IMG/VR virus record: IMGVR_UViG_3300025810_000004
Span: 1-64,000 of that record
Strand: one strand, 5' to 3'
From: a virus
DNA: 64,000 bases
Below the pieces are notes generated by a model, which was given only the letters and a program-made list of their open reading frames with translations, searched no databases and had not been told where the DNA came from. The number at the start of each line of letters is the position of its first letter. The first letter of the stretch is position 1. The position numbers were made by a program, and so were the translations under genes. Below are positions 1 through 64,000 of this stretch, piece by piece.

Positions 1-2
1 AA

Positions 3-455
3 ATCTTCATGATATCCCACAGGTTCAGAGTCCAGATGGAATCTGTCCACGCCGCAGAGGATAAGGGATTCGTTCTGGACCGATGTTTCCACGAAGACAA
101 AGTGTTTGCCGAGGTCAACCACGAAATGGGAAACATAAGCGACAGAGACTGGGACACGTACTTGCACCTATACGATAGTTTCTGTCGCATAGCGCCACCA
201 CCAGAAGTGATAGTGTACCTGAAAACAGAACCCAGCGTAGCTTTAGGGAGGATAAAATCCCGTGGCAGAAGCTCCGAGCAAGGTATAACCCAAGAGTACA
301 TGGAGAGACTTGATAGGGCCTACGACAGGTGGACTGCTTTTATGGCTCAAAGAACCAAAGTCTTGGTGTTCCCCTGGGACGACTACAGCACACCTGGGGC
401 ACCAGCAGTAGTGGAAACCTTGAAAGACTACACTCTCAAAAGAGAAGTCTTTTAG
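3..455 (+). CDS. Deoxynucleoside kinase, C-terminal part (5' end outside window)
   Basis: This is the end of a deoxynucleoside kinase of the dCK/dGK/dNK family, which phosphorylates a deoxynucleoside with ATP to give the monophosphate. The frame is open to the window edge, so the P-loop lies upstream. Visible family features are the DRCFHEDKVFAE block (the ERS-type substrate and catalytic region), a long helix region, and the LID motif RIKSRGRSSEQGI with its conserved arginines. Its stop codon overlaps that of the convergent gene on the other strand (TTAG). Context with thymidine kinase, dCMP deaminase and ribonucleotide reductase fits phage dNTP supply. Which nucleoside it prefers cannot be read from this part; a role in salvaging deoxyguanosine or aminoadenine nucleosides is speculation. 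Confidence 0.8.
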   Translation: MFMISHRFRVQMESVHAAEDKGFVLDRCFHEDKVFAEVNHEMGNISDRDWDTYLHLYDSFCRIAPPPEVIVYLKTEPSVALGRIKSRGRSSEQGITQEYMERLDRAYDRWTAFMAQRTKVLVFPWDDYSTPGAPAVVETLKDYTLKREVF

Positions 456-805
456 GGGAGCGTCTTTATGACTTTGAAAACTTCATAAACAGTCGTTTCC
501 TCTATGAGGGAAACTTTGTTACAAATGGGGCATTCCACATCACTGGGGTAATCGTTCTCTTCAACGCAGAACTCAGGCCACACGTATCCGCAGAGTGTAC
601 ATTTAGGGGCCCCCCACTCTTCAAGGTACCCCCTGTCGCACAGGGCATAAAGAGTGGAGTCCATTGACTTCTGGTCTACATTGTACAATTTGGAAATTTG
701 TACAGAAGTAAAAAAGCCATTTCCAAGGATTCTTCCCAAATCCCTGGGGTATATGGGATTGCCTACCTCAGTCATTTTCCTTGGTTTCCAAGAAATATTC
801 GCCAT
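452..805 (-). CDS. Small winged-helix plus zinc-ribbon protein, unknown function
   Basis: No named family is recognised. The N-terminal ~60 residues read like a winged helix (short helices around FTSVQISKLYNV and STLYALCDRGYLEE). They are followed by a zinc ribbon made of CTLC and CPIC about 27 residues apart. This layout suggests a small nucleic-acid-binding regulator, possibly transcriptional. It is the last gene of the minus-strand fibre operon and converges on the kinase gene. An internal ATG at 775 would shrink the 38-nt overlap with the preceding gene to 8 nt, but its Shine-Dalgarno spacing is short, so the start is uncertain. Confidence 0.6.
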   Translation of the reverse strand: MANISWKPRKMTEVGNPIYPRDLGRILGNGFFTSVQISKLYNVDQKSMDSTLYALCDRGYLEEWGAPKCTLCGYVWPEFCVEENDYPSDVECPICNKVSLIEETTVYEVFKVIKTLP

Positions 806-1256
806 CTTCGTCTTCTTCGGTGTTATGATCGTGGTCTTCTCCGTCCCAATCAGGGCGGTTGGGGTCTCCCCCCAGGACGCTAATGGTTTCTTCCCAAGAG
901 GGAGCTTCCTGCCCGTTCATAACCATGAGTCGGGTTTGTGGGTCGAGAGGACCTAGCTCTATACCGTACATGTGTGTCACACCTTGGGGGATGGGCGCTT
1001 GGTGAAAGCGATTGTGTACAGCTTCCAAGGCTTGGATTTGCCCTTTGAGGACATCAGCTTCAGATTGTAAAACCCTTTGGGCGTCCTCAAGTGATCTTTC
1101 TATGCTCTTCACTTCGTCTATAACGCCAGCTTCAGCCAAAACTTGGTCTGTCCTGGAACTGGCTTCACGTTTAAGATTTCTGAATTGCTGGGGTATCTCA
1201 GAGAGTCTGACCCTGGCTGACTCTATGGCTTTTTCTATGAATTTTGGTTCTTCCAT
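768..1256 (-). CDS. Coiled-coil acidic protein, unknown
   Basis: A 162-aa protein with no recognised family. The first ~90 residues form a charged helical, coiled-coil-like stretch (heptad-like pattern around SIERSLEDAQRVLQSEADVL). The C-terminus is very acidic and rich in Asp, Glu and His. The ATG at 1256 is chosen because it overlaps the previous stop (TAATG) and follows a G-rich Shine-Dalgarno-like stretch; a GTG nine bases earlier is the alternative. The position downstream of fibre genes suggests a virion or fibre-assembly role, but this is only context. Confidence 0.6.
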   Translation of the reverse strand: MEEPKFIEKAIESARVRLSEIPQQFRNLKREASSRTDQVLAEAGVIDEVKSIERSLEDAQRVLQSEADVLKGQIQALEAVHNRFHQAPIPQGVTHMYGIELGPLDPQTRLMVMNGQEAPSWEETISVLGGDPNRPDWDGEDHDHNTEEDEDGEYFLETKEND

Positions 1257-2158
1257 TAGGACCACCCCCCTGGTTTGACAAATGAAGTTTTTATACCCGC
1301 GTTGGACCCAGGTTGGGACTCCGCTGCTGTGATCCTACCCTGTTCGTCCACAGTGATAGTGGCATTCTGGTAAGTGGCTGCGGTTACCCCAGTGTCGGTC
1401 ATTTTGACCTCAACCGAGTTCCCAGCTCCGTTGTCCGTTATCTCTATACCTGTCCCTGCATTGAGAGTGCGAGCGTTAGGGAGGCTGGCATCTGCTGAAA
1501 GGGTTACGTACTCTGCGGTGTCTGGTGCACCTGCCCCATCCCCAGCGGTCTTTCCGACATACCGGAAGCCGGTTATATACGGAGTGAAAGTGGCGGGCGT
1601 TATCCCCGTGACCGTGAAGAAGTCAGCCGAGAACAGAAGCAGGCCATTGGCATAATTGAATGTCCACCCTACTGTTTTGTTTGACCCCGTGCCTGTAGTT
1701 CCCTCGGTGGTGGTTACCATGACCCCACCGGCACCAGGATCTCCGTTGTACAGGTAGATGGCGTAGCCGTTGCTTGGAGCCCCGCTGGCCTGCTGCACCA
1801 ACTGTGGGAGAAGCCAGTTCTTGATCTGGTCCGAGGATGCGTCTCCCGGCGTGGTATAGGCGGCGTAGGTCGAGAAATTGGTTCCCGGCACCAGCGTCAT
1901 CTGTACCGCGTCTGCATCAGCAGATAGGTCTTGAATCAAATCAGAATTTGATGCCGCGTTAGACTGGGCCTGACTCCGGTTGGCTGCTGTAAGACCACGG
2001 AGTCTGGACATCTCCGTCCAGACCTGTTCTGCTGACAAGATGAAGGTGAACGGAAAGAAGACCTCATACCAGACCGCATTCGGGTTGGCGTCTACCACCC
2101 CTGCTTGGAGTGCTTTAGCCGCGATGTTGATCCGTTCCAGTTGGCTGAAACCCATCAT
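1256..2158 (-). CDS. Tail-fibre-like virion protein
   Basis: A 300-aa protein. The C-terminal third (TLNAGTGIEITDNGAG, then ATITVDEQGRITAAES) is a motif set widespread in phage tail fibre and appendage proteins. The N-terminal ~100 residues are helical and could attach to the virion. The middle is rich in Gly, Thr and Ala, as expected for beta-structured fibres. It overlaps the upstream gene by 4 nt (ATGA), so the two are probably translationally coupled. Which appendage it belongs to cannot be decided. Confidence 0.6.
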   Translation of the reverse strand: MMGFSQLERINIAAKALQAGVVDANPNAVWYEVFFPFTFILSAEQVWTEMSRLRGLTAANRSQAQSNAASNSDLIQDLSADADAVQMTLVPGTNFSTYAAYTTPGDASSDQIKNWLLPQLVQQASGAPSNGYAIYLYNGDPGAGGVMVTTTEGTTGTGSNKTVGWTFNYANGLLLFSADFFTVTGITPATFTPYITGFRYVGKTAGDGAGAPDTAEYVTLSADASLPNARTLNAGTGIEITDNGAGNSVEVKMTDTGVTAATYQNATITVDEQGRITAAESQPGSNAGIKTSFVKPGGWS

Positions 2159-2475
2159 TCACCCCCTGTCTCAGCCATATACTGCCCAATGACAGGCATG
2201 ACCTCTGATTCAGTGAGTCGGTACACGCTTCGGGTGTGCATCCCAGTTTGTACGGAGAGGGAGAAGAAGTTGTCCGAGGGACGAAATTTAGCCTTTACTG
2301 CCATACAGCCGTCATAGACGGTAGACTTCTCCCACATGGCTTTCGCGACGTACTTGAAGTCACGATCCAACAGTGTGATTTCGTCCACTCGACCTTCCGA
2401 GGTGGCGACAGAGATCTTAACCACTTGGGTTTCTGTGTCTCGGATGATGCGGAGGGTTTGGCTGAAAAGGGACAT
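2155..2475 (-). CDS. Hypothetical protein between fibre genes
   Basis: A 106-aa soluble protein with no family recognised and no transmembrane segment or metal motif. It sits between two fibre-like genes, with a Shine-Dalgarno GAGG upstream and a 4-nt overlap with the next gene. A fibre chaperone or small connector protein is possible from position only. Confidence 0.5.
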   Translation of the reverse strand: MSLFSQTLRIIRDTETQVVKISVATSEGRVDEITLLDRDFKYVAKAMWEKSTVYDGCMAVKAKFRPSDNFFSLSVQTGMHTRSVYRLTESEVMPVIGQYMAETGGE

Positions 2476-2483
2476 TTTAGACC

Positions 2484-4535
2484 TCAGATGAACGACACAA
2501 CCATAGAGTCGAGTTTGATGCCGGGGTTTGCGATCTCAATCTCCACGTATACCCCGTTCTCGCAGGAGAACCCCCCGAAGGTGACGTTGATGGTGTTGCC
2601 ACTGGACGTGGACTCTCGGATGTAAGACCCCACCACAGTTGCACCGTCATCGAAGGTTGCGAAGTTGTATAACCCCCCGTGAACCCGTAGAGGGTTCGCG
2701 GTTGGGCCCGCTCCTCCACCTGTGGCCGACGCTCTTCTTCTGATGTAGATGCGAAGGTCTTCAGCAGCGAGGTCGGCAACGGCGTTCCCAAGGAACGTCC
2801 CAGCGAGGTTCAGGGTCATGCTAGACCTGTTGGTTCCTGCTGTGTCCACGAACGTCCGGTAATAAGATACCGTGCCCCCGAGAGCCGTATAATCGGGCCC
2901 CCCAGTAGGGTTGTATACGCTCCAGTCTACTATAGGACCCTGGTTGGGGGTCTGGATGCGGCCTTCGCACACCAGGGCTTCACCCGGCACAAGAGTAGTG
3001 ACGCTGTTCCAGTTCCCCGCCGTGGTGCCGCCGTTGTATCCAGAATCCTGTCTACGATCCTCGTCATTGAAGTACTCAGCGGTGTTCGTGCTGCTGACTC
3101 CATAAGTATCCACGACCATCGGGAAAGCGGGGCTGGCGACTGAATTTCCTGAGGCCCACGTGTCTCGTGCTTGTGCGGTGGCGACGAGACCAACACCCAT
3201 GAGGCGGTAATTGCTCCCGGTCAACCCCCAGTCGTCCTTGGAGTAGGTGACCCCATCCACGGTGTTCACGTTCGTCCATCCCGAGAAATCAACAGACCCG
3301 GATCCGAATGGTGACTGGTTCAGCGTGGGGAGTCTGCTGCCCACGCCTGAAGGGATGATGCTCAGGTTGTTCGATGTCCGAGCCGTGTTCCGCATCAACT
3401 GGTCCACCCCAGTGACCCCAACGGTGAATTGGCTTCCGGTGTTGTAGTAGACCACGCCTGACAGATACCGGGTGGTTACTTGCCCTGCAGTCTCCGTGGT
3501 GCTCGTCGTCCCGCTTATGGACGGGGTGGTGGGATTGGAATCAACGAACACATCACCCTGGGTGTAAGTGTAGGGGCCAGAACCGTCTGTCACTGTGTCT
3601 GGGGTCATGGAGGCTTCGATGTGATAGCGGCCTCCTTGCAGGCCCAGCCCCGTGAGGATGTCGTTCGCGAACACGGTTATGGACATCCGGGCCTTCTGGC
3701 GAGCCGGATAGTTGGGATCGTCAACCCCGAAGTTAGAAATCGTGAAGACGATGAACCCTGATGGAGAGGTGTGGGTCGCATCGCCCGTCAGCACGGGGGT
3801 CGTGTAGGTGTCAATGACCGTGGTCCCGTCCGCGTCGTAGACCGTGGCGCTGGCTGTGGCATCCCCGCCGTAGCCTGTGGTGTCTCCTCCGGTCGATAGG
3901 AGAGCCGCAGCAGCCAGCGTGGTGCTCTGGTTGGTCCCTGCCCACCCGCCCGTCTTGAACGGGACACCTTCTCCCCCAGAGGGGGTTGAGATTCGAGTCG
4001 TAGAACGCGAGATGCCGTCGGACACCGACTGATTGCCAGTGTCTCCGTCGCTGGTGTTCCAATGGGAAGCATAAGTCGGCGGTGGTGGTGGGGGGAGTGG
4101 CGGAACGTAGACGGTTGCCACACCACCCACGTCGAGAACTTCAACTTCAGCTCCAACGAAGTTGACGACGGTGAAGGTGCCCAAGGACACCCCCTCGTCT
4201 TGGATTTCAACCGCGCCACTCCCCGACTCAAAAGGGTCCACCTCCTGCTCTACAACTATATCGTTCCCGGTAACAGGGTCTACCCCTGTCATGACACCGT
4301 AGACTTGGTCTGCGGGAGTCAAAGTTCCAGGGATGGTCACAGTGTGTGCATACCTGCCGGGGTCACCACCCACTGCAGACATGGCTGTTCCAGCCACTGT
4401 TATGGTCTGTTTGGATCCAAGGTTATCGAAGTAGAAAACCTCTATGGACACACTGGTTGGAGTTATTGGGTTATCGTCAGAGTCCAGGAACAGAACCGTA
4501 AAGGTGAAAGGCTGGCCTATTATACCTTTAGCCAT
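2484..4535 (-). CDS. Large tail-fibre or virion appendage protein
   Basis: A 683-aa beta-rich protein. The N-terminus (about 1-100) looks like an Ig/OB-type beta domain (IEVFYFDNLGSKQTITVAG). A polyproline linker near residue 150 (PPLPPPPPPTY) separates it from a long Thr/Ser/Gly-rich region typical of phage fibres, including YLSGVVYYNTGSQFTVGV, which recurs in appendage proteins. The C-terminal ~90 residues form another beta domain. A role as adhesin or fibre shaft is inferred from composition and operon. A Shine-Dalgarno GGAGAGA lies within the end of the preceding small gene, 3 nt away. Confidence 0.6.
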   Translation of the reverse strand: MAKGIIGQPFTFTVLFLDSDDNPITPTSVSIEVFYFDNLGSKQTITVAGTAMSAVGGDPGRYAHTVTIPGTLTPADQVYGVMTGVDPVTGNDIVVEQEVDPFESGSGAVEIQDEGVSLGTFTVVNFVGAEVEVLDVGGVATVYVPPLPPPPPPTYASHWNTSDGDTGNQSVSDGISRSTTRISTPSGGEGVPFKTGGWAGTNQSTTLAAAALLSTGGDTTGYGGDATASATVYDADGTTVIDTYTTPVLTGDATHTSPSGFIVFTISNFGVDDPNYPARQKARMSITVFANDILTGLGLQGGRYHIEASMTPDTVTDGSGPYTYTQGDVFVDSNPTTPSISGTTSTTETAGQVTTRYLSGVVYYNTGSQFTVGVTGVDQLMRNTARTSNNLSIIPSGVGSRLPTLNQSPFGSGSVDFSGWTNVNTVDGVTYSKDDWGLTGSNYRLMGVGLVATAQARDTWASGNSVASPAFPMVVDTYGVSSTNTAEYFNDEDRRQDSGYNGGTTAGNWNSVTTLVPGEALVCEGRIQTPNQGPIVDWSVYNPTGGPDYTALGGTVSYYRTFVDTAGTNRSSMTLNLAGTFLGNAVADLAAEDLRIYIRRRASATGGGAGPTANPLRVHGGLYNFATFDDGATVVGSYIRESTSSGNTINVTFGGFSCENGVYVEIEIANPGIKLDSMVVSFI

Positions 4536-4538
4536 TTC

Positions 4539-4703
4539 TTATCTCTCCTTCACGCGCTGTGATTCCCACTCTTTTTCAGTCACCCATTTTTCCCCGTCCC
4601 AAATCTTCCCGTCTTTCATATCCCCGACTTCAGGGGAAAGCAGAGATTGTGGCTCCAAGGATATGGGCTGGGTGACCCCCAAACTTCTTTTCATAAATGC
4701 CAT
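4539..4703 (-). CDS. Small 54-aa protein, first gene of the minus-strand operon
   Basis: A short open frame, MAFMKRSLGVTQPISLEPQ to VKER, preceded by a strong Shine-Dalgarno AGGAGA six bases before the ATG. It ends 3 nt before the fibre gene, in which its own last codons supply the ribosome-binding site. It contains DGKIWDGEKWVTEKEW, resembling the short Trp-rich DGxxWDGxxW segments found in some virion proteins. Function unknown. The ribosome-binding site and tight spacing support a real gene. Confidence 0.55.
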   Translation of the reverse strand: MAFMKRSLGVTQPISLEPQSLLSPEVGDMKDGKIWDGEKWVTEKEWESQRVKER

Positions 4704-4883
4704 AACTTTCTCCTAATTACACCATACTCTATAAATTGGTGAACGGGTGGGGGGTTTTGCGTTAGGACTTTAATAGGGCAAAACAAAATGTAGAAGTCCA
4801 GGTAACTGGAAAGTCTTCCCGCGCTTCGCCCGACTCCGCCCGACTTCGCCGTCTCACTACAAAATCCTCTTAGGAGAATTATC
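4704..4883. promoter_or_regulatory. Divergent intergenic region with TATA-type promoter for the minus operon
   Basis: This 180-nt gap separates two divergent transcription units. On the minus strand the element AATTTATAG (4729-4737) lies about 27 nt before the first start codon and matches TATA-type elements upstream of several other virion genes here. On the plus strand TAGGAGAATT precedes the ATG at 4884 as a ribosome-binding site; no clear plus-strand promoter hexamers were found. A short run of near-repeats of CTTCGCCCGACT and CTCCGCCCGACT is present at about 4826-4850. Confidence 0.4.
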
Positions 4884-7631
4884 ATGGCAGCTCAGACCAA
4901 TAACCTCATGTTGCTCGATCTTACTTCGGGCATCCCCCGTACGATCGATAGCAGCAACGATAGCATCGAAATCGGTGTCCCCCTTGCTGTAAACGCAGAC
5001 ATGTCCGTTGGCGGCGACCTCACTGTCCAGGGCGACATCGTCTCCCGTGGCCAGGTTGATGTGGTCATCCAGGACAGCTTCCTGGACCTCGGCTTCGGCA
5101 ACTCGACGGATGTCGCCTCTGCTGGTGGTTTCACCGTCAGCATGAACCGCAACTCCGGCTTCACCGCTGGTACCGTCACCGCGTTCACCGCGAACTCCGG
5201 TTCTGGCGCTTCTTTCACCTACACCGACGCAACCGGCTCCACGCTGCTTGTGGCTGGTGACGTGGTCGCAATCAAGGATGCTGGCGACGGCGAGAACGAT
5301 GGTATCTACATCGTCGACTCGGTGGACCAGGCTTCCTTCCCGCAGGCTGTCATCGTCAAGGGTGCTGGCTCCGCTGGCGCAATCAGCGGCGACTGCCCCT
5401 GGGCCCAGAACGCATTCAAGACCGCTACCAGCCAGACCGCTTCGGCCTACAAGATCGACCTCGCTGTAGTCGCACTCGCTGACGGTGTGAACTTCGACCA
5501 GGGTAGCGGTAGCCCCTGGCCCAAGGGCACCTTCGTCACGGCCTACGAGGCGAACGCCACCATGGCGGCCTTCGAAGTCAACGGTGCCTACGCAAGCGTT
5601 GGTGAGGTTGACCTCCAGGAAGCATACGCCACCGGCAACGTGATCAACACTTCCGGTGCAAACGGCGTCGTGTCGATCACTGGCGACCAGAGCCTCAACG
5701 TCTCCGCCAACGGTGGTATCATCGCTGGCGGCGCTGGCCTCCAGGTCACTGGCACGCTCCTCAACGTCGACACTTCTGTTGACGTCGACCTGACGGGTGC
5801 CTTCACTGTCGATGGCAACCAGGCTGTCAGCTTCGGTTCGGCTGCTCAGGTTGCTTCTTACAGCGTCGACACCGTGGGTGCCTTCAGCGTTCTCGCTGAC
5901 GCCGCTTCCTCGGTTCGCGTTGATGGTGCCAACCTGACGATGCAGACCGCTACCAGCGGCTCGATCATCGCCAACTCGGCTGGTGACTTCGACGTGATCG
6001 CCGGAATCATGGACGTCAACCTGACTGGCGCTCTTGAGATCGATGCAGCTGCTGCTTCCAACATCACTGTTGACGGTGCTGATCTCGCCATCGCTACCAC
6101 CACCAGTGGTAGCCTGGTTCTCGACGCTGTTGCACTGATGGACATGAACGCTGGCGCGGGAATGGACATCGACGTGACCGGCGCGTTCGATATGCTCTCC
6201 AGCGGTGCGTTCAGCATCGACGGTTCGGGCAACTCGAACGTCTCGGCCACCAGCGGCAACCTGTCCCTGGAGACCATCACTGGCGGTAACGTCGACATCA
6301 ACTCCGCTGGCGACATCACTGCTGACGGTGGTAAGGTCGACATCACTGCTACCGGCGCAATTGAGCTGGACAGTGCTGCGAACTCCTGGTTCAAGGCCAC
6401 TGGTGCTGACCTGACCATGCAGACGGTCACTTCCGGAACCCTGCTGATCGATTCGGCTGGTATCCTGGACGTGAACGCTGCAAGCATGGACATGGACAGT
6501 GCTGGCGCTGTGCAGATCGACGCTGCTGCTGGTTCCCACTTTGAGGTGGCTGGTGCCGACCTCATCATGGGTACCAACACTTCCGGCAAGCTCCAGCTGA
6601 AGGCTGCGGGTCTGCTCGACATCGATGCTGGCGCAAACGCCGACATCGACGTCACCGGAAACGTGGAGCTGGATGCGACGGGCCTGATCAGCCTCGATGG
6701 TGTTGGTAACTCCAACCTCACCACCGACTCTGGCAACCTGACGCTCTCGACCTCGACCAGCGGCAACCTCGTCGCCAACTCGGCTGGAACCCTGGACTTC
6801 GACGCTGCGGCGGCGATCACCATCGACAGCGCCAACAACGGCGTCTCCATCGATGCGGCTCAGGCTTCCAACTTCAGCACGGCTGCTGGCGCTCTGACGC
6901 TGGACGGTGCTGGCGGTGTCAACATCGCCGGTAACGCTGCTGAGATCGACGTCACCACTTCTGGTGCCCTCGACCTCAACTCCGGCGCTGGTACTTGGAA
7001 CGCTTCTACGCTGATTGTGGAAGGCTCGGACAACGTCACTATCGAGTCCTTCGCCAACGATGGAGCCGACAAGGCTCTGACCCTGCGTGCTCAGAACGCT
7101 GGCGGTGGTAAGGGTCTTCTGACGCTCCGTGCGGACAACGAAATCACGATTGGTGATGCTGGAGACACCGACAGCAACATCTTCGCTGAGCGTTTTGTTA
7201 CGCTGAAGCGCTCGGCTGGTATGATCGGCGAAATCGCTGGTGAGTCCTTGGCCCAGGGTGATAGCATTGTGGCAAAGTGGGACGCTGGAAACAGCGAACT
7301 GCGGTGGTACAAGGCCGACGCCAATGCTGCTGACGACAACGACCGTGCCGTCCATGGTATCGCCGTTGCTGCTGCCGCTGCCGCTGGTAACTCCGTCGAT
7401 GTGGCCTCTGTCCTTGGTACCCAGATGGTTACCAAGCTCAGTGGTCTGGCTGGAACCGATTCTGGAAAGCCGATCTACCTCAGCGCCACTGCTGGTGACC
7501 TGACGCTCACCCCGCCCACGGGCAACGGAAACACCGTGTTCCGCGTCGGGTACGTCTTGTCCCACAATGGTGGTCCCTCTGGTGTAGCTATGATGCTCTT
7601 CAGCCCGCAGTTCATCGCGAAGCGCCCCTAA
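4884..7631 (+). CDS. Giant repetitive beta-solenoid-like fibre or decoration protein
   Basis: A 915-aa Ala/Ser/Thr/Gly/Asp-rich protein. After an N-terminal ~270-residue region, an array of imperfect ~22-26-residue repeats (pattern GADLxMxTxTSGxLxxxSAGxLDxxA) covers about residues 325-720, then comes a non-repetitive C-terminal domain (~730-915). Such repeats typically build beta-solenoid or triple-stranded fibres, so a long fibre or surface protein is likely. Codons are strongly biased to ATC, GCT and CGT, unlike the neighbours, which suggests very high expression. It has a strong ribosome-binding site (TAGGAG) and is followed by a 15-bp hairpin terminator. A similar open frame of 902 codons on the other strand is a by-product of the codon bias. 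Confidence 0.65.
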   Translation: MAAQTNNLMLLDLTSGIPRTIDSSNDSIEIGVPLAVNADMSVGGDLTVQGDIVSRGQVDVVIQDSFLDLGFGNSTDVASAGGFTVSMNRNSGFTAGTVTAFTANSGSGASFTYTDATGSTLLVAGDVVAIKDAGDGENDGIYIVDSVDQASFPQAVIVKGAGSAGAISGDCPWAQNAFKTATSQTASAYKIDLAVVALADGVNFDQGSGSPWPKGTFVTAYEANATMAAFEVNGAYASVGEVDLQEAYATGNVINTSGANGVVSITGDQSLNVSANGGIIAGGAGLQVTGTLLNVDTSVDVDLTGAFTVDGNQAVSFGSAAQVASYSVDTVGAFSVLADAASSVRVDGANLTMQTATSGSIIANSAGDFDVIAGIMDVNLTGALEIDAAAASNITVDGADLAIATTTSGSLVLDAVALMDMNAGAGMDIDVTGAFDMLSSGAFSIDGSGNSNVSATSGNLSLETITGGNVDINSAGDITADGGKVDITATGAIELDSAANSWFKATGADLTMQTVTSGTLLIDSAGILDVNAASMDMDSAGAVQIDAAAGSHFEVAGADLIMGTNTSGKLQLKAAGLLDIDAGANADIDVTGNVELDATGLISLDGVGNSNLTTDSGNLTLSTSTSGNLVANSAGTLDFDAAAAITIDSANNGVSIDAAQASNFSTAAGALTLDGAGGVNIAGNAAEIDVTTSGALDLNSGAGTWNASTLIVEGSDNVTIESFANDGADKALTLRAQNAGGGKGLLTLRADNEITIGDAGDTDSNIFAERFVTLKRSAGMIGEIAGESLAQGDSIVAKWDAGNSELRWYKADANAADDNDRAVHGIAVAAAAAAGNSVDVASVLGTQMVTKLSGLAGTDSGKPIYLSATAGDLTLTPPTGNGNTVFRVGYVLSHNGGPSGVAMMLFSPQFIAKRP
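5860..7020 (+). repeat. Degenerate in-frame repeats encoding ~24-residue units
   Basis: Within the large fibre gene, imperfect units of roughly 66-78 bp recur, each encoding variants of (V)GADLTMQT-TSGTLLIDSAG-LDVNA. DNA identity between units is only moderate, so the array is old rather than a recent expansion. Unit boundaries are approximate. Confidence 0.5.
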
Positions 7632-7667
7632 TCTGATGGGCTGGTCTTAGACCAGAACGTTCCCATG

Positions 7668-7702
7668 CTACCCCCCTTGATTCTTGCAATCAAGGGGGGT
7701 AG
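7668..7702 (+). terminator. Strong hairpin terminator after the fibre gene
   Basis: A perfect 15-bp stem (7668-7682 with 7688-7702) around a 5-base loop (CTTGC), followed by a T-rich stretch (TTCGTATTT). It lies 37 nt after the stop of the fibre gene. A smaller 6-bp hairpin (7641-7655, CTGGTC/GACCAG) precedes it. Confidence 0.85.
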
Positions 7703-7738
7703 TTCGTATTTGGGGTCGGCGCGTTAACGGGTAAACTC

Positions 7739-7747
7739 TTTATAGGA
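7739..7747 (+). promoter_or_regulatory. TATA-type promoter element
   Basis: The sequence CTTTATAGG lies 27 nt before the ATG at 7768, just after a terminator, so a new transcript must start nearby. It resembles the elements upstream of 10078, 13534 and 4703(-). An AAGGAGG ribosome-binding site lies between it and the start. Confidence 0.45.
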
Positions 7748-7767
7748 CGCGGGTTAAGGAGGTTTTC

Positions 7768-8229
7768 ATGAATAAAGAAAAGAGAATTTTCATGGGGATT
7801 GGGGATGCCATTCTCCGCCTTATGCACGTCGAAAGAATGTACGCCGACGGTGTTGACCCCGGTGCAGAATTGGTGGCAGAAAGAAATTTAATAGTCCAAG
7901 CTTTGAACCAGCAGTACACTCTGGACCTGGGTATGGATTGTGACGAGGACGGCATACCGGATGCCGTGGACAAAGACTTCAAAGAGCCTGGAGGGGTAAA
8001 CTTCCTGCAGGTAGCGGCTAAGACGTCTTGCTGTAGAATAAAGTACGACGAAGATCCAAAGGCCCCGTCTGAACAAACCGTTCCGTCTGAAATTGAACCC
8101 AAAATCCCCAAAAAAGTCAGAAAGAATTCCAGTAGGACCTCAAGAGGGTCCAGCAGGGCTCCAAAGAAGGACTCCAGTAAGAGTAAGGGATTCGTATCCA
8201 ACCTTTTCGGCTCCAACAAAGAGGACTGA
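7768..8229 (+). CDS. Hypothetical protein with a calcium-type Asp motif and basic tail
   Basis: A 153-aa protein of unknown function. Residues near 55 read DCDEDGIPDAVD, like the calcium-binding loops of thrombospondin type 3 repeats. The last ~45 residues are basic and Ser-rich (KKVRKNSSRTSRGSSRAPKK), a tail often seen in proteins that bind nucleic acid or membranes. It has a very good ribosome-binding site (AAGGAGG) and heads a cluster of small virion-region genes, so a structural role is possible. Confidence 0.55.
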   Translation: MNKEKRIFMGIGDAILRLMHVERMYADGVDPGAELVAERNLIVQALNQQYTLDLGMDCDEDGIPDAVDKDFKEPGGVNFLQVAAKTSCCRIKYDEDPKAPSEQTVPSEIEPKIPKKVRKNSSRTSRGSSRAPKKDSSKSKGFVSNLFGSNKED

Positions 8230-8232
8230 CCC

Positions 8233-8562
8233 ATGAACACTATGGTATTTCTGCTGGCAGCATATGGCCTGTGCTTCGCTATCATGAACGACAAGATCAA
8301 ATGGTTCACTGACCCTTTGAAGAATCTCCGGCTGTTTCTTGATGACAACGATGCCACGTTTTTCCAACGGATGTTCGTGTGTGCCTACTGCACTGGGTTC
8401 CACTGTGGTTGGGTAATATGGTGTGTTGGGGCTCTACCCCACTTTCTAATGTCCTCAGAGTACGCAGTATGGGCTATGGTAGCTGACGCAATTCCATTCG
8501 CTTTCGCTTCCTCGGCATTCTGCTACGCGTTGGACACCATCGTACAATGGTTCGAAGAATGA
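8233..8562 (+). CDS. Small membrane protein with CxxC motif
   Basis: A 109-aa integral membrane protein with about three hydrophobic helices (N-terminal MVFLLAAYGLCFAIM, a central CGWVIWCVGALPHFL and a C-terminal IPFAFASSAFCYAL). The motif CAYCTGFHCGW at about 50-60 resembles the CxxCxGFW signature of small phage and Bacillus membrane proteins of the DUF1360 type. That is a resemblance only. A role in lysis or envelope modification cannot be shown. Confidence 0.55.
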   Translation: MNTMVFLLAAYGLCFAIMNDKIKWFTDPLKNLRLFLDDNDATFFQRMFVCAYCTGFHCGWVIWCVGALPHFLMSSEYAVWAMVADAIPFAFASSAFCYALDTIVQWFEE

Positions 8563-8837
8563 AGTCCAAAAATGTTGAGTGTGGAGTAGACTCAGGAAGT
8601 AATTTGTACGGAGAGTACGCCAACGCTTTCAGAGTCATGGTGGACGGTACAGACGCTATCCTAGACTTCTGTGTTTATTCAGAGCAAGACAACAGTGCCG
8701 TGGTGGTGTCCAGGATAAGGGTTGCCCCAAACTTTCTGGAAGTGGTCCTGGAAAGATTGCAGCAGGCTCTCACGCTTCGTGAGGCCCCCAGCACCAGCAA
8801 AATATACGTCATGCCAGAATTGGAAGGAGATAACTGA
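8559..8837 (+). CDS. Small DUF3467-like protein
   Basis: A 92-aa protein. The pattern YANAFRVMVDGTDAILDFCVYSE followed by RIRVAPNFLEVVLERLQQAL resembles the short DUF3467 family (YxNxxxV...LDF...RVxxsPxxakxLxxxLxxal). The molecular role of that family is not known. The ATG at 8559 is preferred because it overlaps the preceding stop as ATGA; an ATG 12 nt upstream is the alternative. Confidence 0.5.
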   Translation: MKSKNVECGVDSGSNLYGEYANAFRVMVDGTDAILDFCVYSEQDNSAVVVSRIRVAPNFLEVVLERLQQALTLREAPSTSKIYVMPELEGDN

Positions 8838-9253
8838 TGCCCATAGGACGCCGAAGGCTTATAACTGAGTCTTATGGGGCTCTGATTGTACCAGGAGCCA
8901 CAGCCAATGGTGCTGTAAGGGCTGGGGCGGCGGTTGCTTTGGTGTCCATAACTGGGAATCAGAAGTTGGTTGAATGCAGTTCCTCTTCTTATTTCGAAGA
9001 ATTTCTGGGGTTTGCGAAAATAGCCGTAGCTGACGGGGAACCCGTTCCGGTGGTAACCATCAGGGGGTCTATGATAGAGCCCATAATCGAAGGGGGAGGG
9101 GCTCTCACTCCCAATGACCCCGTTTTTCTATCCCCTACTTTGGGGGAAATAACACAGATTCCGCCAACGACGGGTATGGTTTTAAGACTCGGGGAGTCCA
9201 TATCCCCTGCCCAAATCTTCTTCAACACAGATCAGAGAATACTCATACCTTAG
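8837..9253 (+). CDS. Small virion protein, possible capsid decoration
   Basis: A 138-aa beta-rich protein. GAVRAGAAVALVSITG, then NDPVFLSPTLGEITQIPP and GMVLRLGESIS, follow the layout of small phage proteins of the DUF2190 or head-decoration type, in which a value becomes stable and then shows an aging-like loop. This comparison is by pattern only. The start overlaps the preceding stop (TGATG). Confidence 0.45.
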   Translation: MPIGRRRLITESYGALIVPGATANGAVRAGAAVALVSITGNQKLVECSSSSYFEEFLGFAKIAVADGEPVPVVTIRGSMIEPIIEGGGALTPNDPVFLSPTLGEITQIPPTTGMVLRLGESISPAQIFFNTDQRILIP

Positions 9254-9263
9254 AGGGAAACCG

Positions 9264-10031
9264 ATGGGAACGTTCAGAACTTATGTGGTAAAGTCACCTG
9301 TCATCCACCTTGGAAATTCGGGGGTCTCCCTCAAGAAGGGTCAGACCGTAGAGAGCGACGGGCTGGTGGTGAAGGTTGACGACAGAGAGCTGAAAGTCCC
9401 TGCCTTCAACGGTGCGATCAAGGCTGGGTGGCTGGTCCCTGACGACGGGAAGCCCCTTGCCCCTGAACACACCCCTGCCCCTGTCGCAGAGAAGAAGTAC
9501 AAGACCATCAAGGAAGAGGACTCAGAAGTCCGTCCCGTCCACAGAGAGGTGGCGACGGAGATAGGTCAGCAGGACGAAAGGGTCGTGGCGCGAATCAAGA
9601 CGTCCGCAAAGGCCGACAGGGTAGAGGTCGGTGTGAACGACAAGGCAGTGGTGAAGGACATCGAGAAGTCTCCCCTCAAGGTTGAGAGGGTCGCCAAGGC
9701 CACCGGGGACGTGGAAGAGACAAAGGTGGGGGACTCGCTGGAAGAAGTGCTCCCCGCTGCCGAGGTGGCCGGGAAGTTCGAGGACCTCGTGGTGGAACCG
9801 GAAGTCCCGGAACCGAAGAAGAAGGAGACCTTCAAGGATTCCGAAATCCGTCGGTACAAGGCCGAAGTGCTGAAGGTCGTGTACCCAGAGGTGGGATACG
9901 ACTACGCTGCTGCGTGGAGAACGCGGGTGAAGGTCATTTTGGCTTCGTGTAAGGATGACCCCACCATGATGAAGGCTTTCCTGAGCATAGAGCTTCCCAC
10001 CGTGGTGAAGGAAGTCAAGAGACGCCTCTGA
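9264..10031 (+). CDS. Charged virion-region protein
   Basis: A 255-aa protein. The N-terminal ~60 residues form a compact beta domain (VVKSPVIHLGNSGVSLKKGQ). The middle is long, Lys/Glu/Val-rich and probably disordered, and the C-terminal ~60 residues are helical (RRYKAEVLKVVYPEVGYDYAAAWRTRVKVI). No family recognised. Position among virion genes suggests a structural role. An imperfect palindrome ACGCCTC-T-GAGGCGT spans its stop codon. Confidence 0.5.
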   Translation: MGTFRTYVVKSPVIHLGNSGVSLKKGQTVESDGLVVKVDDRELKVPAFNGAIKAGWLVPDDGKPLAPEHTPAPVAEKKYKTIKEEDSEVRPVHREVATEIGQQDERVVARIKTSAKADRVEVGVNDKAVVKDIEKSPLKVERVAKATGDVEETKVGDSLEEVLPAAEVAGKFEDLVVEPEVPEPKKKETFKDSEIRRYKAEVLKVVYPEVGYDYAAAWRTRVKVILASCKDDPTMMKAFLSIELPTVVKEVKRRL

Positions 10032-10042
10032 GGCGTTAGACT

Positions 10043-10051
10043 GCCTATAAC
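10043..10051 (+). promoter_or_regulatory. TATA-type promoter element
   Basis: GCCTATAAC lies 27-35 nt before the ATG at 10078, with an AAGGAGG ribosome-binding site in between. It shares CCTATAA with the element upstream of the tape measure gene. Confidence 0.4.
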
Positions 10052-10077
10052 TCGTGCAATCAAGGAGGAAATGACCT

Positions 10078-10608
10078 ATGAAAATCCTTGTTTGCACAAT
10101 CCTGCTTATATCCGGGCCTGTCTTTGCTCAGGACGGGGGAGAGCCCCCCGCTCAGGCTGAAGAGGCAGCTCAGGTCGAGGAAGCCGCTCCAGCAGAAGCT
10201 CCCGCCGAAGAGGCTGAGGCTCCCGCCGAAGAGGCTCCCCCGGAGGAAGAAGAGGTAAAGGCTGAAGAGGTGTCCGAGGACTCGGAAGCCGTGGCCGACT
10301 CTGCTTCTCTGATTGCTCAGGCTATTCAGGACAAGAATTGGGCGCTTCTCGCAGGCATCCTTCTCAGCCTTCTGGTGGCTTTCGCCAACAGGTTCGGACT
10401 GAAGGACAAGGTGGGTGGTAAGGCTGTCCCGTGGGTCACCTCCGGCGTGGCCGTGGCTGGAGCCATCAGCGCAGCGCTTCTGGTTGGGATCCCCATCCTT
10501 GAAGCTCTGTCGCAGGGTCTTCTGGCTGGTGTCGCCGCTATCGGGGGGTGGGAAATGCTGCTCAAGCATGTTCTGGCTCCCAAGAAGTCGGAAGAGCCAG
10601 CCGCTTAA
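10078..10608 (+). CDS. Secreted or membrane protein, possible holin-like
   Basis: A 176-aa protein with a signal peptide (MKILVCTILLISGPVFAQ, likely cleaved after FA). A long Glu/Ala/Pro-rich low-complexity segment follows (about 19-75), then two hydrophobic helices (ALLAGILLSLLVAFA and SGVAVAGAISAALLVGIPIL) and a third weaker one near the C-terminus. The layout fits a membrane protein with an acidic periplasmic arm. A holin or tail-tip membrane protein are guesses. The ribosome-binding site is strong (CAAGGAGG). Confidence 0.5.
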   Translation: MKILVCTILLISGPVFAQDGGEPPAQAEEAAQVEEAAPAEAPAEEAEAPAEEAPPEEEEVKAEEVSEDSEAVADSASLIAQAIQDKNWALLAGILLSLLVAFANRFGLKDKVGGKAVPWVTSGVAVAGAISAALLVGIPILEALSQGLLAGVAAIGGWEMLLKHVLAPKKSEEPAA

Positions 10609-10620
10609 TTGAGGTAAGCT

Positions 10621-11250
10621 ATGAATCGTGATCAGTTCAACAGTCTGGGCGACAAACCCAGCATGGGAATGCACCTTCCTCACTCCGCCAAGACGACGGA
10701 AGTGAAAGGAGAGGTGTTTCTAAAGATGGTCGACTCCAGAACTGGGGAAGTGATCCACGAAGAGCACCTGCGCAACGTCATAACCCTCGATGCAAGTATA
10801 TTAGCTGCTTTGCTCCTGAGGGACCCGAGTTCCCGTTCCAACGGAGTCAACATGCTCTCCGTTGGAACGGGAGCCACTGGCGCTCTCCTGAGCCCCAACG
10901 CGCCCGACAACAGGCAGCGAAAGCTGAACGCGGAGATAGCCAGGAAGGGGTTCACCAGCACGACGTTCAGGGACGCGAGTGGGGCAGCGGTTGCCATACC
11001 CACCAACATAGTGGATTACACCTGCACCTTCGACGAAAGCGAGGCAGTGGGTCCACTCAACGAAATGGGGCTGTTGTCCACCATAAGCGACAACCCAGCC
11101 GTCACGAACCCCAACCCAGACACCTTCCCCACCAGGGACGTTACGGTTGACCTGACCCTCTACGACATCCTGTTCAATTATCTCACTTTCTCGGTGATCT
11201 CCAAACCCAACACGGCGAGGCTTTCTATTTGTTGGAGAATAAGTCACTGA
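10621..11250 (+). CDS. Virion protein, possible fibre or baseplate component
   Basis: A 209-aa protein. The motif LSVGTGATGALLSPNAPD followed by RKLNAEIARKGF recalls N-terminal domains of phage tail-fibre-like proteins (GTG...P....L..Ei.R). The rest is beta-rich with no membrane segment. It is the last gene before a terminator. Confidence 0.45.
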   Translation: MNRDQFNSLGDKPSMGMHLPHSAKTTEVKGEVFLKMVDSRTGEVIHEEHLRNVITLDASILAALLLRDPSSRSNGVNMLSVGTGATGALLSPNAPDNRQRKLNAEIARKGFTSTTFRDASGAAVAIPTNIVDYTCTFDESEAVGPLNEMGLLSTISDNPAVTNPNPDTFPTRDVTVDLTLYDILFNYLTFSVISKPNTARLSICWRISH

Positions 11251-11276
11251 GACTTCCTACACGGTAGCAACCTCCG

Positions 11277-11313
11277 TTACCCTCCTGGTCCCATAAGCGG
11301 GTCAGGAGGGTAA
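11277..11313 (+). terminator. Hairpin terminator
   Basis: An 11-bp perfect stem (TTACCCTCCTG at 11277-11287 with its complement at 11303-11313) around a 15-base loop, 27 nt after the stop of the preceding gene and followed by a T/G-rich stretch. It separates the small virion genes from the tail operon. Confidence 0.75.
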
Positions 11314-11336
11314 TGTGTATTTGAGTGGAGTATGGA

Positions 11337-12329
11337 ATGGACATCAATTCTCTTCAGCAAGCCATGGCCCCCCTTCTGGAAATCGGCAAGTCCGAGACCC
11401 AGTTCGAAGTGGAAGGGTACGTTATCTGCATGAGGCCCCTCCTTCCTGTGGAGGAGGTTTCCGTGCAGAGGTATGCCGCCTCTATACTCGACCAAGTGCA
11501 GCAGGCTGAGGGTCTCACCAACGACGACCAAATGTCCAGGGCTGCAGCTTTGGACTACTTTGATAGGTTCCGGATAGAAGTCATATCCCACGCTGTGGTG
11601 GAGGTGAACGGCCTCAGCCTCAGGGGGATAAAGACCATAGAAACCGGAGAGGTGCTGGACAACGGCACAAAGGTGAAGGTACCGAAGCCCATAGCCATGC
11701 GCCAGATGGTCGAGAATTGGTCCAGAGCCATGCTCACCGTGTGTTTCTCCAAGTACGGGGACATGGTGAAGGAGATAGCTGACCGGGCTGAGAAGATGGT
11801 GGAAAAGTCCAACTCCGACCTCGAAGCAGAGATAGAGAGGATGGAGTCCAGACTCGAAAACCTGAAGCGGGAGAGAGGAACCAGAGCTTCTGGAGACCCA
11901 GCCATAATCTCCAATCAGGTGCAGAACCTCGTACAGGCTGGTGAAATCATGAAGAAGCAGGTCGAGGCAGCTTCTGAGCAGGTCAGGAGGCAGTCTGTAA
12001 TACCCGAATCCTCATCCCCACCAACTTCGGGTTCCCAGCCCGTGGGCTCCTTCTTCGACCCGACGGTTGAGGAGGTTGCGGACGCAGAGGTGCCCGACCT
12101 CGCTGCTGAGGCAGACAGGCTCAGCGAAGCCAGAAGGGCCGCGTTGAGCGGGAAGGACCTTATGTCTCAGGCGAAGAAGGTCGGTCAGATAGAGGGGGTA
12201 GACGCCTACAGGCTCCCCTCGGTGGACATGTCCCCCAGAGGAAAGAAGAGCAACCCCAAAAAGGACTCCAAGGTAGACAAGGCCGACCCCAGAAAAGGAA
12301 CCGAAAACCCGAATTTCAAGCCGAGATAG
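11337..12329 (+). CDS. Tail assembly protein in the chaperone position
   Basis: A 330-aa mainly helical protein with a coiled coil at about 140-180 (VEKSNSDLEAEIERMESRLE) and a basic, probably disordered C-terminus. Its location two genes before the tape measure is the usual place for tail assembly chaperones, and the first ~120 residues (MRPLLPVEEVSVQRYAAS) could match that role, but no family signature is certain. The ATG at 11337 is chosen because GGAG lies 6 nt before it; a GTG at 11325 has no ribosome-binding site. Confidence 0.5.
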   Translation: MDINSLQQAMAPLLEIGKSETQFEVEGYVICMRPLLPVEEVSVQRYAASILDQVQQAEGLTNDDQMSRAAALDYFDRFRIEVISHAVVEVNGLSLRGIKTIETGEVLDNGTKVKVPKPIAMRQMVENWSRAMLTVCFSKYGDMVKEIADRAEKMVEKSNSDLEAEIERMESRLENLKRERGTRASGDPAIISNQVQNLVQAGEIMKKQVEAASEQVRRQSVIPESSSPPTSGSQPVGSFFDPTVEEVADAEVPDLAAEADRLSEARRAALSGKDLMSQAKKVGQIEGVDAYRLPSVDMSPRGKKSNPKKDSKVDKADPRKGTENPNFKPR

Positions 12330-12332
12330 ACT

Positions 12333-13499
12333 ATGGGGTCCGGTGAAGAAATAGACCGGGTTCAAGAGGAGCACAATTTAGCTGAGGCTGAACGAAGACG
12401 CTTTGTATACAAGGATCTCGAATCCGTGTTGTACAGGGGGTTCATAAGCTTCAGCACCCAATGGGAGGGCGTGAGCCTCAGCTTCAGAACTCCCGGAAGG
12501 GTGGCCCAGGACCTGCTCATAGACCGGGTGGAAGAAGGGTCCAAATCTTGGAAGATTTGGCTTGTCTCGACTTATCTGAGAAGCGTTGACGGCTTCTTGA
12601 TAGACGAAGACCGCAACAGCCCTTGGTTGGTATCCAAAATCTGGGCAGACAAGCTGTTGAACGTCGAACTCGACGTCCTGTGTTCTGTGTGCTTTGGACT
12701 CAAGAAGCGCATGGATAGGTGTTACAAGCTCTTGGAGGCTTATTGCCACGAGCCCTATTCCAGATACAACTGGAGAATAGGAACGAGGCCCAAGGGGGAC
12801 ACCTATGTGGGTCAGGTCTGGACCTCAATCAACAAGATAGAAGACGACCTGGACGAGGATATGAGGAATTGGACCCACACGAGAGCTGTGGTGGGTGCTA
12901 TGTCGGGGAAAGCCGCCAAGGCTCTGGCGAGATCCGAAGAAAAGTATGTCAAGTCCAGAAAGTTGAGCGCCCAGAGAACAATAGAGAAGGCCATAAACGA
13001 AGTCTTGTTCGGGGAAGTGACTCCCCCGGAACCGGAGTACATAGAGATAGGCGGGGAGAAGGTTCTCATGCCGACCATATCCCCCCAGAGTCTGGAAAGT
13101 CTCGAAGCAGAAATGGCGAGGGATATGCGGGGGGAGAAGGACCTCCACGACATTCTGGTGGAAGACTACAAGGCCAGAGCAAGAAAGCACATGGAAGACG
13201 CAAAAAGAGCGAGGGAAGAGGCAAGGGAGCGTTCCATCGAGCTTTCGCAAGAAGACAGTGGTACCATCAAAGCCTACACCCCGGAACAGATGGAACAGCT
13301 CGGAATACAAAAGGCGAACAAGCCCACCTCCGTACAGAGCACCTCAGAGGTGGACCACAGGTTCAGGGACTATCTGGACACCGAGGTCAGAATTGGGTGG
13401 ATTGGACTCAAGGGTATACCAGAGGAGGCCAACAAGCCTGTGGAAAAGTCCTCCTCTTTGCAAGACAGGCTCAACAAAAGAAAACCAACCATGGAATAG
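12333..13499 (+). CDS. Tail-region protein upstream of the tape measure
   Basis: A 388-aa protein of unknown family. Residues 1-160 look globular and rich in Trp and Tyr; the C-terminal half is highly charged and helical (DYKARARKHMEDAKRAREEARER). It starts 3 nt after the preceding stop, and no slippery sequence or overlap was found, so the two genes do not look like a frameshift pair. By position it may be the second tail-assembly protein or a scaffold. Confidence 0.5.
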   Translation: MGSGEEIDRVQEEHNLAEAERRRFVYKDLESVLYRGFISFSTQWEGVSLSFRTPGRVAQDLLIDRVEEGSKSWKIWLVSTYLRSVDGFLIDEDRNSPWLVSKIWADKLLNVELDVLCSVCFGLKKRMDRCYKLLEAYCHEPYSRYNWRIGTRPKGDTYVGQVWTSINKIEDDLDEDMRNWTHTRAVVGAMSGKAAKALARSEEKYVKSRKLSAQRTIEKAINEVLFGEVTPPEPEYIEIGGEKVLMPTISPQSLESLEAEMARDMRGEKDLHDILVEDYKARARKHMEDAKRAREEARERSIELSQEDSGTIKAYTPEQMEQLGIQKANKPTSVQSTSEVDHRFRDYLDTEVRIGWIGLKGIPEEANKPVEKSSSLQDRLNKRKPTME

Positions 13500-13502
13500 A
13501 AG

Positions 13503-13511
13503 TCCTATAAG
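13503..13511 (+). promoter_or_regulatory. TATA-type promoter element
   Basis: TCCTATAAG lies 23-31 nt before the tape-measure ATG, followed by TTGGAGG as ribosome-binding site. It matches the elements at 7739 and 10043. Confidence 0.4.
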
Positions 13512-13533
13512 GGTCTAAAATTGGAGGCTATTG

Positions 13534-16500
13534 ATGACGGTTAGAACCAACATAGCGTTTGACTTGTCTATCGGTGCCATAACCGGACAGACGGACCTCA
13601 CCAACGTCATAGCCGGAAGCGTTTCGGCGGGTGTGAACAACGCACTCACGGGTTCTTCCCTCCAAAAGGTGCAGGGGTCCCTGAATTCGGCATTCGCCAA
13701 AGCCTACCTGAAGGGGGCCAACGCTGGGCTGGCGAGACAGACCAGAGCCTTCAAGAAGCAGTATCAACGTGACATGGCAGCTATAGAGAAGCAGGCCAAG
13801 CTGTATCAGTCTTACAAGAAGAAGATGAAGCTTGCTGGGGACGTGGCCACCAAGAAGCGACTGCAGCTGGAAAGAGACGCCGTAGAGAGGGAAATAGCCC
13901 AGAGACAAGCAGAGCTGGACAGGAGTATCCGCAAGCGTGAGAACGCCAACGCAGAATACTTCGCCATGCTCAAGGAGTACGAGGAGCGGGCAGGTAGGTC
14001 GTTCTCTCAGAGGGCGGGGGACGCAGGCGAAAACTTCGCTTCTGCAGTTTCCTCTGGCCTGACCCTCGACGAAATGGACCCGTCCGCCCTCGTCAAAGCC
14101 GTGGGGAGTGGTATACAAAGCGCCCTACCTCATATGGCAGCGTACGGCGGCAAACTGGCTGCTCAGGGCGGCATGATGGGGTCCATCGGTTCCGCCATGG
14201 TCGCGATAGCTGGCAGCGCCGCCGCTATAGCCGGGGCGGTAGCTGCAATTGCAGCCATTGTAGCCGTGTTTGCAGCGGCATATGGTCAGACCAAAGAATT
14301 CAACAAAGCCATCCTCGAAGGGTCCAGCGGACTGGATATGATGGGGGTAGCCAGTGAAGGACTGGCTTCTGAGTTGGGTGATATCCGAAAGGCCGCCACA
14401 AACGTCACCGGGTCTTTCCGGATAGCAGCCAGCGAAGTCATAGACGTCCTCAACGGACTGAACAAAGCTGGTGTGACGTTCAACCAGATGCGTGTTGCTT
14501 TCGGAACCGTCGGTGACGCCCAGGAGGCTTATAGCAACATAGCCGCCACCACTATAACTCAGATGCAGGTGTTCGGTCAGTCGGTGGAAGCGGTGGGTTC
14601 GTCCATAAACTTCATGATCAAGGATATGGGATACGGGATGCAGTCCATCAACGACGCATTCGTAACCATGTACTCTGGTGCCAAACTCAGCGGAATGGCA
14701 GCGTCCGACTTCTACAACGCCATCAACGAGATAACCTCCGGCATGGCGAGGATGAACTTCCGGTTGGAGGACTCCGTTGAGATGCTCCTCGCCATGACAG
14801 AGATCCTCGGTGAGGATATGGCGAAAGAGATGGCAACGGCTACAGGGAAGTTCAAGCAAATGGGCTTCTTAGACAGGATGAAGATCGCCATAACCTCCAG
14901 TGAGGCCGGGAGGGGAGTCCTGTCAAGGCAGGCAGGTACGCAGGGTGAGGAACTCGCAGAGTCTATACAAGACGCCGGGAAGGCGTTCGTCATGGTGAGC
15001 CGTGGTCTGGGATACATGAAGGATGGGAAGTTGGTGCTGGAAGCCGACGCCATGGGGAAGCTCACAGGAACGGCCCTCGGAGCCCTCCAGAACGAGCTTG
15101 GTGGGGCTCTGGGCACCAGAGCCGGGGCGTACGCCGAAACGGCAAGGGGAGCCCGTTCGGAGGCCACGCTTGGGCAGAGGGCTGCGGCCATGGCGAACCT
15201 TGACGCCCAGGGTGAAATGGCCATGAGCATGGCGAGTGCTTTCGCGGTCCTCGGAGACAAGGACATAGGGAGCATGGAAGGTCTGGACCGAGCAGCGTTT
15301 GAAGAGATCACCGGGATATCCGGAAACATGTTCGAGGCTTACCAGGAGATATCCAACAGACTCGGTGCCCAGATAGAGCAGGAGAGAGGGGACGGGAGCA
15401 AAGCCACACTCAAGGATATAGCCTACGCCATAGCTGAAGGGGATATGCTTACGGATGAAGACCGAAAGGCACTCATAGCGGCTCAGGAATCCGGCAGGTC
15501 CGAAATGGAGAAGCTGGCGAGACAGCAGTTGACAGAGACCACAAGCATATCAACCAGTCTGAAGGGAAGGATAACCGCCATCCTGGAATCCATGAACGGG
15601 TTCTTGGAGGCTGTGGCCCTACTCTTGGACGTCGGTGACAACAACGAAGAAACCAGACGAGCACAGAGGAAGGCCACAGCCGCCAGACAGATATCCGAAC
15701 TTGCAATCGAGGGAGAGGGGGTGAACGAGCGGCTGGAAGCCATGCGAAAGTCTGGCGCAGATATGGAGGGCGACGAAGCTAGAGCCCTGAAACAGCGAAA
15801 AGCAGACATACAACTCGCCACAGAGGCTCTCCAGAGGTCCCAGTTGACCTTGGAGGGCAGGACGACCGAGGAGGGAGGACGAGCCCTGGAAAGGCTCTAC
15901 GGGGCGGAGATAACAGGAGAAACACTGCTCCATGGACCGTCGGATCAGGTTATCCAGTACGCTGAACCCCAGTATCTATCACTTTCAGGTGAAGCACTGG
16001 GGCCAGGCCAGACGGCGGGTCAGGTGGAGTGGGGGGTTAGCCCTGAACTTTACACCGACAACAAGACTCTGTCGCTCATAGCGGAAGACCAGGGCCGTTC
16101 CCTCATTCAGCTTGGTGACCAGACCAGTTTGCAGGAAGAAGGTAACGAGAAGCTGAAGGACATAGAAACCGCCATAAAGAGGCTTGAGAGGTCTATGAAG
16201 GGCGAGGCTGGTAGAGAAGCTCTGGCTACCCTGTCCGGCGCTATGGGTATGTCAGAGGAGGCCATCTTCGATCAGATAAAGAAAGGAACCTTCACAGCTC
16301 CCACGGGTGAAGATGTGGACCCAAACGTCCGAATGGCGGCTCAGTATCTGGAGGCCAACAGGAAACGCTTCGGTCTGGAAGACTTCATGTACCACAAGGG
16401 TCAGATCATAGACATAGACCCCAACGACCGATTCGCCATGACAAAGCCGCTGGTCAACGACGGGATGGCAAGCTCAAGAGGGGGCAACACCATGGTGGTG

Positions 16501-16575
16501 AACGTAAACGGCGGAAACCCCGCCGAGCTTATGCGGGTCCTCAGACAGTTCGCTAGAGCCAGGGGTATGGCCTGA
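13534..16575 (+). CDS. Tape measure protein
   Basis: A 1013-aa protein that sets tail length and is thought to be ejected with the DNA. Evidence is its size, the long coiled-coil start (about 70-160), the strongly hydrophobic Ala/Ile/Val segments around 215-250 (SAAAIAGAVAAIAAIVAVFA), alternating helical regions, and its place before baseplate genes. At about 1.5 angstrom per residue this predicts a tail near 150 nm (inference). The ATG at 13534 has GGAGG six bases upstream; the frame also contains an adjoining TTG. The stop overlaps the next start (TGATG). Confidence 0.85.
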   Translation: MTVRTNIAFDLSIGAITGQTDLTNVIAGSVSAGVNNALTGSSLQKVQGSLNSAFAKAYLKGANAGLARQTRAFKKQYQRDMAAIEKQAKLYQSYKKKMKLAGDVATKKRLQLERDAVEREIAQRQAELDRSIRKRENANAEYFAMLKEYEERAGRSFSQRAGDAGENFASAVSSGLTLDEMDPSALVKAVGSGIQSALPHMAAYGGKLAAQGGMMGSIGSAMVAIAGSAAAIAGAVAAIAAIVAVFAAAYGQTKEFNKAILEGSSGLDMMGVASEGLASELGDIRKAATNVTGSFRIAASEVIDVLNGLNKAGVTFNQMRVAFGTVGDAQEAYSNIAATTITQMQVFGQSVEAVGSSINFMIKDMGYGMQSINDAFVTMYSGAKLSGMAASDFYNAINEITSGMARMNFRLEDSVEMLLAMTEILGEDMAKEMATATGKFKQMGFLDRMKIAITSSEAGRGVLSRQAGTQGEELAESIQDAGKAFVMVSRGLGYMKDGKLVLEADAMGKLTGTALGALQNELGGALGTRAGAYAETARGARSEATLGQRAAAMANLDAQGEMAMSMASAFAVLGDKDIGSMEGLDRAAFEEITGISGNMFEAYQEISNRLGAQIEQERGDGSKATLKDIAYAIAEGDMLTDEDRKALIAAQESGRSEMEKLARQQLTETTSISTSLKGRITAILESMNGFLEAVALLLDVGDNNEETRRAQRKATAARQISELAIEGEGVNERLEAMRKSGADMEGDEARALKQRKADIQLATEALQRSQLTLEGRTTEEGGRALERLYGAEITGETLLHGPSDQVIQYAEPQYLSLSGEALGPGQTAGQVEWGVSPELYTDNKTLSLIAEDQGRSLIQLGDQTSLQEEGNEKLKDIETAIKRLERSMKGEAGREALATLSGAMGMSEEAIFDQIKKGTFTAPTGEDVDPNVRMAAQYLEANRKRFGLEDFMYHKGQIIDIDPNDRFAMTKPLVNDGMASSRGGNTMVVNVNGGNPAELMRVLRQFARARGMA

Positions 16576-17183
16576 TGCCTGTTTTCAACGGAGCATTCCC
16601 AGCTGGGGTCAACGACGAGTTCAGCGGTCGCGGGGTCCGTCCTGTGGTGTTCGACATAATAGACCCGTCCGGAGATTCCATACTCCCGGATGACCTGAAG
16701 CTCGTTCTGAAGGTCAACCCGGAGAGCATGAATATGAGCTACGCCAAGAACATAACCCGCATACAGACAAAGGGCGGGTTCGTGGAACAACACTGGGGCG
16801 AGGGGAACAGAAACATCAGTTTCTCCATGGCCACCGGGGGGTTCATGAGGCTGTACTCCGGCATGGCAAACAACACCTCACCTGAGCTTACGGGCGGCAC
16901 CCGCAGAGAAACCCTGTCCTACGAGTCGTACCTTGATATTCTGGCTTTGTTTCATAATAATGGTAGTGTGTATAGCACGGATGGACAGGTGGCACTCACC
17001 GGGAAGATCAAAGTGTCTTTCGACGGAGGAGTGTACACGGGTTGGTTCACCAACTTCACGGTGTCGGAGTCCACCGACAAACCCTATCAGTTCACCCTTA
17101 GCGCTGGATTCGAGATAAGCGAGGAGATCCAGGTTTGGAGAACCTCACTGGACTCAGACTCCACAAGTTTCTTGGGGGTATAA
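16575..17183 (+). CDS. Baseplate or tail-tip protein, paralogue of the next gene
   Basis: A 202-aa protein. The core reads LVLKVNPESMNMSYAKN, then GFVEQHWGEGNRNISFSMATG, a Tyr/Asn segment, and YTGWFTNFTVSESTDKPYQF. The same order of motifs appears in the following gene. Proteins of this type in other phages connect the tube to the baseplate hub, so a baseplate or tail-tip role is inferred. It is coupled to the tape measure by stop/start overlap. Confidence 0.6.
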   Translation: MPVFNGAFPAGVNDEFSGRGVRPVVFDIIDPSGDSILPDDLKLVLKVNPESMNMSYAKNITRIQTKGGFVEQHWGEGNRNISFSMATGGFMRLYSGMANNTSPELTGGTRRETLSYESYLDILALFHNNGSVYSTDGQVALTGKIKVSFDGGVYTGWFTNFTVSESTDKPYQFTLSAGFEISEEIQVWRTSLDSDSTSFLGV

Positions 17184-17184
17184 G

Positions 17185-18285
17185 ATGGCCGACATAGCAA
17201 GTCTGTACGATGGGCTTTTCTCTTCCCCAGGATACGAGTATTCCTACGAGCAGCAGACGGGAAAGCCTGTAGACGGAACCAGACAGCTTCCGAGACTTCT
17301 GTCTCCGTTCACCATAAGAATCGTGCTCCCGGAAATGCTGGGGGAGTCCACGGGGGTGGACGTAAACCTGATTGGTAGGGCTTCACAGTCTGCAGAAGAA
17401 AACAATTCCATGGCCAACCAGGCGAGAGCGGCGTTCGGGCTTCCGTCTGTGCAAAATGGGGGAAGCCAGCTTGTTCAGATCAGGGCCGCATATAGTGCTG
17501 GTCAGTATCTGACGGGCAACTCTTCATTGACCGAAAGAGCCGTGTTGGTGGACTCCACGACCCTGGCAGATATAAGATACCAGGTCGAAAGGGCGCTTAC
17601 CGTACCTCCTCTGACTCTTCTCGTGAACCCCACCGAGATGGCGGTGACCTATGCCTCGGTGCAGAACTCCTCGGACCTGACGAGAAAGGGTTATGTGTTC
17701 CAGCGTTGGGGTGAAGAGCAGGTGTCCATATCCTTCAGCGGGACGACCGGGGCATTCGTGGCGGGTTCCAACACCGTCCAGAGCTTTTCCCCCCAGACCA
17801 ACAGCCCCAACGGAGTGCAATTCGCCTCGAAGCGAGATTCGGCTGCGTTCCAGAATTTCGTCTCCTTGTACCAGATCTACAGGAACGCGGGGTACATATA
17901 CGACTCTATAGGCGGGAGCGCAGCACAGTTGGCTGTGGGTGCAGTGGCCATAGACTACGACCAGATGACCTATGTGGGTCACATCGAGAGCTTCGGCTAC
18001 GGATACGCGTCCGACAGCCCCCACAAGATCCAGTGGGACATGGAGTTCAAGGTGGGCAAGATGTACGACCATGCAAAGTCCCCGGTTGTGGTTCTGCCAG
18101 AGAGCAGTCCTTCTGCCTCTTTCGGATCCCTCACTCTGGAAGAAGCGGCCAGAGAGATATCGAGAACCCCTCAGCAAAGTTCGATAGGCGCGTCCGAGGG
18201 TCCCTTCAGCGTGAACGTCACCGGAACCCAGCAGTACGCCGAAACTCCTCTCCAGGCTCTTGTACCCACCGGGCTGGTAGGGTGA
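17185..18285 (+). CDS. Baseplate or tail-tip protein, larger paralogue
   Basis: A 366-aa protein. The central region (about 140-295) repeats the motif order of the preceding protein: LLVNPTEMAVTYASV, GYVFQRWGEEQVSISFSGTTG, YQIYRNAGYIYDS, YVGHIESFGYGYASDSPHKI. It has an extra ~135-residue N-terminal region and a C-terminal tail. Two tandem paralogues before the hub suggest duplication followed by specialisation in the baseplate. Confidence 0.6.
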   Translation: MADIASLYDGLFSSPGYEYSYEQQTGKPVDGTRQLPRLLSPFTIRIVLPEMLGESTGVDVNLIGRASQSAEENNSMANQARAAFGLPSVQNGGSQLVQIRAAYSAGQYLTGNSSLTERAVLVDSTTLADIRYQVERALTVPPLTLLVNPTEMAVTYASVQNSSDLTRKGYVFQRWGEEQVSISFSGTTGAFVAGSNTVQSFSPQTNSPNGVQFASKRDSAAFQNFVSLYQIYRNAGYIYDSIGGSAAQLAVGAVAIDYDQMTYVGHIESFGYGYASDSPHKIQWDMEFKVGKMYDHAKSPVVVLPESSPSASFGSLTLEEAAREISRTPQQSSIGASEGPFSVNVTGTQQYAETPLQALVPTGLVG

Positions 18286-18288
18286 CGC

Positions 18289-21200
18289 ATGAGCATCAAG
18301 AACAGGCCATACGTCGGTAACTGGCAGATCAACAAGACTCTGGTCCGACATACCCCAGACGCCATAGTCTATATAAACGGGCATCCTGAATTCGTGACCT
18401 GTCCTTCTTGCAACAAGAAGTTCGACTTCAACAAGTATGTGACCTCAGTCACCTGCGACGCGGGGGTGGAACCAAGTGCCGGGGCAAGCGTCAGACTCAG
18501 CGTCCCCAAATCCGTGACTGAGGTTTTCTCCCACGACGGGAATTATGTCCTCAAGCCCGGTCTTGAGGTTACAATCTTCATGAGGGGTTACTTTCCCATG
18601 GAGGGGTATGCCCTCCTGGGGCAAGAAGAAGAGAGCGGGGACAAGACCCCCGTGTACCCCTATTATCAGACCTTCAGAGGAGTGGTCACCAATGTGAGTC
18701 ACGAATTCTCTGGGGGCTTCTACGCCATTTCGCTCAGCTGCGCGAATATGCTGCATTTCTGGGCGAACCAGTATGTCTCGACCAACGGGGCGGTCTTCGG
18801 GCCTCGACCTGATGGTTCGGGGGTGGGACCCAACCTGACGGGGCACACCTTCACCGGAAACAGCCCGTACACCATCATTTACACTCTCATGAGGATAGGG
18901 TTCGGGGCTGCGTACAATGTGGGCTGGAGCATACAGCAACGCACCAACATAGACGCGGTAGCGGAAGGTTCAGACCAGTCGCTGTACGCCCACGCAGCCG
19001 AATGGTGGGAGAAAAGGTGGAGAAACTCCTCTCTGGGACTCAGGATGTACGGGTTCGACGGGAGTCTGTTCAATCAGTTGGAGCAGTCGTATCTGGGAAT
19101 GTTCGGGTCAAGGTCCTCTGACCGGAAGTTCATCCTGTCCTACAACACCCTCCCCGACGGAACCAGCAACAACTTCAATATGACGGCGGGAAAGCAGGCC
19201 ACGGAAAAAGCCTTGGGATACAGGGCGTCCGAGACGACGGCTGCTTTCATGGACGACGACGGTTACAAGCTCGACATTATCAAAATGCAGGCTTTCACCT
19301 TCGACATGGGGAATATAGCCAAAGTCAACTTCTTCGAATCTGAGTACATGTCGAAGCTGGAGATAGCGGAGGCGGTGACGGGGATAACCGGGTTCGAATT
19401 CTACCAAGACGTAGACGGGGACATCGTTTTCAAGCCCCCGTTCTACAATCTGGACACCAGCGACGACCCAGTCTACGTGATAGAGGACAGGGACCTTATC
19501 TCGATTTCCGAAGTAGAGGCTGAACCAGAAGCCACGTACGTGAAGGCAACCGGGGGTCTGTTCGGGAACACGACCGGGGTTCTCTCTGGGGAATTCGGCA
19601 CCAAACAGTCAATGTATATCGACTGGAGACTGGTGGCAAAGTACGGTTGGAAGGAAACCTCCTTCGAGTCCCATTATCTCAACAACGCTTCACAGCTGTA
19701 CGTGAGTTCTATGTCGAGGCTCGACATAGCCAATGCGCAGTCAAGGACCGCCACCATCACCATCCCCATAAGACCCGAAATGAGGCCGGGATACCCGGTT
19801 TACGTCAGGTCCATGGACTGCTATTTCTACGTTCGGAATATCTCCCACTCCTTTTCTCCTGGGTCAGAGTGCACCACCACCCTGACCTGCATAGCCAAGA
19901 GGTCGAAGTTCCTTCCTCCTGGGAAGAAGGAAACCGAGGGGAACCTCCCCAAGCTCAGTGACGTCAAATTCGCCGGGGGCGGCGAATACGCTCCTATGCC
20001 TCTGTACGTGTATCCCAAGAACGTGGAGGGCAACGACAGAGAAGACTCCGGACCACCCCGGATAATGGGATTCCCCAACTGTGTCATGGCTCTGGACCCC
20101 AACGCGGTGAATCTGTCCACGGTGGGTGGTGGGGAGCTGGTATTCTCCCAACCAGACAACGTGTTTGAGTTCGCTCTGTCTCAGGGAGTGCTCCGACAGG
20201 ACATATACGACCCCAACGTGTACAAGCTGGCGATAGGAGAAGGCGTATACCTTGGGATTTCGAAGGACAATTTCTATTCCACCTGGGAAGGGGCATACAC
20301 CTTCCTGCAAGAGTATTCCCGGAATCCCAGCGGTGAGAATTACGAAGCTCTGATAGGGCAAGTGGGGAGTCAGGACCTGTCGAACGTCCTGATACGGGTG
20401 CTGACCAGATTCCAGGGTGCCATAGGCGAGGACGCGACCAAGAATTGGCTCGCCATACAGCGTTCTCTCAAGACCATGTACGGGTTCCCTGCGGTGACCG
20501 GGAAGTACAGGTACTTCTCGTCTTCTGCACCCCAGGCTTCCGACCAGTCCCCATCTGAGATAACCTATAACCCAGGATCCGGATTGAGCTTCGAAACCAT
20601 AGGACCACCCTCAGGCGGGGAAATAACCGTTCTGAGCGAAAATTCCAATGGGGAAGTGGAAGTAAAGAGCGGAACACCAGAAAGGGCATTCAGAGTCTAC
20701 GGGTTTACCGGACAGGACACAGCAGACTACAGGGACTTGACGACCGACCAGATACGATTCGCGTCGTTCCAGGTGATACGGTACTCCGAGACCGTCATAC
20801 TCACCCAGCCGGGTGATAGTCAAGAGGCAGCATTCCTGGTTGACAGGGACGCCTATGAAGACGCGGTGAAGAGGATACTGATCATATACGCAGAAAGCGT
20901 TCCCACAGACGAGACTGCCTCGAAAAGATTTGGTACCGGGGAGAACGGCTATGGAGGGGTGTACGCCTCCATACAGAAGTTCCAGACTGCTGTGGGCGCT
21001 ACCGGCGTGACCGACGAACAAACAGATGCCTCTACCTTGGCCAACGCTCTGGCGAAGGCTTTCAACCGTGGATACTGGAAGAAGGAGACTGTAGAGAGAA
21101 CAGGGGAATCAGACCTCGGAACTTCTGAGGGAGATATATCCACGGAGTCTGGGGACATCGATGACTCCCTCGGGTTTTCGGATCCGGACGACTTCGAAGA

Positions 21201-22257
21201 GATAAACGTCTACGTCGCCCCAACACCGAAGTACGGCGGCAGGAACCCGGATAACGGAACTGTTCTGGAGACGAGGTATTCCAACACCAACGACAAGTCT
21301 GATTCAAGGGCTCTCAACGACATAGCTGGCGACGCAGCGAGGGTTCTCACCAACTTCATGGACGCCTGCCAGACGGAACTCAGAGAAACGTTGGTGAGAG
21401 AAAACCGAGAAAACGACTTCGCAAACTACCTGGAAGCCCGGAACGAAATGCTCTCGATTCTCGACGCATACGAGGAGGAGAGTCCCGGTCTGATAGTCGC
21501 CAACTCTTCCGTGGTGAAAGAGGTGGGAGTACCGACGGCGGTGCTCCCGGTTTCGGACAACAGGGGGTATGAAGTCTACGGGTCTCTGGCCTATGGAAGA
21601 GGACTCACGGTGGACACTCAGTACGACCTCATAGCCCAATCCAATAGGGCGATAGACGCTCAGTCGGCTGATGCCATAGAGGCAGTCGTGAGTGGACTCA
21701 TAGGCTCAGGTGCAGATTTGCCTGGGGTGCTTGGGGTGTTGAGACCCGACCGAAAGGCCAAGCTGGCTGCAAACCTCTCCCTACCTGCTGGTGCAGCTGA
21801 CTCCGAGATAATCGAGGCCATAGAAACACTCTCCAGAGAGTCCCGGTCCGGTTCTGCCTTCATAAGGAACAACCCCATAACCTCCAAGTCCAGAGGTATG
21901 TCCTACTCCGAAGGTGTGGTGGTATCGGAGCTGTCGTTCATGGAGATAGACGGAGAAAACGCCTGCATTTGCAACGGCGTAGACGCCTCCTACTTCTTGC
22001 AGGCTTTCACTGGCGAGTACCAGACCATAAGCGAGGATTCCGTCGGAGAGTTCCTCAAGAACGAGGCTCTGGCGGCGGGGGAATCGTGGAAGGTGACGAG
22101 GGACGCAGTTTCTGGCACCAACACTTCTGCAGGCCAGAACATAATAAGCACGGTAGCGTCCTCGTACAAAGATAGAGTCAGTGACGTAATAGAACTGAGG
22201 CAGGACCTCACCGAAGCCGGTGGTCAGTTCTCCGAGTTAGAATCTGATGGGGAATAA
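18289..22257 (+). CDS. Large baseplate hub protein
   Basis: A 1322-aa protein. The N-terminus has a CPSCNKKFDF pair (CxxC). It is followed by a domain (about 50-560) with the style of hub proteins of the gp27/GpD kind: SVTCDAGVEPSAGASVRLSV, then FRGVVTNVSHEF, and late motifs GYPVYVRSMDCYFYVRNISH and TTTLTCIAKR. The remaining ~750 residues have no recognised family and are rich in acidic and Tyr residues. The hub normally carries the spike, and a spike-like gene follows at once, which supports the call. The size is much larger than typical hubs. Confidence 0.6.
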   Translation: MSIKNRPYVGNWQINKTLVRHTPDAIVYINGHPEFVTCPSCNKKFDFNKYVTSVTCDAGVEPSAGASVRLSVPKSVTEVFSHDGNYVLKPGLEVTIFMRGYFPMEGYALLGQEEESGDKTPVYPYYQTFRGVVTNVSHEFSGGFYAISLSCANMLHFWANQYVSTNGAVFGPRPDGSGVGPNLTGHTFTGNSPYTIIYTLMRIGFGAAYNVGWSIQQRTNIDAVAEGSDQSLYAHAAEWWEKRWRNSSLGLRMYGFDGSLFNQLEQSYLGMFGSRSSDRKFILSYNTLPDGTSNNFNMTAGKQATEKALGYRASETTAAFMDDDGYKLDIIKMQAFTFDMGNIAKVNFFESEYMSKLEIAEAVTGITGFEFYQDVDGDIVFKPPFYNLDTSDDPVYVIEDRDLISISEVEAEPEATYVKATGGLFGNTTGVLSGEFGTKQSMYIDWRLVAKYGWKETSFESHYLNNASQLYVSSMSRLDIANAQSRTATITIPIRPEMRPGYPVYVRSMDCYFYVRNISHSFSPGSECTTTLTCIAKRSKFLPPGKKETEGNLPKLSDVKFAGGGEYAPMPLYVYPKNVEGNDREDSGPPRIMGFPNCVMALDPNAVNLSTVGGGELVFSQPDNVFEFALSQGVLRQDIYDPNVYKLAIGEGVYLGISKDNFYSTWEGAYTFLQEYSRNPSGENYEALIGQVGSQDLSNVLIRVLTRFQGAIGEDATKNWLAIQRSLKTMYGFPAVTGKYRYFSSSAPQASDQSPSEITYNPGSGLSFETIGPPSGGEITVLSENSNGEVEVKSGTPERAFRVYGFTGQDTADYRDLTTDQIRFASFQVIRYSETVILTQPGDSQEAAFLVDRDAYEDAVKRILIIYAESVPTDETASKRFGTGENGYGGVYASIQKFQTAVGATGVTDEQTDASTLANALAKAFNRGYWKKETVERTGESDLGTSEGDISTESGDIDDSLGFSDPDDFEEINVYVAPTPKYGGRNPDNGTVLETRYSNTNDKSDSRALNDIAGDAARVLTNFMDACQTELRETLVRENRENDFANYLEARNEMLSILDAYEEESPGLIVANSSVVKEVGVPTAVLPVSDNRGYEVYGSLAYGRGLTVDTQYDLIAQSNRAIDAQSADAIEAVVSGLIGSGADLPGVLGVLRPDRKAKLAANLSLPAGAADSEIIEAIETLSRESRSGSAFIRNNPITSKSRGMSYSEGVVVSELSFMEIDGENACICNGVDASYFLQAFTGEYQTISEDSVGEFLKNEALAAGESWKVTRDAVSGTNTSAGQNIISTVASSYKDRVSDVIELRQDLTEAGGQFSELESDGE

Positions 22258-22259
22258 AG

Positions 22260-24662
22260 ATGGATAGGATCACAGACGCCCAAGTAAGAGCAGAATTCTC
22301 TGAGTCCAGCCTGGAGAAGGGAAACATAAGGAAGGTATCTGATTCCTACCCCCTGATATTGGCCAGAATCCTGAGGGTCGACTCCAAGAGACTGGTGGTG
22401 GATGTACTCCCCAAAGACGAGCAGATGCCAAGGAAGAACGTGGCCCTGTCGTTTCCTGGAGCAGGGGGTAGGCACTTCCTGGGAGCCATGCCGGAGGTTG
22501 GGGACGTGTGTGTGCTGGGGTCTCTCCCGGCAGAATCGGGCATGAACTCTTCCCCCGTCGTTCTGTGCTGGTACGCGCCGGGTGCCAAGGCCGGATACGA
22601 GTGGGTGCCAGTAAGTTCGCATGCTCCCGACGAAATAGGTGTAACCCCAGCCGAAAAGGTCATGTACGAGGGTTTCTTGAACCGGAGAAGGTACAAACTT
22701 CGGCAGATGGAGCCGGGTCACATAATAGCTTCCTCCTCTCAGGGTGCTGACCTGATACTGGACGAAAGTGTGTCCCTCGCCAACAGGAGGGGCAACGAGA
22801 TCATCCTGAGAGACCAAGACCAGGCTATTCTCATGAGGTCGCTCCAGCAGTTCTCGGTTGGAGCCGGGTACAGGGTCTACGGGGGGATGGTGCAGAGAGA
22901 CGCCACCCTGCTCCCGAGCCAACTCATAAAATCGAATGTGGCTTGGTCCAGCAGCAGACAGGTGGATGGGTCGGGGGTACCTCTTCCGAAGTCGGATATG
23001 GAGAGGAACACAGACCCAGGGAACGTCAAACTCTCGTATGTTTTCGACACCGCCGAAGATGGGTCGAACATAAACGGTCTGCAGTTCACCGATTCCACAA
23101 ACCCCATGGACATCCTGCGGAGAGGGCTCTTCATAGGTGACGACGGCACCCTGTACGACGACAGAGTGACCAGAGGTTCCACCTATGGTGGAAAGCGCAT
23201 CTACAGGGTCTCAACCGACCTGAATGACAGCACCACAACTCCAGGTGCGGAAACCTTCAGCGAATACCGGATAGAGGTGAACCACACTTCCGACGGTGTT
23301 CTCCCCGTGTCGGAGCAGTCAGACGGAATAGACATAGACAGGTTGCTCCCGAATACCCCCAACCCGGAGGACCCGGACCCCAACAATCTGTCGGATTCCC
23401 CTATGGTGGAATTCGTGCTGGGGACGGTGGTCGGGAACAACCCGACCGACGAGAGAGACTCTTACGGTGTTCCTCTCGTTGCCAAGGTCGTAAGCAAGGA
23501 TGGTAGAAGACAGACCGAAATAAGACCGTACGGTCCGGGAGATTCCATAGACGACCAGATAGCATTTCTGCTCAGGGTCCGGAACCCCTCTGACCCACAG
23601 GTTTCCTCTTTCATCGGGATAACCAAGGGAGGAGCATACCTCAGCTCTTTCCAGGGCCACGGTTCCAAGGTCGTGCAGGAGGATTTCAGAACGGGAAAAC
23701 AGTCGTTCTATGGGTCGGACCTCGACGGACAGAGCTGGGAGGTAAACGGCGACGGCACCATCGTCATCAACAACAGCGGAAACGCAAGATCCACAGACAA
23801 CATAGGTCTGGACTTCACCTCTTCCACCGGAGCGGTGAGAATCTCCTCCGGAGGGTTCATAACCGAAGGAGCGGCAAGTACGGGTACCGGGGAGAACTCC
23901 AGTCCCGCGAAGCAGAGAATAGGGATGAAGCTGGACAGCTCCACCGGAACACAGATATCAGCTGTGGATAAGGTGGAAATCAAATCCTCTACAGTGGCCA
24001 TAAAAGACGCCAAGAGCATATCGAACACTGCCTCGAACTCTTTCAGCATAAATTCCGGTGACACCGTATCGGTCACCTCCAAGACCTATTCCTCCAGCAT
24101 AAACGGATATGCAGAATACGTGTACGGGGGACCAAAGGACAGCCTCCCCACCAACGGCGCTTCGAGGTTCACCAACTTCGTGGCCTCCCCAGCCACAGGA
24201 GCCACAGGAGGGGTTGTAGACCAGTATGAACTTTTGTTCGGGGCGAGAGACGAACTGTTCAGAACCGGAAGGCACAATACCACTATCAACGTGGGTTCCT
24301 TCAACGTCAACACCATGGGAAATACCCCTATCAGTGTGGGGCCCGGTGCTGGTTTCAACATCAAGACTGGTTTGCCTCTTCTCGACAACTCGGTTTCTGC
24401 GAATCCCTTCTCAGCCAAACTGGCTGCCAACGCCGGAAACGCCACAGTTTCCGCCTCCAAGGGTGCCGTGACCGTAACCGGAACGCTTGGGGTGACTGTA
24501 AGGTCAGCAGCTGGATCTATCAACATAATGTCCCCATTCGTGAGAGTGACAGCCGCTGGGCTTCCGGGAGGAGTCTTGACTGACGGGTGTATAGACTCTT
24601 TGACCGGAAAGCCCTTCTCTGAGTCCGGAACCGTCGGGGCAGCTGGATTCAGGTTGGGTTGA
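22260..24662 (+). CDS. Baseplate spike or tail-tip puncturing protein
   Basis: An 800-aa protein. Residues 30-115 resemble an OB-fold of the gp5/gpV spike class (YPLILARILRVDSKRLVVDVLP, then FPGAGGRHFLGAMPEVGDVCVL). The middle includes GADLILDESVSLANRRGNEI, typical after the OB domain of spike proteins. The C-terminal third is beta-rich and repetitive (NTTINVGSFNVNTMGN, then GAVTVTGTLGVTVRSAAGSI), consistent with a beta-helical needle. No lysozyme motif is seen. It lies directly after the hub. Confidence 0.6.
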   Translation: MDRITDAQVRAEFSESSLEKGNIRKVSDSYPLILARILRVDSKRLVVDVLPKDEQMPRKNVALSFPGAGGRHFLGAMPEVGDVCVLGSLPAESGMNSSPVVLCWYAPGAKAGYEWVPVSSHAPDEIGVTPAEKVMYEGFLNRRRYKLRQMEPGHIIASSSQGADLILDESVSLANRRGNEIILRDQDQAILMRSLQQFSVGAGYRVYGGMVQRDATLLPSQLIKSNVAWSSSRQVDGSGVPLPKSDMERNTDPGNVKLSYVFDTAEDGSNINGLQFTDSTNPMDILRRGLFIGDDGTLYDDRVTRGSTYGGKRIYRVSTDLNDSTTTPGAETFSEYRIEVNHTSDGVLPVSEQSDGIDIDRLLPNTPNPEDPDPNNLSDSPMVEFVLGTVVGNNPTDERDSYGVPLVAKVVSKDGRRQTEIRPYGPGDSIDDQIAFLLRVRNPSDPQVSSFIGITKGGAYLSSFQGHGSKVVQEDFRTGKQSFYGSDLDGQSWEVNGDGTIVINNSGNARSTDNIGLDFTSSTGAVRISSGGFITEGAASTGTGENSSPAKQRIGMKLDSSTGTQISAVDKVEIKSSTVAIKDAKSISNTASNSFSINSGDTVSVTSKTYSSSINGYAEYVYGGPKDSLPTNGASRFTNFVASPATGATGGVVDQYELLFGARDELFRTGRHNTTINVGSFNVNTMGNTPISVGPGAGFNIKTGLPLLDNSVSANPFSAKLAANAGNATVSASKGAVTVTGTLGVTVRSAAGSINIMSPFVRVTAAGLPGGVLTDGCIDSLTGKPFSESGTVGAAGFRLG

Positions 24663-25231
24663 TGGCAGTAACCCCCGCAAAAGTTTCAGCGGCTATAATG
24701 GCCGCAGGTCCCAGTCTACAGGGCCCCACCTTCAAGCAACTATGCGTGGGAGTGGGGCTGGGGGTCACGAATTGGTCCGTGGTACCAGCCAACCTCAAAG
24801 TACGGGGGGTAGTGACGGGTGGTCTCGGTGCCGGAACGGTGAAAGGGAAGTTGGTCATACCACCCAACGTGGCACCAGTCGTGGCTTCGGTGGCGGGAGT
24901 TACCCTGGTAGGGCCATCAGCGGCTCAGGTGGCTACAGCAGTTGGGCTGGGGGTGGCAAACGCCTATTCGGCCACGGGCCAGTATATCGGAGTTGCCACT
25001 GCGGTGGGGGTAGACATAAGCAAGGTGGTATTTGCCAATCCTGGGGCTTTGATAGCTGCTCTTACATCCGGGCTGGCTTCTCAGGGTATGGTAGGACCAA
25101 CAGCCTCCCAGCTTTGCAATGGGTTGGGGGCAGGGTTGGCAACTATGTTCCTAACAGGAGCGGGGGTGGGGACCTCTGTGGGTCCATCCGGTTTCCCAGG
25201 CGCAGGCACAAGCGTTTCTTGGGTCATATGA
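24662..25231 (+). CDS. Small virion protein of three internal repeats
   Basis: A 189-aa hydrophobic Gly/Ala/Val-rich protein. Three units start with GPTFKQLCVGVGLGVTNW, GPSAAQVATAVGLGVANA and GPTASQLCNGLGAGLATM (about residues 20, 84 and 144). It ends the tail operon; the start overlaps the spike stop (TGATG). Similar Gly-rich repeat proteins occur near phage baseplates, but the function is unknown. Confidence 0.5.
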   Translation: MAVTPAKVSAAIMAAGPSLQGPTFKQLCVGVGLGVTNWSVVPANLKVRGVVTGGLGAGTVKGKLVIPPNVAPVVASVAGVTLVGPSAAQVATAVGLGVANAYSATGQYIGVATAVGVDISKVVFANPGALIAALTSGLASQGMVGPTASQLCNGLGAGLATMFLTGAGVGTSVGPSGFPGAGTSVSWVI

Positions 25232-25240
25232 GAGTCATAA

Positions 25241-25930
25241 ATGAAAGAAAAGCACATAGGGGTGAGAATTAAGCAGTGCCTCGCTTTGGCTGAACTCAGC
25301 AATTGTTCTCGCAGAAAATTCGGTGCCATGCTGATTGACCCCAGCCGTAACGTCATACTTGCAGACGGATACAACGGTGGCCCCAGAGGAGGGGGGAAGC
25401 TGTGCAGGGGAACTTGGTGCGAAAGGGACGGGATTCAAGACGAAGACGTATCGATAGAAGTGGAAAACATACTTGAGTACCACGCTCCGAGGGTCCCTCC
25501 GTACAGGGCACAAGAGGTGAAAGTTCTCATTAAGGGGCAAAAGGAGTGGTCCAAGAAGGTAGTGAAAGCAGAGGGGAAATCCCAAGCCATCGAAGAGGCT
25601 ACAGCGGAAAAACTGAGGCTTCTGAAGAAGTACACCCCCATAGAGTCTGGAACCAGAACCGAGAGGGGATGCCACCACGCAGAGGCAAACGTCATATGCA
25701 ACGCCGCCGACAGTGGGGTTTCCACCAGAGGTGCGCTGCTCATAGTGACCGGGGAGCCCTGCCTTTCTTGCTCCAAATACATCCACCACTCTGGAATAAC
25801 CAAAGTCATATGTGTCGAAAACGGCTACAAGGGTGGAAAAGACGGCCCTGAGTATTTGGAAAGGCACGGAATAGAAGTAGAATACACCAAGGGGCCTGGA
25901 GACCCAAGAGAATGCAAACAAACCACCTGA
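25241..25930 (+). CDS. dCMP deaminase (deoxycytidylate/cytidine deaminase family)
   Basis: A 229-aa zinc-dependent deaminase that would convert dCMP to dUMP, the precursor of dTMP. The zinc motifs are HHAEANVI (HAE, catalytic Glu) at about 144-151 and PCLSC at about 174-178; the family N-terminal pattern CSRRKFGAMLIDPSRNVILADGYNG is clear. About 70 residues of charged insertion lie between the N-terminal strand and the HAE motif, making it longer than T4 Cd. Together with dUTPase and thymidine kinase it fits phage thymidylate supply; thymidylate synthase is not in this window. Confidence 0.85.
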   Translation: MKEKHIGVRIKQCLALAELSNCSRRKFGAMLIDPSRNVILADGYNGGPRGGGKLCRGTWCERDGIQDEDVSIEVENILEYHAPRVPPYRAQEVKVLIKGQKEWSKKVVKAEGKSQAIEEATAEKLRLLKKYTPIESGTRTERGCHHAEANVICNAADSGVSTRGALLIVTGEPCLSCSKYIHHSGITKVICVENGYKGGKDGPEYLERHGIEVEYTKGPGDPRECKQTT

Positions 25931-26193
25931 ACTACATATTGGTCTCCAGCAACAACGGGTCTGAGGTGTTCCGCGAGAGCGTTCCCGTGTCTTCTACGAC
26001 CGTGGAAGACGTGTTCATTCTGGCAGCTCGGAAAGCCAAATTCCTCGGCGCTTCAACCCTGCAGGCAGAAAACACCCCAAGGGGTCTGGTGATAAGAGAC
26101 ATATCCGGGCTTACCGAGGTGGAGGTTTCCGTCATAGGACTATTTCTGTATAACGGGGACAAGACCGAACCGGTGAATTTGAACGAGGCTTGA
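25912..26193 (+). CDS. Hypothetical protein
   Basis: A 93-aa small alpha/beta protein with no recognised family or metal motif. It overlaps the deaminase gene by 19 nt, and the following gene starts right after its stop with GAGG as ribosome-binding site, so the three genes are probably co-transcribed. Confidence 0.5.
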   Translation: MQTNHLNYILVSSNNGSEVFRESVPVSSTTVEDVFILAARKAKFLGASTLQAENTPRGLVIRDISGLTEVEVSVIGLFLYNGDKTEPVNLNEA

Positions 26194-28029
26194 ATGGAAG
26201 AACTGATAAGTTGGCTGAAGGACCTCCTTGCTCCAAAACAAGGAGAATTCCTGTATGCCGACTCTTCTCATGACTGGTCCTCCTACGAGGAGGGAACCTT
26301 CCACGGAATAGTGCTGGTTGGTGACAAAGACGACCATTCAGCTATATCAGAAGCCTACAGGGTGCTGAAGCCAGGGGGTCATCTGGCGCTGATATCTCCT
26401 GAAGAAGAACCGACAGGCCACAGTGGAGCTTGCCACGCAGAAGGGGTGGGATTCGAAGTCAGGGACAGCATTCTGGTGTTGTCCCAGCCCGAAGGGTTTG
26501 TGTACTCCGGGAAGACCACCACCAAGGAAAGAGAAGAAGGCTGCTATCTCGTAGAAGAGAAGAGATTCGCTATAAGCGGGGGAGCCAACAAGGTCATAGA
26601 GCGGGGGGAGGATTACGAAACCACCCAGTCCATAGGCATGAACAGGATCCCCAAGCGGCGGAACGTTCACCCCTGTCTTCACCCGGATGCACTGGTGATG
26701 ACGCCCCACGGCTACCGTCCGATCTCGGAGGTCACCGTGGGGGATAAGGTATACTCGGCAGACGGAAGGTTCCATGCCGTCGAGCATGTTTCTAGGCACC
26801 CATACACCAGTACCGACCTCTTTGAGATCAAGGTCACTGGGACCAACTATTCAACTCTCGCTTCCGACAATCACCCCTTCCTGGTGTACCGTCCCACCCG
26901 CAAGCGGAACTCCATAACAGGTGGTCAGGTTCTGTGGCTCCGCGCCGACCAGATGCAAAAAGGGGACTATACAATGACTCCGGATCTGGAGGAGCCCCCT
27001 CCGAACGAACACCTTGACCCAGAATGGTGGTTCGTGTTCGGTTTGTGGGTAGCCGAGGGTGTTGCCCAACGTGCAGGGCATGGTAGCAACGTATACCCGT
27101 CCTTCACCCTCCACGAAAAGGAAACGGACCTGATTGAGCGTATCAGGTCGGTGTTCTCGTCGGCGAACACAAGTGTGCATCCTAAGAAGGGCACGAAAGC
27201 CGTGCAGGTAATATCCTTCGACAAGGTGGCGGGGTCGCGGTTCGTTGAGTTGGCAGGTCGCGGGGCGGCGACGAAATGCCTCCACCCTTCTATTTGGACC
27301 CTTCCAAAGAACATCCGTGCAGCCATCCTTGATGGCTATATGGCCGGGGATGGTGGCAAAGTGCGCACTTATCTACAGGCCAAAAGTGTATCGCCCGATC
27401 TCGCGTCACAGATACGATTGCTTGCCGCGTCCGTGGGGTACAAGGCCAACCTGTTCACCTACGCCCCTGTAGAGGGACAAAGTATCGGTGATCGCTTGTT
27501 CAAATCTGTTCGGCAGACCTATCAGATCCGGCTCTACTCGGAAAACACGCGGAACGTCGCAGCGGGGTTACGCAAGGCTTCCCGACCTTATGAGATCGTC
27601 CACGACGGAGTGCGTTTCGTCTTGTCATACGTCAAGGCTGTGTCCCGTGTTCCTTATGAGGGGGACGTGGTCAACCTCTCCGTGGAAGGATCACCGACCT
27701 TCCAGACGGCTGTGGGTATGAGCCACAACACTGTGAAGCCCAGGGTTGTAATGCAGCACCTCCTGTCTGATGTGGATAAAGATTCAGGCCCCGTGGTGGA
27801 CCCCTTCATGGGTTCGGGAACCACGGGTCTGGCGTGTCTCAGGACGGGACACGACTTCGTAGGGATAGAGAGAGAGGAAGAGTACGCAAAGATAGCCGAT
27901 TCCCGAATCCGGCACTGGACCAACGCCGAAGAGGCTTGGAACCCTGTGGTGTTGGAGTCAGAAGTCGGTCCGGAGGCAGAGAGCACAGAAGTGCAGGAAG
28001 TCTCCTTCGAGGATTTCTTGGGGATATGA
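26194..28029 (+). CDS. DNA methyltransferase C-terminal part with intein
   Basis: A 611-aa open frame: 259 residues of host protein plus a 352-residue intein. The extein has an SAM-methyltransferase-like N-part (EAYRVLKPGGHLAL), FVYSGKTTTKEREEG, the motif RNVHP|TVKP split by the intein, and DPFMGSGTTG (SAM-binding motif I) followed by FVGIEREEEYAKIA. This order belongs to the beta class, but the usual catalytic DPPY before RVLKPGG is missing (the region reads FHGIVLVGDKDDHS). The next gene contains DPPY, and a third fragment lies at 30221. After splicing it could be one partner of a split enzyme, or a degenerate copy. The substrate site is unknown. Confidence 0.75.
   Translation: MEELISWLKDLLAPKQGEFLYADSSHDWSSYEEGTFHGIVLVGDKDDHSAISEAYRVLKPGGHLALISPEEEPTGHSGACHAEGVGFEVRDSILVLSQPEGFVYSGKTTTKEREEGCYLVEEKRFAISGGANKVIERGEDYETTQSIGMNRIPKRRNVHPCLHPDALVMTPHGYRPISEVTVGDKVYSADGRFHAVEHVSRHPYTSTDLFEIKVTGTNYSTLASDNHPFLVYRPTRKRNSITGGQVLWLRADQMQKGDYTMTPDLEEPPPNEHLDPEWWFVFGLWVAEGVAQRAGHGSNVYPSFTLHEKETDLIERIRSVFSSANTSVHPKKGTKAVQVISFDKVAGSRFVELAGRGAATKCLHPSIWTLPKNIRAAILDGYMAGDGGKVRTYLQAKSVSPDLASQIRLLAASVGYKANLFTYAPVEGQSIGDRLFKSVRQTYQIRLYSENTRNVAAGLRKASRPYEIVHDGVRFVLSYVKAVSRVPYEGDVVNLSVEGSPTFQTAVGMSHNTVKPRVVMQHLLSDVDKDSGPVVDPFMGSGTTGLACLRTGHDFVGIEREEEYAKIADSRIRHWTNAEEAWNPVVLESEVGPEAESTEVQEVSFEDFLGI
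26674..27729 (+). mobile_element. Intein with LAGLIDADG homing endonuclease
   Basis: Begins with Cys (CLHPDALVMTPHGYRPISE, splicing block A) and ends VGMSHN, with Thr as the +1 residue. Endonuclease motifs GLWVAEG and LDGYMAGDG are the two LAGLIDADG helices. It sits exactly inside the conserved HPTVKP motif of the methyltransferase. Arg codons here are CGT/CGC/CGA and Ile is mostly ATC, while flanking genes use AGG/AGA and ATA, supporting recent entry. All residues needed for splicing (Cys1, His-Asn end, +1 Thr) are present. Confidence 0.85.
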
Positions 28030-28030
28030 A

Positions 28031-28549
28031 ATGCAAAGGATAAGCATAAGAAGGGGAGACTCCTCCGAAGTCTTGGAGGGCATGGAACCGGAATCGGTAT
28101 GGGCCGTGGTATGCGACCCTCCGTATGACCTCGTTGCCAACAAGAAGGGTGGTAGCGGAACTTCATCCATAGATTTATCCACACCCTACGGACGATCCAG
28201 AATAGGAGTGGGGAACGGTTCCGGTGGCTTCATGGGGAAGCAGTGGGACTCGACCGGGATAGCGTTTTCAGTTGAATTCTGGCAGAAGGTACACAGGGTG
28301 CTGAAGCCAGGAGGGGTGCTGAAGACGTTCGGGGGTAGCCGCACCTTTCACAAGATGGCAAGGGCCATAGAGGAAGCCGGGTTCTCCGATATAAAGCTGG
28401 AGGCTTGGTTGTACTCCTCCGGGTTCCCTAAGTCTCTCAGTATTCCAAAGAAGATAGAGGACAAAGCTCTGTCCAAGGTGTGGGAGGGGTGGGGCACTGC
28501 CTTGAAGCCCTCTTGGGAACCTGTAATAGTGGCCAAGAAGCCACTGTGA
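28031..28549 (+). CDS. DNA methyltransferase N-terminal part (DPPY module)
   Basis: A 172-aa protein with the catalytic motif DPPYDL at residues 29-34, then GFMGKQWDSTG, VHRVLKPGGVLKTFGGSRTFH, YSSGFPKSLSIPKKI and WGTALKPSWEPVIVAKKPL. These are the consecutive N-terminal blocks of large phage beta-class N4-cytosine/N6-adenine methyltransferases. The protein stops before the rest of that family (GTGALNI, GRWPANVI, HPTVKP, DPFxGSGTT), which is found in separate genes at 30221 and 26194. Without motif I it probably cannot bind SAM alone. It starts 2 nt after the preceding gene. Confidence 0.75.
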   Translation: MQRISIRRGDSSEVLEGMEPESVWAVVCDPPYDLVANKKGGSGTSSIDLSTPYGRSRIGVGNGSGGFMGKQWDSTGIAFSVEFWQKVHRVLKPGGVLKTFGGSRTFHKMARAIEEAGFSDIKLEAWLYSSGFPKSLSIPKKIEDKALSKVWEGWGTALKPSWEPVIVAKKPL

Positions 28550-29043
28550 GAAGCATAAAGCTGACAGAATCCGAGGACAGGGTTCCGGTGGGCTCAGAAC
28601 CAGAGTCCGTGTCCGTCATGGTCGAATTCGTACCAGAGGACTCCGACAACTGGGGAACACTCGAACCACTCCGGGGAACAACCTGGGAAGACGGGGTGAG
28701 TGAAGTAGACGCTGACTCGTTCAGTCACGCCCTGCACGGCAGACTGTCTCCCCTTCTGAAGAAGCTGGGTAGGAACCCCGTGTATAGTGCCCGTAGGGTT
28801 TCGGAACAAGAGGGGGTGTGCGACTTCAAGGGCAACTGCATAAAGTTCGACAAGAACCTGTGCAGGCCGGGAGGGGAGAAGGGAAACGGGTGGAGGAAGA
28901 AGTACGGCCCGTTCGACTGCTACCAGCCCCCTCTCCAAGGGGCCAGCATAGACGTCACCGAAACCTTTCTAAAAGTGGCTTTGGCATGGAAAGAGGGTAT
29001 TTTTGTCATAGTGGTGAAGGGTGAAGGATTCAACCTGAGGTAA
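28546..29043 (+). CDS. Hypothetical Cys-containing protein
   Basis: A 165-aa protein with a GTG start that overlaps the preceding stop (GTGA); the longer frame upstream lies inside the methyltransferase gene. Residues about 104-140 contain a cluster of four Cys (VCDFKGNC, NLCRPG, FDCYQPP), possibly a metal site. No family recognised. It lies between methyltransferase pieces and the SET gene. Confidence 0.5.
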   Translation: MRSIKLTESEDRVPVGSEPESVSVMVEFVPEDSDNWGTLEPLRGTTWEDGVSEVDADSFSHALHGRLSPLLKKLGRNPVYSARRVSEQEGVCDFKGNCIKFDKNLCRPGGEKGNGWRKKYGPFDCYQPPLQGASIDVTETFLKVALAWKEGIFVIVVKGEGFNLR

Positions 29044-29045
29044 GT

Positions 29046-29612
29046 ATGAGACAAGTGGCTTGCAATAACTGTGGACTGGTTACGGAATTCCTGACCAGCG
29101 TTTGGAACGCCCAAGGGTCCACCTGTAAGGGCTGCGGTCACGTCATACAGCCACTGCTTGGGAACAAGGTCGCCCCAGCCTCGTGTGGCAACCAGATAGA
29201 GCTATCCCACATAAAGGGAAAGGGGATGGGGGTGCTCGCCACCAAGGACATAAAGGATGGGGAATTGGTCGAGCGGTGCCCTGTTTTCGTCCTGAATAGC
29301 ACGGACGAAACTCGAAATCACATAAAGGGTCTGACCCTATCTCCATACGAGGACGGAAGCAGAGAGATCAATATGTCTTTCATGCTTCTGCCATGGGTTG
29401 TGAATGGGAACAGGTGCATAGCTCTGGGATACGCGATGATATACAACCACGCCCCGGTCGAGAGGTCCAACGTGCTCTATTATCCCCACGTAGACCCGGA
29501 CTCCAGCAGGAGATTCCTGGACTTCTACGCCAAGAGGGACATAAAAGCCGGGGAGGAGCTTACACAGACCTACGCCCCCAACAACAGCCTGTGGTTCACA
29601 GCCAAGGGATAG
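29046..29612 (+). CDS. SET-domain protein with N-terminal zinc ribbon
   Basis: A 188-aa protein. The N-terminus has two CxxC pairs (CNNC, CKGC) forming a probable zinc ribbon. The rest matches a SET domain: KGKGMGVLATKDIKDGE (SAM-binding GxG), GYAMIYNHA (the NH motif of RFxNHxC type) and AGEELTQTYAPN (catalytic GEELxxxY). SET enzymes methylate lysines of proteins with SAM. Phage copies are rare and their targets are unknown; a host DNA-binding protein or a phage protein are possible. It lies in the accessory block with the methyltransferase pieces. Confidence 0.7.
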   Translation: MRQVACNNCGLVTEFLTSVWNAQGSTCKGCGHVIQPLLGNKVAPASCGNQIELSHIKGKGMGVLATKDIKDGELVERCPVFVLNSTDETRNHIKGLTLSPYEDGSREINMSFMLLPWVVNGNRCIALGYAMIYNHAPVERSNVLYYPHVDPDSSRRFLDFYAKRDIKAGEELTQTYAPNNSLWFTAKG

Positions 29613-29615
29613 ACG

Positions 29616-30224
29616 ATGCTTGAGGTTATCACGGGCTGCATGTACAGCGGCAAGAGCGAAGAGTTGATCCGGCGTCTTCGGAGATGTCAGATCGCGGACC
29701 AGTTCACCCTTGTGATGAAGCCCGCGATTGACGACCGCTACTCTGCTGACTCCGTTGCGACCCACGTTGGGGGCTCGCTGAAAGCGGTAGCCGTCAAAGA
29801 CGTGCAGGATGTCAAACGTCTGCTCTGTGCACAGCCCTTCTTTATGACCGGGCAGGTCGTTGGTCTGGACGAGGTTCAGTTCCTTGACGACGAGATCGTG
29901 GACGTGCTGGAGGCCGAAGCAAACCGAGGTCGCCGAGTCATCGTAGCGGGCCTCGATCTCGACTCGGACGGCAATCCGTTCGGCCCGATGGCAAGACTTC
30001 TCGCGGTGGCCGACAAAGTGACCAAGTTGACTGCTGTGTGCGTGGCTCGCCTCTTCATCACCCGTGGCCTCCCGTCCGCGAGAGGTCAGGGTGATGTTTG
30101 CGGTAAGCCCGCCACCCGGTCGTACCGGTTGCCCAATCAAGACACAGGAGAGCAGGTGCAGGTCGGCTCCGACGGTGTGTACGAAGCTCGGTGCCGCGTG
30201 TGCTGGGCAAGGATGCAAGGATGA
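29616..30224 (+). CDS. tdk: Thymidine kinase (TK1 class) with an internal insertion
   Basis: A 202-aa enzyme that phosphorylates thymidine to dTMP with ATP. The P-loop GCMYSGKSEEL, the catalytic/Walker B region VVGLDEVQF, the lasso/zinc segment and the final YEARCRVCW are present. The zinc-binding CxxC normally reads AVCxxCGxPAT, but here AVCVA is followed by about 17 extra residues and then DVCGKPATRSYR, so the two Cys are far apart. The insertion contains a 7-bp inverted repeat. Codon use (ATC, CGN, CTC) differs from neighbours, which use ATA and AGG/AGA, suggesting recent transfer. Whether the zinc site still forms is uncertain. Confidence 0.85.
   Translation: MLEVITGCMYSGKSEELIRRLRRCQIADQFTLVMKPAIDDRYSADSVATHVGGSLKAVAVKDVQDVKRLLCAQPFFMTGQVVGLDEVQFLDDEIVDVLEAEANRGRRVIVAGLDLDSDGNPFGPMARLLAVADKVTKLTAVCVARLFITRGLPSARGQGDVCGKPATRSYRLPNQDTGEQVQVGSDGVYEARCRVCWARMQG
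30057..30095 (+). repeat. Inverted repeat in the thymidine-kinase insertion
   Basis: ATCACCC (30057-30063) and GGGTGAT (30089-30095) are complementary arms around a GC-rich interior that can pair further (CCTC with GAGG). It lies inside the ~51-nt in-frame insertion that separates the zinc-binding Cys codons. Confidence 0.5.
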
Positions 30225-30607
30225 AGGTAGTCTATCTGCTTAGGAAGCCTCTTTCTGAAGGAACTATAACCGCAAACGTGTTGAAGCATGGGACTGGTGC
30301 CATCAACATTGAAGTTTGTAGGACCCCAACTTCGGACAGCCTCAACGGGGGAGCCTACGCTGAGAACCCCACTCACCGCGCTGGTGAGGACATGTGGACC
30401 AATGGTCGCAAAGAGGACACCAAATGCTTCCGACGTGGAAAGGAATACGCTGGGGAGTACCAGCAGCCCACAGGTCGTTGGCCGTCCAATGTCATCCTTC
30501 AACACCTCGACGGGTGCGAGGATTCGTCCTGCGATACGGGGTGTCCCGTAGAAGCCATGGGGAGTAACTCTCGGTTCTACAGACACATAGGGGGCTCCAA
30601 TGAGTAG
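30221..30607 (+). CDS. DNA methyltransferase middle fragment
   Basis: A 128-aa protein. LLRKPLSEGTITANVLKHG, then TGAINIEVCRTP and TGRWPSNVILQHLDGC, match the middle part of large beta-class DNA methyltransferases (RKP..GTVAxNVLxxGTGxLNIDxCR...GRWPANVIL), the region between the DPPY module and HPTVKP. It has neither DPPY nor motif I, so it is not active alone. It starts at the ATG overlapping the thymidine kinase stop (ATGA). It could be a subunit of the split enzyme or a relic. Confidence 0.65.
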   Translation: MKVVYLLRKPLSEGTITANVLKHGTGAINIEVCRTPTSDSLNGGAYAENPTHRAGEDMWTNGRKEDTKCFRRGKEYAGEYQQPTGRWPSNVILQHLDGCEDSSCDTGCPVEAMGSNSRFYRHIGGSNE

Positions 30608-31421
30608 AAGCCTCCCAGACCTTTGGGACAGTTGTTACGAGGGCGAACACAGGAGAATCAAGTCCCCAGAGCAGTTCAAGAACGAATTCTGCAGCGCCTG
30701 CATGAATGTCGGCTGCAGAAACAGCAGGGGTGCAGGGACCAAGTGGAACCAGCGCATAATCTCACAAGAAGACCGCCTGCTGAACAACCCCCAGTTTGCC
30801 CCGGAAGACGCCGCCATAACGCTTGGACTTCCGGACTTCAAGAACATGATCCAAGAAGCCCTGAGGGTGGAAATATCCACCCAGAGGAATGACTGGGAGC
30901 CAGTATCTGACGCAGACGTAGGACGCGCAGCTGCTGAGATGCTGGGGATAGTGCAGCCCTCGGTGGCGAAACCCAAGGGTTTCGAACCAGAAGTTCCCCC
31001 GGAAGAGCCCCCTGAGCCGGAGGAAACGAGAGAGAAGCTGGGGCAGTGGAAGGTTAAGGGTGACTCTGTGGACGAACGGGGAAACCGCAGAACCTATGTG
31101 GTGACCCAGTACCAAGACGGAGAGTGGTCTTGCACCTGCCCGTCGAGGGAAAACCCCTGCAAGCACTCGCGTGGGATACAGAACAGACTCTCCCCCCAGC
31201 CCAAAGAGCCCGACTCGCCAAGGCCCGATCCCGTGGTTCCGAAGCCCGCCCCCCGAAGCTCTTTCCCCACCTCTATGAACACCCCTGCACCAGACGGTGG
31301 GGTTATGATAGGGGGAGGCCCCCCACCTGCTCCGAAGCCGCCAGTGGACCCCTGGGAGCCCACAGCGCCCAAAGTAAAGAAGATAGAGGTCGGCGGGAGA
31401 GTAAAGTTCAAAGGGAAGTAG
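30600..31421 (+). CDS. SWIM zinc-finger protein
   Basis: A 273-aa protein. The N-terminus has two Cys pairs (FCSACMNVGC). A SWIM-type zinc finger follows at about 177-195 (WSCTCPSRENPCKH, CxCx6CxH), preceded by a segment (KVKGDSVDERGNRRTYVVTQYQDGE) typical of that domain. The C-terminal ~80 residues are Pro-rich. SWIM fingers bind DNA or protein; the partner is unknown. It overlaps the preceding gene by 8 nt. Confidence 0.6.
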   Translation: MSRSLPDLWDSCYEGEHRRIKSPEQFKNEFCSACMNVGCRNSRGAGTKWNQRIISQEDRLLNNPQFAPEDAAITLGLPDFKNMIQEALRVEISTQRNDWEPVSDADVGRAAAEMLGIVQPSVAKPKGFEPEVPPEEPPEPEETREKLGQWKVKGDSVDERGNRRTYVVTQYQDGEWSCTCPSRENPCKHSRGIQNRLSPQPKEPDSPRPDPVVPKPAPRSSFPTSMNTPAPDGGVMIGGGPPPAPKPPVDPWEPTAPKVKKIEVGGRVKFKGK

Positions 31422-31423
31422 AA

Positions 31424-31588
31424 ATGCAACTCGTCCTGGAACAGGAAGAAATCGTAGAATTGGTGCTGGAGGCTCTGAGGAACAGGGGTCTCAAGTTCTC
31501 CGAGAAGTGCGAAGCTCGAATCAGAAAGAACAACAAGAAGAGCACCATAAGGTTGGTTCTCGTACAGAACCAAAAGGGTGAGTCATGA
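31424..31588 (+). CDS. Small 54-aa protein
   Basis: A short open frame beginning MQLVLEQEEIVELVLEALR, with an acidic helix followed by a Lys/Arg-rich half (CEARIRKNNKKSTIRLVLV). Its stop overlaps the next start (ATGA), and it follows the preceding gene by 2 nt, so it looks like a real operon member. Function unknown. Confidence 0.5.
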   Translation: MQLVLEQEEIVELVLEALRNRGLKFSEKCEARIRKNNKKSTIRLVLVQNQKGES

Positions 31589-32553
31589 GCCAACCCACAA
31601 ACAAGTTCATATTTGAGGCCATGAAAACCGTCAGGTCCATGCCGGGTTCGGAACGAATACTGGAAGACTTGAAAGATGGGAAGATAGGGCCGCTGGAAGC
31701 GACCAGAAAGCTCGTGTCCATGGCGGTGAAGGAGGGCAAAGTGCAGAGTTTGGCCACCTCCTACAACAAAGTCAAGAAGTCCGTAGAATCAGAAGATTCG
31801 CGGGTGTGGATGAACCACGCCAACGGAAAGCGAATACTGAACCCACTGATTCGGGCTTCTCTGACCGAAAGGGCGTTTCTGGACGGTGACGTTCCGGAGT
31901 ACAGAGTCGGACCTATACCTGAGGGTGGGAAGCCCGCAGTACCCGTAGCCACCACTTCGCTGAATTCCGTGGTTATAGGAATGCAGGTGGAAGAAGCCTC
32001 AAACGAGGTGGAGAAGCTGATCCAGATAAGCGAGAAGGCCCACTGGAAGATGCTGGAGGAGAAGTCCAACGAGGAGAGGTCCCTGCTCCCAGCAAAAGAG
32101 GTCGCCTCTCCCACGGGGATAGAAGGGTATGAGGCAGGAAAACTGCCAATTCTGCGGAAGACCAAAGACGTGAAGGTGTCGGAACTTGTGGGGCTGGATG
32201 AAGAGGCCAGGTCAGCCTACACGTTCACTGCCTTGGCAACCACCCAAGGCAGAGTATCGGGCTCCCACGCCCTAAAAAAGAACCTTGAGGAACATCTGAG
32301 GAAAAGAGGCTTCGAGGTATCTGAGTCCACCCTTCCAGAGGTCGCGGTTATAGACTGGAGCACCCAGTGCTTTGGGAAGGAATCGGTGGCACCGAATTGG
32401 GATCCAGTGGCCAACGCGTTCTCGAAAATGTGTGCGGAGTTGGAAAAGGTCTGTAAGAAAGAAGTTCCCACCTCTGTGGAAGTTGTCCCAATAAGCGGGA
32501 TTGCAGACAGAGTATTCGGTTGGAAACTCGTAGTGGGAGCCGAGGAATGTTGA
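31585..32553 (+). CDS. Hypothetical protein
   Basis: A 322-aa soluble, mostly helical protein without recognised motifs. Segments rich in Glu and Lys (VEEASNEVEKLIQISEKAHWKM) suggest helices that may oligomerise. It is coupled to the small gene upstream by ATGA and ends the plus-strand accessory block before the convergent guaA. Confidence 0.5.
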   Translation: MSQPTNKFIFEAMKTVRSMPGSERILEDLKDGKIGPLEATRKLVSMAVKEGKVQSLATSYNKVKKSVESEDSRVWMNHANGKRILNPLIRASLTERAFLDGDVPEYRVGPIPEGGKPAVPVATTSLNSVVIGMQVEEASNEVEKLIQISEKAHWKMLEEKSNEERSLLPAKEVASPTGIEGYEAGKLPILRKTKDVKVSELVGLDEEARSAYTFTALATTQGRVSGSHALKKNLEEHLRKRGFEVSESTLPEVAVIDWSTQCFGKESVAPNWDPVANAFSKMCAELEKVCKKEVPTSVEVVPISGIADRVFGWKLVVGAEEC

Positions 32554-32555
32554 CC

Positions 32556-32858
32556 ATGACCTATGAAAATATCCGCAACAAGTTTCAGAATTCAGAAACC
32601 GACGTCGTGATTGTCGCACCCGATGCCAAGGTGCAAGAAGTCGCACTTGGTCTTTCCACCCTGTTCGAACCGGGAAGCTATTCTGCCTCCCGCAGGGAGT
32701 GGACGAACCACCGCAACGCCAAGGTGAAGGTGCGGGGTATCTGCAACCCCGAAGACCTCAGCCCGGATACAGAGGTCATCTTCTTCCCTGTGACCCGGCC
32801 CTACACCGACACGGAGCGGAGGTTCATCAAGTCCTGGAGGATCACTCCCACTCGATAG
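32556..32858 (+). CDS. Hypothetical 100-aa protein
   Basis: A small alpha/beta protein beginning MTYENIRNKFQNSETDVVIV. ATG 32556 is chosen because GAGG lies upstream at a reasonable distance; an ATG at 32547 is the alternative. It ends with a 17-nt overlap onto the convergent guaA gene. No family recognised. Confidence 0.45.
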   Translation: MTYENIRNKFQNSETDVVIVAPDAKVQEVALGLSTLFEPGSYSASRREWTNHRNAKVKVRGICNPEDLSPDTEVIFFPVTRPYTDTERRFIKSWRITPTR

Positions 32859-34356
32859 TGCCGGGGGGCTTGGTGCTTATATCGTAGGTCACCCTGTTTA
32901 TGCCCCGCACTTCGTTGATGATGCGGGTAGAAATCCGGGTGAGCACCGACCAAGGTATCTCCGCCACGTCAGCCGTCATGCCATCAGTTGAGTGGACCGC
33001 ACGTATGACGCACGTCTTCTCATACGTCCGCTGGTCCCCCATCACCCCCACGCTCTTCACTGGAAGCAAGACTGCGAGGCTCTGCCACAGACGTTCGTAC
33101 CAACCGGACTGTCTGATTTCGTAGTCCAATATAGCTTCGGCTTCCTGCAGAACGGCGACAGCCTCAGCCGTCACCTCACCGGGGATGCGGATAGACAGTC
33201 CGGGACCTGGGAAGGGATGCCTGTTCACACGCTTGTCGCTCAGGCCCAGTTCCTTGCCCAGCAGTCTGACCTCGTCCTTGAAAAGCTCCCTGAGGGGCTC
33301 TATGAGTTCGAATTCAAGGTCTTCCGGCAAACCCCCCACATTGTGGTGGGACTTGATGGTAGCGGAGGGACCACGGAAGGAAACCGACTCGATAACGTCC
33401 GGATAGAGAGTTCCCTGTGCAAGGAACTTCGCGCCCTGAACAGACCTGGCATAATCGCTGAAGACGTCCACGAACGTCTTCCCCACCGCTTTGCGCTTCT
33501 GCTCGGGGTCGGTGAGACCCGACAAAGCAGAATAGAACTTGTCCTTGGCGTCGACCACAGTGAGGTTGAGTTCAGAGAATTCTCGCTCGACCTCCTCCCT
33601 CTCGCCCTTCCTCAGGAGCCCGTTGTCGACAAACACACAGTGCAACCTGTCGCCTATGACCCCGTGGAGGAGAGAAGCGACAACAGAAGAGTCAACCCCG
33701 CCAGACAGACCGCATATGACCTTGTCTTCAGGGGAAACCTGAGACTCTATCTGGGCATGGGCTATGTCTATGTATGATCCCACGCTCCAGTCTTGTGCTA
33801 TGTCGCACTGGTCGACCCACTCTCTTATCAAGGTCGCACCATCTTGGGAGTGGGACACTTCCGGGTGAAATTGGAACCCGGTGAAACCAAGCTCTTCACT
33901 GCGTATCCCGGCGAACTGGCAGTCCACGGTGCTGTAGACGGTTTCCCAGTCTCCCATAGGGAGAGACATAACCTTGTCCCCGTGGGACATCCAGACTTTG
34001 GACCTGACACGGGGGTTCCCACCGGGTTCGCTGATGTAGGCGGGTCCATACTCTCTGGATTTGGTGGATACTACCTCACCACCCAGGTGGTGGACAACCA
34101 CTTGCATCCCATAACATATACCAAGGACCGGAACCCCCATTTCCAACCATTCGCGGTCAAATGGGGGAGCGCCCTCCTCGTACACGGAGGAGGGCCCACC
34201 GGATAACACCACCCCCCTGACGTTCCAGGGGTCGGTTATGCCGAAGGGGTGGTCGGTGCAGGGTCGGATAGAGCAGAAAACACCCAATTCCCGAATCCTA
34301 CGGGCTATGAGTTGGGTGTACTGACTGCCGAAATCTACTATTACGATCCGCTTCAT
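32842..34356 (-). CDS. guaA: GMP synthase (glutamine-hydrolysing)
   Basis: A full-length 504-aa two-domain enzyme converting XMP, ATP and glutamine to GMP. The class I glutamine amidotransferase domain has the nucleophile in GICYGMQ and the His/Glu in FQFHPEVSH. The ATP-pyrophosphatase domain has the PP-loop GLSGGVDSSV. The C-terminal dimerisation motifs HPFPGPGL, RAVHSTDGMTAD and RVTYDISTKPPGTIEWE are intact. All catalytic residues are visible. Phages rarely carry guaA; with IMP dehydrogenase and PurZ at 61-64 kb it would raise guanylate supply for aminoadenine synthesis (inference). It is on the minus strand together with the gene at 34410. Confidence 0.95.
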   Translation of the reverse strand: MKRIVIVDFGSQYTQLIARRIRELGVFCSIRPCTDHPFGITDPWNVRGVVLSGGPSSVYEEGAPPFDREWLEMGVPVLGICYGMQVVVHHLGGEVVSTKSREYGPAYISEPGGNPRVRSKVWMSHGDKVMSLPMGDWETVYSTVDCQFAGIRSEELGFTGFQFHPEVSHSQDGATLIREWVDQCDIAQDWSVGSYIDIAHAQIESQVSPEDKVICGLSGGVDSSVVASLLHGVIGDRLHCVFVDNGLLRKGEREEVEREFSELNLTVVDAKDKFYSALSGLTDPEQKRKAVGKTFVDVFSDYARSVQGAKFLAQGTLYPDVIESVSFRGPSATIKSHHNVGGLPEDLEFELIEPLRELFKDEVRLLGKELGLSDKRVNRHPFPGPGLSIRIPGEVTAEAVAVLQEAEAILDYEIRQSGWYERLWQSLAVLLPVKSVGVMGDQRTYEKTCVIRAVHSTDGMTADVAEIPWSVLTRISTRIINEVRGINRVTYDISTKPPGTIEWE

Positions 34357-34409
34357 GGCGTTGTCCTCCTGGTGTAGAGGACAGTACCCGCCGAGATACT
34401 TTTAGCTAA

Positions 34410-36344
34410 TTAGCTGTTATTCTTCAGAAGCCTAAGACGCTCTCGGTTGTCAAGCTCCATGAAGTGCTCAAGGGCGGGGTCGTCAGACTCGAACCCCGCA
34501 TCTTCAGCGGCCCTCCAGATGGCACCATCATCCTGGGCCAGGTACTTCAGACCCTTAATTCCGGGCTCGGGGCCGTCCCCGTCGTAGGAGTATCCGACAA
34601 TCTCGCCCGCCAGGATGTCCAGGTCTCTGCGGTCGAACGACAGGAAAATCCTGGAAGCGGACTTTCCTCGTGCGTGCTGAATGTTCTCTGCGCGTACAAC
34701 AGATTCCACCCCGCCGTTGCTCCACCGCACGGTCGGGTGACCCTTGAAGAAACCAGTCTCCGCAACGTCAACCACCTTGCCGTCAATAGGAGCACCAACC
34801 TGCATTCCCGTGTTCCGCAGGAACTTTCCAGTGTGTCGAACGATGTCCCCCACCTTGAAGTCTCCAGCCTTACCCCCAACCTTACCCAGTTGACTCACTA
34901 TGGACTTCTTCATGGCCTTTCTGATCGTATCCTGAATGCGGGTCAGGTCCTTGGTGGTAGGGTTGCCGCTTATTGCTCCCCCGATCATAGTTCCATACTT
35001 AAAGAGTACGGATTCAATGGCTCTGTCTATAGCCCTGTCTTCCCTCATATCGCTGCCGCTGCCGCGCTTCTTCCACCTCCGGGTGGACTGCTCCTCGCGG
35101 AAGTCCTGCAACACCTGAGTTCGGAGGCTCTTGACGCGTTCCTTGATGTCTTCCTCTCTGGTATGCTTGTAGAGAAGGTCTATCTTTGCCTTCTCCTCTT
35201 CGTCCTTCAGCTCTTGCTGGACACTTGCAAACACCTCGTCGAAAGACTGAATCAGAGCCTTCTTGGCCCCCTTCCAAGCCTTGGCCACGCGGGGAGCAGA
35301 GGGGACGTTGCCGCTTTCTCCCACGATGCCGTTCTCTTCCATATACTCGCGCACGTTTTTGACCCTGAGGCCAACGTCAGCACTGGACCCACCCCTGAAG
35401 ATGAAGGGGTCCCTTCCCTCTTCCTTCATCTTCATGGCAACCTCCACAACCTTCAGCTGGAAGGAATTGTTGCGGAGGTTCCAAAGCCAGTTGGGAACGG
35501 TCCGGTTGAACCACCCATCGAACTCAAGGAGATCTTCTGGTTCGAGGGGATCGGCGTCCTCAAAGATCTCGGCTATAACCTCAGGCCCAAGGAACTGAGC
35601 CTTGTAACCCTGGTCTATAGACTTCACCCACTTCCTGGCTATATTCTGGGCGGATTTACCGAGCTGTGAAACCAGCTTCTTGAGACCGGGCCGAGCCGGA
35701 GCGAGCTTCGTTATGATGCTCTCACCAACGGGGTAGAGAGGAGGACGGTCCTTGAACTTCTTCTGGGTGTTGTCCCAGATGTCTCCGGGAAGGGGAAGGC
35801 CACCCATGACCATGACGGCAGCTATGTCGTCAGGGGAAGCACCGCGTATGCCGGGAACGTGGTCGGCGTAGTGGGGCTTCCAGGAGTTGGCAAGCCCAGC
35901 AGACGCGCCGCCGTACAGGGCGTTGTACAATCCGGTTTCGTTCGGCATGAAGAAGGTGCCGATGAAGTCAAGGGCGTTGCCCTTCCGCATCTTGGACCAG
36001 AGTTCGGGGGCAGGATAACCCAACTCAGCCTCAGCGGCAGTTATGGCCTTCTTGTCCACCTTCTTGGGGTCGCCCCCCGCCAGTCGCATGACCACCTGGT
36101 TGAACTCCTTGGTCCTGTTTGCCTCGTCGGAGAGGGAGGCACCACTCAGGAACTGCCGCCTGAAGGACAGGGGGTTTTCGCCGAGTATGGCAGCAAGGTA
36201 ATCGCTTCTCATGAGGCGGTCCATGCTGGCAGCAGTTGCCTTCTTCAGGATAGAGGCCACCAACACTCTGGCGTTCTTCCTCAGGGAGACGTCGAGGAAT
36301 GGGGTGTTTGCGATTCTAACCAAAGGCGACAGGGTTGCGTACAT
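34410..36344 (-). CDS. Large protein with C-terminal SH3-like domain, unknown
   Basis: A 644-aa protein without recognised family. The N-terminal half is helical (EANRTKEFNQVVMRLAGG, SMDRLMRSDYLAAILG). Residues about 385-440 form a charged coil. Near residue 505 a stretch reads like a small SH3-type barrel (FKVGDIVRHTGKFL, then KVVDVAETGFFKGHPTVRW). It is upstream of guaA in the same minus-strand unit. It could be a virion-packaged or host-takeover protein, but nothing shows this directly. Confidence 0.5.
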   Translation of the reverse strand: MYATLSPLVRIANTPFLDVSLRKNARVLVASILKKATAASMDRLMRSDYLAAILGENPLSFRRQFLSGASLSDEANRTKEFNQVVMRLAGGDPKKVDKKAITAAEAELGYPAPELWSKMRKGNALDFIGTFFMPNETGLYNALYGGASAGLANSWKPHYADHVPGIRGASPDDIAAVMVMGGLPLPGDIWDNTQKKFKDRPPLYPVGESIITKLAPARPGLKKLVSQLGKSAQNIARKWVKSIDQGYKAQFLGPEVIAEIFEDADPLEPEDLLEFDGWFNRTVPNWLWNLRNNSFQLKVVEVAMKMKEEGRDPFIFRGGSSADVGLRVKNVREYMEENGIVGESGNVPSAPRVAKAWKGAKKALIQSFDEVFASVQQELKDEEEKAKIDLLYKHTREEDIKERVKSLRTQVLQDFREEQSTRRWKKRGSGSDMREDRAIDRAIESVLFKYGTMIGGAISGNPTTKDLTRIQDTIRKAMKKSIVSQLGKVGGKAGDFKVGDIVRHTGKFLRNTGMQVGAPIDGKVVDVAETGFFKGHPTVRWSNGGVESVVRAENIQHARGKSASRIFLSFDRRDLDILAGEIVGYSYDGDGPEPGIKGLKYLAQDDGAIWRAAEDAGFESDDPALEHFMELDNRERLRLLKNNS

Positions 36345-36424
36345 GTTGGATCCTCATAGCCGATTCTTATTACGATGAAGTATATAAAAGAATGACCGAA
36401 TTGAGTTTGATGCCCCTCTGGGGG

Positions 36425-36453
36425 TTGACAGGGGTATGGGAACGTGTTAGAGT
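36425..36453 (+). promoter_or_regulatory. Sigma70-type promoter
   Basis: A perfect -35 hexamer TTGACA (36425-36430), a 17-bp spacer and TAGAGT (36448-36453) as a -10 with 4 of 6 matches. It lies in the divergent gap between the minus unit and the gene at 36519. It is the clearest housekeeping-type promoter in the window and suggests early expression of that gene. A TATATA at 36381-36386 could serve the minus-strand gene. Confidence 0.55.
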
Positions 36454-36518
36454 TATTTCAGCTACCCGACCCAAAAACCTGTCTCCGTAGCTGCAACCCA
36501 AAATCCCCAGATTCCCGC

Positions 36519-37667
36519 ATGGGAACAAGGCTTGAAGTGAAAAAGTACACCCGGCTGATATCTGTCATAGAGTTCGTATTCTCCGCAAACCCCTCGGTCG
36601 AGGCCCAGTCCGCCCTTCTCTTGCGAGAGGCACTGAAGCAGCTTCCCGAATCCCACAACGTGCGCCGTCCGTCCTTCCGCCGTGACGTGGTCATGGCCCA
36701 CGGATACAAGAGCCAGACTGATCTCGCAAAGGACATCTTCGCGTTCTGGCAGGGCGACAACACGAGTCTGGTCGAGAAGATGCCCCAGAAGCATCGGGCC
36801 AGAGTCGAACACCTCCGGTCGAAGATGCGGAAGCCCAAGGTCAGGAGCTTCCGCGACTGGTTCAACTCCCAGAACCAGACGAAGCTCCTCAACAACATGG
36901 CGAGTGCACTGCAGCGCAGGTACCCCATGGAAGAATTCGACGACTGCCTCAGCATGGTGGGTATGTGCGTGAGTCGGTGGCTTGAAGAGGGCAACCTTGA
37001 CGAGAAGATCGAAGAGCGCGGCGACATGTCCGTGACCCTCCTGAACAGCTGGGTGCGTCGCCGCCACCTCAACACCGTCAACGGCAGGGGGAAAGAGCCT
37101 CTGTTCCGGATGCGGGGAGCCCGTACCAAGGAAGAGAAGACCTCCATCTGGCGGGATGGTAACGAATCCGGAATGCACCCGGATTCGGTTCAAGCCTCCG
37201 AGTGGGAAACCGCCATCGCCGGGTGTGAAGACGACGCCATCTTCGAATTCGAAGTCGTGAGCAACAACGACTCCCCAGAGCAGGAAGTCTCCTTCACCTC
37301 CGAGCTTCGCATCCTCAAGAACGCGAACGCGGAAGCGGTCGAAGCGGCTTGGCCGGATGCCTCCGACCGATATCTCTCCGTCCTCAACACCCTGGAAGAC
37401 GGTGGGGATAGGGTGGACATCGCCAGTTCGGAAAGATGCTCGGTGGCTCGTGCGGGCCACCTCGCCTGCAGGGTTCGGGGTGTTCTGCGGAAGACCAGTG
37501 AACTGGCCCCCTCCGTCATCGAAGCGATCCGTCAGGAGCCGTGGATCACCACGGAAGAACTGGCCGAAGACCTCGAACTGGAAGAGAAGCAGGTGCGCCA
37601 CACGGTGGCATACCTTCGGAGCCTCAAGCAGGTCGTGAGTCAGGGAGACAGCCACCGGGTGCGGTGA
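36519..37667 (+). CDS. DNA-binding regulator, sigma-like or wHTH protein
   Basis: A 382-aa protein. The C-terminal ~50 residues form a winged helix-turn-helix (WITTEELAEDLELEEKQVRHT). The middle (about 120-210) has FRDWFNSQNQ, then ALQRRYPMEEFDDCLSMVGM and LLNSWVRRRHL, which resembles sigma-70 region 2-like helices, though similarity is weak. A transcriptional regulator of the phage programme is inferred. The ATG at 36519 is chosen because the frame upstream overlaps the promoter; a GTG at 36444 would add 25 residues. Codons are CGN/ATC-biased, unlike the structural genes. Confidence 0.5.
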   Translation: MGTRLEVKKYTRLISVIEFVFSANPSVEAQSALLLREALKQLPESHNVRRPSFRRDVVMAHGYKSQTDLAKDIFAFWQGDNTSLVEKMPQKHRARVEHLRSKMRKPKVRSFRDWFNSQNQTKLLNNMASALQRRYPMEEFDDCLSMVGMCVSRWLEEGNLDEKIEERGDMSVTLLNSWVRRRHLNTVNGRGKEPLFRMRGARTKEEKTSIWRDGNESGMHPDSVQASEWETAIAGCEDDAIFEFEVVSNNDSPEQEVSFTSELRILKNANAEAVEAAWPDASDRYLSVLNTLEDGGDRVDIASSERCSVARAGHLACRVRGVLRKTSELAPSVIEAIRQEPWITTEELAEDLELEEKQVRHTVAYLRSLKQVVSQGDSHRVR

Positions 37668-38199
37668 GAAGACTATGGGCAGGGTGGTGGAGCAAGGAGA
37701 CTCCCCCATGAGAATCGCAATCCCCGCCATAGCACTGTTCCTCGTAGGATGCCCAGGACCGAAGCCTCCCCCCACACCCACGGTGTGTGAGGCCAGCGCA
37801 GACTGGATAGATTCCCCCTCCCAGCCGGGTGAGGTCCCGGAGACGGAGACCTTCTGCGGTTTCTATCAGTTCAGCTGGCAGTGGTTCCTTGCTCAGGTTT
37901 CGCCCGACCCGGCAAACGGGTTGCCACGGTTCCTCGAAAACCGGGTGTATCAGCCCTCAGGTGGAACGGGCCAGTGCAATTCCCAGCCTTATACCGGGAT
38001 TCTTGGGGTGCAGAGTGCACTTGCGCCACGCACAATCAAGTCGCAGGACTTCGAAGAAGTGCAGGCCGACACGAATGCACTGTACGACCAGAGAGTTGGA
38101 AGCTGTTCGCTGAAACCTGGGTGAACTTGGGCAACATCGGGCGAACCTGCCTCGGTAGATAGCCTATAAGACGCCGTAGAGTAGTAGGAGTACCGGCGC

Positions 38200-38349
38200 A
38201 TGGCCCGACGAGAAGAAATCCGACTCACGGTTGATCCTGATATGCTCGTCTGGCTGAGGGCTGAAGCCAAACGCCGTCGGGTCTCTATGTCCCACATCGT
38301 GCGGGACCTTATCCTTCAGGCCATGCCCGAAGAGGCCAAGACCCAGTGA
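38200..38349 (+). CDS. Ribbon-helix-helix DNA-binding protein
   Basis: A 49-aa protein. REEIRLTVDPDMLVWLRAEA then SMSHIVRDLILQAM has the beta-strand plus two helices of the RHH (Arc/CopG) fold. It has GGAG upstream, and its stop overlaps the GTG start of tnpB (GTGA), so the two are translationally coupled. It may repress the element by binding its own promoter; a TATAAG box at 38165 lies 35 nt upstream. Inferred role only. Confidence 0.65.
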   Translation: MARREEIRLTVDPDMLVWLRAEAKRRRVSMSHIVRDLILQAMPEEAKTQ

Positions 38350-39638
38350 GGCTGGCCTACCGAGTGGAGATCAGGCCGACGCCTCGCCAGAGGCAGGCCC
38401 TCCTGCAACATGCAGGCAACGCTCGGTGGGCTTACAACTGGGGCCTCTCCCGCCACAAAGAAACCTACGACCAGTGGGTTGAAATCGGCAAGCCAAAGAA
38501 GTGGAAAGGCTGGCTCAACGCCGTCTCCCTTCACCGGGAGTTGAATCTTCTGAAGAAGGCTGCCCCAGAGGACGGCGGGGTCCCCTGGATGTACGAGGCC
38601 AGTAAAGCCGCTCCACAAGAGAGTCTGAGAGACCTTGACCGTGCGTTCAAGAACTTCCTCTCAGGGAGGGCCAAGTACCCCCGGTTCAAGTCCCGGAGCC
38701 GTGGGGTCGGCGGGTTCCGCCTGACCGGCACCATCAAGGTCGATCACCGGACGGTCCAACTCCCGAGGATCGGAAGGCTCCGGTTTCAGCCCGGCGAACA
38801 GGGCTACCTGCCCTGGGGTAAGCACACCCAGGTCTCCGTCTCTGAGAAGGCTGGCAGGTGGTTCGTCTCGATCGTTGGACCAGAGGTCTCGGAAGCAGAG
38901 CCGAACGGGAAAGATGCTGTAGGTCTGGATCTCGGCGTGACCCGGTTGGCTACGCTGTCGGACGGGACGGTCATCGAGAACCCTCGCGCTTTGAAGTCAG
39001 CCCAGCGGAAGATCAAGCGACTCCAGCAGGAGGTATCCAGAAAGAAGAAAGGCTCAGCGAACCGAGGCAAGGCCAGGGCGAAGCTCGCCCGTGCCCACGT
39101 CCGGGTCGCTAATGTAAGACGTGACACGCTTCACAAGGCCACGACCATGCTTGCCAAGAGCCACGGCAAGGTGATCATCGAGGACTTGAAGGTGCGGAAC
39201 ATGACTCGCTCGGGAGGCTCGCAGAAGCGGGGCCTCAACCGGGCCCTGCTCGATGCCGCCTTCGGGGAGTTCTGTCGCCTGTTGAAGTACAAGGGGAAGC
39301 TGTACGGCTGTGAAGTCGTGGCTGTCCCGCCGCAGTACACCTCGCAGCGATGTTCCGTTTGCGGTCACGTCGAGAAGGACAACCGGGTTTCTCAGTCGAG
39401 GTTCCTGTGTCTGTCCTGCGGCTTTGCGGTCAATGCTGATCTCAACGCCGCGATCAACATCTTGGAGGCCGCCAGTTCTACGGACTCCCTAAACGCCTGT
39501 GGAGAGGGCGTAAGACCTACTTCGACTTGTTCGGAGAGGCAGACCTCGTTGAAGCAGGAACCCGGCACCAACCTTCGGGTTGGGTCAGTCCGGGGGCCGT
39601 CCTCGCAAGAGGCGGCAGCCATGCCTGGGTTTACCTAA
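38346..39638 (+). CDS. tnpB: TnpB RNA-guided endonuclease (IS605 OrfB)
   Basis: A 430-aa protein with a GTG start, a normal size for TnpB. The N-terminal helical part RLAYRVEIRPTPRQRQALL is typical. RuvC motifs are present: GLDLGVTRLA (Asp), KVIIEDLKVRNM (Glu) and NADLNAAINI (Asp). The zinc finger is made of CSVCGH and CLSCGF. All catalytic residues look intact, so it may be active. TnpB cleaves DNA with an omega-RNA guide made from the element's 3' end and helps keep the element at its site. The C-terminal ~55 residues after the third Asp look less conserved and probably overlap the guide RNA. Confidence 0.9.
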   Translation: MRLAYRVEIRPTPRQRQALLQHAGNARWAYNWGLSRHKETYDQWVEIGKPKKWKGWLNAVSLHRELNLLKKAAPEDGGVPWMYEASKAAPQESLRDLDRAFKNFLSGRAKYPRFKSRSRGVGGFRLTGTIKVDHRTVQLPRIGRLRFQPGEQGYLPWGKHTQVSVSEKAGRWFVSIVGPEVSEAEPNGKDAVGLDLGVTRLATLSDGTVIENPRALKSAQRKIKRLQQEVSRKKKGSANRGKARAKLARAHVRVANVRRDTLHKATTMLAKSHGKVIIEDLKVRNMTRSGGSQKRGLNRALLDAAFGEFCRLLKYKGKLYGCEVVAVPPQYTSQRCSVCGHVEKDNRVSQSRFLCLSCGFAVNADLNAAINILEAASSTDSLNACGEGVRPTSTCSERQTSLKQEPGTNLRVGSVRGPSSQEAAAMPGFT

Positions 39639-39650
39639 GTTTGGCTGAAC
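39480..39650 (+). ncRNA. Probable omega-RNA (reRNA) region
   Basis: By family knowledge TnpB guide RNAs cover the 3' end of tnpB and the right end of the element, with the guide taken from the DNA just outside. That would put the scaffold at about 39480-39650 and the guide in the sequence after 39650. The region is GC-rich and can form several hairpins (for example around ACCTTCGGGT), but no boundary was derived, so this is placement by analogy. Confidence 0.3.
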
Positions 39651-39788
39651 GGCGTTTCTCTTGTGCTCCCAAGACGCCCACACCATTTCAGGGTGGTTGG
39701 GGGTCCAGATAGCCAGGTGAAGTCCCACGAGCCCAAGGTGGAGCTTCTCGCCCCCGTCCTCTTCGTCCACTGCTATGACGAAGAATTC
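39651..39788 (-). other. Inverted internal segment of the lipoprotein gene
   Basis: Read on the minus strand this encodes EFFVIAVDEEDGGEKLHLGL, continuing VGLHLAIWTPNHPEMVWASW and EHKRNA. This is the central block of the same lipoprotein family (LVGLHIxxKTxxxPxxxWxSFEHxDN), which should stand between the 5' and 3' fragments on the plus strand. It is the right part of the protein in the wrong orientation, so an inversion has occurred, together with the TnpB element lying beside it. Confidence 0.65.
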
Positions 39789-40459
39789 ACTGGCAGCGGA
39801 CCGCCTTCCGAGGCTTGTTCTTCGTTTTCGTTCAACACCCCGGATTCGCTGCCGTCTGGGGCCGTTCCGGCCAAGGGAGAGCCAAACAACGTGTGTCGAG
39901 AGTATGCGCACGGCAACCAGCCGGGTGAGTCCATCAACGGGAACGACAACGCGGCAAACTTGGCAGCTATAGAGGAACTCAACAACGGGCTGGTGGGAGC
40001 AACGGGTCTCCTGACCATGCTCCCCGGCGAGAACCCTATGTCCGTGTGGGCAAACTACGAGATGGTGGGTGCCATCTGGACAAAGGACGGTGCCGCATCC
40101 GGAACGGCTCCGGTACCAAACACCCAGGGACCACCAAACGCAGACAGCCCACAGCGCGGGTCACTTGAACTGGCAAATATGTCCCTGGAGACGTTCCAGC
40201 AGGGCGACACGAGCGCGATCCCCAACTGCTTCGGGTGTCACGTTTACGACTCCTCGAAGCCGTTGGACGTGTCGCACATTCAGTCCCATCTTCTGGTGGA
40301 TGGGATTGACTGAAGCTCAACAGCGTGGTAAAAATACCGCAGGAAGCTATACGCTCTCAGGTTTGTAGGGTGGCGGGTCCCAAGCCCATATGCCAGCAAA
40401 GCCCCTATGAGTGCTGAGATCAGAGAAATCTGAACGGCAAGGAACACCGTCGCTTCCAA

Positions 40460-40490
40460 CCACACAGGGTGCTGGTAACACCCTGTGTGG
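40460..40490 (+). terminator. Hairpin, possible terminator
   Basis: A perfect 12-bp stem (CCACACAGGGTG at 40460-40471 with its complement at 40479-40490) around a 7-base loop. No T-run follows on either strand, so it could also be a processing or regulatory structure. Confidence 0.5.
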
Positions 40491-40578
40491 GAAGAAACCC
40501 AATCGAAGAAGGCAGGAACTTATAAGGATTGACCTAAATCTCCAAAAGAGACATGGTCCTTGGGAATAATCGTCACAG

Positions 40579-40836
40579 ATGATCGATTCCCTTCAAACTA
40601 CGGGAATCCCCGACCCTCCAATTCCACACTTGGGAAAAGTAGAATTGGATCTTGAAAAAGAAAAGGGAAGGGGGAAACAGTTTAGTTTGAACCGAGCAAA
40701 AAAAACAAACACAACCACCCAGCTGAGCACGACGAACACTCTCACCTCCACTCCCACGGACACAGACACTCCCATCACTCCCACCCCCACTCCTACGAAC
40801 ACCAACACGTTTACCTTGAACGCCGACACCAAGTAA
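40579..40836 (+). CDS. Doubtful Thr-rich open frame
   Basis: An 85-codon frame with no clear ribosome-binding site. The first half is charged, the second is Thr/Pro-rich low complexity (TPTDTDTPITPTPTPTNTNT) caused by C/A-rich DNA. It could be a small secreted protein but may be non-coding. Confidence 0.25.
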   Translation: MIDSLQTTGIPDPPIPHLGKVELDLEKEKGRGKQFSLNRAKKTNTTTQLSTTNTLTSTPTDTDTPITPTPTPTNTNTFTLNADTK

Positions 40837-40952
40837 ACAATAAAAGTTCAGAAACCCAAAGACAGTAGAAAAATGGTCGAGAATTTGCTTCTTCCCTTGT
40901 TTGGGAGGGGAAGATTGGACACGTGTATACGCGTTGGGTGTTGAATAAGTCA

Positions 40953-40978
40953 CTCTTTGTGCAGATAGAAACAAAGAG
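40953..40978 (+). promoter_or_regulatory. Hairpin covering the ribosome-binding site
   Basis: An 8-bp stem, CTCTTTGT (40953-40960) with ACAAAGAG (40971-40978), around a 10-base loop. The 3' arm contains the GAGGG that would serve the ATG at 40990, so folding could reduce translation. Confidence 0.5.
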
Positions 40979-40989
40979 GGTTGCTTTCA

Positions 40990-41436
40990 ATGTCCAGATT
41001 CGACTATAGAGGTGGGGAAGCTCCCATACTGACTGCAGAACAGCTTGTCAGTCAACTCACTGTTCCTGTTTCTCTTCTGATTGCTGGGAAGGCAAACGTC
41101 TTCTTTCCCACCACGAATAGAAGCAAACCCTCTGTGTCTGTTGTCGTCAGATACGGTGGTGTGGAAGTTGTGAAGGTTCACTGGACTCAGTGGGGATCTG
41201 TTGTCGTCCCCGTGGTTGAAGACGATAGGTTGTCACACTGGCGTGGATTGCTTGTTCCGGGTGTTCCGGGTGTTCCGGGTGACTTTGAAACTCAAACTTC
41301 GAAGTTGAGGTCAGGGAAACTGTACAGTTGTGACTGGACCGAGTTGGTGAGACAGAATCCGTCCAGCAGATACAGTCAGTATCTGACACAGATCAGCGGT
41401 ATTATCCTGCAGAAAGCTCAATCTGCGGGATTCTGA
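40990..41436 (+). CDS. Hypothetical protein of the replication block
   Basis: A 148-aa protein starting MSRFDYRGGEAPILTAEQLV. It has two beta-rich stretches and a Pro/Gly repeat (VPGVPGVPGD) produced by three tandem 9-bp units. No family recognised. Its stop overlaps the next start (TGATG), and clamp-loader genes follow. ATG 40990 is chosen over a TTG at 40981. Confidence 0.5.
   Translation: MSRFDYRGGEAPILTAEQLVSQLTVPVSLLIAGKANVFFPTTNRSKPSVSVVVRYGGVEVVKVHWTQWGSVVVPVVEDDRLSHWRGLLVPGVPGVPGDFETQTSKLRSGKLYSCDWTELVRQNPSSRYSQYLTQISGIILQKAQSAGF
41254..41280 (+). repeat. Three tandem 9-bp repeats
   Basis: GTTCCGGGT is present three times in direct succession, in frame, encoding VPG repeats. Such repeats can change in number by slippage without a frameshift. 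Confidence 0.8.
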
Positions 41437-41609
41437 TGAAGAACAACAAAGCCCTTGTGGGCAAAGAAGTGTGGGTCACCTGCAGGGCTGCTAGACCCTG
41501 TGAGGGTAATTCCGCAACCATACTGTTTGTAAAGAACATGAGTGGTGGTGGCAGGATTGTCAGGTACCAGTGCAAGAAGTGTAAACGGAAGTTCAACGTG
41601 AGAGTGTGA
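41436..41609 (+). CDS. Small zinc-ribbon protein, 57 aa
   Basis: Encodes MKNNKALVGKEVWVTC to KFNVRV. It has Cys pairs CRAARPC and CKKC about 30 residues apart, a probable zinc ribbon. It overlaps the neighbouring genes at both ends (TGATG upstream, GTGTGA downstream), so it belongs to the clamp-loader operon. Function unknown. Confidence 0.6.
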   Translation: MKNNKALVGKEVWVTCRAARPCEGNSATILFVKNMSGGGRIVRYQCKKCKRKFNVRV

Positions 41610-42289
41610 AGCTCGTGTCCAGTGGTACCCCCTTTCTGTTTTATGGTCCAGGTGCTTTTGAAGCAGCTGTTGATCTGGCCGCTTCTCAGGGTGACCCACT
41701 TGAACCCGTTGGTCGAGAAGGACTGAAGGTACAGGACTCAAGGGATCTGGTTCAGATTGCCCTTGAAGGCGTGATTGGTGACAGACCACCCTCCGTGGTG
41801 GTTGGTCCCATGGATGAAGCCTCACCCGCAGCTGCAGACGCTCTGTTGAAGACGCTTGAAGAGGTGAGCGGGGTCAGGAGCCTGTGCATCGTGTTGTGGT
41901 GCAGGGGTCTGCACTCCGTCATCCCCACCATCATTTCGAGGTGCAACACGGTCTGGTCCCCCGGACAGCACACCGTGGATGACGCCGAGGAGTCCCTGCA
42001 CGTTGACGCCTTGGGATTCTTGGAATTTTACGCCGAGGGAAAGAACGCAGAGGCCATAGGTCTGCTGCTGACCCATTCCAAGGTATGGCCCAGGTTTCTG
42101 GACATCCTGGTGGGGGCCATGGCACAGGAAATCTCCAACCTCAGCGCAGACCCGACCGACGAAGCCAAGGAAAAAGCCTTGAAGGTACTTTCCTTGTGGG
42201 AACGGGCCAGACCCCTACTCTCACCCTCCGCTGCGAGGAGTGGTGTCTCTTTGGCCGTCTCTCAGCTTTTCGGACACACACTTCTATGA
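41606..42289 (+). CDS. Clamp-loader subunit, delta-prime-like
   Basis: A 227-aa protein with a GTG start. DEASPAAADALLKTLEEV and HSVIPTIISRCNTV are the signature segments of DNA polymerase III delta-prime/clamp-loader AAA+ proteins, including the SRC motif. The N-terminus FLFYGPGAFEAAVDLA has no functional Walker A lysine (GPGAFE instead of GxxGxGKT), as in delta-prime subunits that do not hydrolyse ATP. The ATP-hydrolysing subunit is not in the window. Confidence 0.75.
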   Translation: MKLVSSGTPFLFYGPGAFEAAVDLAASQGDPLEPVGREGLKVQDSRDLVQIALEGVIGDRPPSVVVGPMDEASPAAADALLKTLEEVSGVRSLCIVLWCRGLHSVIPTIISRCNTVWSPGQHTVDDAEESLHVDALGFLEFYAEGKNAEAIGLLLTHSKVWPRFLDILVGAMAQEISNLSADPTDEAKEKALKVLSLWERARPLLSPSAARSGVSLAVSQLFGHTLL

Positions 42290-43281
42290 GCACCACCGTA
42301 GACTGGGAAGACCCACCCCCGTTCATAGTCGTGGGTGGGAGCGAGTGGCTTCGGATAAACAGGTTCAAGAACGACCTCGCTGAGTCGGCAAAGTCTGCCG
42401 GGATGTCCGTTGCTGCAGTCGACTCCGCATCCGACGTCGAGTCCTTGGTCTCCCCCAATCCTCTTTTCCAGACGGTCACCGACCAGAGGTATCTTGTCAT
42501 TTTCAGGGGGTGGAGGGCCGAGTCACAGCTCCCTGCAAACTTCAGTTTCCGGGGCAAGCACTGCATCCTGTACGTTTTGGAAGGCCGGATAAACAAGACT
42601 TCTTGCCCTGTACTCCCCCAGGTCGACTCCTCCCTGGTGGTGAAATTCAACAAGTTCTCCGGCTCCTACACCAAGAGCGTGGCCCACGCTGTGGAGTTCT
42701 TGGAGTCTGAGTTCTCCCGCCACGGGGTTCCGGACGTTAACTCCCAGCTTCTCACCTCAATGGCCAAGACCGCTGGCACCGATTTGGGGGTTCTCTCCTT
42801 CGAGGTTCAGAAGGCGGTCATGGCTTCCAACGGAGGGGAGATAACCGTCGGTGTGCTGAGGGACACCATAAAGCCGACCAACCACTTCGACTTCACCCCA
42901 CTCAGGACCTCTCTCTCCCAACTCAACCCCACCCAATTCCTGAAGTTCATGGACCGCGCCTATTCCCGGTCCGTGTCTGACCCCACCATGATCTTCCTCC
43001 GGGGAAGAGGGGGTGTGGGGGACCTCGCTATGGCTTGGCTCCAGACCAGCCTCCTGCTGAAGCAGGACGCCTCCCTCAAATACGTGGCGGAAGTCATAGG
43101 CGCTCCCGAATGGGCCGTGAAGCGGGATCACATACCCTCTGCTCGTAGGTGGGGTACAGTTAGACTGCTTAGGCTTGTTCGTGGGGTCGCCAGAGCAGAC
43201 AGCTCGTTTGTGTCCGGTTGCCCAAACCCGAGAATCGCTCTTGAGTCAGAAGTCGTTTCTGCCATGAAGGACCCTCGGTAG
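42286..43281 (+). CDS. Clamp-loader subunit, delta-like
   Basis: A 331-aa protein starting MSTTVDWEDPPPFIVVGG; the ATG overlaps the preceding stop (ATGA). The arrangement (FIVVGGSEWLRINRF near the start, then DQRYLVIFRGW and HCILYVLEGRINKT, then a helical second half with LAMAWLQTSLLLKQ) follows HolA/delta proteins, which open the sliding clamp. Similarity is moderate. Pairing with the delta-prime-like gene supports it. Confidence 0.6.
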   Translation: MSTTVDWEDPPPFIVVGGSEWLRINRFKNDLAESAKSAGMSVAAVDSASDVESLVSPNPLFQTVTDQRYLVIFRGWRAESQLPANFSFRGKHCILYVLEGRINKTSCPVLPQVDSSLVVKFNKFSGSYTKSVAHAVEFLESEFSRHGVPDVNSQLLTSMAKTAGTDLGVLSFEVQKAVMASNGGEITVGVLRDTIKPTNHFDFTPLRTSLSQLNPTQFLKFMDRAYSRSVSDPTMIFLRGRGGVGDLAMAWLQTSLLLKQDASLKYVAEVIGAPEWAVKRDHIPSARRWGTVRLLRLVRGVARADSSFVSGCPNPRIALESEVVSAMKDPR

Positions 43282-43349
43282 TTTATTGATGCGGCTGAGT
43301 TAAAAGAGCGGTTTCTTAGAAAAAAACAAATCGAATGAGGGGTGTAGCG

Positions 43350-45332
43350 GTGGCTGATTCTGCTAATGGTCTTTCTGTCTTTCCCAATGAGTTGTCTCAG
43401 TTCGTAATCACCCGGTCTTACTCCAGGTGGAACCCCGATTTGGGCCGGAGGGAGACTTATCCGGAGACGGTAGAAAGATACTGCAGTTTCATTTCCAAGC
43501 ACCGTGACATACCAGCCGAAATACTGGAAGAGATACGGTCTGGAATCCGGACCATGAACACACTCCCCTCCATGCGAGCGTTGTGGTCTGCGGGTACAGC
43601 GGCAGAGACCGACAACACCATGATCTACAACTGCTCTTTCCTCCCGCTCGACAATCTCAGAGCATTCTCCGAGATGCTCTACATCCTGATGATGGGGACT
43701 GGTGTGGGGTACTCCGTCGAAAGAACGTTCGTGGACAACCTTCCTAAGGTTTATCCCTCCAACGGACACACCCACCACATCACGGTGGAGGACAGCACGG
43801 CAGGATGGGCGGATTCCCTGTTTGAGGGATTGACCTACATGTGGAAGGGAAGCAAGGTCACATTCGACTATTCTCTCGTCCGTCCGGAAGGCTCAAGGTG
43901 CAAGACCAAGGGTGGCAGAGCTTCCGGACCCAAGCCGCTGAAGGACCTCCACGATTTCTGTCAGAACCTTCTGGACAACGCGAGGGGTCGCAAGCTCAGG
44001 TCCATAGAGGTCAGTGACATAGCTTGCATGATCGGGGAAATAGTCAAGGCAGGGGGAGTCCGGGGTGCTGCCCTTATTTGCTTCTCCGACCCTGACGACG
44101 AGGAAATGCGTCACGCCAAGGACTGGAGCCGGGGCGACTTTCCGAGTTACAGATACGTGGCGAACTTCAGCGGATTCTGGTCTGAGCGTCCAGACCGGAA
44201 GACCTTCGACAAGGAGTGGACTGCTCTCAGGAACTCCGGGTCTGGTGAGCGCGGCTTCTACATGTTCCCCCACCACAAGCGTTCTGAGCGCCGGGGTGAC
44301 TGCCGCTCCAACCCGTGTGGGGAAATCCTGCTCCGTTTCAAGAGGGCCGAGTGCCCCTGGACCGGAAGAGGCGGCGGGGGTCAGTTTTGCAACCTCTCTG
44401 CAGCTGTCATGCGTTCTTGGGACACCAAGGAGACTTTCGCCGCCAAGATCCGGGTCGCCACCTGGATCGGTGCCATACAGTCCAGCTTCACCGAGTTCCC
44501 GTATCTTCGCCCTGCCTGGAAGCAGCACTGTGAAGAGGACAGGCTTCTCGGTGTGGATATAACGGGCCACTGTGACAACCCCGCCCTTTCTGGTGACAAC
44601 GAGGCCATGGCCTACTTCAACACGGTCGCCAGGGATACTGCGTACGTCGCTGCGAAGCATCTGGACATAAACGTCCCAGCCATGATCACCTGTGGGAAGC
44701 CCAGCGGTAACTCCTCTCAGGCAGTGGACTGCGCAAGCGGTTTCCATACCCGTTGGAGCAAGTTCTACATCCGCAGAGTTCGCATCAACAACAGGGACCC
44801 CCTTTTCAGTCTTATCAAGGATGCCGGGGTCCCGGTCTTCAAGGACAACTCGTACAAGAACCTCCCCGACGAGGAGTGCCCTAGGTGGGTTGCGGAGTTC
44901 CCGGTCAAATCGCCTGAAGGCTGCATGACCAGAGACGACGAGACTGCCATCGAGCAGCTCAACCGCTACCTCAACATCATGGAGACTTGGCTTTCGGTCA
45001 AGGGACACAACCAGTCTGCCACCGTCTACGTTCGGGACCACGAGTGGGATGGAGTCGGTGACTGGCTTTACGAGAACTTCAACAAGGTCACCGGACTCTC
45101 CTTCCTCCCCTACGACGGCGGGAAGTACGAACTGGGACCCTACGAGACCATAACCGAAGAAGAGTACAACCGCCTCAGCGAGAGCTTCCCCCACATCGAC
45201 TATTCCCTCCTTCCCTCCTACGAGGTTGAGGACATGGGTACGGGTGCACAGGAGCTTGCTTGCATGGGCGGTTCTTGTGAATTGGGTGATTGGCTCGACG
45301 CCAAGAGCGAAGAAGTCTCCGCTTCTTTGTAG
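43350..45332 (+). CDS. nrdJ: Class II (adenosylcobalamin) ribonucleotide triphosphate reductase
   Basis: A ~660-aa monomeric RTPR that reduces NTPs to dNTPs with adenosylcobalamin. Motifs are YNCSFLPLDN (first redox Cys region), SNPCGEILL (active site with the radical-site Cys), GGQFCNLSAAVM, GKPSGNSSQAVDCASGFHTRW and a C-terminal CMGGSC pair for thioredoxin-type reduction. It resembles the Lactobacillus-type enzyme more than NrdA. Because it acts on triphosphates, it would make dGTP directly from GTP. The GTG at 43350 has GAGGGG seven bases upstream; the ATG at 43335 has no ribosome-binding site. Confidence 0.9.
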   Translation: MADSANGLSVFPNELSQFVITRSYSRWNPDLGRRETYPETVERYCSFISKHRDIPAEILEEIRSGIRTMNTLPSMRALWSAGTAAETDNTMIYNCSFLPLDNLRAFSEMLYILMMGTGVGYSVERTFVDNLPKVYPSNGHTHHITVEDSTAGWADSLFEGLTYMWKGSKVTFDYSLVRPEGSRCKTKGGRASGPKPLKDLHDFCQNLLDNARGRKLRSIEVSDIACMIGEIVKAGGVRGAALICFSDPDDEEMRHAKDWSRGDFPSYRYVANFSGFWSERPDRKTFDKEWTALRNSGSGERGFYMFPHHKRSERRGDCRSNPCGEILLRFKRAECPWTGRGGGGQFCNLSAAVMRSWDTKETFAAKIRVATWIGAIQSSFTEFPYLRPAWKQHCEEDRLLGVDITGHCDNPALSGDNEAMAYFNTVARDTAYVAAKHLDINVPAMITCGKPSGNSSQAVDCASGFHTRWSKFYIRRVRINNRDPLFSLIKDAGVPVFKDNSYKNLPDEECPRWVAEFPVKSPEGCMTRDDETAIEQLNRYLNIMETWLSVKGHNQSATVYVRDHEWDGVGDWLYENFNKVTGLSFLPYDGGKYELGPYETITEEEYNRLSESFPHIDYSLLPSYEVEDMGTGAQELACMGGSCELGDWLDAKSEEVSASL

Positions 45333-45364
45333 GGCGGGTACTATTCCACGCAGGAGGAAATAAA

Positions 45365-45748
45365 GTGCCCACCTATGCCTACCACTGTGTGCAGTGCGCT
45401 CTCGACTTCGAGAAGATATTGCCTATATCTCGATACGACGAGCCACAAAATTGCCCCAACTGCGACGAGGGTCCCTGCAAGAAGATGGTGACCCTCCCCA
45501 ACTTCATACTGAAGGGCAACGGGTGGTCAGGCAAGAACCTGAGGATCAAGCGCCAGATGGCAGAGAAGAACAGGCGTCTTACCATCAAGGAACAGGAACG
45601 GAAGAACGACGGTTCTGGTGGGGTCCGGCTCGCCCCCAACGTCGATGGTGAGCAGGTGGACTCTTGGTCTGAGGCGAGCAAGCTCGCAAATTCGAAGGGC
45701 AAAGACACCAGCGGATACGACAGACTCGCGGCGAAAGAGAAGAAGTAA
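45365..45748 (+). CDS. FmdB-type zinc-ribbon protein
   Basis: A 127-aa protein starting at GTG with AGGAGG upstream (the longer frame overlaps the reductase). The N-terminus PTYAYHCVQCALDFEK and later CPNCDEGPCKK is the FmdB regulatory zinc-ribbon signature (two CxxC pairs). The rest is charged and helical. FmdB-like proteins are small putative regulators; the role in phages is unknown. Confidence 0.7.
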   Translation: MPTYAYHCVQCALDFEKILPISRYDEPQNCPNCDEGPCKKMVTLPNFILKGNGWSGKNLRIKRQMAEKNRRLTIKEQERKNDGSGGVRLAPNVDGEQVDSWSEASKLANSKGKDTSGYDRLAAKEKK

Positions 45749-45796
45749 CGTCGGTTCGTTGGGGGATTTATCGGGGTTCTAAGGGAGGAGATAACA

Positions 45797-46480
45797 ATGC
45801 CTTCCACACCGAATCTCATAGAAAGGCACAGAGGCATCATAGAGCTTTCTGTTCCTTCCAAGTCCAACGTCTCCTCCTACGTTGTGGGAGCTGCTACGAG
45901 TTTGACCACTGCCTTTGCTGGCACCACCCAGCTTTTCACTGTGTCGAGGGGCGGATACTTCCGTTCCATGACCCTCAAGCGCAACAAGGTCAATCGGACT
46001 GACGAATCCGTGAGGGGCCTCACCAGAGCCTCCTTCAATTTGGATGACTTCGCATCTGCGACTGTTCCGGGTGACGGGGCCATTTCCTTCCTGAGGGTCA
46101 CCGAAGTGGACTCCACCGGGGCTTCTGGTCCAGAGGGGCCCATACTGGTGGTCCCACCCCCCGACTTCTACTCCTCTTCCAGGAAGGTCGTGTACCTCTC
46201 CGGTACCGCGCCAAACGTCGCCTCCACCACGAGCGGAGTTCCTCCTCAGGGGGCCATGGAGATCAAGTTCTCCAAGTTCGGGGACCGACTGGAGATAGTC
46301 AATTCCGGTGGTGCGGCTCTCTTTGTTGGCACTTCACCTGGTATGCCGGAGTTTTCTGTGGGTGCCGGAACCTCTCGCACCCTTGTTGAAGCTGGGGCTT
46401 CGCATCTGTTCCTTCACGGCGACGGGGCCACTCCGACCTTCGAGCTGTACCTTTCGGCCATAGACGGGATATCCCACTAA
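45797..46480 (+). CDS. Virion protein, unknown
   Basis: A 227-aa beta-rich Ser/Thr/Gly/Val protein with a C-terminal part (LEIVNSGGAALFVGTSPG, then LFLHGDGATPTFELYLSAI) similar to small phage structural proteins. Preceded by GGGAGGAG as ribosome-binding site. No family named. Confidence 0.5.
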   Translation: MPSTPNLIERHRGIIELSVPSKSNVSSYVVGAATSLTTAFAGTTQLFTVSRGGYFRSMTLKRNKVNRTDESVRGLTRASFNLDDFASATVPGDGAISFLRVTEVDSTGASGPEGPILVVPPPDFYSSSRKVVYLSGTAPNVASTTSGVPPQGAMEIKFSKFGDRLEIVNSGGAALFVGTSPGMPEFSVGAGTSRTLVEAGASHLFLHGDGATPTFELYLSAIDGISH

Positions 46481-46540
46481 CTCGTTAGGTCTTTGATTAA
46501 CTTCCTAAAGTAGTGATCCCTTTCACTGGAGAAACTCACC

Positions 46541-47209
46541 ATGGCACACACCGCATACGTTTGCAGAATCCGAACCGACATCCCCGCTGGAGCCCTCCAG
46601 TGGACTGACGTTCGTCCCAACACCTCCCAGCGCAGCCTCGTTTACGATTCTGCTGGTCAGTCTGGTTACCTCGGCAGCCGAGCAACCAACAGCACTCTGG
46701 CTGCTCTCGTCGCAAATGCTACCGTGGCTGAATACACGGGAGTGGCTGCTTACCTGATCGACCACGTCATTGACGAAGTTTCGGGTGTCACCATCACCGT
46801 TACTGTTGCTAACGCTGCAGCCCTGGCCTTCATCGCCCAGATGGATTCTGGCCTCAGCATCGACATCAACGCTGCCATGGTCACCAGTGGTGGTGCTGGC
46901 GCTGGTACCACCCTCACCAACGCTGCTGGTTCCAACGGCTCCCTCAAGGAGCTTCTCAAGATCCTCTCGGGCGCTGAGTACACCCTCCCCTCCGGTTCCA
47001 CCGTTGGCGGCCTCGGTGCTGGTGCCGCCCTCGGGTCGTTCACCAACGACAGCGAGTACCGCCAGATGTACAGCTCCGGCTCCCTGCAGATGTCCTGCGG
47101 TGAGGGTCAGCTCGCCAGTTTCGCCCTGAGCACCTTCGAGTACGACGGAACCGCCAACCCCGCTCTGGTTGTCTACGACTACCAGGGTACGGCTCTCACC
47201 TCCCAGTGA
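46541..47209 (+). CDS. Abundant virion protein, possible tube or decoration
   Basis: A 222-aa Ala/Gly/Ser/Thr-rich protein. Codons are strongly biased to CGC/ATC/CTC, like the giant fibre gene and PurZ, which suggests high-level production. It has its own ribosome-binding site (CTGGAG) and is followed by a terminator. Major tail tube, head decoration or a surface protein are all possible; no signature decides. Confidence 0.5.
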   Translation: MAHTAYVCRIRTDIPAGALQWTDVRPNTSQRSLVYDSAGQSGYLGSRATNSTLAALVANATVAEYTGVAAYLIDHVIDEVSGVTITVTVANAAALAFIAQMDSGLSIDINAAMVTSGGAGAGTTLTNAAGSNGSLKELLKILSGAEYTLPSGSTVGGLGAGAALGSFTNDSEYRQMYSSGSLQMSCGEGQLASFALSTFEYDGTANPALVVYDYQGTALTSQ

Positions 47210-47229
47210 AATAGTCTAAGGGATCATTT

Positions 47230-47273
47230 CGGCCCCCGTCCTTCCTGGGTGACCTGGAAGGGTGCGGGGGCCG
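47230..47273 (+). terminator. Hairpin terminator
   Basis: CGGCCCCCG (47230-47238) pairs with CGGGGGCCG (47265-47273). A second inner stem (CCTTCC with GGAAGG) extends the hairpin. It lies 20 nt after the stop of the preceding gene. Confidence 0.75.
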
Positions 47274-47298
47274 ATCTGTATCCGGGTATAATGGGCAC

Positions 47299-47535
47299 AT
47301 GCCCTTTAGAACTTCGGATACCTACTTCGCCGCCTATCTTCTATCCGCCAAGGTTCCCATGGTCGGTATAGAGGATTCGGGAAGCGTGTTCACATTTGTA
47401 TTTGAAGAACAAGACTCAAGAGTAGTCAGGGAGCTGAAGACCGCTTACTTCTCGGGATACGCAAAGGTTTCGGCACTGGACTATTCCCAGAACCTGAAGT
47501 TCCTTAAATCCGGGATGAAGAGAAGGGAAAGGTGA
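47299..47535 (+). CDS. Small DUF5659-like protein
   Basis: A 78-aa protein. The pattern FRTSDTYFAAYLLSAKVPMV, then FTFVFEEQD and YFSGYAKVSALDYSQNLKFLKS, resembles the short DUF5659 family found in phages (FxTxdxxlAayLxxxg...FxFed). A TATAAT (47288-47293) lies 5 nt before the ATG, so transcription and translation might start almost together. Function unknown. Confidence 0.5.
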   Translation: MPFRTSDTYFAAYLLSAKVPMVGIEDSGSVFTFVFEEQDSRVVRELKTAYFSGYAKVSALDYSQNLKFLKSGMKRRER

Positions 47536-48002
47536 AGCCGATTCTCGTGATTGTTGGCCTGTTCTGGAAAGACAAAGAGGGTCAACCCATGGTCCAGACC
47601 GAAGAAGGACACGTTGACCTTCTGAAGGAAATCAGCGCGTTCGAAGACTCTGTGGTCGACCTCAGTGTACACCACTATCCTCCAGGCCCCCCAGACCCAA
47701 CCGCAGTTGGCGGTGGCTGTTGCAAATGGGGGGAGGGCTGTCCTTTTGGACACGCAGAGGACCCTGAGTACATGTTCAGCTTCCAGTCCGAAGGAAACCT
47801 CTCGTTGGACGAGGAGGGTGTGAACGTGGGTGATTTGGCTGTACCTTTCCAGTTCATGGAAGGCCACCACGGCAGACTTGTCATTTTGAGAGAGCTTGAA
47901 ATTCCGAGTGGTGTCCCGGAAGACCTTGGGTCTATTGGTGACCTTGAGGCCGAGGCTCAACAACTCGAAGCCCTGCTTTCTGGGCTTAGGGAGATTCTAT
48001 GA
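47532..48002 (+). CDS. Hypothetical Cys/His-containing protein
   Basis: A 156-aa protein with a GTG start overlapping the preceding stop (GTGA). The segment GGGCCKWGEGCPFGHAEDPEY at about 60-80 has a CCx5C...H pattern that could bind metal. The rest is acidic. Unknown family. Its stop overlaps the helicase start (ATGA). Confidence 0.5.
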   Translation: MKPILVIVGLFWKDKEGQPMVQTEEGHVDLLKEISAFEDSVVDLSVHHYPPGPPDPTAVGGGCCKWGEGCPFGHAEDPEYMFSFQSEGNLSLDEEGVNVGDLAVPFQFMEGHHGRLVILRELEIPSGVPEDLGSIGDLEAEAQQLEALLSGLREIL

Positions 48003-50233
48003 GTGTCAGTACCTTCAGCGGAAGAGTCCAGACCGTGCACTACAGCAGCGGTGACTTCCACATCGTGAAGGTTCGGTCCGACGACGGGACCATCATCACT
48101 GCCAAGGGCAACTTCCCCCTCCAGACCATCAGTATAGGGACTTGGGTTTCCTTTGAGGGGAAATGGTCCAAGCATGACACCTATGGCAAGCAGGTCTCTG
48201 TCACCAAGAGTCCTGTGGACAGCGGTGAATGGGATGACCCGAAGGTTCTCAGCGTCCTGAGTTCCAACGGGGTCGGTCCCGGAGTCCGCGCAAGTCTTCG
48301 GACCGTAGCCTCCATCAAGAACCAGAGTCTGTACGACCTGTTGAATGGGGGCGACCTGACTGAGAGCGACCTCGACGAGTTCACCCAAGAATTCGTCCTA
48401 TCCCGCTGGAACAGCACCCGCACCCTGTTCGAAGCCGCCCACTTCCTCGCCAACTCTGGGGTCCCCTCCAAGGTCGCTGGTAGCGTCTGGAGGATTCTCG
48501 GAGACGAGCTTGAGAGCAAGATCACCGAAGACCCCTGGGTTCTCGTTCGGGTGCCGGGAATCACCTTCACTCAGGCAGACGAGGTGGCGGTCAGGCTTGG
48601 GGTCCCCTTGACCAACCCAGGCAGGATCAGAGGTGCCGTTCTTTCCTCCGTTTCCTCGATCTACAGGGACGGGCACTCCTTCGCCAGCCCCGGTCAGGTC
48701 GTGTACAAGGTCAACTCCATGGTGCCGGGTGGGAGCTGTTCCAACGCCGACATAGCCAACGCTATCAAGCAGTTGTGCGAACAGAAGAAACTCACTTTGG
48801 AAAGGAAGCTGGGGGAGTCCTCAGCGCTGTACGACCCTTGGGTTGAGGATATGGAGGTCTTCTGTGCCCAAGAGTTTGTGAGCAGGTGTAGCGCCGAGAG
48901 CGGTATAGACCGTGAAGTTGCTGAGGAAGAGGTCAGGAAGTGGTCTGCGGGCCGCAGTATGTCCCTGACTGATACTCAGGTCAAAGCGGCTGTTGACTCT
49001 GTGGTCGAGTCTGTTTCTATTCTCACCGGGCTCCCCGGAACCGGAAAGACAACTACCCTGCAAGCCGTGGTTTCGGTTCTGAAAGACCTCTCTGTCCCCT
49101 ATCTTCTGGTCGCTCCCACTGGTATCGCTGCGAAGCGAATGGCCAATGTGACCGGGTCTGGGGCTTCCACCGTTCACCGGGCCTTCTCTGCCAAGGGTTT
49201 CAGCACCGAGGACAGGGACCACTCCTACGTTGGTATTACCAGCAGTTCCTCTTCCGAGGACACCTCAAGCACCAAGGACCAAGTTTGGGAATTCGGTCCT
49301 GAAAACCCCCACCCCGCAGACGTCATCATCGTTGACGAGAGTTCGATGGTGGACCTCCACATGCTCTACCGCATTCTCATGGGGACCAAGAAGGACTGTC
49401 GAATAGTCATGGTGGGCGACCCCTATCAGCTTCCCTCCGTTGGGGCTGGGGACGTTCTTCGAAGTCTGGTCAAATCCGGGCGATTTTGCCACACTCACCT
49501 GTCTGATATCTTCCGGCAGGAGAACACCTCCGATATTATCGCGGCGGCACACGACATCCACGTCGGCAAGACCCCCAAGATTTCCGGCAGCAAGGATTTC
49601 AAGCTCATACCCTGCAATTCTGAGTCTGAAGCTTGCGACATCATCAAGGCCGTCAGCTCGCGGCTTTTCGAAGCCAAGCGGAATTTTCAGGTTCTGTCCC
49701 CCAGACACATGGGCGACGCCGGGGTCACCAACCTCAACGAGGTTTTGAGGGTCGCCATCAACCCACCCTCCTTTGGCTCCAAAGAGTGTCGGGTCATGGG
49801 GTCTGTTATACGGGAAGGCGACCGGATCATGGTCACCAAGAACGACTACAACAAGGGTGTATACAACGGTGACGTGGGGAAAGTGTCGAGGATCGACAGG
49901 AGGGCAAAGGAGATAGAGCTGAGGATCTTCTCCGGTGGGGGAGTCAGGGATTTGCTTGTCAGATATCCGTACACCAAGGGGCCTATTCCTGTTCGCCTCG
50001 CCTATGCCCAGACGGTCCACAAAAGCCAGGGGCAGGAGTACGACACCATTGTTCTTCCCATCATGGGTTCGTTCGGGAGGCAGCTCCAGAGGAACCTTAT
50101 CTACACCGCTGTGACCCGTGCCAAAAAGAAAGTCATCCTGGTCGGCGAAGAGTCCGCTCTCACCAAAGCCGTTCTGAACGATGTGCAGGACAGCCGAAAC
50201 TCGTTGCTGGCTGAGAGGATAAGGAGGGTCTGA
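47999..50233 (+). CDS. RecD2-like superfamily 1B DNA helicase
   Basis: A 744-aa helicase. The N-terminal half follows RecD2 (about 1-330, with OB-like start and FTQADEVAVRLGVPL), then motif I GLPGTGKTTT, motif Ia LLVAPTGIAAKRM, motif II VIIVDESSMVD, motif III VGDPYQLPSVGAGDVL, motif IV SDIFRQ, and C-terminal AYAQTVHKSQGQEYD and YTAVTRAKK (motifs V and VI). It would move 5' to 3' on ssDNA using ATP in replication or recombination. It starts the recombination block. Confidence 0.85.
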   Translation: MSVSTFSGRVQTVHYSSGDFHIVKVRSDDGTIITAKGNFPLQTISIGTWVSFEGKWSKHDTYGKQVSVTKSPVDSGEWDDPKVLSVLSSNGVGPGVRASLRTVASIKNQSLYDLLNGGDLTESDLDEFTQEFVLSRWNSTRTLFEAAHFLANSGVPSKVAGSVWRILGDELESKITEDPWVLVRVPGITFTQADEVAVRLGVPLTNPGRIRGAVLSSVSSIYRDGHSFASPGQVVYKVNSMVPGGSCSNADIANAIKQLCEQKKLTLERKLGESSALYDPWVEDMEVFCAQEFVSRCSAESGIDREVAEEEVRKWSAGRSMSLTDTQVKAAVDSVVESVSILTGLPGTGKTTTLQAVVSVLKDLSVPYLLVAPTGIAAKRMANVTGSGASTVHRAFSAKGFSTEDRDHSYVGITSSSSSEDTSSTKDQVWEFGPENPHPADVIIVDESSMVDLHMLYRILMGTKKDCRIVMVGDPYQLPSVGAGDVLRSLVKSGRFCHTHLSDIFRQENTSDIIAAAHDIHVGKTPKISGSKDFKLIPCNSESEACDIIKAVSSRLFEAKRNFQVLSPRHMGDAGVTNLNEVLRVAINPPSFGSKECRVMGSVIREGDRIMVTKNDYNKGVYNGDVGKVSRIDRRAKEIELRIFSGGGVRDLLVRYPYTKGPIPVRLAYAQTVHKSQGQEYDTIVLPIMGSFGRQLQRNLIYTAVTRAKKKVILVGEESALTKAVLNDVQDSRNSLLAERIRRV

Positions 50234-50270
50234 TGTGCCTGTATAACTCTCCATCATTGGAGGTTTAGTC

Positions 50271-50672
50271 ATGAACCGAAAGAAGCAGATTCAGGATGCG
50301 GTCAACCGCGTGAAGGGTGGTCTCACCATCACCAAGGTCACCAGCACCCGTGCGGTGAAGACGAAGAAATCGGGTGACTTCTTCGTTGGTATGAGCGCCG
50401 CCTGGAACAGCGTTCAGGACGACGCCGGGGGCATGGGGGCAGACGAGGATCTGACCCTCACCACTCAGGAGCAGTCTTCGGCTGGTATGTCGATCATCGA
50501 CGCCCAGATTGCTCAGCAGATCCTCAACAAGGAAGCCTCCATCGCCGCTTGGCGGAGTGCCCTGACCGAGGGCGCTATCTCGGAGAACGCTTTCCACGCC
50601 AAGGTTCGAGAGATCCGGGCCAACACCATCGCCCACATCGACCGCATTCTGCCGGAAGGTGGAAATGACTGA
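50271..50672 (+). CDS. Hypothetical protein of the recombination block
   Basis: A 133-aa protein of unknown family. Basic N-terminus (MNRKKQIQDAVNRVKGG) and a helical C-terminal half (AQIAQQILNKEASIAAWRSALTEG). Between the helicase and the gene at 50665; the two overlap by 8 nt (the ATG at 50665 lies just before the stop). It might assist recombination. Confidence 0.5.
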   Translation: MNRKKQIQDAVNRVKGGLTITKVTSTRAVKTKKSGDFFVGMSAAWNSVQDDAGGMGADEDLTLTTQEQSSAGMSIIDAQIAQQILNKEASIAAWRSALTEGAISENAFHAKVREIRANTIAHIDRILPEGGND

Positions 50673-51483
50673 TTCCACCCTCCCCACTCTGGAACCCTCC
50701 TTCTTGGACTCTGTGTTCTCCAGATTGGCCACCATGGAGGTGGAACTGGACGGAGACCCTCTCCAGTTCGGCCCCAAGCGTCTGAACGGAAAGATCGCCA
50801 CGGCAAGGGGTATGCTCACCGAGTGCGAGCGGATCTACTTGCACGTGTCCCAGCTTCTGCAGAATTTCAAGACCAGCCACAGGACTCTGGAACTTGAATT
50901 CGACATCGACAAGAAGCACCTGTACGCCAACGACCCGGAGGTCATGGCTGGTCGGAATGTTGCCGACCGTGACGCCATCGCGACCGGGAAGCTGCTGGAG
51001 CAGGCCAGAGAACTCAACAACCTTGCCAAGAGCCTGTCCAACCTCGAAGCTGTGCTTTCGGTTGTGAAGTCCAAACGGGCCGATTTGAAGGACTTGCAGG
51101 GACGGATTCGCGACCAGATCAAGCTGTGCCACGAGGAAATCGGGCTGGGGGCAAAGTGGGGAAGCAAACCCCCTCCCGGCACCGAAGTCCCTGACCTCGA
51201 CAACACCCCGAAGGTTCCCAAGCAGACCATTCGGGATCTGCAGGACCTGTTCTCCGGTTCCAAGGCACCGGAGGTCACGGATTCAGAGGTCATAGCCCCG
51301 GACCCACAGGAATCGGCAGAGGAATCCACTCCCGCCCCCAACGACTCCGAAGAGGAGTTTGCTGGTGACAAATCGGATGAAGTCATGGACTCCTTCCTCG
51401 ATGCCATCAAGGACCACTCCAACGGGACGAAGAGTGCTTCCCCCGATAGCATTGAGAGCATCCTCGAAAGCATGAACCTGTGA
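50665..51483 (+). CDS. Helical protein, possible recombination mediator
   Basis: A 272-aa protein. The N-terminal ~150 residues are helical (GKIATARGMLTECERIYLHV, KLLEQARELNNLAKSL); the C-terminal third is acidic and disordered. Neighbours (SSB-like, RuvC, RecA) and the helical N-terminus invite comparison with mediators such as T4 UvsY, but the sequence does not establish it. ATG 50665 has GGAAGG five bases upstream. Confidence 0.5.
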   Translation: MTDSTLPTLEPSFLDSVFSRLATMEVELDGDPLQFGPKRLNGKIATARGMLTECERIYLHVSQLLQNFKTSHRTLELEFDIDKKHLYANDPEVMAGRNVADRDAIATGKLLEQARELNNLAKSLSNLEAVLSVVKSKRADLKDLQGRIRDQIKLCHEEIGLGAKWGSKPPPGTEVPDLDNTPKVPKQTIRDLQDLFSGSKAPEVTDSEVIAPDPQESAEESTPAPNDSEEEFAGDKSDEVMDSFLDAIKDHSNGTKSASPDSIESILESMNL

Positions 51484-51579
51484 TGGGGGGTATGTCCTCT
51501 CCACACAGGATGTAACAAAATCTCGGCGCAACTGCAGAAACAGCCAAGCGCTTAAACTCAAACCGGAGAATTCCACATC

Positions 51580-52296
51580 ATGCCTGTCACCACTTTCACG
51601 TTCGGTCAGGACGACAACAACATCGGCAAGAAGGTCACTCGCTTCAAGGGTGAAACTGGCCGCACCTACCTCGTCTCCTTCGTGTCCTTCACGGACTACG
51701 GCGAAGACGGACTCCCCGCAGAGGGCGCGAACCCCGCCTTCGCCTCCGCCCACCGTATCTACAAGCAGGGCGTGGGCCACGTCATCGTGGACGACGCCAA
51801 CAAGTCGGCCATGGAGGCCCTCTTGAAGAAGGAGGCCCGCCACTACGTCGGCACCGTTCTGTGTGTCTGGCCCACCGACCGTCAGGGCGAGCTGGACGTC
51901 GAGTCCTTCAAGAAGGGCAAGGGATACAAGATCATGCCTTGGATCCTCTCGGCCACCCGCTACCCCGACCTCGCTCGCTGCCACAAGAAGTTCCCGCTTC
52001 CGAAGCACGACCTGTCCATGACCTGCAGCGACGGGCAGTACCAGTCGTTCACCATGGTCTCCGACCCGAAGTGCTGCCTCCGCATGTACCTCGATTCGAA
52101 GAACGAGGGCTTCCAGAAGATCGGTGCCAACATCGTCGCAGAGGCTCGCAAGGTCTTCGACAAGATCGGTCGTGAGTTCGGTCGGGAGATGACCTTGGAC
52201 GAGGTCCGCGAGGCGCTGGGAGAGGAGGTTTCCTCCCCCACCAACTCCACCTCTGCCGAGCAGATGGAGTCCATGCTGGACGACCTCGAAATCTGA
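51580..52296 (+). CDS. Single-stranded DNA-binding protein, probable
   Basis: A 238-aa protein with a beta-rich core (FKGETGRTYLVSFVSFTDYG and HYVGTVLCVWPTDRQG), a Cys-containing segment, and an acidic C-terminal tail ending MESMLDDLEI, a hallmark of SSB proteins that recruit partners. The CGC/ATC codon bias implies high expression, as expected for an SSB needed in stoichiometric amounts. Position beside RuvC and RecA supports the call. No exact family match. Confidence 0.6.
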   Translation: MPVTTFTFGQDDNNIGKKVTRFKGETGRTYLVSFVSFTDYGEDGLPAEGANPAFASAHRIYKQGVGHVIVDDANKSAMEALLKKEARHYVGTVLCVWPTDRQGELDVESFKKGKGYKIMPWILSATRYPDLARCHKKFPLPKHDLSMTCSDGQYQSFTMVSDPKCCLRMYLDSKNEGFQKIGANIVAEARKVFDKIGREFGREMTLDEVREALGEEVSSPTNSTSAEQMESMLDDLEI

Positions 52297-52304
52297 GGCC
52301 CCAG

Positions 52305-52952
52305 ATGAAAGTATTGGGGCTCGACCCATCCCTGACCAACTACGGATGGGCAGTACTCGATACTACCGCCCCCTCTGGCCACCGGGACAGGTGTGTCAGC
52401 AGGGGGCGTTTCCGTACCAAGTCCAGTATGGAATTCGTGGAGCGATACTGCTTCTTCCGCACCAGTCTTCAAAACCTGCTGGACGAACACAAACCGGACA
52501 GAGTCGGGATTGAGTTCCCCGTATTCGACAGCATGTTCTCTTCTGGAATGTACGGTCTTTTCCTGTACTCCTGTGAGGCTCTGAAATCCAGGGGTATGGA
52601 CACGGTTTTCTGGTCCCCGCCTCAGGTCAAAGCCCACGCCAGGGATTCCATCGACCGACCACCAAAGTGGCCTATGGACAAGGCCGATATGGTGGAGGCA
52701 GCACAGAAGGACTGTGATGCCAGGATGAACCATAACGAAGCGGACGCTTATCTGATAGCCGTCCTCTCCGCGAGGTTTTGGGGGTTCTACGACGGGAACA
52801 TCTTCGAAGGGGATTTGACGAAGACCGAGAATCGGTATTTCAACAGGGTCCACACATACGTGCGGGGCAAAAAAGCTGGCAAGACTGTCAAGCGGGGTGT
52901 TGTTCACCGCGAGAATGACAGGTTCTTTTTGTGGTCCAACACCTCAAAATAG
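52305..52952 (+). CDS. RuvC-like Holliday junction resolvase
   Basis: A 215-aa RNase H-fold nuclease. Acidic active-site residues are seen in KVLGLDPSLTNYGWAV (Asp), RVGIEFPVFDS (Glu) and the C-terminal HNEADAYLIAV (Asp pair). It would cut four-way junctions during recombination and before packaging. GAGG lies 6 nt before the ATG. It stands between SSB-like and RecA genes. Confidence 0.8.
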   Translation: MKVLGLDPSLTNYGWAVLDTTAPSGHRDRCVSRGRFRTKSSMEFVERYCFFRTSLQNLLDEHKPDRVGIEFPVFDSMFSSGMYGLFLYSCEALKSRGMDTVFWSPPQVKAHARDSIDRPPKWPMDKADMVEAAQKDCDARMNHNEADAYLIAVLSARFWGFYDGNIFEGDLTKTENRYFNRVHTYVRGKKAGKTVKRGVVHRENDRFFLWSNTSK

Positions 52953-52961
52953 GAAAACACC

Positions 52962-54146
52962 ATGGCAACACCAAGCAAGAACAAGGGAACCAGATTCCGC
53001 GATATGCAGGACGACCCCATCACCAAGATGAGGGAACACCTCCGGAAGAAGCGGGGCAAGGAATACGAGAACATCCGGGTCGCACTCAACGACGACGTGC
53101 TGAAGCAGAGTCTCCCCCACATCAGCTCCGGTTCGATCACCATCGACTTTCTGATTGGTGGGGAACCCAACATGTTTGGGGTCGCACCCTGTCCGGGGTT
53201 CCCCCGTGGTCGTGTCGCTCAGGTCTGGGGTCACGAGTCCGCAGGAAAGACCACTCTTTGCTTGGAAGCCGTTGCTGAGGTTTGCCGCCAGGGAGGGACG
53301 GCAGTCTACATCGATTGGGAGAACGACATTGTCCCCGATTATGCCGCAGCCCTGGGTGTCCCCATCAACGACGAGTCCAAATTCGAGCTTCTTCAGCCGG
53401 AAACGTTGGAAGACGGAATCAAGTATGCCATGGCATTCGCAGCCGCTGGTGTGGACTTGGTCGTATTTGACTCCGTTGGTTCTGCTGTTCCGAGGCGCAT
53501 CGCTGAGCGTGACGCCATGGAAGTGGCAGAGCAGGGGAAGATCGCGGAACTCCAGTCAATCTGGTCTCAGGAACTCCCCAACCTCAAGAATCTGATTGCC
53601 CAGACCGGAACCGCAATCGTTGGAATCTCCCAGGTCCGAGCTACCATGGCTCAGATGGGTAAGAAGACCAAGCCCCAGGGTGGTAACGCTTGGAAGTTCT
53701 ATTCTTCTGTTCGTCTGGAATTGACTCGCATCAAGAACGAGAAGTCCAAGGAGCACAACTTCCTCACCCACCGCGCCGACGAGCGGGTCATCGGTGGCAT
53801 CATCCGGGCTACTGCCATCAAGAACAAACTCTCCAAGTCGCAGGGTCGACAGGAACTGTTCTACATTCGTTGGGGGGAGGGTATCGACAACATCCGCACC
53901 CTGATTGAAATCGCCAAGGCACACGGAATCATCAAGGCTTCTGGTTCTTGGCTGAATTGGGAAGACGGACCTGACGGGCCCATTAAGGTTCTCGGGGTGG
54001 AAAAGTTCCGCAAGCACTTTGTGGATAACGAGGCCCATCGCGATGCCCTCCACCAGAGGGTAACTCCGCTGCTTGGGGCTGGTAAATCCCTGGAGGGCTT
54101 CGAAGAGGACTCCGAAGAGGAAGAATTCGGCGGGCTGGACATCTGA
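52962..54146 (+). CDS. RecA/UvsX-like recombinase
   Basis: A 394-aa strand-exchange ATPase. The Walker A is GHESAGKT (residues 90-97), Walker B around VDLVVFDSVGS, and the L2/ATP region IVGISQVRATMAQMG with QGGNAWKFYSSVRLEL are clear. It forms filaments on ssDNA. The C-terminus is acidic (EEDSEEEEFGG), as in RecA proteins that are regulated by that tail. The N-terminal charged extension is longer than E. coli RecA. Confidence 0.9.
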   Translation: MATPSKNKGTRFRDMQDDPITKMREHLRKKRGKEYENIRVALNDDVLKQSLPHISSGSITIDFLIGGEPNMFGVAPCPGFPRGRVAQVWGHESAGKTTLCLEAVAEVCRQGGTAVYIDWENDIVPDYAAALGVPINDESKFELLQPETLEDGIKYAMAFAAAGVDLVVFDSVGSAVPRRIAERDAMEVAEQGKIAELQSIWSQELPNLKNLIAQTGTAIVGISQVRATMAQMGKKTKPQGGNAWKFYSSVRLELTRIKNEKSKEHNFLTHRADERVIGGIIRATAIKNKLSKSQGRQELFYIRWGEGIDNIRTLIEIAKAHGIIKASGSWLNWEDGPDGPIKVLGVEKFRKHFVDNEAHRDALHQRVTPLLGAGKSLEGFEEDSEEEEFGGLDI

Positions 54147-54154
54147 GGTGAGTG

Positions 54155-55375
54155 ATGGCCGTTGAAGTCAGAATCAAAAATTTCCAGTCCATTGAAGACG
54201 CGACCTTGGTTGTGGACGGACTAACGGTCATAACTGGAATCAACAATAGTGGCAAGACAGCCGCTATCAGAGCCATCAAGGGGGTTTTCACCAACCCCCC
54301 TGCTGGTGCTCTCGTGCGTCACGGTTGTGCTTACCTCAGCGTAACCCTCGTATTTGATGATGGCACAACCGTGACTTGGGAGAAGGGCTGGGAGAAACCC
54401 AACCAGAAGGGCAAGACCATCAACAGGTATCTGTTGAATGGGAAAGAACTGGCTGGGGTCGGGAGTGGCGTCCCACCGGAGGTGGAAGACCTGGGGGTCA
54501 AAGAGGTCAGGGCGGCTTCCGACAGGATCTGGCCACAGATCGCGGATCAATTCGATGGCTCTTTGTTCTTGGTCAACAGGCCCGGTTCGGCTACCGCAGA
54601 GGCTCTGTCTGACGTGGAGCGAGTGGGTTCGCTGACGGCGGCGCTGAAAGCCTCGGAGAAGGACAAAAGGTCCGTGGACTCCGAGTTGAAGATTCGCAGG
54701 AAGGACGTCCAGGAACAGACCGAAGAGTTGTCGAAGTATGATGGTCTGGGAGAAGTGGGGGAATTGGTAGAGGACCTGTCCCTCATGGACACCACCATAA
54801 AGTCCAAGGAATCCGAGATCTCCAAGCTGGAGGGGCTGAAGTCCTCCTACGACGATTCCAGGACTTCTCACGATTTGTACTCTGATTTTGATACAGAGAT
54901 CGTTCCTGACCCAACCAGGGTTCAGAGACTCGGTAAGGCTGTGAGGAAGGTCACCGGATTGTCTTCCAGACTGGAATCCTCCACCAAGGACCTGGATCGA
55001 TTCGAAGGGTTCGTGTCCGTTTCCCTTCCAGATCCTTCGGGTCTGCAGACCCTATCGGACAGTATAGCCTCCGTACAAGGGTTCGCTTCGAAGCTGGGGG
55101 ACACAGAAGCCCTGCTTTCGAGTCTTGTGGGTTGTGAAGTGGAAATCCCGGATTCTGGGGAGGTCGAACGACTCAGCGAATCTTTGACCATGGTGTCGGG
55201 GTTCGTGGAATCCCTGGGTGCTCTCCAGAGGGAGATCCAGACACTGGGAGAATCCCTCACTCTTTGCCTTTCTGAATTTGAAGACTCGGAATCCGAAGTG
55301 TCCTCCATCTTGGGGGAAATGGGTATGTGCCCTGTTTGCAACACGGTACACTCCAACACAGGAGCTTCAGTATGA
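54155..55375 (+). CDS. Rad50/SbcC-like ATPase, N-terminal half
   Basis: A 406-aa protein. Walker A GINNSGKT (28-35) after VEVRIKNFQSIEDATL; residues about 150-390 are coiled coil; a zinc-hook-type CPVC motif lies at 392-395, just before the end. This equals the N-terminal half of a Rad50/SbcC/gp46 protein, which has Walker A, a coil and a CxxC hook. The matching C-terminal half with signature motif and Walker B is a separate gene at 59002. The SbcD-like nuclease lies between them. The ATG is chosen over the GTG three nt before it; GAGG lies upstream. Confidence 0.8.
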   Translation: MAVEVRIKNFQSIEDATLVVDGLTVITGINNSGKTAAIRAIKGVFTNPPAGALVRHGCAYLSVTLVFDDGTTVTWEKGWEKPNQKGKTINRYLLNGKELAGVGSGVPPEVEDLGVKEVRAASDRIWPQIADQFDGSLFLVNRPGSATAEALSDVERVGSLTAALKASEKDKRSVDSELKIRRKDVQEQTEELSKYDGLGEVGELVEDLSLMDTTIKSKESEISKLEGLKSSYDDSRTSHDLYSDFDTEIVPDPTRVQRLGKAVRKVTGLSSRLESSTKDLDRFEGFVSVSLPDPSGLQTLSDSIASVQGFASKLGDTEALLSSLVGCEVEIPDSGEVERLSESLTMVSGFVESLGALQREIQTLGESLTLCLSEFEDSESEVSSILGEMGMCPVCNTVHSNTGASV

Positions 55376-55578
55376 AAGTTAGCGTAAAGAAACTCTCGGT
55401 GGAAATACCCATCAAGAACAAGGGCATCGAGATCGAAGTTCGGGAAACAGACGGTTCCCACCTTGGGGATCTGGTCATCACCAAGTCCGGTTTGACCTGG
55501 TGCAAAGGCCGCACCCGCCGAGAAAATGGCAAGTTCGTTTCTTGGGGGAAGTTCATCGACCTCCTGTCGGGTGGGTGA
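55372..55578 (+). CDS. Small protein between Rad50 half and nuclease
   Basis: A 68-aa protein beginning MKVSVKKLSVEIPIKNKGIE. Small beta protein, unknown. Overlaps the preceding stop (ATGA) and ends 3 nt before the nuclease start, so it is part of the recombination operon. Confidence 0.55.
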   Translation: MKVSVKKLSVEIPIKNKGIEIEVRETDGSHLGDLVITKSGLTWCKGRTRRENGKFVSWGKFIDLLSGG

Positions 55579-55581
55579 CCC

Positions 55582-56559
55582 GTGAGCATCAACCTCGTTT
55601 GGCGCACCGACGTTCACCTGTCCGACCGAGCACCCTCGTCCCGCACGGACGATTGGACCGATGCCGTGTTCGACAAACTCGGGCAAGTTCGTGACCTCGC
55701 CCGTGAGGTCAATGCCGCCGCTATCATCGACGGCGGTGACTTCTTCCACATCAAGTCCCCCGGTCGGAACAGCCATGCGCTCGTCAACCGGACGGCAGAG
55801 CACCACAGCACCTATCCGTGCCCGGTCTACTGCACACCGGGGAACCACGACTCCGTATACGGCGATTATTCTTTCCTGCCGCAGCAGCCTTTGGGCGTCC
55901 TGTACTCGACGGGCGTGTTCAAGCGGCTGTATGACGAACATGAGGCTGTGTTCCGTCGGTCTGGTGGGGTCACCGTCCGCGTGGTCGGTGTCCCGTACCA
56001 CGGCACGTCCTACGATATGGAGCGGTTCACCTCCATCGAGAAGGGCGACGAGGACATTCTGATCTGCGTGGCCCACGTGCTCGCCTCCCACAAGGGCGGC
56101 ACCATGTTTGAGGGCGAGGACATCATCAAATACGCCGACCTCTTGGACACCGCTCCCGATGTGTACCTGTTCGGCCACTGGCACAAGAACCAAGGCGTCG
56201 AGACTCTGGGAGGCAAGCAGTTCGTGAACATCGGCTCACTGACCCGTGGGTCGCTCTCGCAGGACAACCTCGATAGGATTCCTTCTGCGGCTGTGCTCCG
56301 CTGCACCGAGAAGGGGGTCGAGGTCGAGGTTGCACCACTCAACGTCCGTCCCGCAGAGGAAGTGTTTGACGTGGAGGGTCGGGAGCGACAGGTCAGGAGA
56401 CAGATGGAAATGGACTCGTTTGTGGACGCCATACGCGAGTCCCTGCAACCCCCCGAAGACGGCGAAACTCTCGCTGACGTGGTGGCTGGTATGGGCGACG
56501 TCCCCAACGAAGTGAAGGAGCGAGCCCTTTCCTATCTGGAGCACGTGGGTACAGTGTAG
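55582..56559 (+). CDS. SbcD/Mre11-like nuclease (gp47 type)
   Basis: A 325-aa metallophosphoesterase. Motifs are RTDVHLSD (DxH), IIDGGDFFH (GD), YCTPGNHDSVYG (GNHD) and YLFGHWHKNQ (GHxH), all metal-binding residues present. It pairs with Rad50/SbcC to resect DNA ends. GTG start overlapping the context TGACCCGTGAGC. The Rad50 partner is divided between 54155 and 59002. Codons lean towards CGN/ATC. Confidence 0.85.
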   Translation: MSINLVWRTDVHLSDRAPSSRTDDWTDAVFDKLGQVRDLAREVNAAAIIDGGDFFHIKSPGRNSHALVNRTAEHHSTYPCPVYCTPGNHDSVYGDYSFLPQQPLGVLYSTGVFKRLYDEHEAVFRRSGGVTVRVVGVPYHGTSYDMERFTSIEKGDEDILICVAHVLASHKGGTMFEGEDIIKYADLLDTAPDVYLFGHWHKNQGVETLGGKQFVNIGSLTRGSLSQDNLDRIPSAAVLRCTEKGVEVEVAPLNVRPAEEVFDVEGRERQVRRQMEMDSFVDAIRESLQPPEDGETLADVVAGMGDVPNEVKERALSYLEHVGTV

Positions 56560-56575
56560 ACACTGGAGGTACCCC

Positions 56576-57529
56576 GTGAACGAGTCATCCACCTTATACT
56601 GGTCCCACTTCAAGATGTACGAGGATTGTCCTCAGCTACTCTTGTGGACAAAGGGCTGGGACGGGATAGACTGTGGGGGAGGCGTGGGAAGACCCAAGCC
56701 AAACCCGTCAGAGGATTCCAAAGAGCATGCTGTGATGGGAATAGCCATCCAGTACGCTGTGGAGAGGATGTACAACGGGGAGCTTTACAAGAACCCAAAG
56801 AACCTCCTCGAAACCATGCAGAAAATAGCCAGGGACGAGTTCGAAAGGCAGGAATCCAAGCCTCGCAACAACATCAACTGGCAAAACTCCAGGATAACCC
56901 GCGCTGAAGCTCTTCAAGTGGTGGAAGACGGGGTTCACGGCTATCTGAAGACCATGAAGGCCCATAGGTTTCTGGGTCCCTATGCCAAGGCGGAAGTCAA
57001 CATCTACGGCTGGATCAACAAGTGGACCTCCATCGGGGGGAGGGCCGACACCATAATCCGGCGTGACGACACTGGCATCACGATCATCGACGGCAAGAAC
57101 ACCAAATGGAAGATGAAGTACACCGACCCGGACCAGCTCCGGTGGTACGCCCTCTTGTTCAAGCTGTCGTACAACAAGATGCCAAACCGTCTTGCTTTCG
57201 TCTGGTATAGGTTCCCCCACGGAATGGTGACCCATGCCGAGGACGGGACCGAGGTGGTCGAGACTGGAGTGGAATGGGTCGACTTCGACGAAGAGGACCT
57301 GCAGGGTCTGGCGCAGCGCGTTCTGAAAGTGAAGAAGGCCATGAGGCAGGGGAAATTCGCCCCCAACCCCGTTCCTTCCAGGTGCAGACTGTGCGACTAC
57401 GAATCTGTCTGCCCTGAACGTCAGTCCCAGAGAGCCGCCAACGCCGCCAAGCGCAAGAAGAAGGCCCCGGTTGAGCTGGAAATAGACCCGACCAGAGAAG
57501 AAGGCGGGGTCAAGTTCTTCACCCTTTAG
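56576..57529 (+). CDS. PD-(D/E)XK nuclease of the RecB/Cas4 type
   Basis: A 317-aa protein. The core IGGRADTIIRRDDTG, then ITIIDGKNTKWKMKYTDPDQLRWY, is the PD-(D/E)XK_1 nuclease (D...DGK, Gln/Tyr downstream). The Cys set SRCRLCDYESVCP near the C-terminus fits an iron-sulphur-cluster-type arrangement, with an additional Cys near the N-terminus (YEDCPQ). It probably processes DNA ends in the recombination block. GTG start with TGGAGG upstream. Confidence 0.8.
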   Translation: MNESSTLYWSHFKMYEDCPQLLLWTKGWDGIDCGGGVGRPKPNPSEDSKEHAVMGIAIQYAVERMYNGELYKNPKNLLETMQKIARDEFERQESKPRNNINWQNSRITRAEALQVVEDGVHGYLKTMKAHRFLGPYAKAEVNIYGWINKWTSIGGRADTIIRRDDTGITIIDGKNTKWKMKYTDPDQLRWYALLFKLSYNKMPNRLAFVWYRFPHGMVTHAEDGTEVVETGVEWVDFDEEDLQGLAQRVLKVKKAMRQGKFAPNPVPSRCRLCDYESVCPERQSQRAANAAKRKKKAPVELEIDPTREEGGVKFFTL

Positions 57530-57579
57530 GGGTGCGGAGGGTTATTTTCCGTTGTAATTTGGACAAAACGAGGTTAATT

Positions 57580-57852
57580 ATGGAAGAGACCCTTGACGAT
57601 GACACCAGACTCAAACTCGCCATCGAGAAGAGGGACAAGCTTCAGGCGAAGTCCCAGAAGATCGCTGGAAAGAAGGAAGCAGCAGCTTCGCGTCTGGAGG
57701 CCGTCAGGAAAGAGATCTCCGACAACAATCTCGACCCCGACACCCTCTCTGAAACCCTGCAGAAGTTGAAGTCCGCTCTGAGATCCTCGCTCGAAGAATT
57801 CGAGTCGAAGCTGGAGGACGCCGCCTCTGCCCTTGAAAAGTACGAGGCATAA
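57580..57852 (+). CDS. Small coiled-coil protein
   Basis: A 90-aa protein starting MEETLDDDTRLKLAIEKRDKLQ, almost entirely helical with heptad-like Leu and Ala. ATG 57580 has AGG at a usable distance. It may pair with the Rad50 coils or the clamp; unknown. Two bases before the clamp gene. Confidence 0.55.
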   Translation: MEETLDDDTRLKLAIEKRDKLQAKSQKIAGKKEAAASRLEAVRKEISDNNLDPDTLSETLQKLKSALRSSLEEFESKLEDAASALEKYEA

Positions 57853-57854
57853 CC

Positions 57855-59012
57855 ATGGAACTCAAGGTCGCTCCTGATTATCTTCTCTCCGCTCTCCGAA
57901 TCGCCAACCTTTGTGTGGGCAAGGGGGGTATTTCTGCTCACTTCCTGTTCCGGGTCAGGGACGGGTCCGCAGAGATCCTCAGCAAGTCCACCAGGACGTT
58001 CTCCGTGTGCCCCGTGACGTGCACCACGGAGGTCGAGGAAGACGAGGACCCGCGATTCACCGTGGAGGCTTGGCGGCTTATCAAGTGGGTCAACACCATC
58101 AACAGCGGGAACAACGCCATCACCCTTTCCCACAAAGACGGTGAGGTCACCGCCAAGTGCGGCAGGAGCAAGGTCAAGTTCCGCAGCCTCGACCCAAACG
58201 GTTTCAGGGGGTGGGACTCCCTCTACCAGCAGGCAGAAGATTGCTGCGAGGTCGACCCCCCGGTTTTCTCCAGAGCCATCGCCGCAGGTCGGATCATGGT
58301 CTCACAGGAAGACACGCTGAAGCCCGAAAACTGCCAGTTGGTGGCTTGGGGCGAATCCCTGGCTGCTACGGACCAGAAGGGCGTGGTGAACGTCGGTTTG
58401 CCGTACGAGGGTCTGAACCTCCGGGTTCCCTTCAAGGACATTTCCACCATCCAGAAGTTCATCGAGGACAAGGACACGGTGGAAAACCCGATCTACATCA
58501 AGGAAGCCAAGAGGGTCAAGGAGGACGGGGGCTCGGAATTCGACTTCTTCGTCAGGCCCGATGGGACCTACATCGGGGTTGCGCGACTCGCCCTTCTTCC
58601 CGCGAAGGTCCTGACTCCTGGCAAGGACCAGAAGTGCCATGCCTACATCAACCTCCACAGTGAGGAATTCCAGACCGGGTTGGCTGTTCTGACTGCTTCG
58701 GCTCCCAAGGGGCACCACACCGCCCACTTCTCCATCAGCGGGGAATCGGTCACCCTTTCCATGCCTTCTGCGGCTGGGGGCAAGGACTCATATCCCATGA
58801 TCCACACCCAGGCGGAAGAGGGTGGTGAGGACCTTGAATTCTTCATCGACTACCACTACTTCATCGACCTGTTCGGGCTCTTCAATGTGTCTGAGCTGAG
58901 GGTGGGGGTGTACAAGGCCGGGGACAAGGGGTATGTCTCTGTGTACCACGATGACTCCGACGACGATGCCAACTCCTATTCCTTCGCTATCGGGTGCCTC
59001 TTTGAGACTTGA
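57855..59012 (+). CDS. Sliding-clamp-like protein (DnaN type)
   Basis: A 385-aa protein, normal size for a three-domain beta clamp. Segments such as SAEILSKSTRTFSVCPV, LIKWVNTINSGNNAITLSHK and the C-terminal YFIDLFGLFNVSELRVGV and SYSFAIGCLF follow the repeated domain pattern of DnaN. A clamp is expected because clamp-loader subunits are encoded at 41.6-43.3 kb. Similarity is moderate; a divergent clamp is the best call. Confidence 0.65.
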   Translation: MELKVAPDYLLSALRIANLCVGKGGISAHFLFRVRDGSAEILSKSTRTFSVCPVTCTTEVEEDEDPRFTVEAWRLIKWVNTINSGNNAITLSHKDGEVTAKCGRSKVKFRSLDPNGFRGWDSLYQQAEDCCEVDPPVFSRAIAAGRIMVSQEDTLKPENCQLVAWGESLAATDQKGVVNVGLPYEGLNLRVPFKDISTIQKFIEDKDTVENPIYIKEAKRVKEDGGSEFDFFVRPDGTYIGVARLALLPAKVLTPGKDQKCHAYINLHSEEFQTGLAVLTASAPKGHHTAHFSISGESVTLSMPSAAGGKDSYPMIHTQAEEGGEDLEFFIDYHYFIDLFGLFNVSELRVGVYKAGDKGYVSVYHDDSDDDANSYSFAIGCLFET

Positions 59013-59631
59013 GGAAATCAAGTCGAGGTATCTGCAGCTGGACACCCTCCGGAGTTCCTGTGCCAGCACCTTGGCTTCCACTGAGGCCAAGGTCATAAAG
59101 CTGGAAGGGGAGTCGGAGATTCTGGCGCGGGTTTCCGACCTGTTCCGGGTGCTGATAGACAAAGAGGTCATAAACAACGTCAGGGCGGTTGAAAGCCTCC
59201 TGACGGAGGGCCTGCAGGCTGTGTTTGACGACCTGGACCTGTCTGTGTCTTCCGAGATCTCTGTCAAACGGGGGAAGGTTTCAGTTGAACTCTCCACCGT
59301 TCAGAAGCTCCCAGATGGCACCGTGACCGAGGGGTCTTGCATCGACTCGTGTGGGGGCTCAATCGCGACTGTAGAATCCGTTCTGCTTCGGATAGTCGTG
59401 GTGAACCGCAGGAACATGCGCCCACTTCTCCTTCTGGACGAGTCGCTTGCTGCTGTGTCTGAACACTATGTGCCTCGTGTGGGTACTTTTCTATCACTGC
59501 TATGCGACCGATTGGGGATGGACATACTTAGTGTGACCCACAACCCCGCGTTGGTTGAGGCGGCAGACACGGCCTACAGGATCAAGAATTCCGGGGGTCG
59601 AGCTACCTTCAGGAAGTTGGGCAACGGATGA
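59002..59631 (+). CDS. Rad50/SbcC-like ATPase, C-terminal half
   Basis: About 209 aa. A short coil (KVIKLEGESEILARV) is followed by the signature region DSCGGSIATVESVLLRI, Walker B MRPLLLLDESLAAVSEHYV, and the switch His in SVTHNPALVEAAD. These are the C-terminal ATPase motifs of Rad50/SbcC, missing from the gene at 54155. A TTG at 59002 overlaps the clamp stop; an ATG at 58933 would give a longer overlap, so the start is uncertain. Confidence 0.75.
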   Translation: MRLEEIKSRYLQLDTLRSSCASTLASTEAKVIKLEGESEILARVSDLFRVLIDKEVINNVRAVESLLTEGLQAVFDDLDLSVSSEISVKRGKVSVELSTVQKLPDGTVTEGSCIDSCGGSIATVESVLLRIVVVNRRNMRPLLLLDESLAAVSEHYVPRVGTFLSLLCDRLGMDILSVTHNPALVEAADTAYRIKNSGGRATFRKLGNG

Positions 59632-60128
59632 AGACAGAAGGCGAAATCAGACGCAAACTTCAGCAGGCGCAGTATCGCCATGTGAAGAAGATTCTGCGTA
59701 CCAAATTTCGCCACCTCGGTGACGGCGAGTGGCCCTCCAACGAAGTGGAGAGCATCAAGTCGGACTACAAGGAGTTCTTTTCTGTCTCCCCCACCCACGT
59801 CATAGCTCAACAGTTCCCAGACGTGGCCGCTCTGATGTGGGTATTGGAGGCACAGCCCGACCAGCCCCTCATGCCCAACGGCTCCCTCGTGGGTCGTATG
59901 GGTGGGGTCATGCTTTGGGCAGACTCCGAAGAGGACGCGGACTTGGCCCGGTCCATGATCGACAAGATCGTGGAAGCCGCCACACGCGAGCCTGACCCCC
60001 CGGAACCCAAGACCACCGAGACCAACTGGGGTCGGGCACATACTGAGAGCGGCACCAGCGTGGTTCCTGTGAGTGAGACGGGTCTGGAGCCCGTGAAGAA
60101 GTCGTGGTGGCATAGGTTGTTCGGATGA
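59628..60128 (+). CDS. Hypothetical protein
   Basis: A 166-aa protein beginning MKTEGEIRRKLQQAQYRHVKK. Helical N-terminus, alpha/beta middle, Pro-rich region and a C-terminal KKSWWHRLFG. It overlaps the genes on each side by 4 nt (ATGA), in the operon leading to purZ. No family recognised. Confidence 0.5.
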   Translation: MKTEGEIRRKLQQAQYRHVKKILRTKFRHLGDGEWPSNEVESIKSDYKEFFSVSPTHVIAQQFPDVAALMWVLEAQPDQPLMPNGSLVGRMGGVMLWADSEEDADLARSMIDKIVEAATREPDPPEPKTTETNWGRAHTESGTSVVPVSETGLEPVKKSWWHRLFG

Positions 60129-60646
60129 ATTCTAACCTCTTGGTGGTCGTTCCCCTCCACCACAAGAAGACCCCTATCATGCTCGACCGGGTTCCTGCTC
60201 CTGCTGGCCCCGATGCAGGGCCATTTCTGGTTTCCTCCAGTCGGTCCCTTATGTGGGTGTCCAGAGCTTTCGAAGGTGGCTTCCTCCGTCTCGCCATCAG
60301 AAACACCGACACCGACACCCTGTATAGAGAGATAGTGGAGTCGGTCGCTCAGGAGGGACTGGAAAAGGGCTGGGGGAACGTTCAGCCCCCCACCAAGGAA
60401 GGTGTGCTGGAGGGCATGAACCACCTCTCCTATTATGGATTTTCCGAGTTCACCCTCCTGTACGGGGAAGACTTTGATATAGGCTTGTGCCCCAACATGA
60501 ACAGGTCCCCGGCCTCGTGGCTCCCAAGCTCCTGGGCGGTCATGGTACCAGACCGAGAATACGTCGGGGTGGTCTACAAGTTCGACGGGGGGAAGGTCGG
60601 GACCTTGGTCCACAACCCCTCACGAGGGATCGTGGTGATAAAGTGA
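60125..60646 (+). CDS. Hypothetical protein
   Basis: A 173-aa alpha/beta protein (MNSNLLVVVPLHHKKTPIML). No motif recognised. ATGA overlap upstream, GTGA overlap downstream. The operon position before purZ suggests co-expression with nucleotide genes. Confidence 0.5.
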   Translation: MNSNLLVVVPLHHKKTPIMLDRVPAPAGPDAGPFLVSSSRSLMWVSRAFEGGFLRLAIRNTDTDTLYREIVESVAQEGLEKGWGNVQPPTKEGVLEGMNHLSYYGFSEFTLLYGEDFDIGLCPNMNRSPASWLPSSWAVMVPDREYVGVVYKFDGGKVGTLVHNPSRGIVVIK

Positions 60647-60879
60647 TCCCTCCTGTTGTTCTGTCGGTATTTTCTGATTTTCCCCACGTCCAGACTGTGG
60701 TTTGGGACGGAGAAGTTGAGGTCAACGGGTCCAAAGTGGGGAACCCAGAAATCTTTGAACCATTGTGGGACTTCTTTGTCGAAACTCCGCACGTTCGTTA
60801 TGACCGTGCGGAGGTAAGCGCCGAATCCCCGACTGGTATACTCCCCAACCCCCTAACAACCTTAGGATCAGACTCATGA
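60643..60879 (+). CDS. Small 78-aa protein upstream of purZ
   Basis: GTG start overlapping the preceding stop, and its own stop overlaps the purZ ATG (ATGA), so purZ is translationally coupled to it. Reads VIPPVVLSVFSDFPHVQTVV. Small, with no family recognised. Confidence 0.55.
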   Translation: MIPPVVLSVFSDFPHVQTVVWDGEVEVNGSKVGNPEIFEPLWDFFVETPHVRYDRAEVSAESPTGILPNPLTTLGSDS

Positions 60880-61955
60880 GTGGTAGAAAGAGAGAAGTGG
60901 TTGCTGTCATTGGCGCACAATTCGGCAGTGAGGGCAAGGGCAAGGTCGTTGACTGCCTTGTCAAGAACATGGACGGTGGAAACGGGTTCGACGTTGCCGT
61001 TCGGACTGGTGGTCCCAACGCTGGGCACACCTTCTACACCAAGGACGGCAAGGCGTGGGTCATGCAGTCCATCCCGTGTGCTTGGGAAGACCCCACCACC
61101 AAGCTCGTCATCGGTGCGGGTGCTCTGTTCGACCCGGAGCAGATCAACGCAGAGATCGACCGCATCGAGGCCGAATACGGTGAGGGCTACATCACCAACC
61201 GCCTCTACGTTGATCCCAACGCTGCCGTCATCGCTCAGGACCACCGCGACTTCGAGGGCGGCACCAAGGGTGACGCCCACGCCAAGATCGGCTCCACGGG
61301 CAAGGGGGTTGGTATCGCTCGCGCTGTCCATATCGCTCGTGGGCTCGGCTGGCACGGCGAACTCTCCACTGGCACCGTCGCTTCCCGTGGGCTGAAGGGT
61401 CGCTGGATCGAGGCCGACACCGTTGAGATCATCCAGCAGGGCGACCGCATCCTGCTGGAGGGCACCCAGGGTGCTGGTCTCTCGCTTCTCCACGGTCCTT
61501 GGCCGAAGACCACCAGCGCCGACATTGGTGTCGCCTCCATGATGTCCGAGGCCGGTGTCCCCCCCGGTGACCGCCCCGTGGTCGTCTGGTACGCCACCCG
61601 CACTATGCCGATCCGCGTCGCTGGTCCCTCCGGTCCTCTCCCCGGCGAAATGACCTGGGAAGAGGTGTCCAAGTCCGCAGGCCGCGTGGTCATCGAGCGC
61701 ACCACCGTGACCAAGAAGGTCCGCCGCATCGGTCGCTTCGATATGAAGGAGTTCAAGCGCTCTGTGGCCCGCAATGGTGCGGGCAAGGTGCTTTTGACCT
61801 TCTGCGACTACCTCGACGGCGGCAAGCCCGTCAATGAGGACGGATCCCTCGCTCCCGAGACTCAGGCTCTCGTGGACGAGATCAATGGGGTGTCCGGGAT
61901 CACTGTCGCCGGTATCAGCATTGGGCCGAAGGCCAGCGAAACCATCCTCTTTTAG
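60876..61955 (+). CDS. purZ: PurZ, N6-succino-2-amino-2'-deoxyadenylate synthase
   Basis: A 359-aa enzyme of the adenylosuccinate synthetase superfamily, closer in length to archaeal PurA (~340) than to E. coli PurA (432). Family motifs are GAQFGSEGKGK (nucleotide loop), GGPNAGHTF, KIGSTGKGVGIA, EGTQGAGLSLLHG and TVTKKVRRIGRFD. The catalytic Asp of PurA (GDEGKGK) is replaced by Ser18 here, the change reported for PurZ, which joins Asp to dGMP instead of IMP. The product is finished by host PurB to give dZMP. Codons are CGN/ATC-biased, indicating strong expression. Neighbours (dUTPase/MazG-like fusion, IMP dehydrogenase) fit a Z-DNA pathway. Assignment from motif, not assay. Confidence 0.85.
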   Translation: MSGRKREVVAVIGAQFGSEGKGKVVDCLVKNMDGGNGFDVAVRTGGPNAGHTFYTKDGKAWVMQSIPCAWEDPTTKLVIGAGALFDPEQINAEIDRIEAEYGEGYITNRLYVDPNAAVIAQDHRDFEGGTKGDAHAKIGSTGKGVGIARAVHIARGLGWHGELSTGTVASRGLKGRWIEADTVEIIQQGDRILLEGTQGAGLSLLHGPWPKTTSADIGVASMMSEAGVPPGDRPVVVWYATRTMPIRVAGPSGPLPGEMTWEEVSKSAGRVVIERTTVTKKVRRIGRFDMKEFKRSVARNGAGKVLLTFCDYLDGGKPVNEDGSLAPETQALVDEINGVSGITVAGISIGPKASETILF

Positions 61956-61972
61956 AACGGAGAACAGACGAA

Positions 61973-62701
61973 ATGTCTGATGAAAACACCCGCCAGTTCC
62001 TTGCAGGGGTCAAAGATCGAATTGACGAAGCCTTTGCGGTCATGACCGAGAAGGCAGAACTTCGTGGTACTTCCAATCTTGACGACCAGGGAGTCCACGG
62101 TGTCTTGGGTCGCATGATCCACGACAAGGGTGTTCGCATCAGACGCTGGCTGGAGACTGGTGAAGAGGACTTCGAAGCTGTCCGCGACGACGTTCTCGAC
62201 ACCATCAACTACGCCGCCATCGCGTTGTTCATGGGTGACACCAATCGAGGGGCTGGTCCCGGTCCCTCGATTGGCAATCCCCTCGTCACCCACGGCGAGT
62301 TCGAAAGAGCCCACGAAACCGACGCTGGCTGGGACGTGTACACCAGCGAAGACGTCGTGGTTCCTCCCCACACCCACTCCAACGTTCCCAGCGGCACCCG
62401 CATGGTCCCGCCCCCCGGAACGTGGCTGTTCCTCGTGGGGCGCAGCAGCACGTGGTCGAAGCACAAGCTGATGGTCATTCCCGGTGTCATCGACGCCGGG
62501 TACTCCGGTGAGCTGTTCGCCATGGTCCACAACCCCACCGACCAGCCCGTCACCCTCCCCAAGGGGTCGCGGGTCGTGCAGGCCATCCCCATCCCCATCC
62601 CGGCTCTCAAGGTCGTGGCTGGCTCGATGGAGGACGTTCATGCTGCCGCTGAGCGGTACGGAGACCGTGGCTCCAAGGGGTTTGGTTCCTCAGGAACCTG
62701 A
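61973..62701 (+). CDS. MazG-superfamily (Nmad1-like) domain fused to dUTPase
   Basis: A 242-aa two-domain protein. Residues about 1-85 (KAELRGTSNLDDQGVHGVLG, then DKGVRIRRWLE and DDVLDTINYAAIALFM) resemble Nmad1/DUF1599, a MazG-like fold whose members hydrolyse nucleoside triphosphates. Residues about 105-242 contain the five dUTPase motifs: DAGWDVYTSED (I), GRSSTW (II), GVIDAGYSGEL (III), GSRVVQAIP (IV) and RGSKGFGSSG (V). dUTPase makes dUMP and keeps uracil out of DNA. The first domain could supply dGMP to PurZ in the way MazZ does in other Z phages; this is inference. It begins 17 nt after purZ. Confidence 0.8.
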   Translation: MSDENTRQFLAGVKDRIDEAFAVMTEKAELRGTSNLDDQGVHGVLGRMIHDKGVRIRRWLETGEEDFEAVRDDVLDTINYAAIALFMGDTNRGAGPGPSIGNPLVTHGEFERAHETDAGWDVYTSEDVVVPPHTHSNVPSGTRMVPPPGTWLFLVGRSSTWSKHKLMVIPGVIDAGYSGELFAMVHNPTDQPVTLPKGSRVVQAIPIPIPALKVVAGSMEDVHAAAERYGDRGSKGFGSSGT

Positions 62702-62731
62702 ATGACCTTTTCGTTAGGGTTTTTTATAGTC

Positions 62732-62759
62732 CCGGTTGGGTGTTCTTTCATCCAACCGG
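62732..62759 (+). promoter_or_regulatory. Hairpin overlapping the ribosome-binding site
   Basis: A perfect 8-bp stem, CCGGTTGG (62732-62739) with CCAACCGG (62752-62759), around a 12-base loop. The GGAGA that serves the ATG at 62770 starts inside the 3' arm. It follows the dUTPase gene and a TTTTTATAG (62721-62729), so it might be part of a terminator-promoter junction or a translational control element. Confidence 0.5.
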
Positions 62760-62769
62760 AGAAATAAGT

Positions 62770-63369
62770 ATGAAGAATCTCACTGCTTCCGATCGCAAGG
62801 TCCTCATTCGACTCGCTTCTTCGCTCCCGAAGGGAGACAAGTCGCGCAGGACTATCTTGTCTGGTCTCAGCAAAGTCGCAGCCAAGAAGGTCGTTCTTGA
62901 GGGCCTGGACCCCCGCACCCACAAGGAAATACTGGATGCAATTGGCAAGGTGAAGCGGGTCCTTGGGGACTCTGAGTTCGTTGCCTACAACGACATCTGG
63001 TCCGGCAAGTTCCTTGATGAAGCTTCCCCAACCCGCTATGTGGAGAAGGAACAGGAAGAGTACAACCAGTCAGCCGGGTTCGGCTTGATAGGCTCTATCC
63101 TTCCCCTTCTCAGGGGTTCTGCCAGAAAAGAGGTTGAGGAGGCCCTTAGGTCACAGGGTGTTGCTGTTGTCAGCACCAAGAGTGCTCTGGAATTGGCCAA
63201 GAGCGGGCACGAAGGCGGAGGTGGCTGGAGGTGGGAAGACACCACAGCCACCTGGGGAGACTTGTGGAGACTCGTCAAAGGTAAAGCTGTAGACGCTGTG
63301 GCTGTGTCCAAGTTGGTCGGCAAGCTTGAGGACGAGTATGAGGACGAGGACGAAGACGAGGATTGGTAG
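62770..63369 (+). CDS. Hypothetical protein with acidic C-terminus
   Basis: A 199-aa protein starting MKNLTASDRKVLIRLASSLP. The N-terminal pattern (RKVLIRLASSLPKGDKSRRTILSGL) is common in virion and accessory proteins of large phages whose function is unknown. The end is extremely acidic (EDEYEDEDEDEDW). It has a ribosome-binding site GGAGA and lies between dUTPase and IMP dehydrogenase. Confidence 0.5.
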   Translation: MKNLTASDRKVLIRLASSLPKGDKSRRTILSGLSKVAAKKVVLEGLDPRTHKEILDAIGKVKRVLGDSEFVAYNDIWSGKFLDEASPTRYVEKEQEEYNQSAGFGLIGSILPLLRGSARKEVEEALRSQGVAVVSTKSALELAKSGHEGGGGWRWEDTTATWGDLWRLVKGKAVDAVAVSKLVGKLEDEYEDEDEDEDW

Positions 63370-63399
63370 AAGGGGTACGGTATCTCCAACACCCACTAG

Positions 63400-64000
<601 letters not shown>

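Follow-up and report, generated by a model that had tools for sequence, protein, structure and literature searches.

A PurZ0-like gene and guanylate-synthesis genes suggest a 2-aminoadenine nucleotide pathway in a large phage

The window analysed here comprises bases 1–64,000 of a 158,946-bp virus record that also carries terminase, portal and Baseplate_J genes. We conclude that this large phage probably encodes a PurZ0-like pathway for 2-aminoadenine (Z) nucleotides together with its own guanylate supply. The gene identities, their tree positions, the selection acting on them, the conservation of a gene block and the recurrence of the gene set elsewhere are observed, and from these we infer Z in the virion DNA, the substrates of the enzymes and the direction of flow. 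That guaA and guaB serve this supply is the weakest link of the reading.

A Ser-type PurZ beside the PurZ0 clade

The purZ ORF (60876–61955, plus strand, ATG start) encodes a protein of 359 amino acids that, by profiles, alignment, structure match and tree, is a PurZ0-like 2-amino-adenylosuccinate synthetase. Pfam assigns it to the adenylosuccinate-synthetase family (PF00709, E=4e-46), it matches PHROG 1211 ('2-aminooxy adenylosuccinate synthetase', E=8e-67), and its best NCBIfam model is PurZ (NF038379) at 213 bits, under the curated cut-off of 300. PurZ0 (7vf6) came top in a sequence search of the PDB. The best Foldseek matches to the AlphaFold model of the product (pLDDT 85, pTM 0.87) were archaeal PurA 5k7x (top), PurZ0 7vf6 and the PurZ structures 6fko and 7odx. 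The nucleotide loop reads G13-A-Q-F-G-S18-E-G-K-G-K (GAQFGSEGKGK), where S18 occupies the alignment column that holds Asp13 in E. coli PurA and Ser in the PurZ proteins of S-2L, phiVC8 and SH-Ab; the replacement of Asp by Ser described in the initial annotation thus lies exactly where it had been placed.

At the donor-base site the protein has Asp311, as do PurA and all aligned PurZ0 proteins, whereas PurZ has Asn or Gln. PurZ0 reportedly uses GTP, as Tong is said to have described in the PurZ0 paper of 2023. Donor preferences are given the other way round from such GTP use in PMC12884076. In S-2L PurZ, this site is occupied by a Gln that touches adenine and with which a purine bearing a 2-amino group would clash (PMC8342488). 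Because Asp311 is kept and the S-2L contact is made by Gln, we predict from the alignment that GTP is the donor for the window PurZ.

In the tree, the window PurZ branches first within a clade (support 97/93) that it shares with 15 uncharacterised proteins, of which viral contigs account for 14 and a Bacteroidetes MAG for one. Sister to this clade (96/93) is the characterised PurZ0 clade of actinobacterial phages; Asp-type PurA is separated from the window PurZ (100/99), and the PurZ proteins of phiVC8, SH-Ab and S-2L are placed elsewhere, apart from it. Since the window protein lies outside the characterised PurZ0 clade, we call it PurZ0-like and not PurZ0. The identity as a PurZ-type enzyme and the link to 2-aminoadenine that had been proposed from the letters alone are thus well supported, for the most part on other grounds than it gave (the tree, the DutZ-clade neighbour and the recurring guaB and guaA), and the subtype is corrected from PurZ to PurZ0-like, Asp311 being kept at the base-binding site.

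The gene is real and conserved, because 17 kb are shared without a difference with a contig from another metagenome and because the purZ of a related contig (L009) has 96% amino acid identity with a dN/dS of 0.045; in the same comparison, dN/dS was 0.031 for the adjacent dutZ and 0.065 for guaB. Divergence from L009 at fourfold sites was 0.26 over purZ, dutZ, the ORF at 62770–63369 and guaB, vs 0.44 upstream and 0.59 downstream, as if the block from purZ to guaB had been exchanged, or conserved, as a unit.

The initial annotation had treated the loop Ser as the reported mark of PurZ, and in this respect it did not hold. Viral contigs and phage records yielded 89 sequences for checking, each with the Ser, and of the 80 best-matching relatives in GTDB genomes (bacteria and archaea) 79 have it too; these counts are not frequencies because both searches used conserved peptide patterns favouring Ser. 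The residue is therefore not confined to Z phages, was rejected as a sufficient mark of PurZ, and is by itself unusable for calling Z genomes. In the tree, the Ser-type cellular relatives form two supported, mostly chromosomal, uncharacterised clades; these PurA-like proteins share the Ser and the loop with the window PurZ but, unlike it, fall in separate, well-supported clades and lie in cellular operons, one clade adjoining a DCD-like gene and a deoxynucleoside kinase.

Two observations were made on these chromosomal genes. A conserved GTDB operon found in both bacteria and archaea (L110:2958-7715, L118, L141, L143, L147, L158, L168, L180 and others) contains an RNase_H_2-type exonuclease, a Ser-type PurA-like protein (~345 aa) and a DCD-like protein of the dCTP deaminase/dUTPase fold, often also with a dNK-type deoxynucleoside kinase; it parallels the phage purZ-dutZ pair and could be a cellular modified-purine or defence system. 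In the second chromosomal clade (L172:3906-6776, L160, L161, L170, L149, L164 and others), a P-loop kinase-like domain and a Ser-type PurA-like domain form one protein (~550 aa), and a DUF7002 gene comes next.

The DutZ fusion and the nucleotide-supply genes

The gene at 61973–62701 (plus strand) starts after an 18-bp gap downstream of purZ, an adjacency that is kept in L009, and encodes a fusion of a helical N-terminal domain of ~95 aa (61973–62257) with a C-terminal dUTPase domain (62297–62701) that profiles and tree assign to the DutZ clade. Among the matches listed, the best phage dUTPases for this domain were those of PurZ0 phages (90–121 bits, all others at most 69). In the dUTPase tree, every other member of its clade (95/86) is likewise purZ-linked, and nine ordinary dUTPases lie outside; one purZ-linked row (L091) was misaligned and is placed outside the clade. 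DutZ hydrolyses dATP and dGTP, and dutZ is present in 98 of the 98 PurZ0 genomes examined (PMC12884076). By analogy, the window fusion protein should also hydrolyse dATP and dGTP.

Homologues of the N-terminal domain occur near purZ in other viral contigs, as separate ORFs or as parts of ORFs (L021, L025, L026, L027, L040, L043 and L089), and 11 residues are invariant across eight sequences of the family. In L040 the match to the domain ends in VYLAGPM and the DmtZ query matches within the locus (7e-5), so a DmtZ-like domain may follow within this ORF. The domain is modelled as a three-helix bundle, with which a structure search returned nothing significant (HisE-type chains at E=5.6); a Pfam search gave no match for the domain itself, and the L043 homologue gave a weak match to DUF1599 (E=0.019). 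A DUF5664/DUF550/MazZ identity was rejected, as phmmer matched the domain neither to S-2L MazZ nor to the SH-Ab protein taken as its DUF5664/DUF550 protein and Pfam showed none. The MazG-like domain of the initial annotation is thus located, and the faint DUF1599 match and the three-helix model suggest that it may be Nmad1/MazG-like.

Two genes further on, guaB (plus strand, 63412–64000 in the window and to 64464 of the record) encodes a protein of 350 aa without a CBS domain, intact by profile and motif. Its catalytic loop (GSICTTR) and its flap with Arg-Tyr (SSDRYFQ...EGIKSRVPYKG) are as in bacterial IMPDH, and its best model is TIGR01302 (417 bits, cut-off 481), GMP reductase models scoring lower; on these sequence features, 63412–64464 is an IMP dehydrogenase, not a GMP reductase. 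Published abstracts attribute control by purine nucleotides to the CBS domain of other IMPDHs. Because this domain is absent, the phage GuaB would be expected to have lost feedback control. The other guanylate gene, guaA (32842–34356, minus strand, 504 aa), encodes a glutamine-hydrolysing GMP synthase that is complete by profile, and lies 28 kb from purZ on the opposite strand. A class II (adenosylcobalamin) ribonucleoside-triphosphate reductase of 660 aa is encoded at 43350–45332 (plus strand; PF17975, and TIGR02505 at 222 bits, cut-off 340); the ORF at 34410–36344, also considered for this role, had no family match. Both the class II reductase and the guanylate-synthesis genes mentioned in the initial annotation are thus confirmed, with guaB extending past the window end.

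GMP synthase takes glutamine as a substrate. A GlnII-type glutamine synthetase of 442 aa (record 92477–93805, L004; NF041605 at 409 bits, cut-off 500) might supply it. A thymidine kinase (29616–30224, plus strand, by profiles) and a dCMP deaminase-like protein (25241–25930, plus strand, by profile) belong to nucleotide supply that is not specific to Z.

The 199-aa ORF between dutZ and guaB (62770–63369, plus strand) begins with an N-terminus (LTASDRK...LIRLAS) common to other genes of the phage. The fuller pattern, LTASDRK.LIRLAS..KG...RR.IL, opens at least six otherwise unlike genes (62770–63369 and record 72876–73304, 81715–82062, 116327–116650, 116685–116993 and 117103–117612), and might mark virion proteins for targeting or packaging.

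The wider record and related gene sets

Across the 158,946-bp record, no homologue of DatZ, MazZ, DmtZ, DpoZ or PrimPol was found (phmmer, with HD_3 for DatZ), so that the DpoZ-type polymerase and DatZ for which the initial annotation proposed to search the rest of the genome did not turn up there. Profiles of family A, B and C polymerases had no match in the record (no DNA_pol_A), which thus contains no recognisable replicative polymerase. Queried by phmmer with Ghobes gp53 and the full-length Glenn protein, the record gave no DmtZ, the Glenn protein matching the DutZ domain only. In PurZ0 phages DutZ takes the place of DatZ. DpoZ is not indispensable, since S-2L has a Z genome without it and its PrimPol accepts both A and Z (PMC8065100). 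The replication and recombination genes present are clamp-like, clamp-loader-like, a DEDD-type exonuclease, RecA, RecD2 and RuvC. The record has no terminal repeats and may therefore be incomplete; no nucleotide relatives were found among GenBank phages.

Several other features of the record were noted. At record 109036–111122 (L005), the ORF of a DnaX-like clamp-loader gene runs into intein-like sequence and the next ORF has an intein-like end followed by clamp-loader sequence, the gene being apparently split by an intein. A DNA methylase at 26194–28029 (PF01555) is probably intein-interrupted, because Hint and LAGLIDADG matches lie within it. At 38200–39638, a short ORF is followed by a 430-aa ORF that starts RLAYRVEIRPTPRQRQALLQHAGN and by eye resembles TnpB/IS605 OrfB. 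The phage also encodes a SET-domain protein (PF00856, 29046–29612) and a TPR-sulfotransferase (PF13469, record 117606–118991).

Among 50 other purZ records, most of them under 60 kb and many of them fragments, IMPDH (guaB) was found in the close relative only and guaA in none. When IMG/VR was searched from guaA and guaB, these genes and a PurZ-type gene occurred together in four records (G049, 371 kb; G065, 315 kb; G069, 308 kb; G072, 62 kb), and guaB with purZ in two more (G074 and G076); wherever it was readable, the loop of these PurZ-type genes had Ser. In G065 (L311, a 314,886-bp virus record), an intein apparently interrupts the PurZ-type gene near the nucleotide loop. Five PurZ proteins from guaB-bearing records were entered in the tree and all fell in the phiVC8/S-2L clade (99/99), so that guanylate genes accompany PurZ in two PurZ lineages. 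In G069 and G043, which are identical over the compared locus, the gene order is datZ-like, a 166-aa ORF, guaB and guaA, and the window GuaA groups with the GuaA of these two records (95%; midpoint root, few cellular sequences). A DatZ-like HD protein was found in G069 and G074, and a family A polymerase match in G049, G065, G069 and G074. Elsewhere among viral records, an IMPDH-family gene occurs together with an Asp-type PurA or in the absence of any PurA; guaB alone therefore does not imply Z.

Our literature search, which covered few subscription papers, found nothing joining PurZ, IMP dehydrogenase and phage, or diaminopurine, guaA and phage, and within that scope no described Z-DNA phage was found to have guanylate-synthesis genes of its own.

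Proposed pathway, alternatives and known systems

In the pathway that we favour, the phage GuaB, which has no regulatory CBS domain and should escape feedback, would convert IMP to XMP, from which the phage GuaA would make GMP. Host kinases would raise GMP to GTP and the phage class II reductase would reduce GTP to dGTP; the DutZ fusion protein would then turn dGTP into dGMP and also destroy dATP. PurZ would join dGMP and aspartate into dSMP, probably with GTP, and host PurB and kinases would carry dSMP through dZMP to dZTP, which would enter the phage DNA in place of dATP, wholly or in part. A Z genome draws all its purine nucleotides, half of its nucleotides, from guanylate, and this would account for the presence of guaB and guaA.

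That guaB and guaA are instead general purine auxiliary genes with no special tie to Z, beside a genuine PurZ0-like pathway, is a possibility of some weight that we nevertheless think unlikely. The distance and opposite strand of guaA speak for it, as do the many viral contigs whose IMPDH-family gene accompanies Asp-type PurA or none. An association of PurZ with guaA plus guaB among viral contigs (4 of 10 vs 2 of 67, Fisher p=0.002) is confounded by record length and is not significant among records over 100 kb (3 of 5 vs 2 of 8); for both reasons we do not rely on it. Against a general role, guaB lies two genes from purZ in the same low-divergence block, and in G043 and G069 it adjoins guaA and a datZ-like gene.

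The product might also be a 2-amino-6-succinylamino- or 2,6-diaminopurine nucleotide that does not enter the genome in bulk, remaining a free nucleotide, being used as a base only in small amounts or locally, or acting as an anti-defence metabolite. This would fit the lack of any Z-specific polymerase or DatZ in the record and the existence of uncharacterised Ser-type homologues in bacterial and archaeal chromosomes. However, the tree places the window PurZ next to PurZ0 and outside the cellular clades, a purZ-linked DutZ is directly adjacent, and S-2L maintains its Z genome without DpoZ (PMC8065100), so we judge a non-bulk product improbable. Least credible of all is that the protein contributes to adenylate synthesis as an ordinary adenylosuccinate synthetase, using IMP in spite of its changed catalytic loop: the top structural match is indeed an archaeal PurA (5k7x), Asp311 is common to PurA and the NCBIfam PurZ cut-off is not reached, but the general-base Asp is lost, the split from Asp-type PurA is strong (100/99) and the gene is linked to DutZ and guanylate genes, not to adenylate genes.

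Returning to the preferred reading, of a Z pathway with its own guanylate supply, we tentatively extend it, with rather less confidence than in the pathway itself, to propose that in large phages the Z pathway acquired an IMP dehydrogenase lacking CBS and a GMP synthase at least twice, once in the PurZ0-like lineage and once in a jumbo-phage PurZ lineage. Phage enzymes, perhaps free of host feedback, would thus feed Z genomes from IMP; the present phage would do so without a recognisable Z-specific polymerase, using a host or unrecognised enzyme with its own clamp and clamp-loader-like proteins. Guanylate supply is a foreseeable bottleneck for a Z genome, all DNA purines coming from guanylate; if guaB and guaA belong to the pathway, they would be nature's solution to it and a set of genes at hand for making Z-DNA in engineered cells. 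The PurZ0-like type is also extended to a 159-kb phage record, with a purZ in a sister clade that has no characterised member and with an added helical partner domain.

The closest known system is the PurZ0/DutZ system of Gordonia phages Ghobes and Archimedes and Arthrobacter phage Wayne, which shares with the window a Ser-type PurZ, Asp at the donor-base site and a DutZ-clade dUTPase just downstream. The window phage differs from these phages in that its PurZ (33–36% identity) belongs to the sister clade, that its DutZ is fused to a different N-terminal domain (that of Wayne is fused to DmtZ), that no DmtZ or DpoZ was found, that it has its own guaB, guaA and class II reductase, and that its record is far larger (159 kb vs about 40–83 kb). 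The PurZ/DatZ/MazZ phages phiVC8, S-2L and SH-Ab 15497 likewise have Ser for the catalytic Asp and a nucleotide-pool enzyme beside purZ; in contrast to them, the window has a PurZ of a different clade, Asp and not Asn or Gln at the donor-base site, and no DatZ or MazZ that we could find. Finally, records G049, G065, G069 and G072 share with the window a PurZ-type gene, a GMP synthase and an IMPDH of ~350–390 aa without room for CBS, whereas those of their PurZ proteins that were entered in the tree belong, unlike that of the window, to the phiVC8/S-2L clade, and a DatZ-like HD protein is found in G069, and a match to family A polymerase in G049, G065 and G069.
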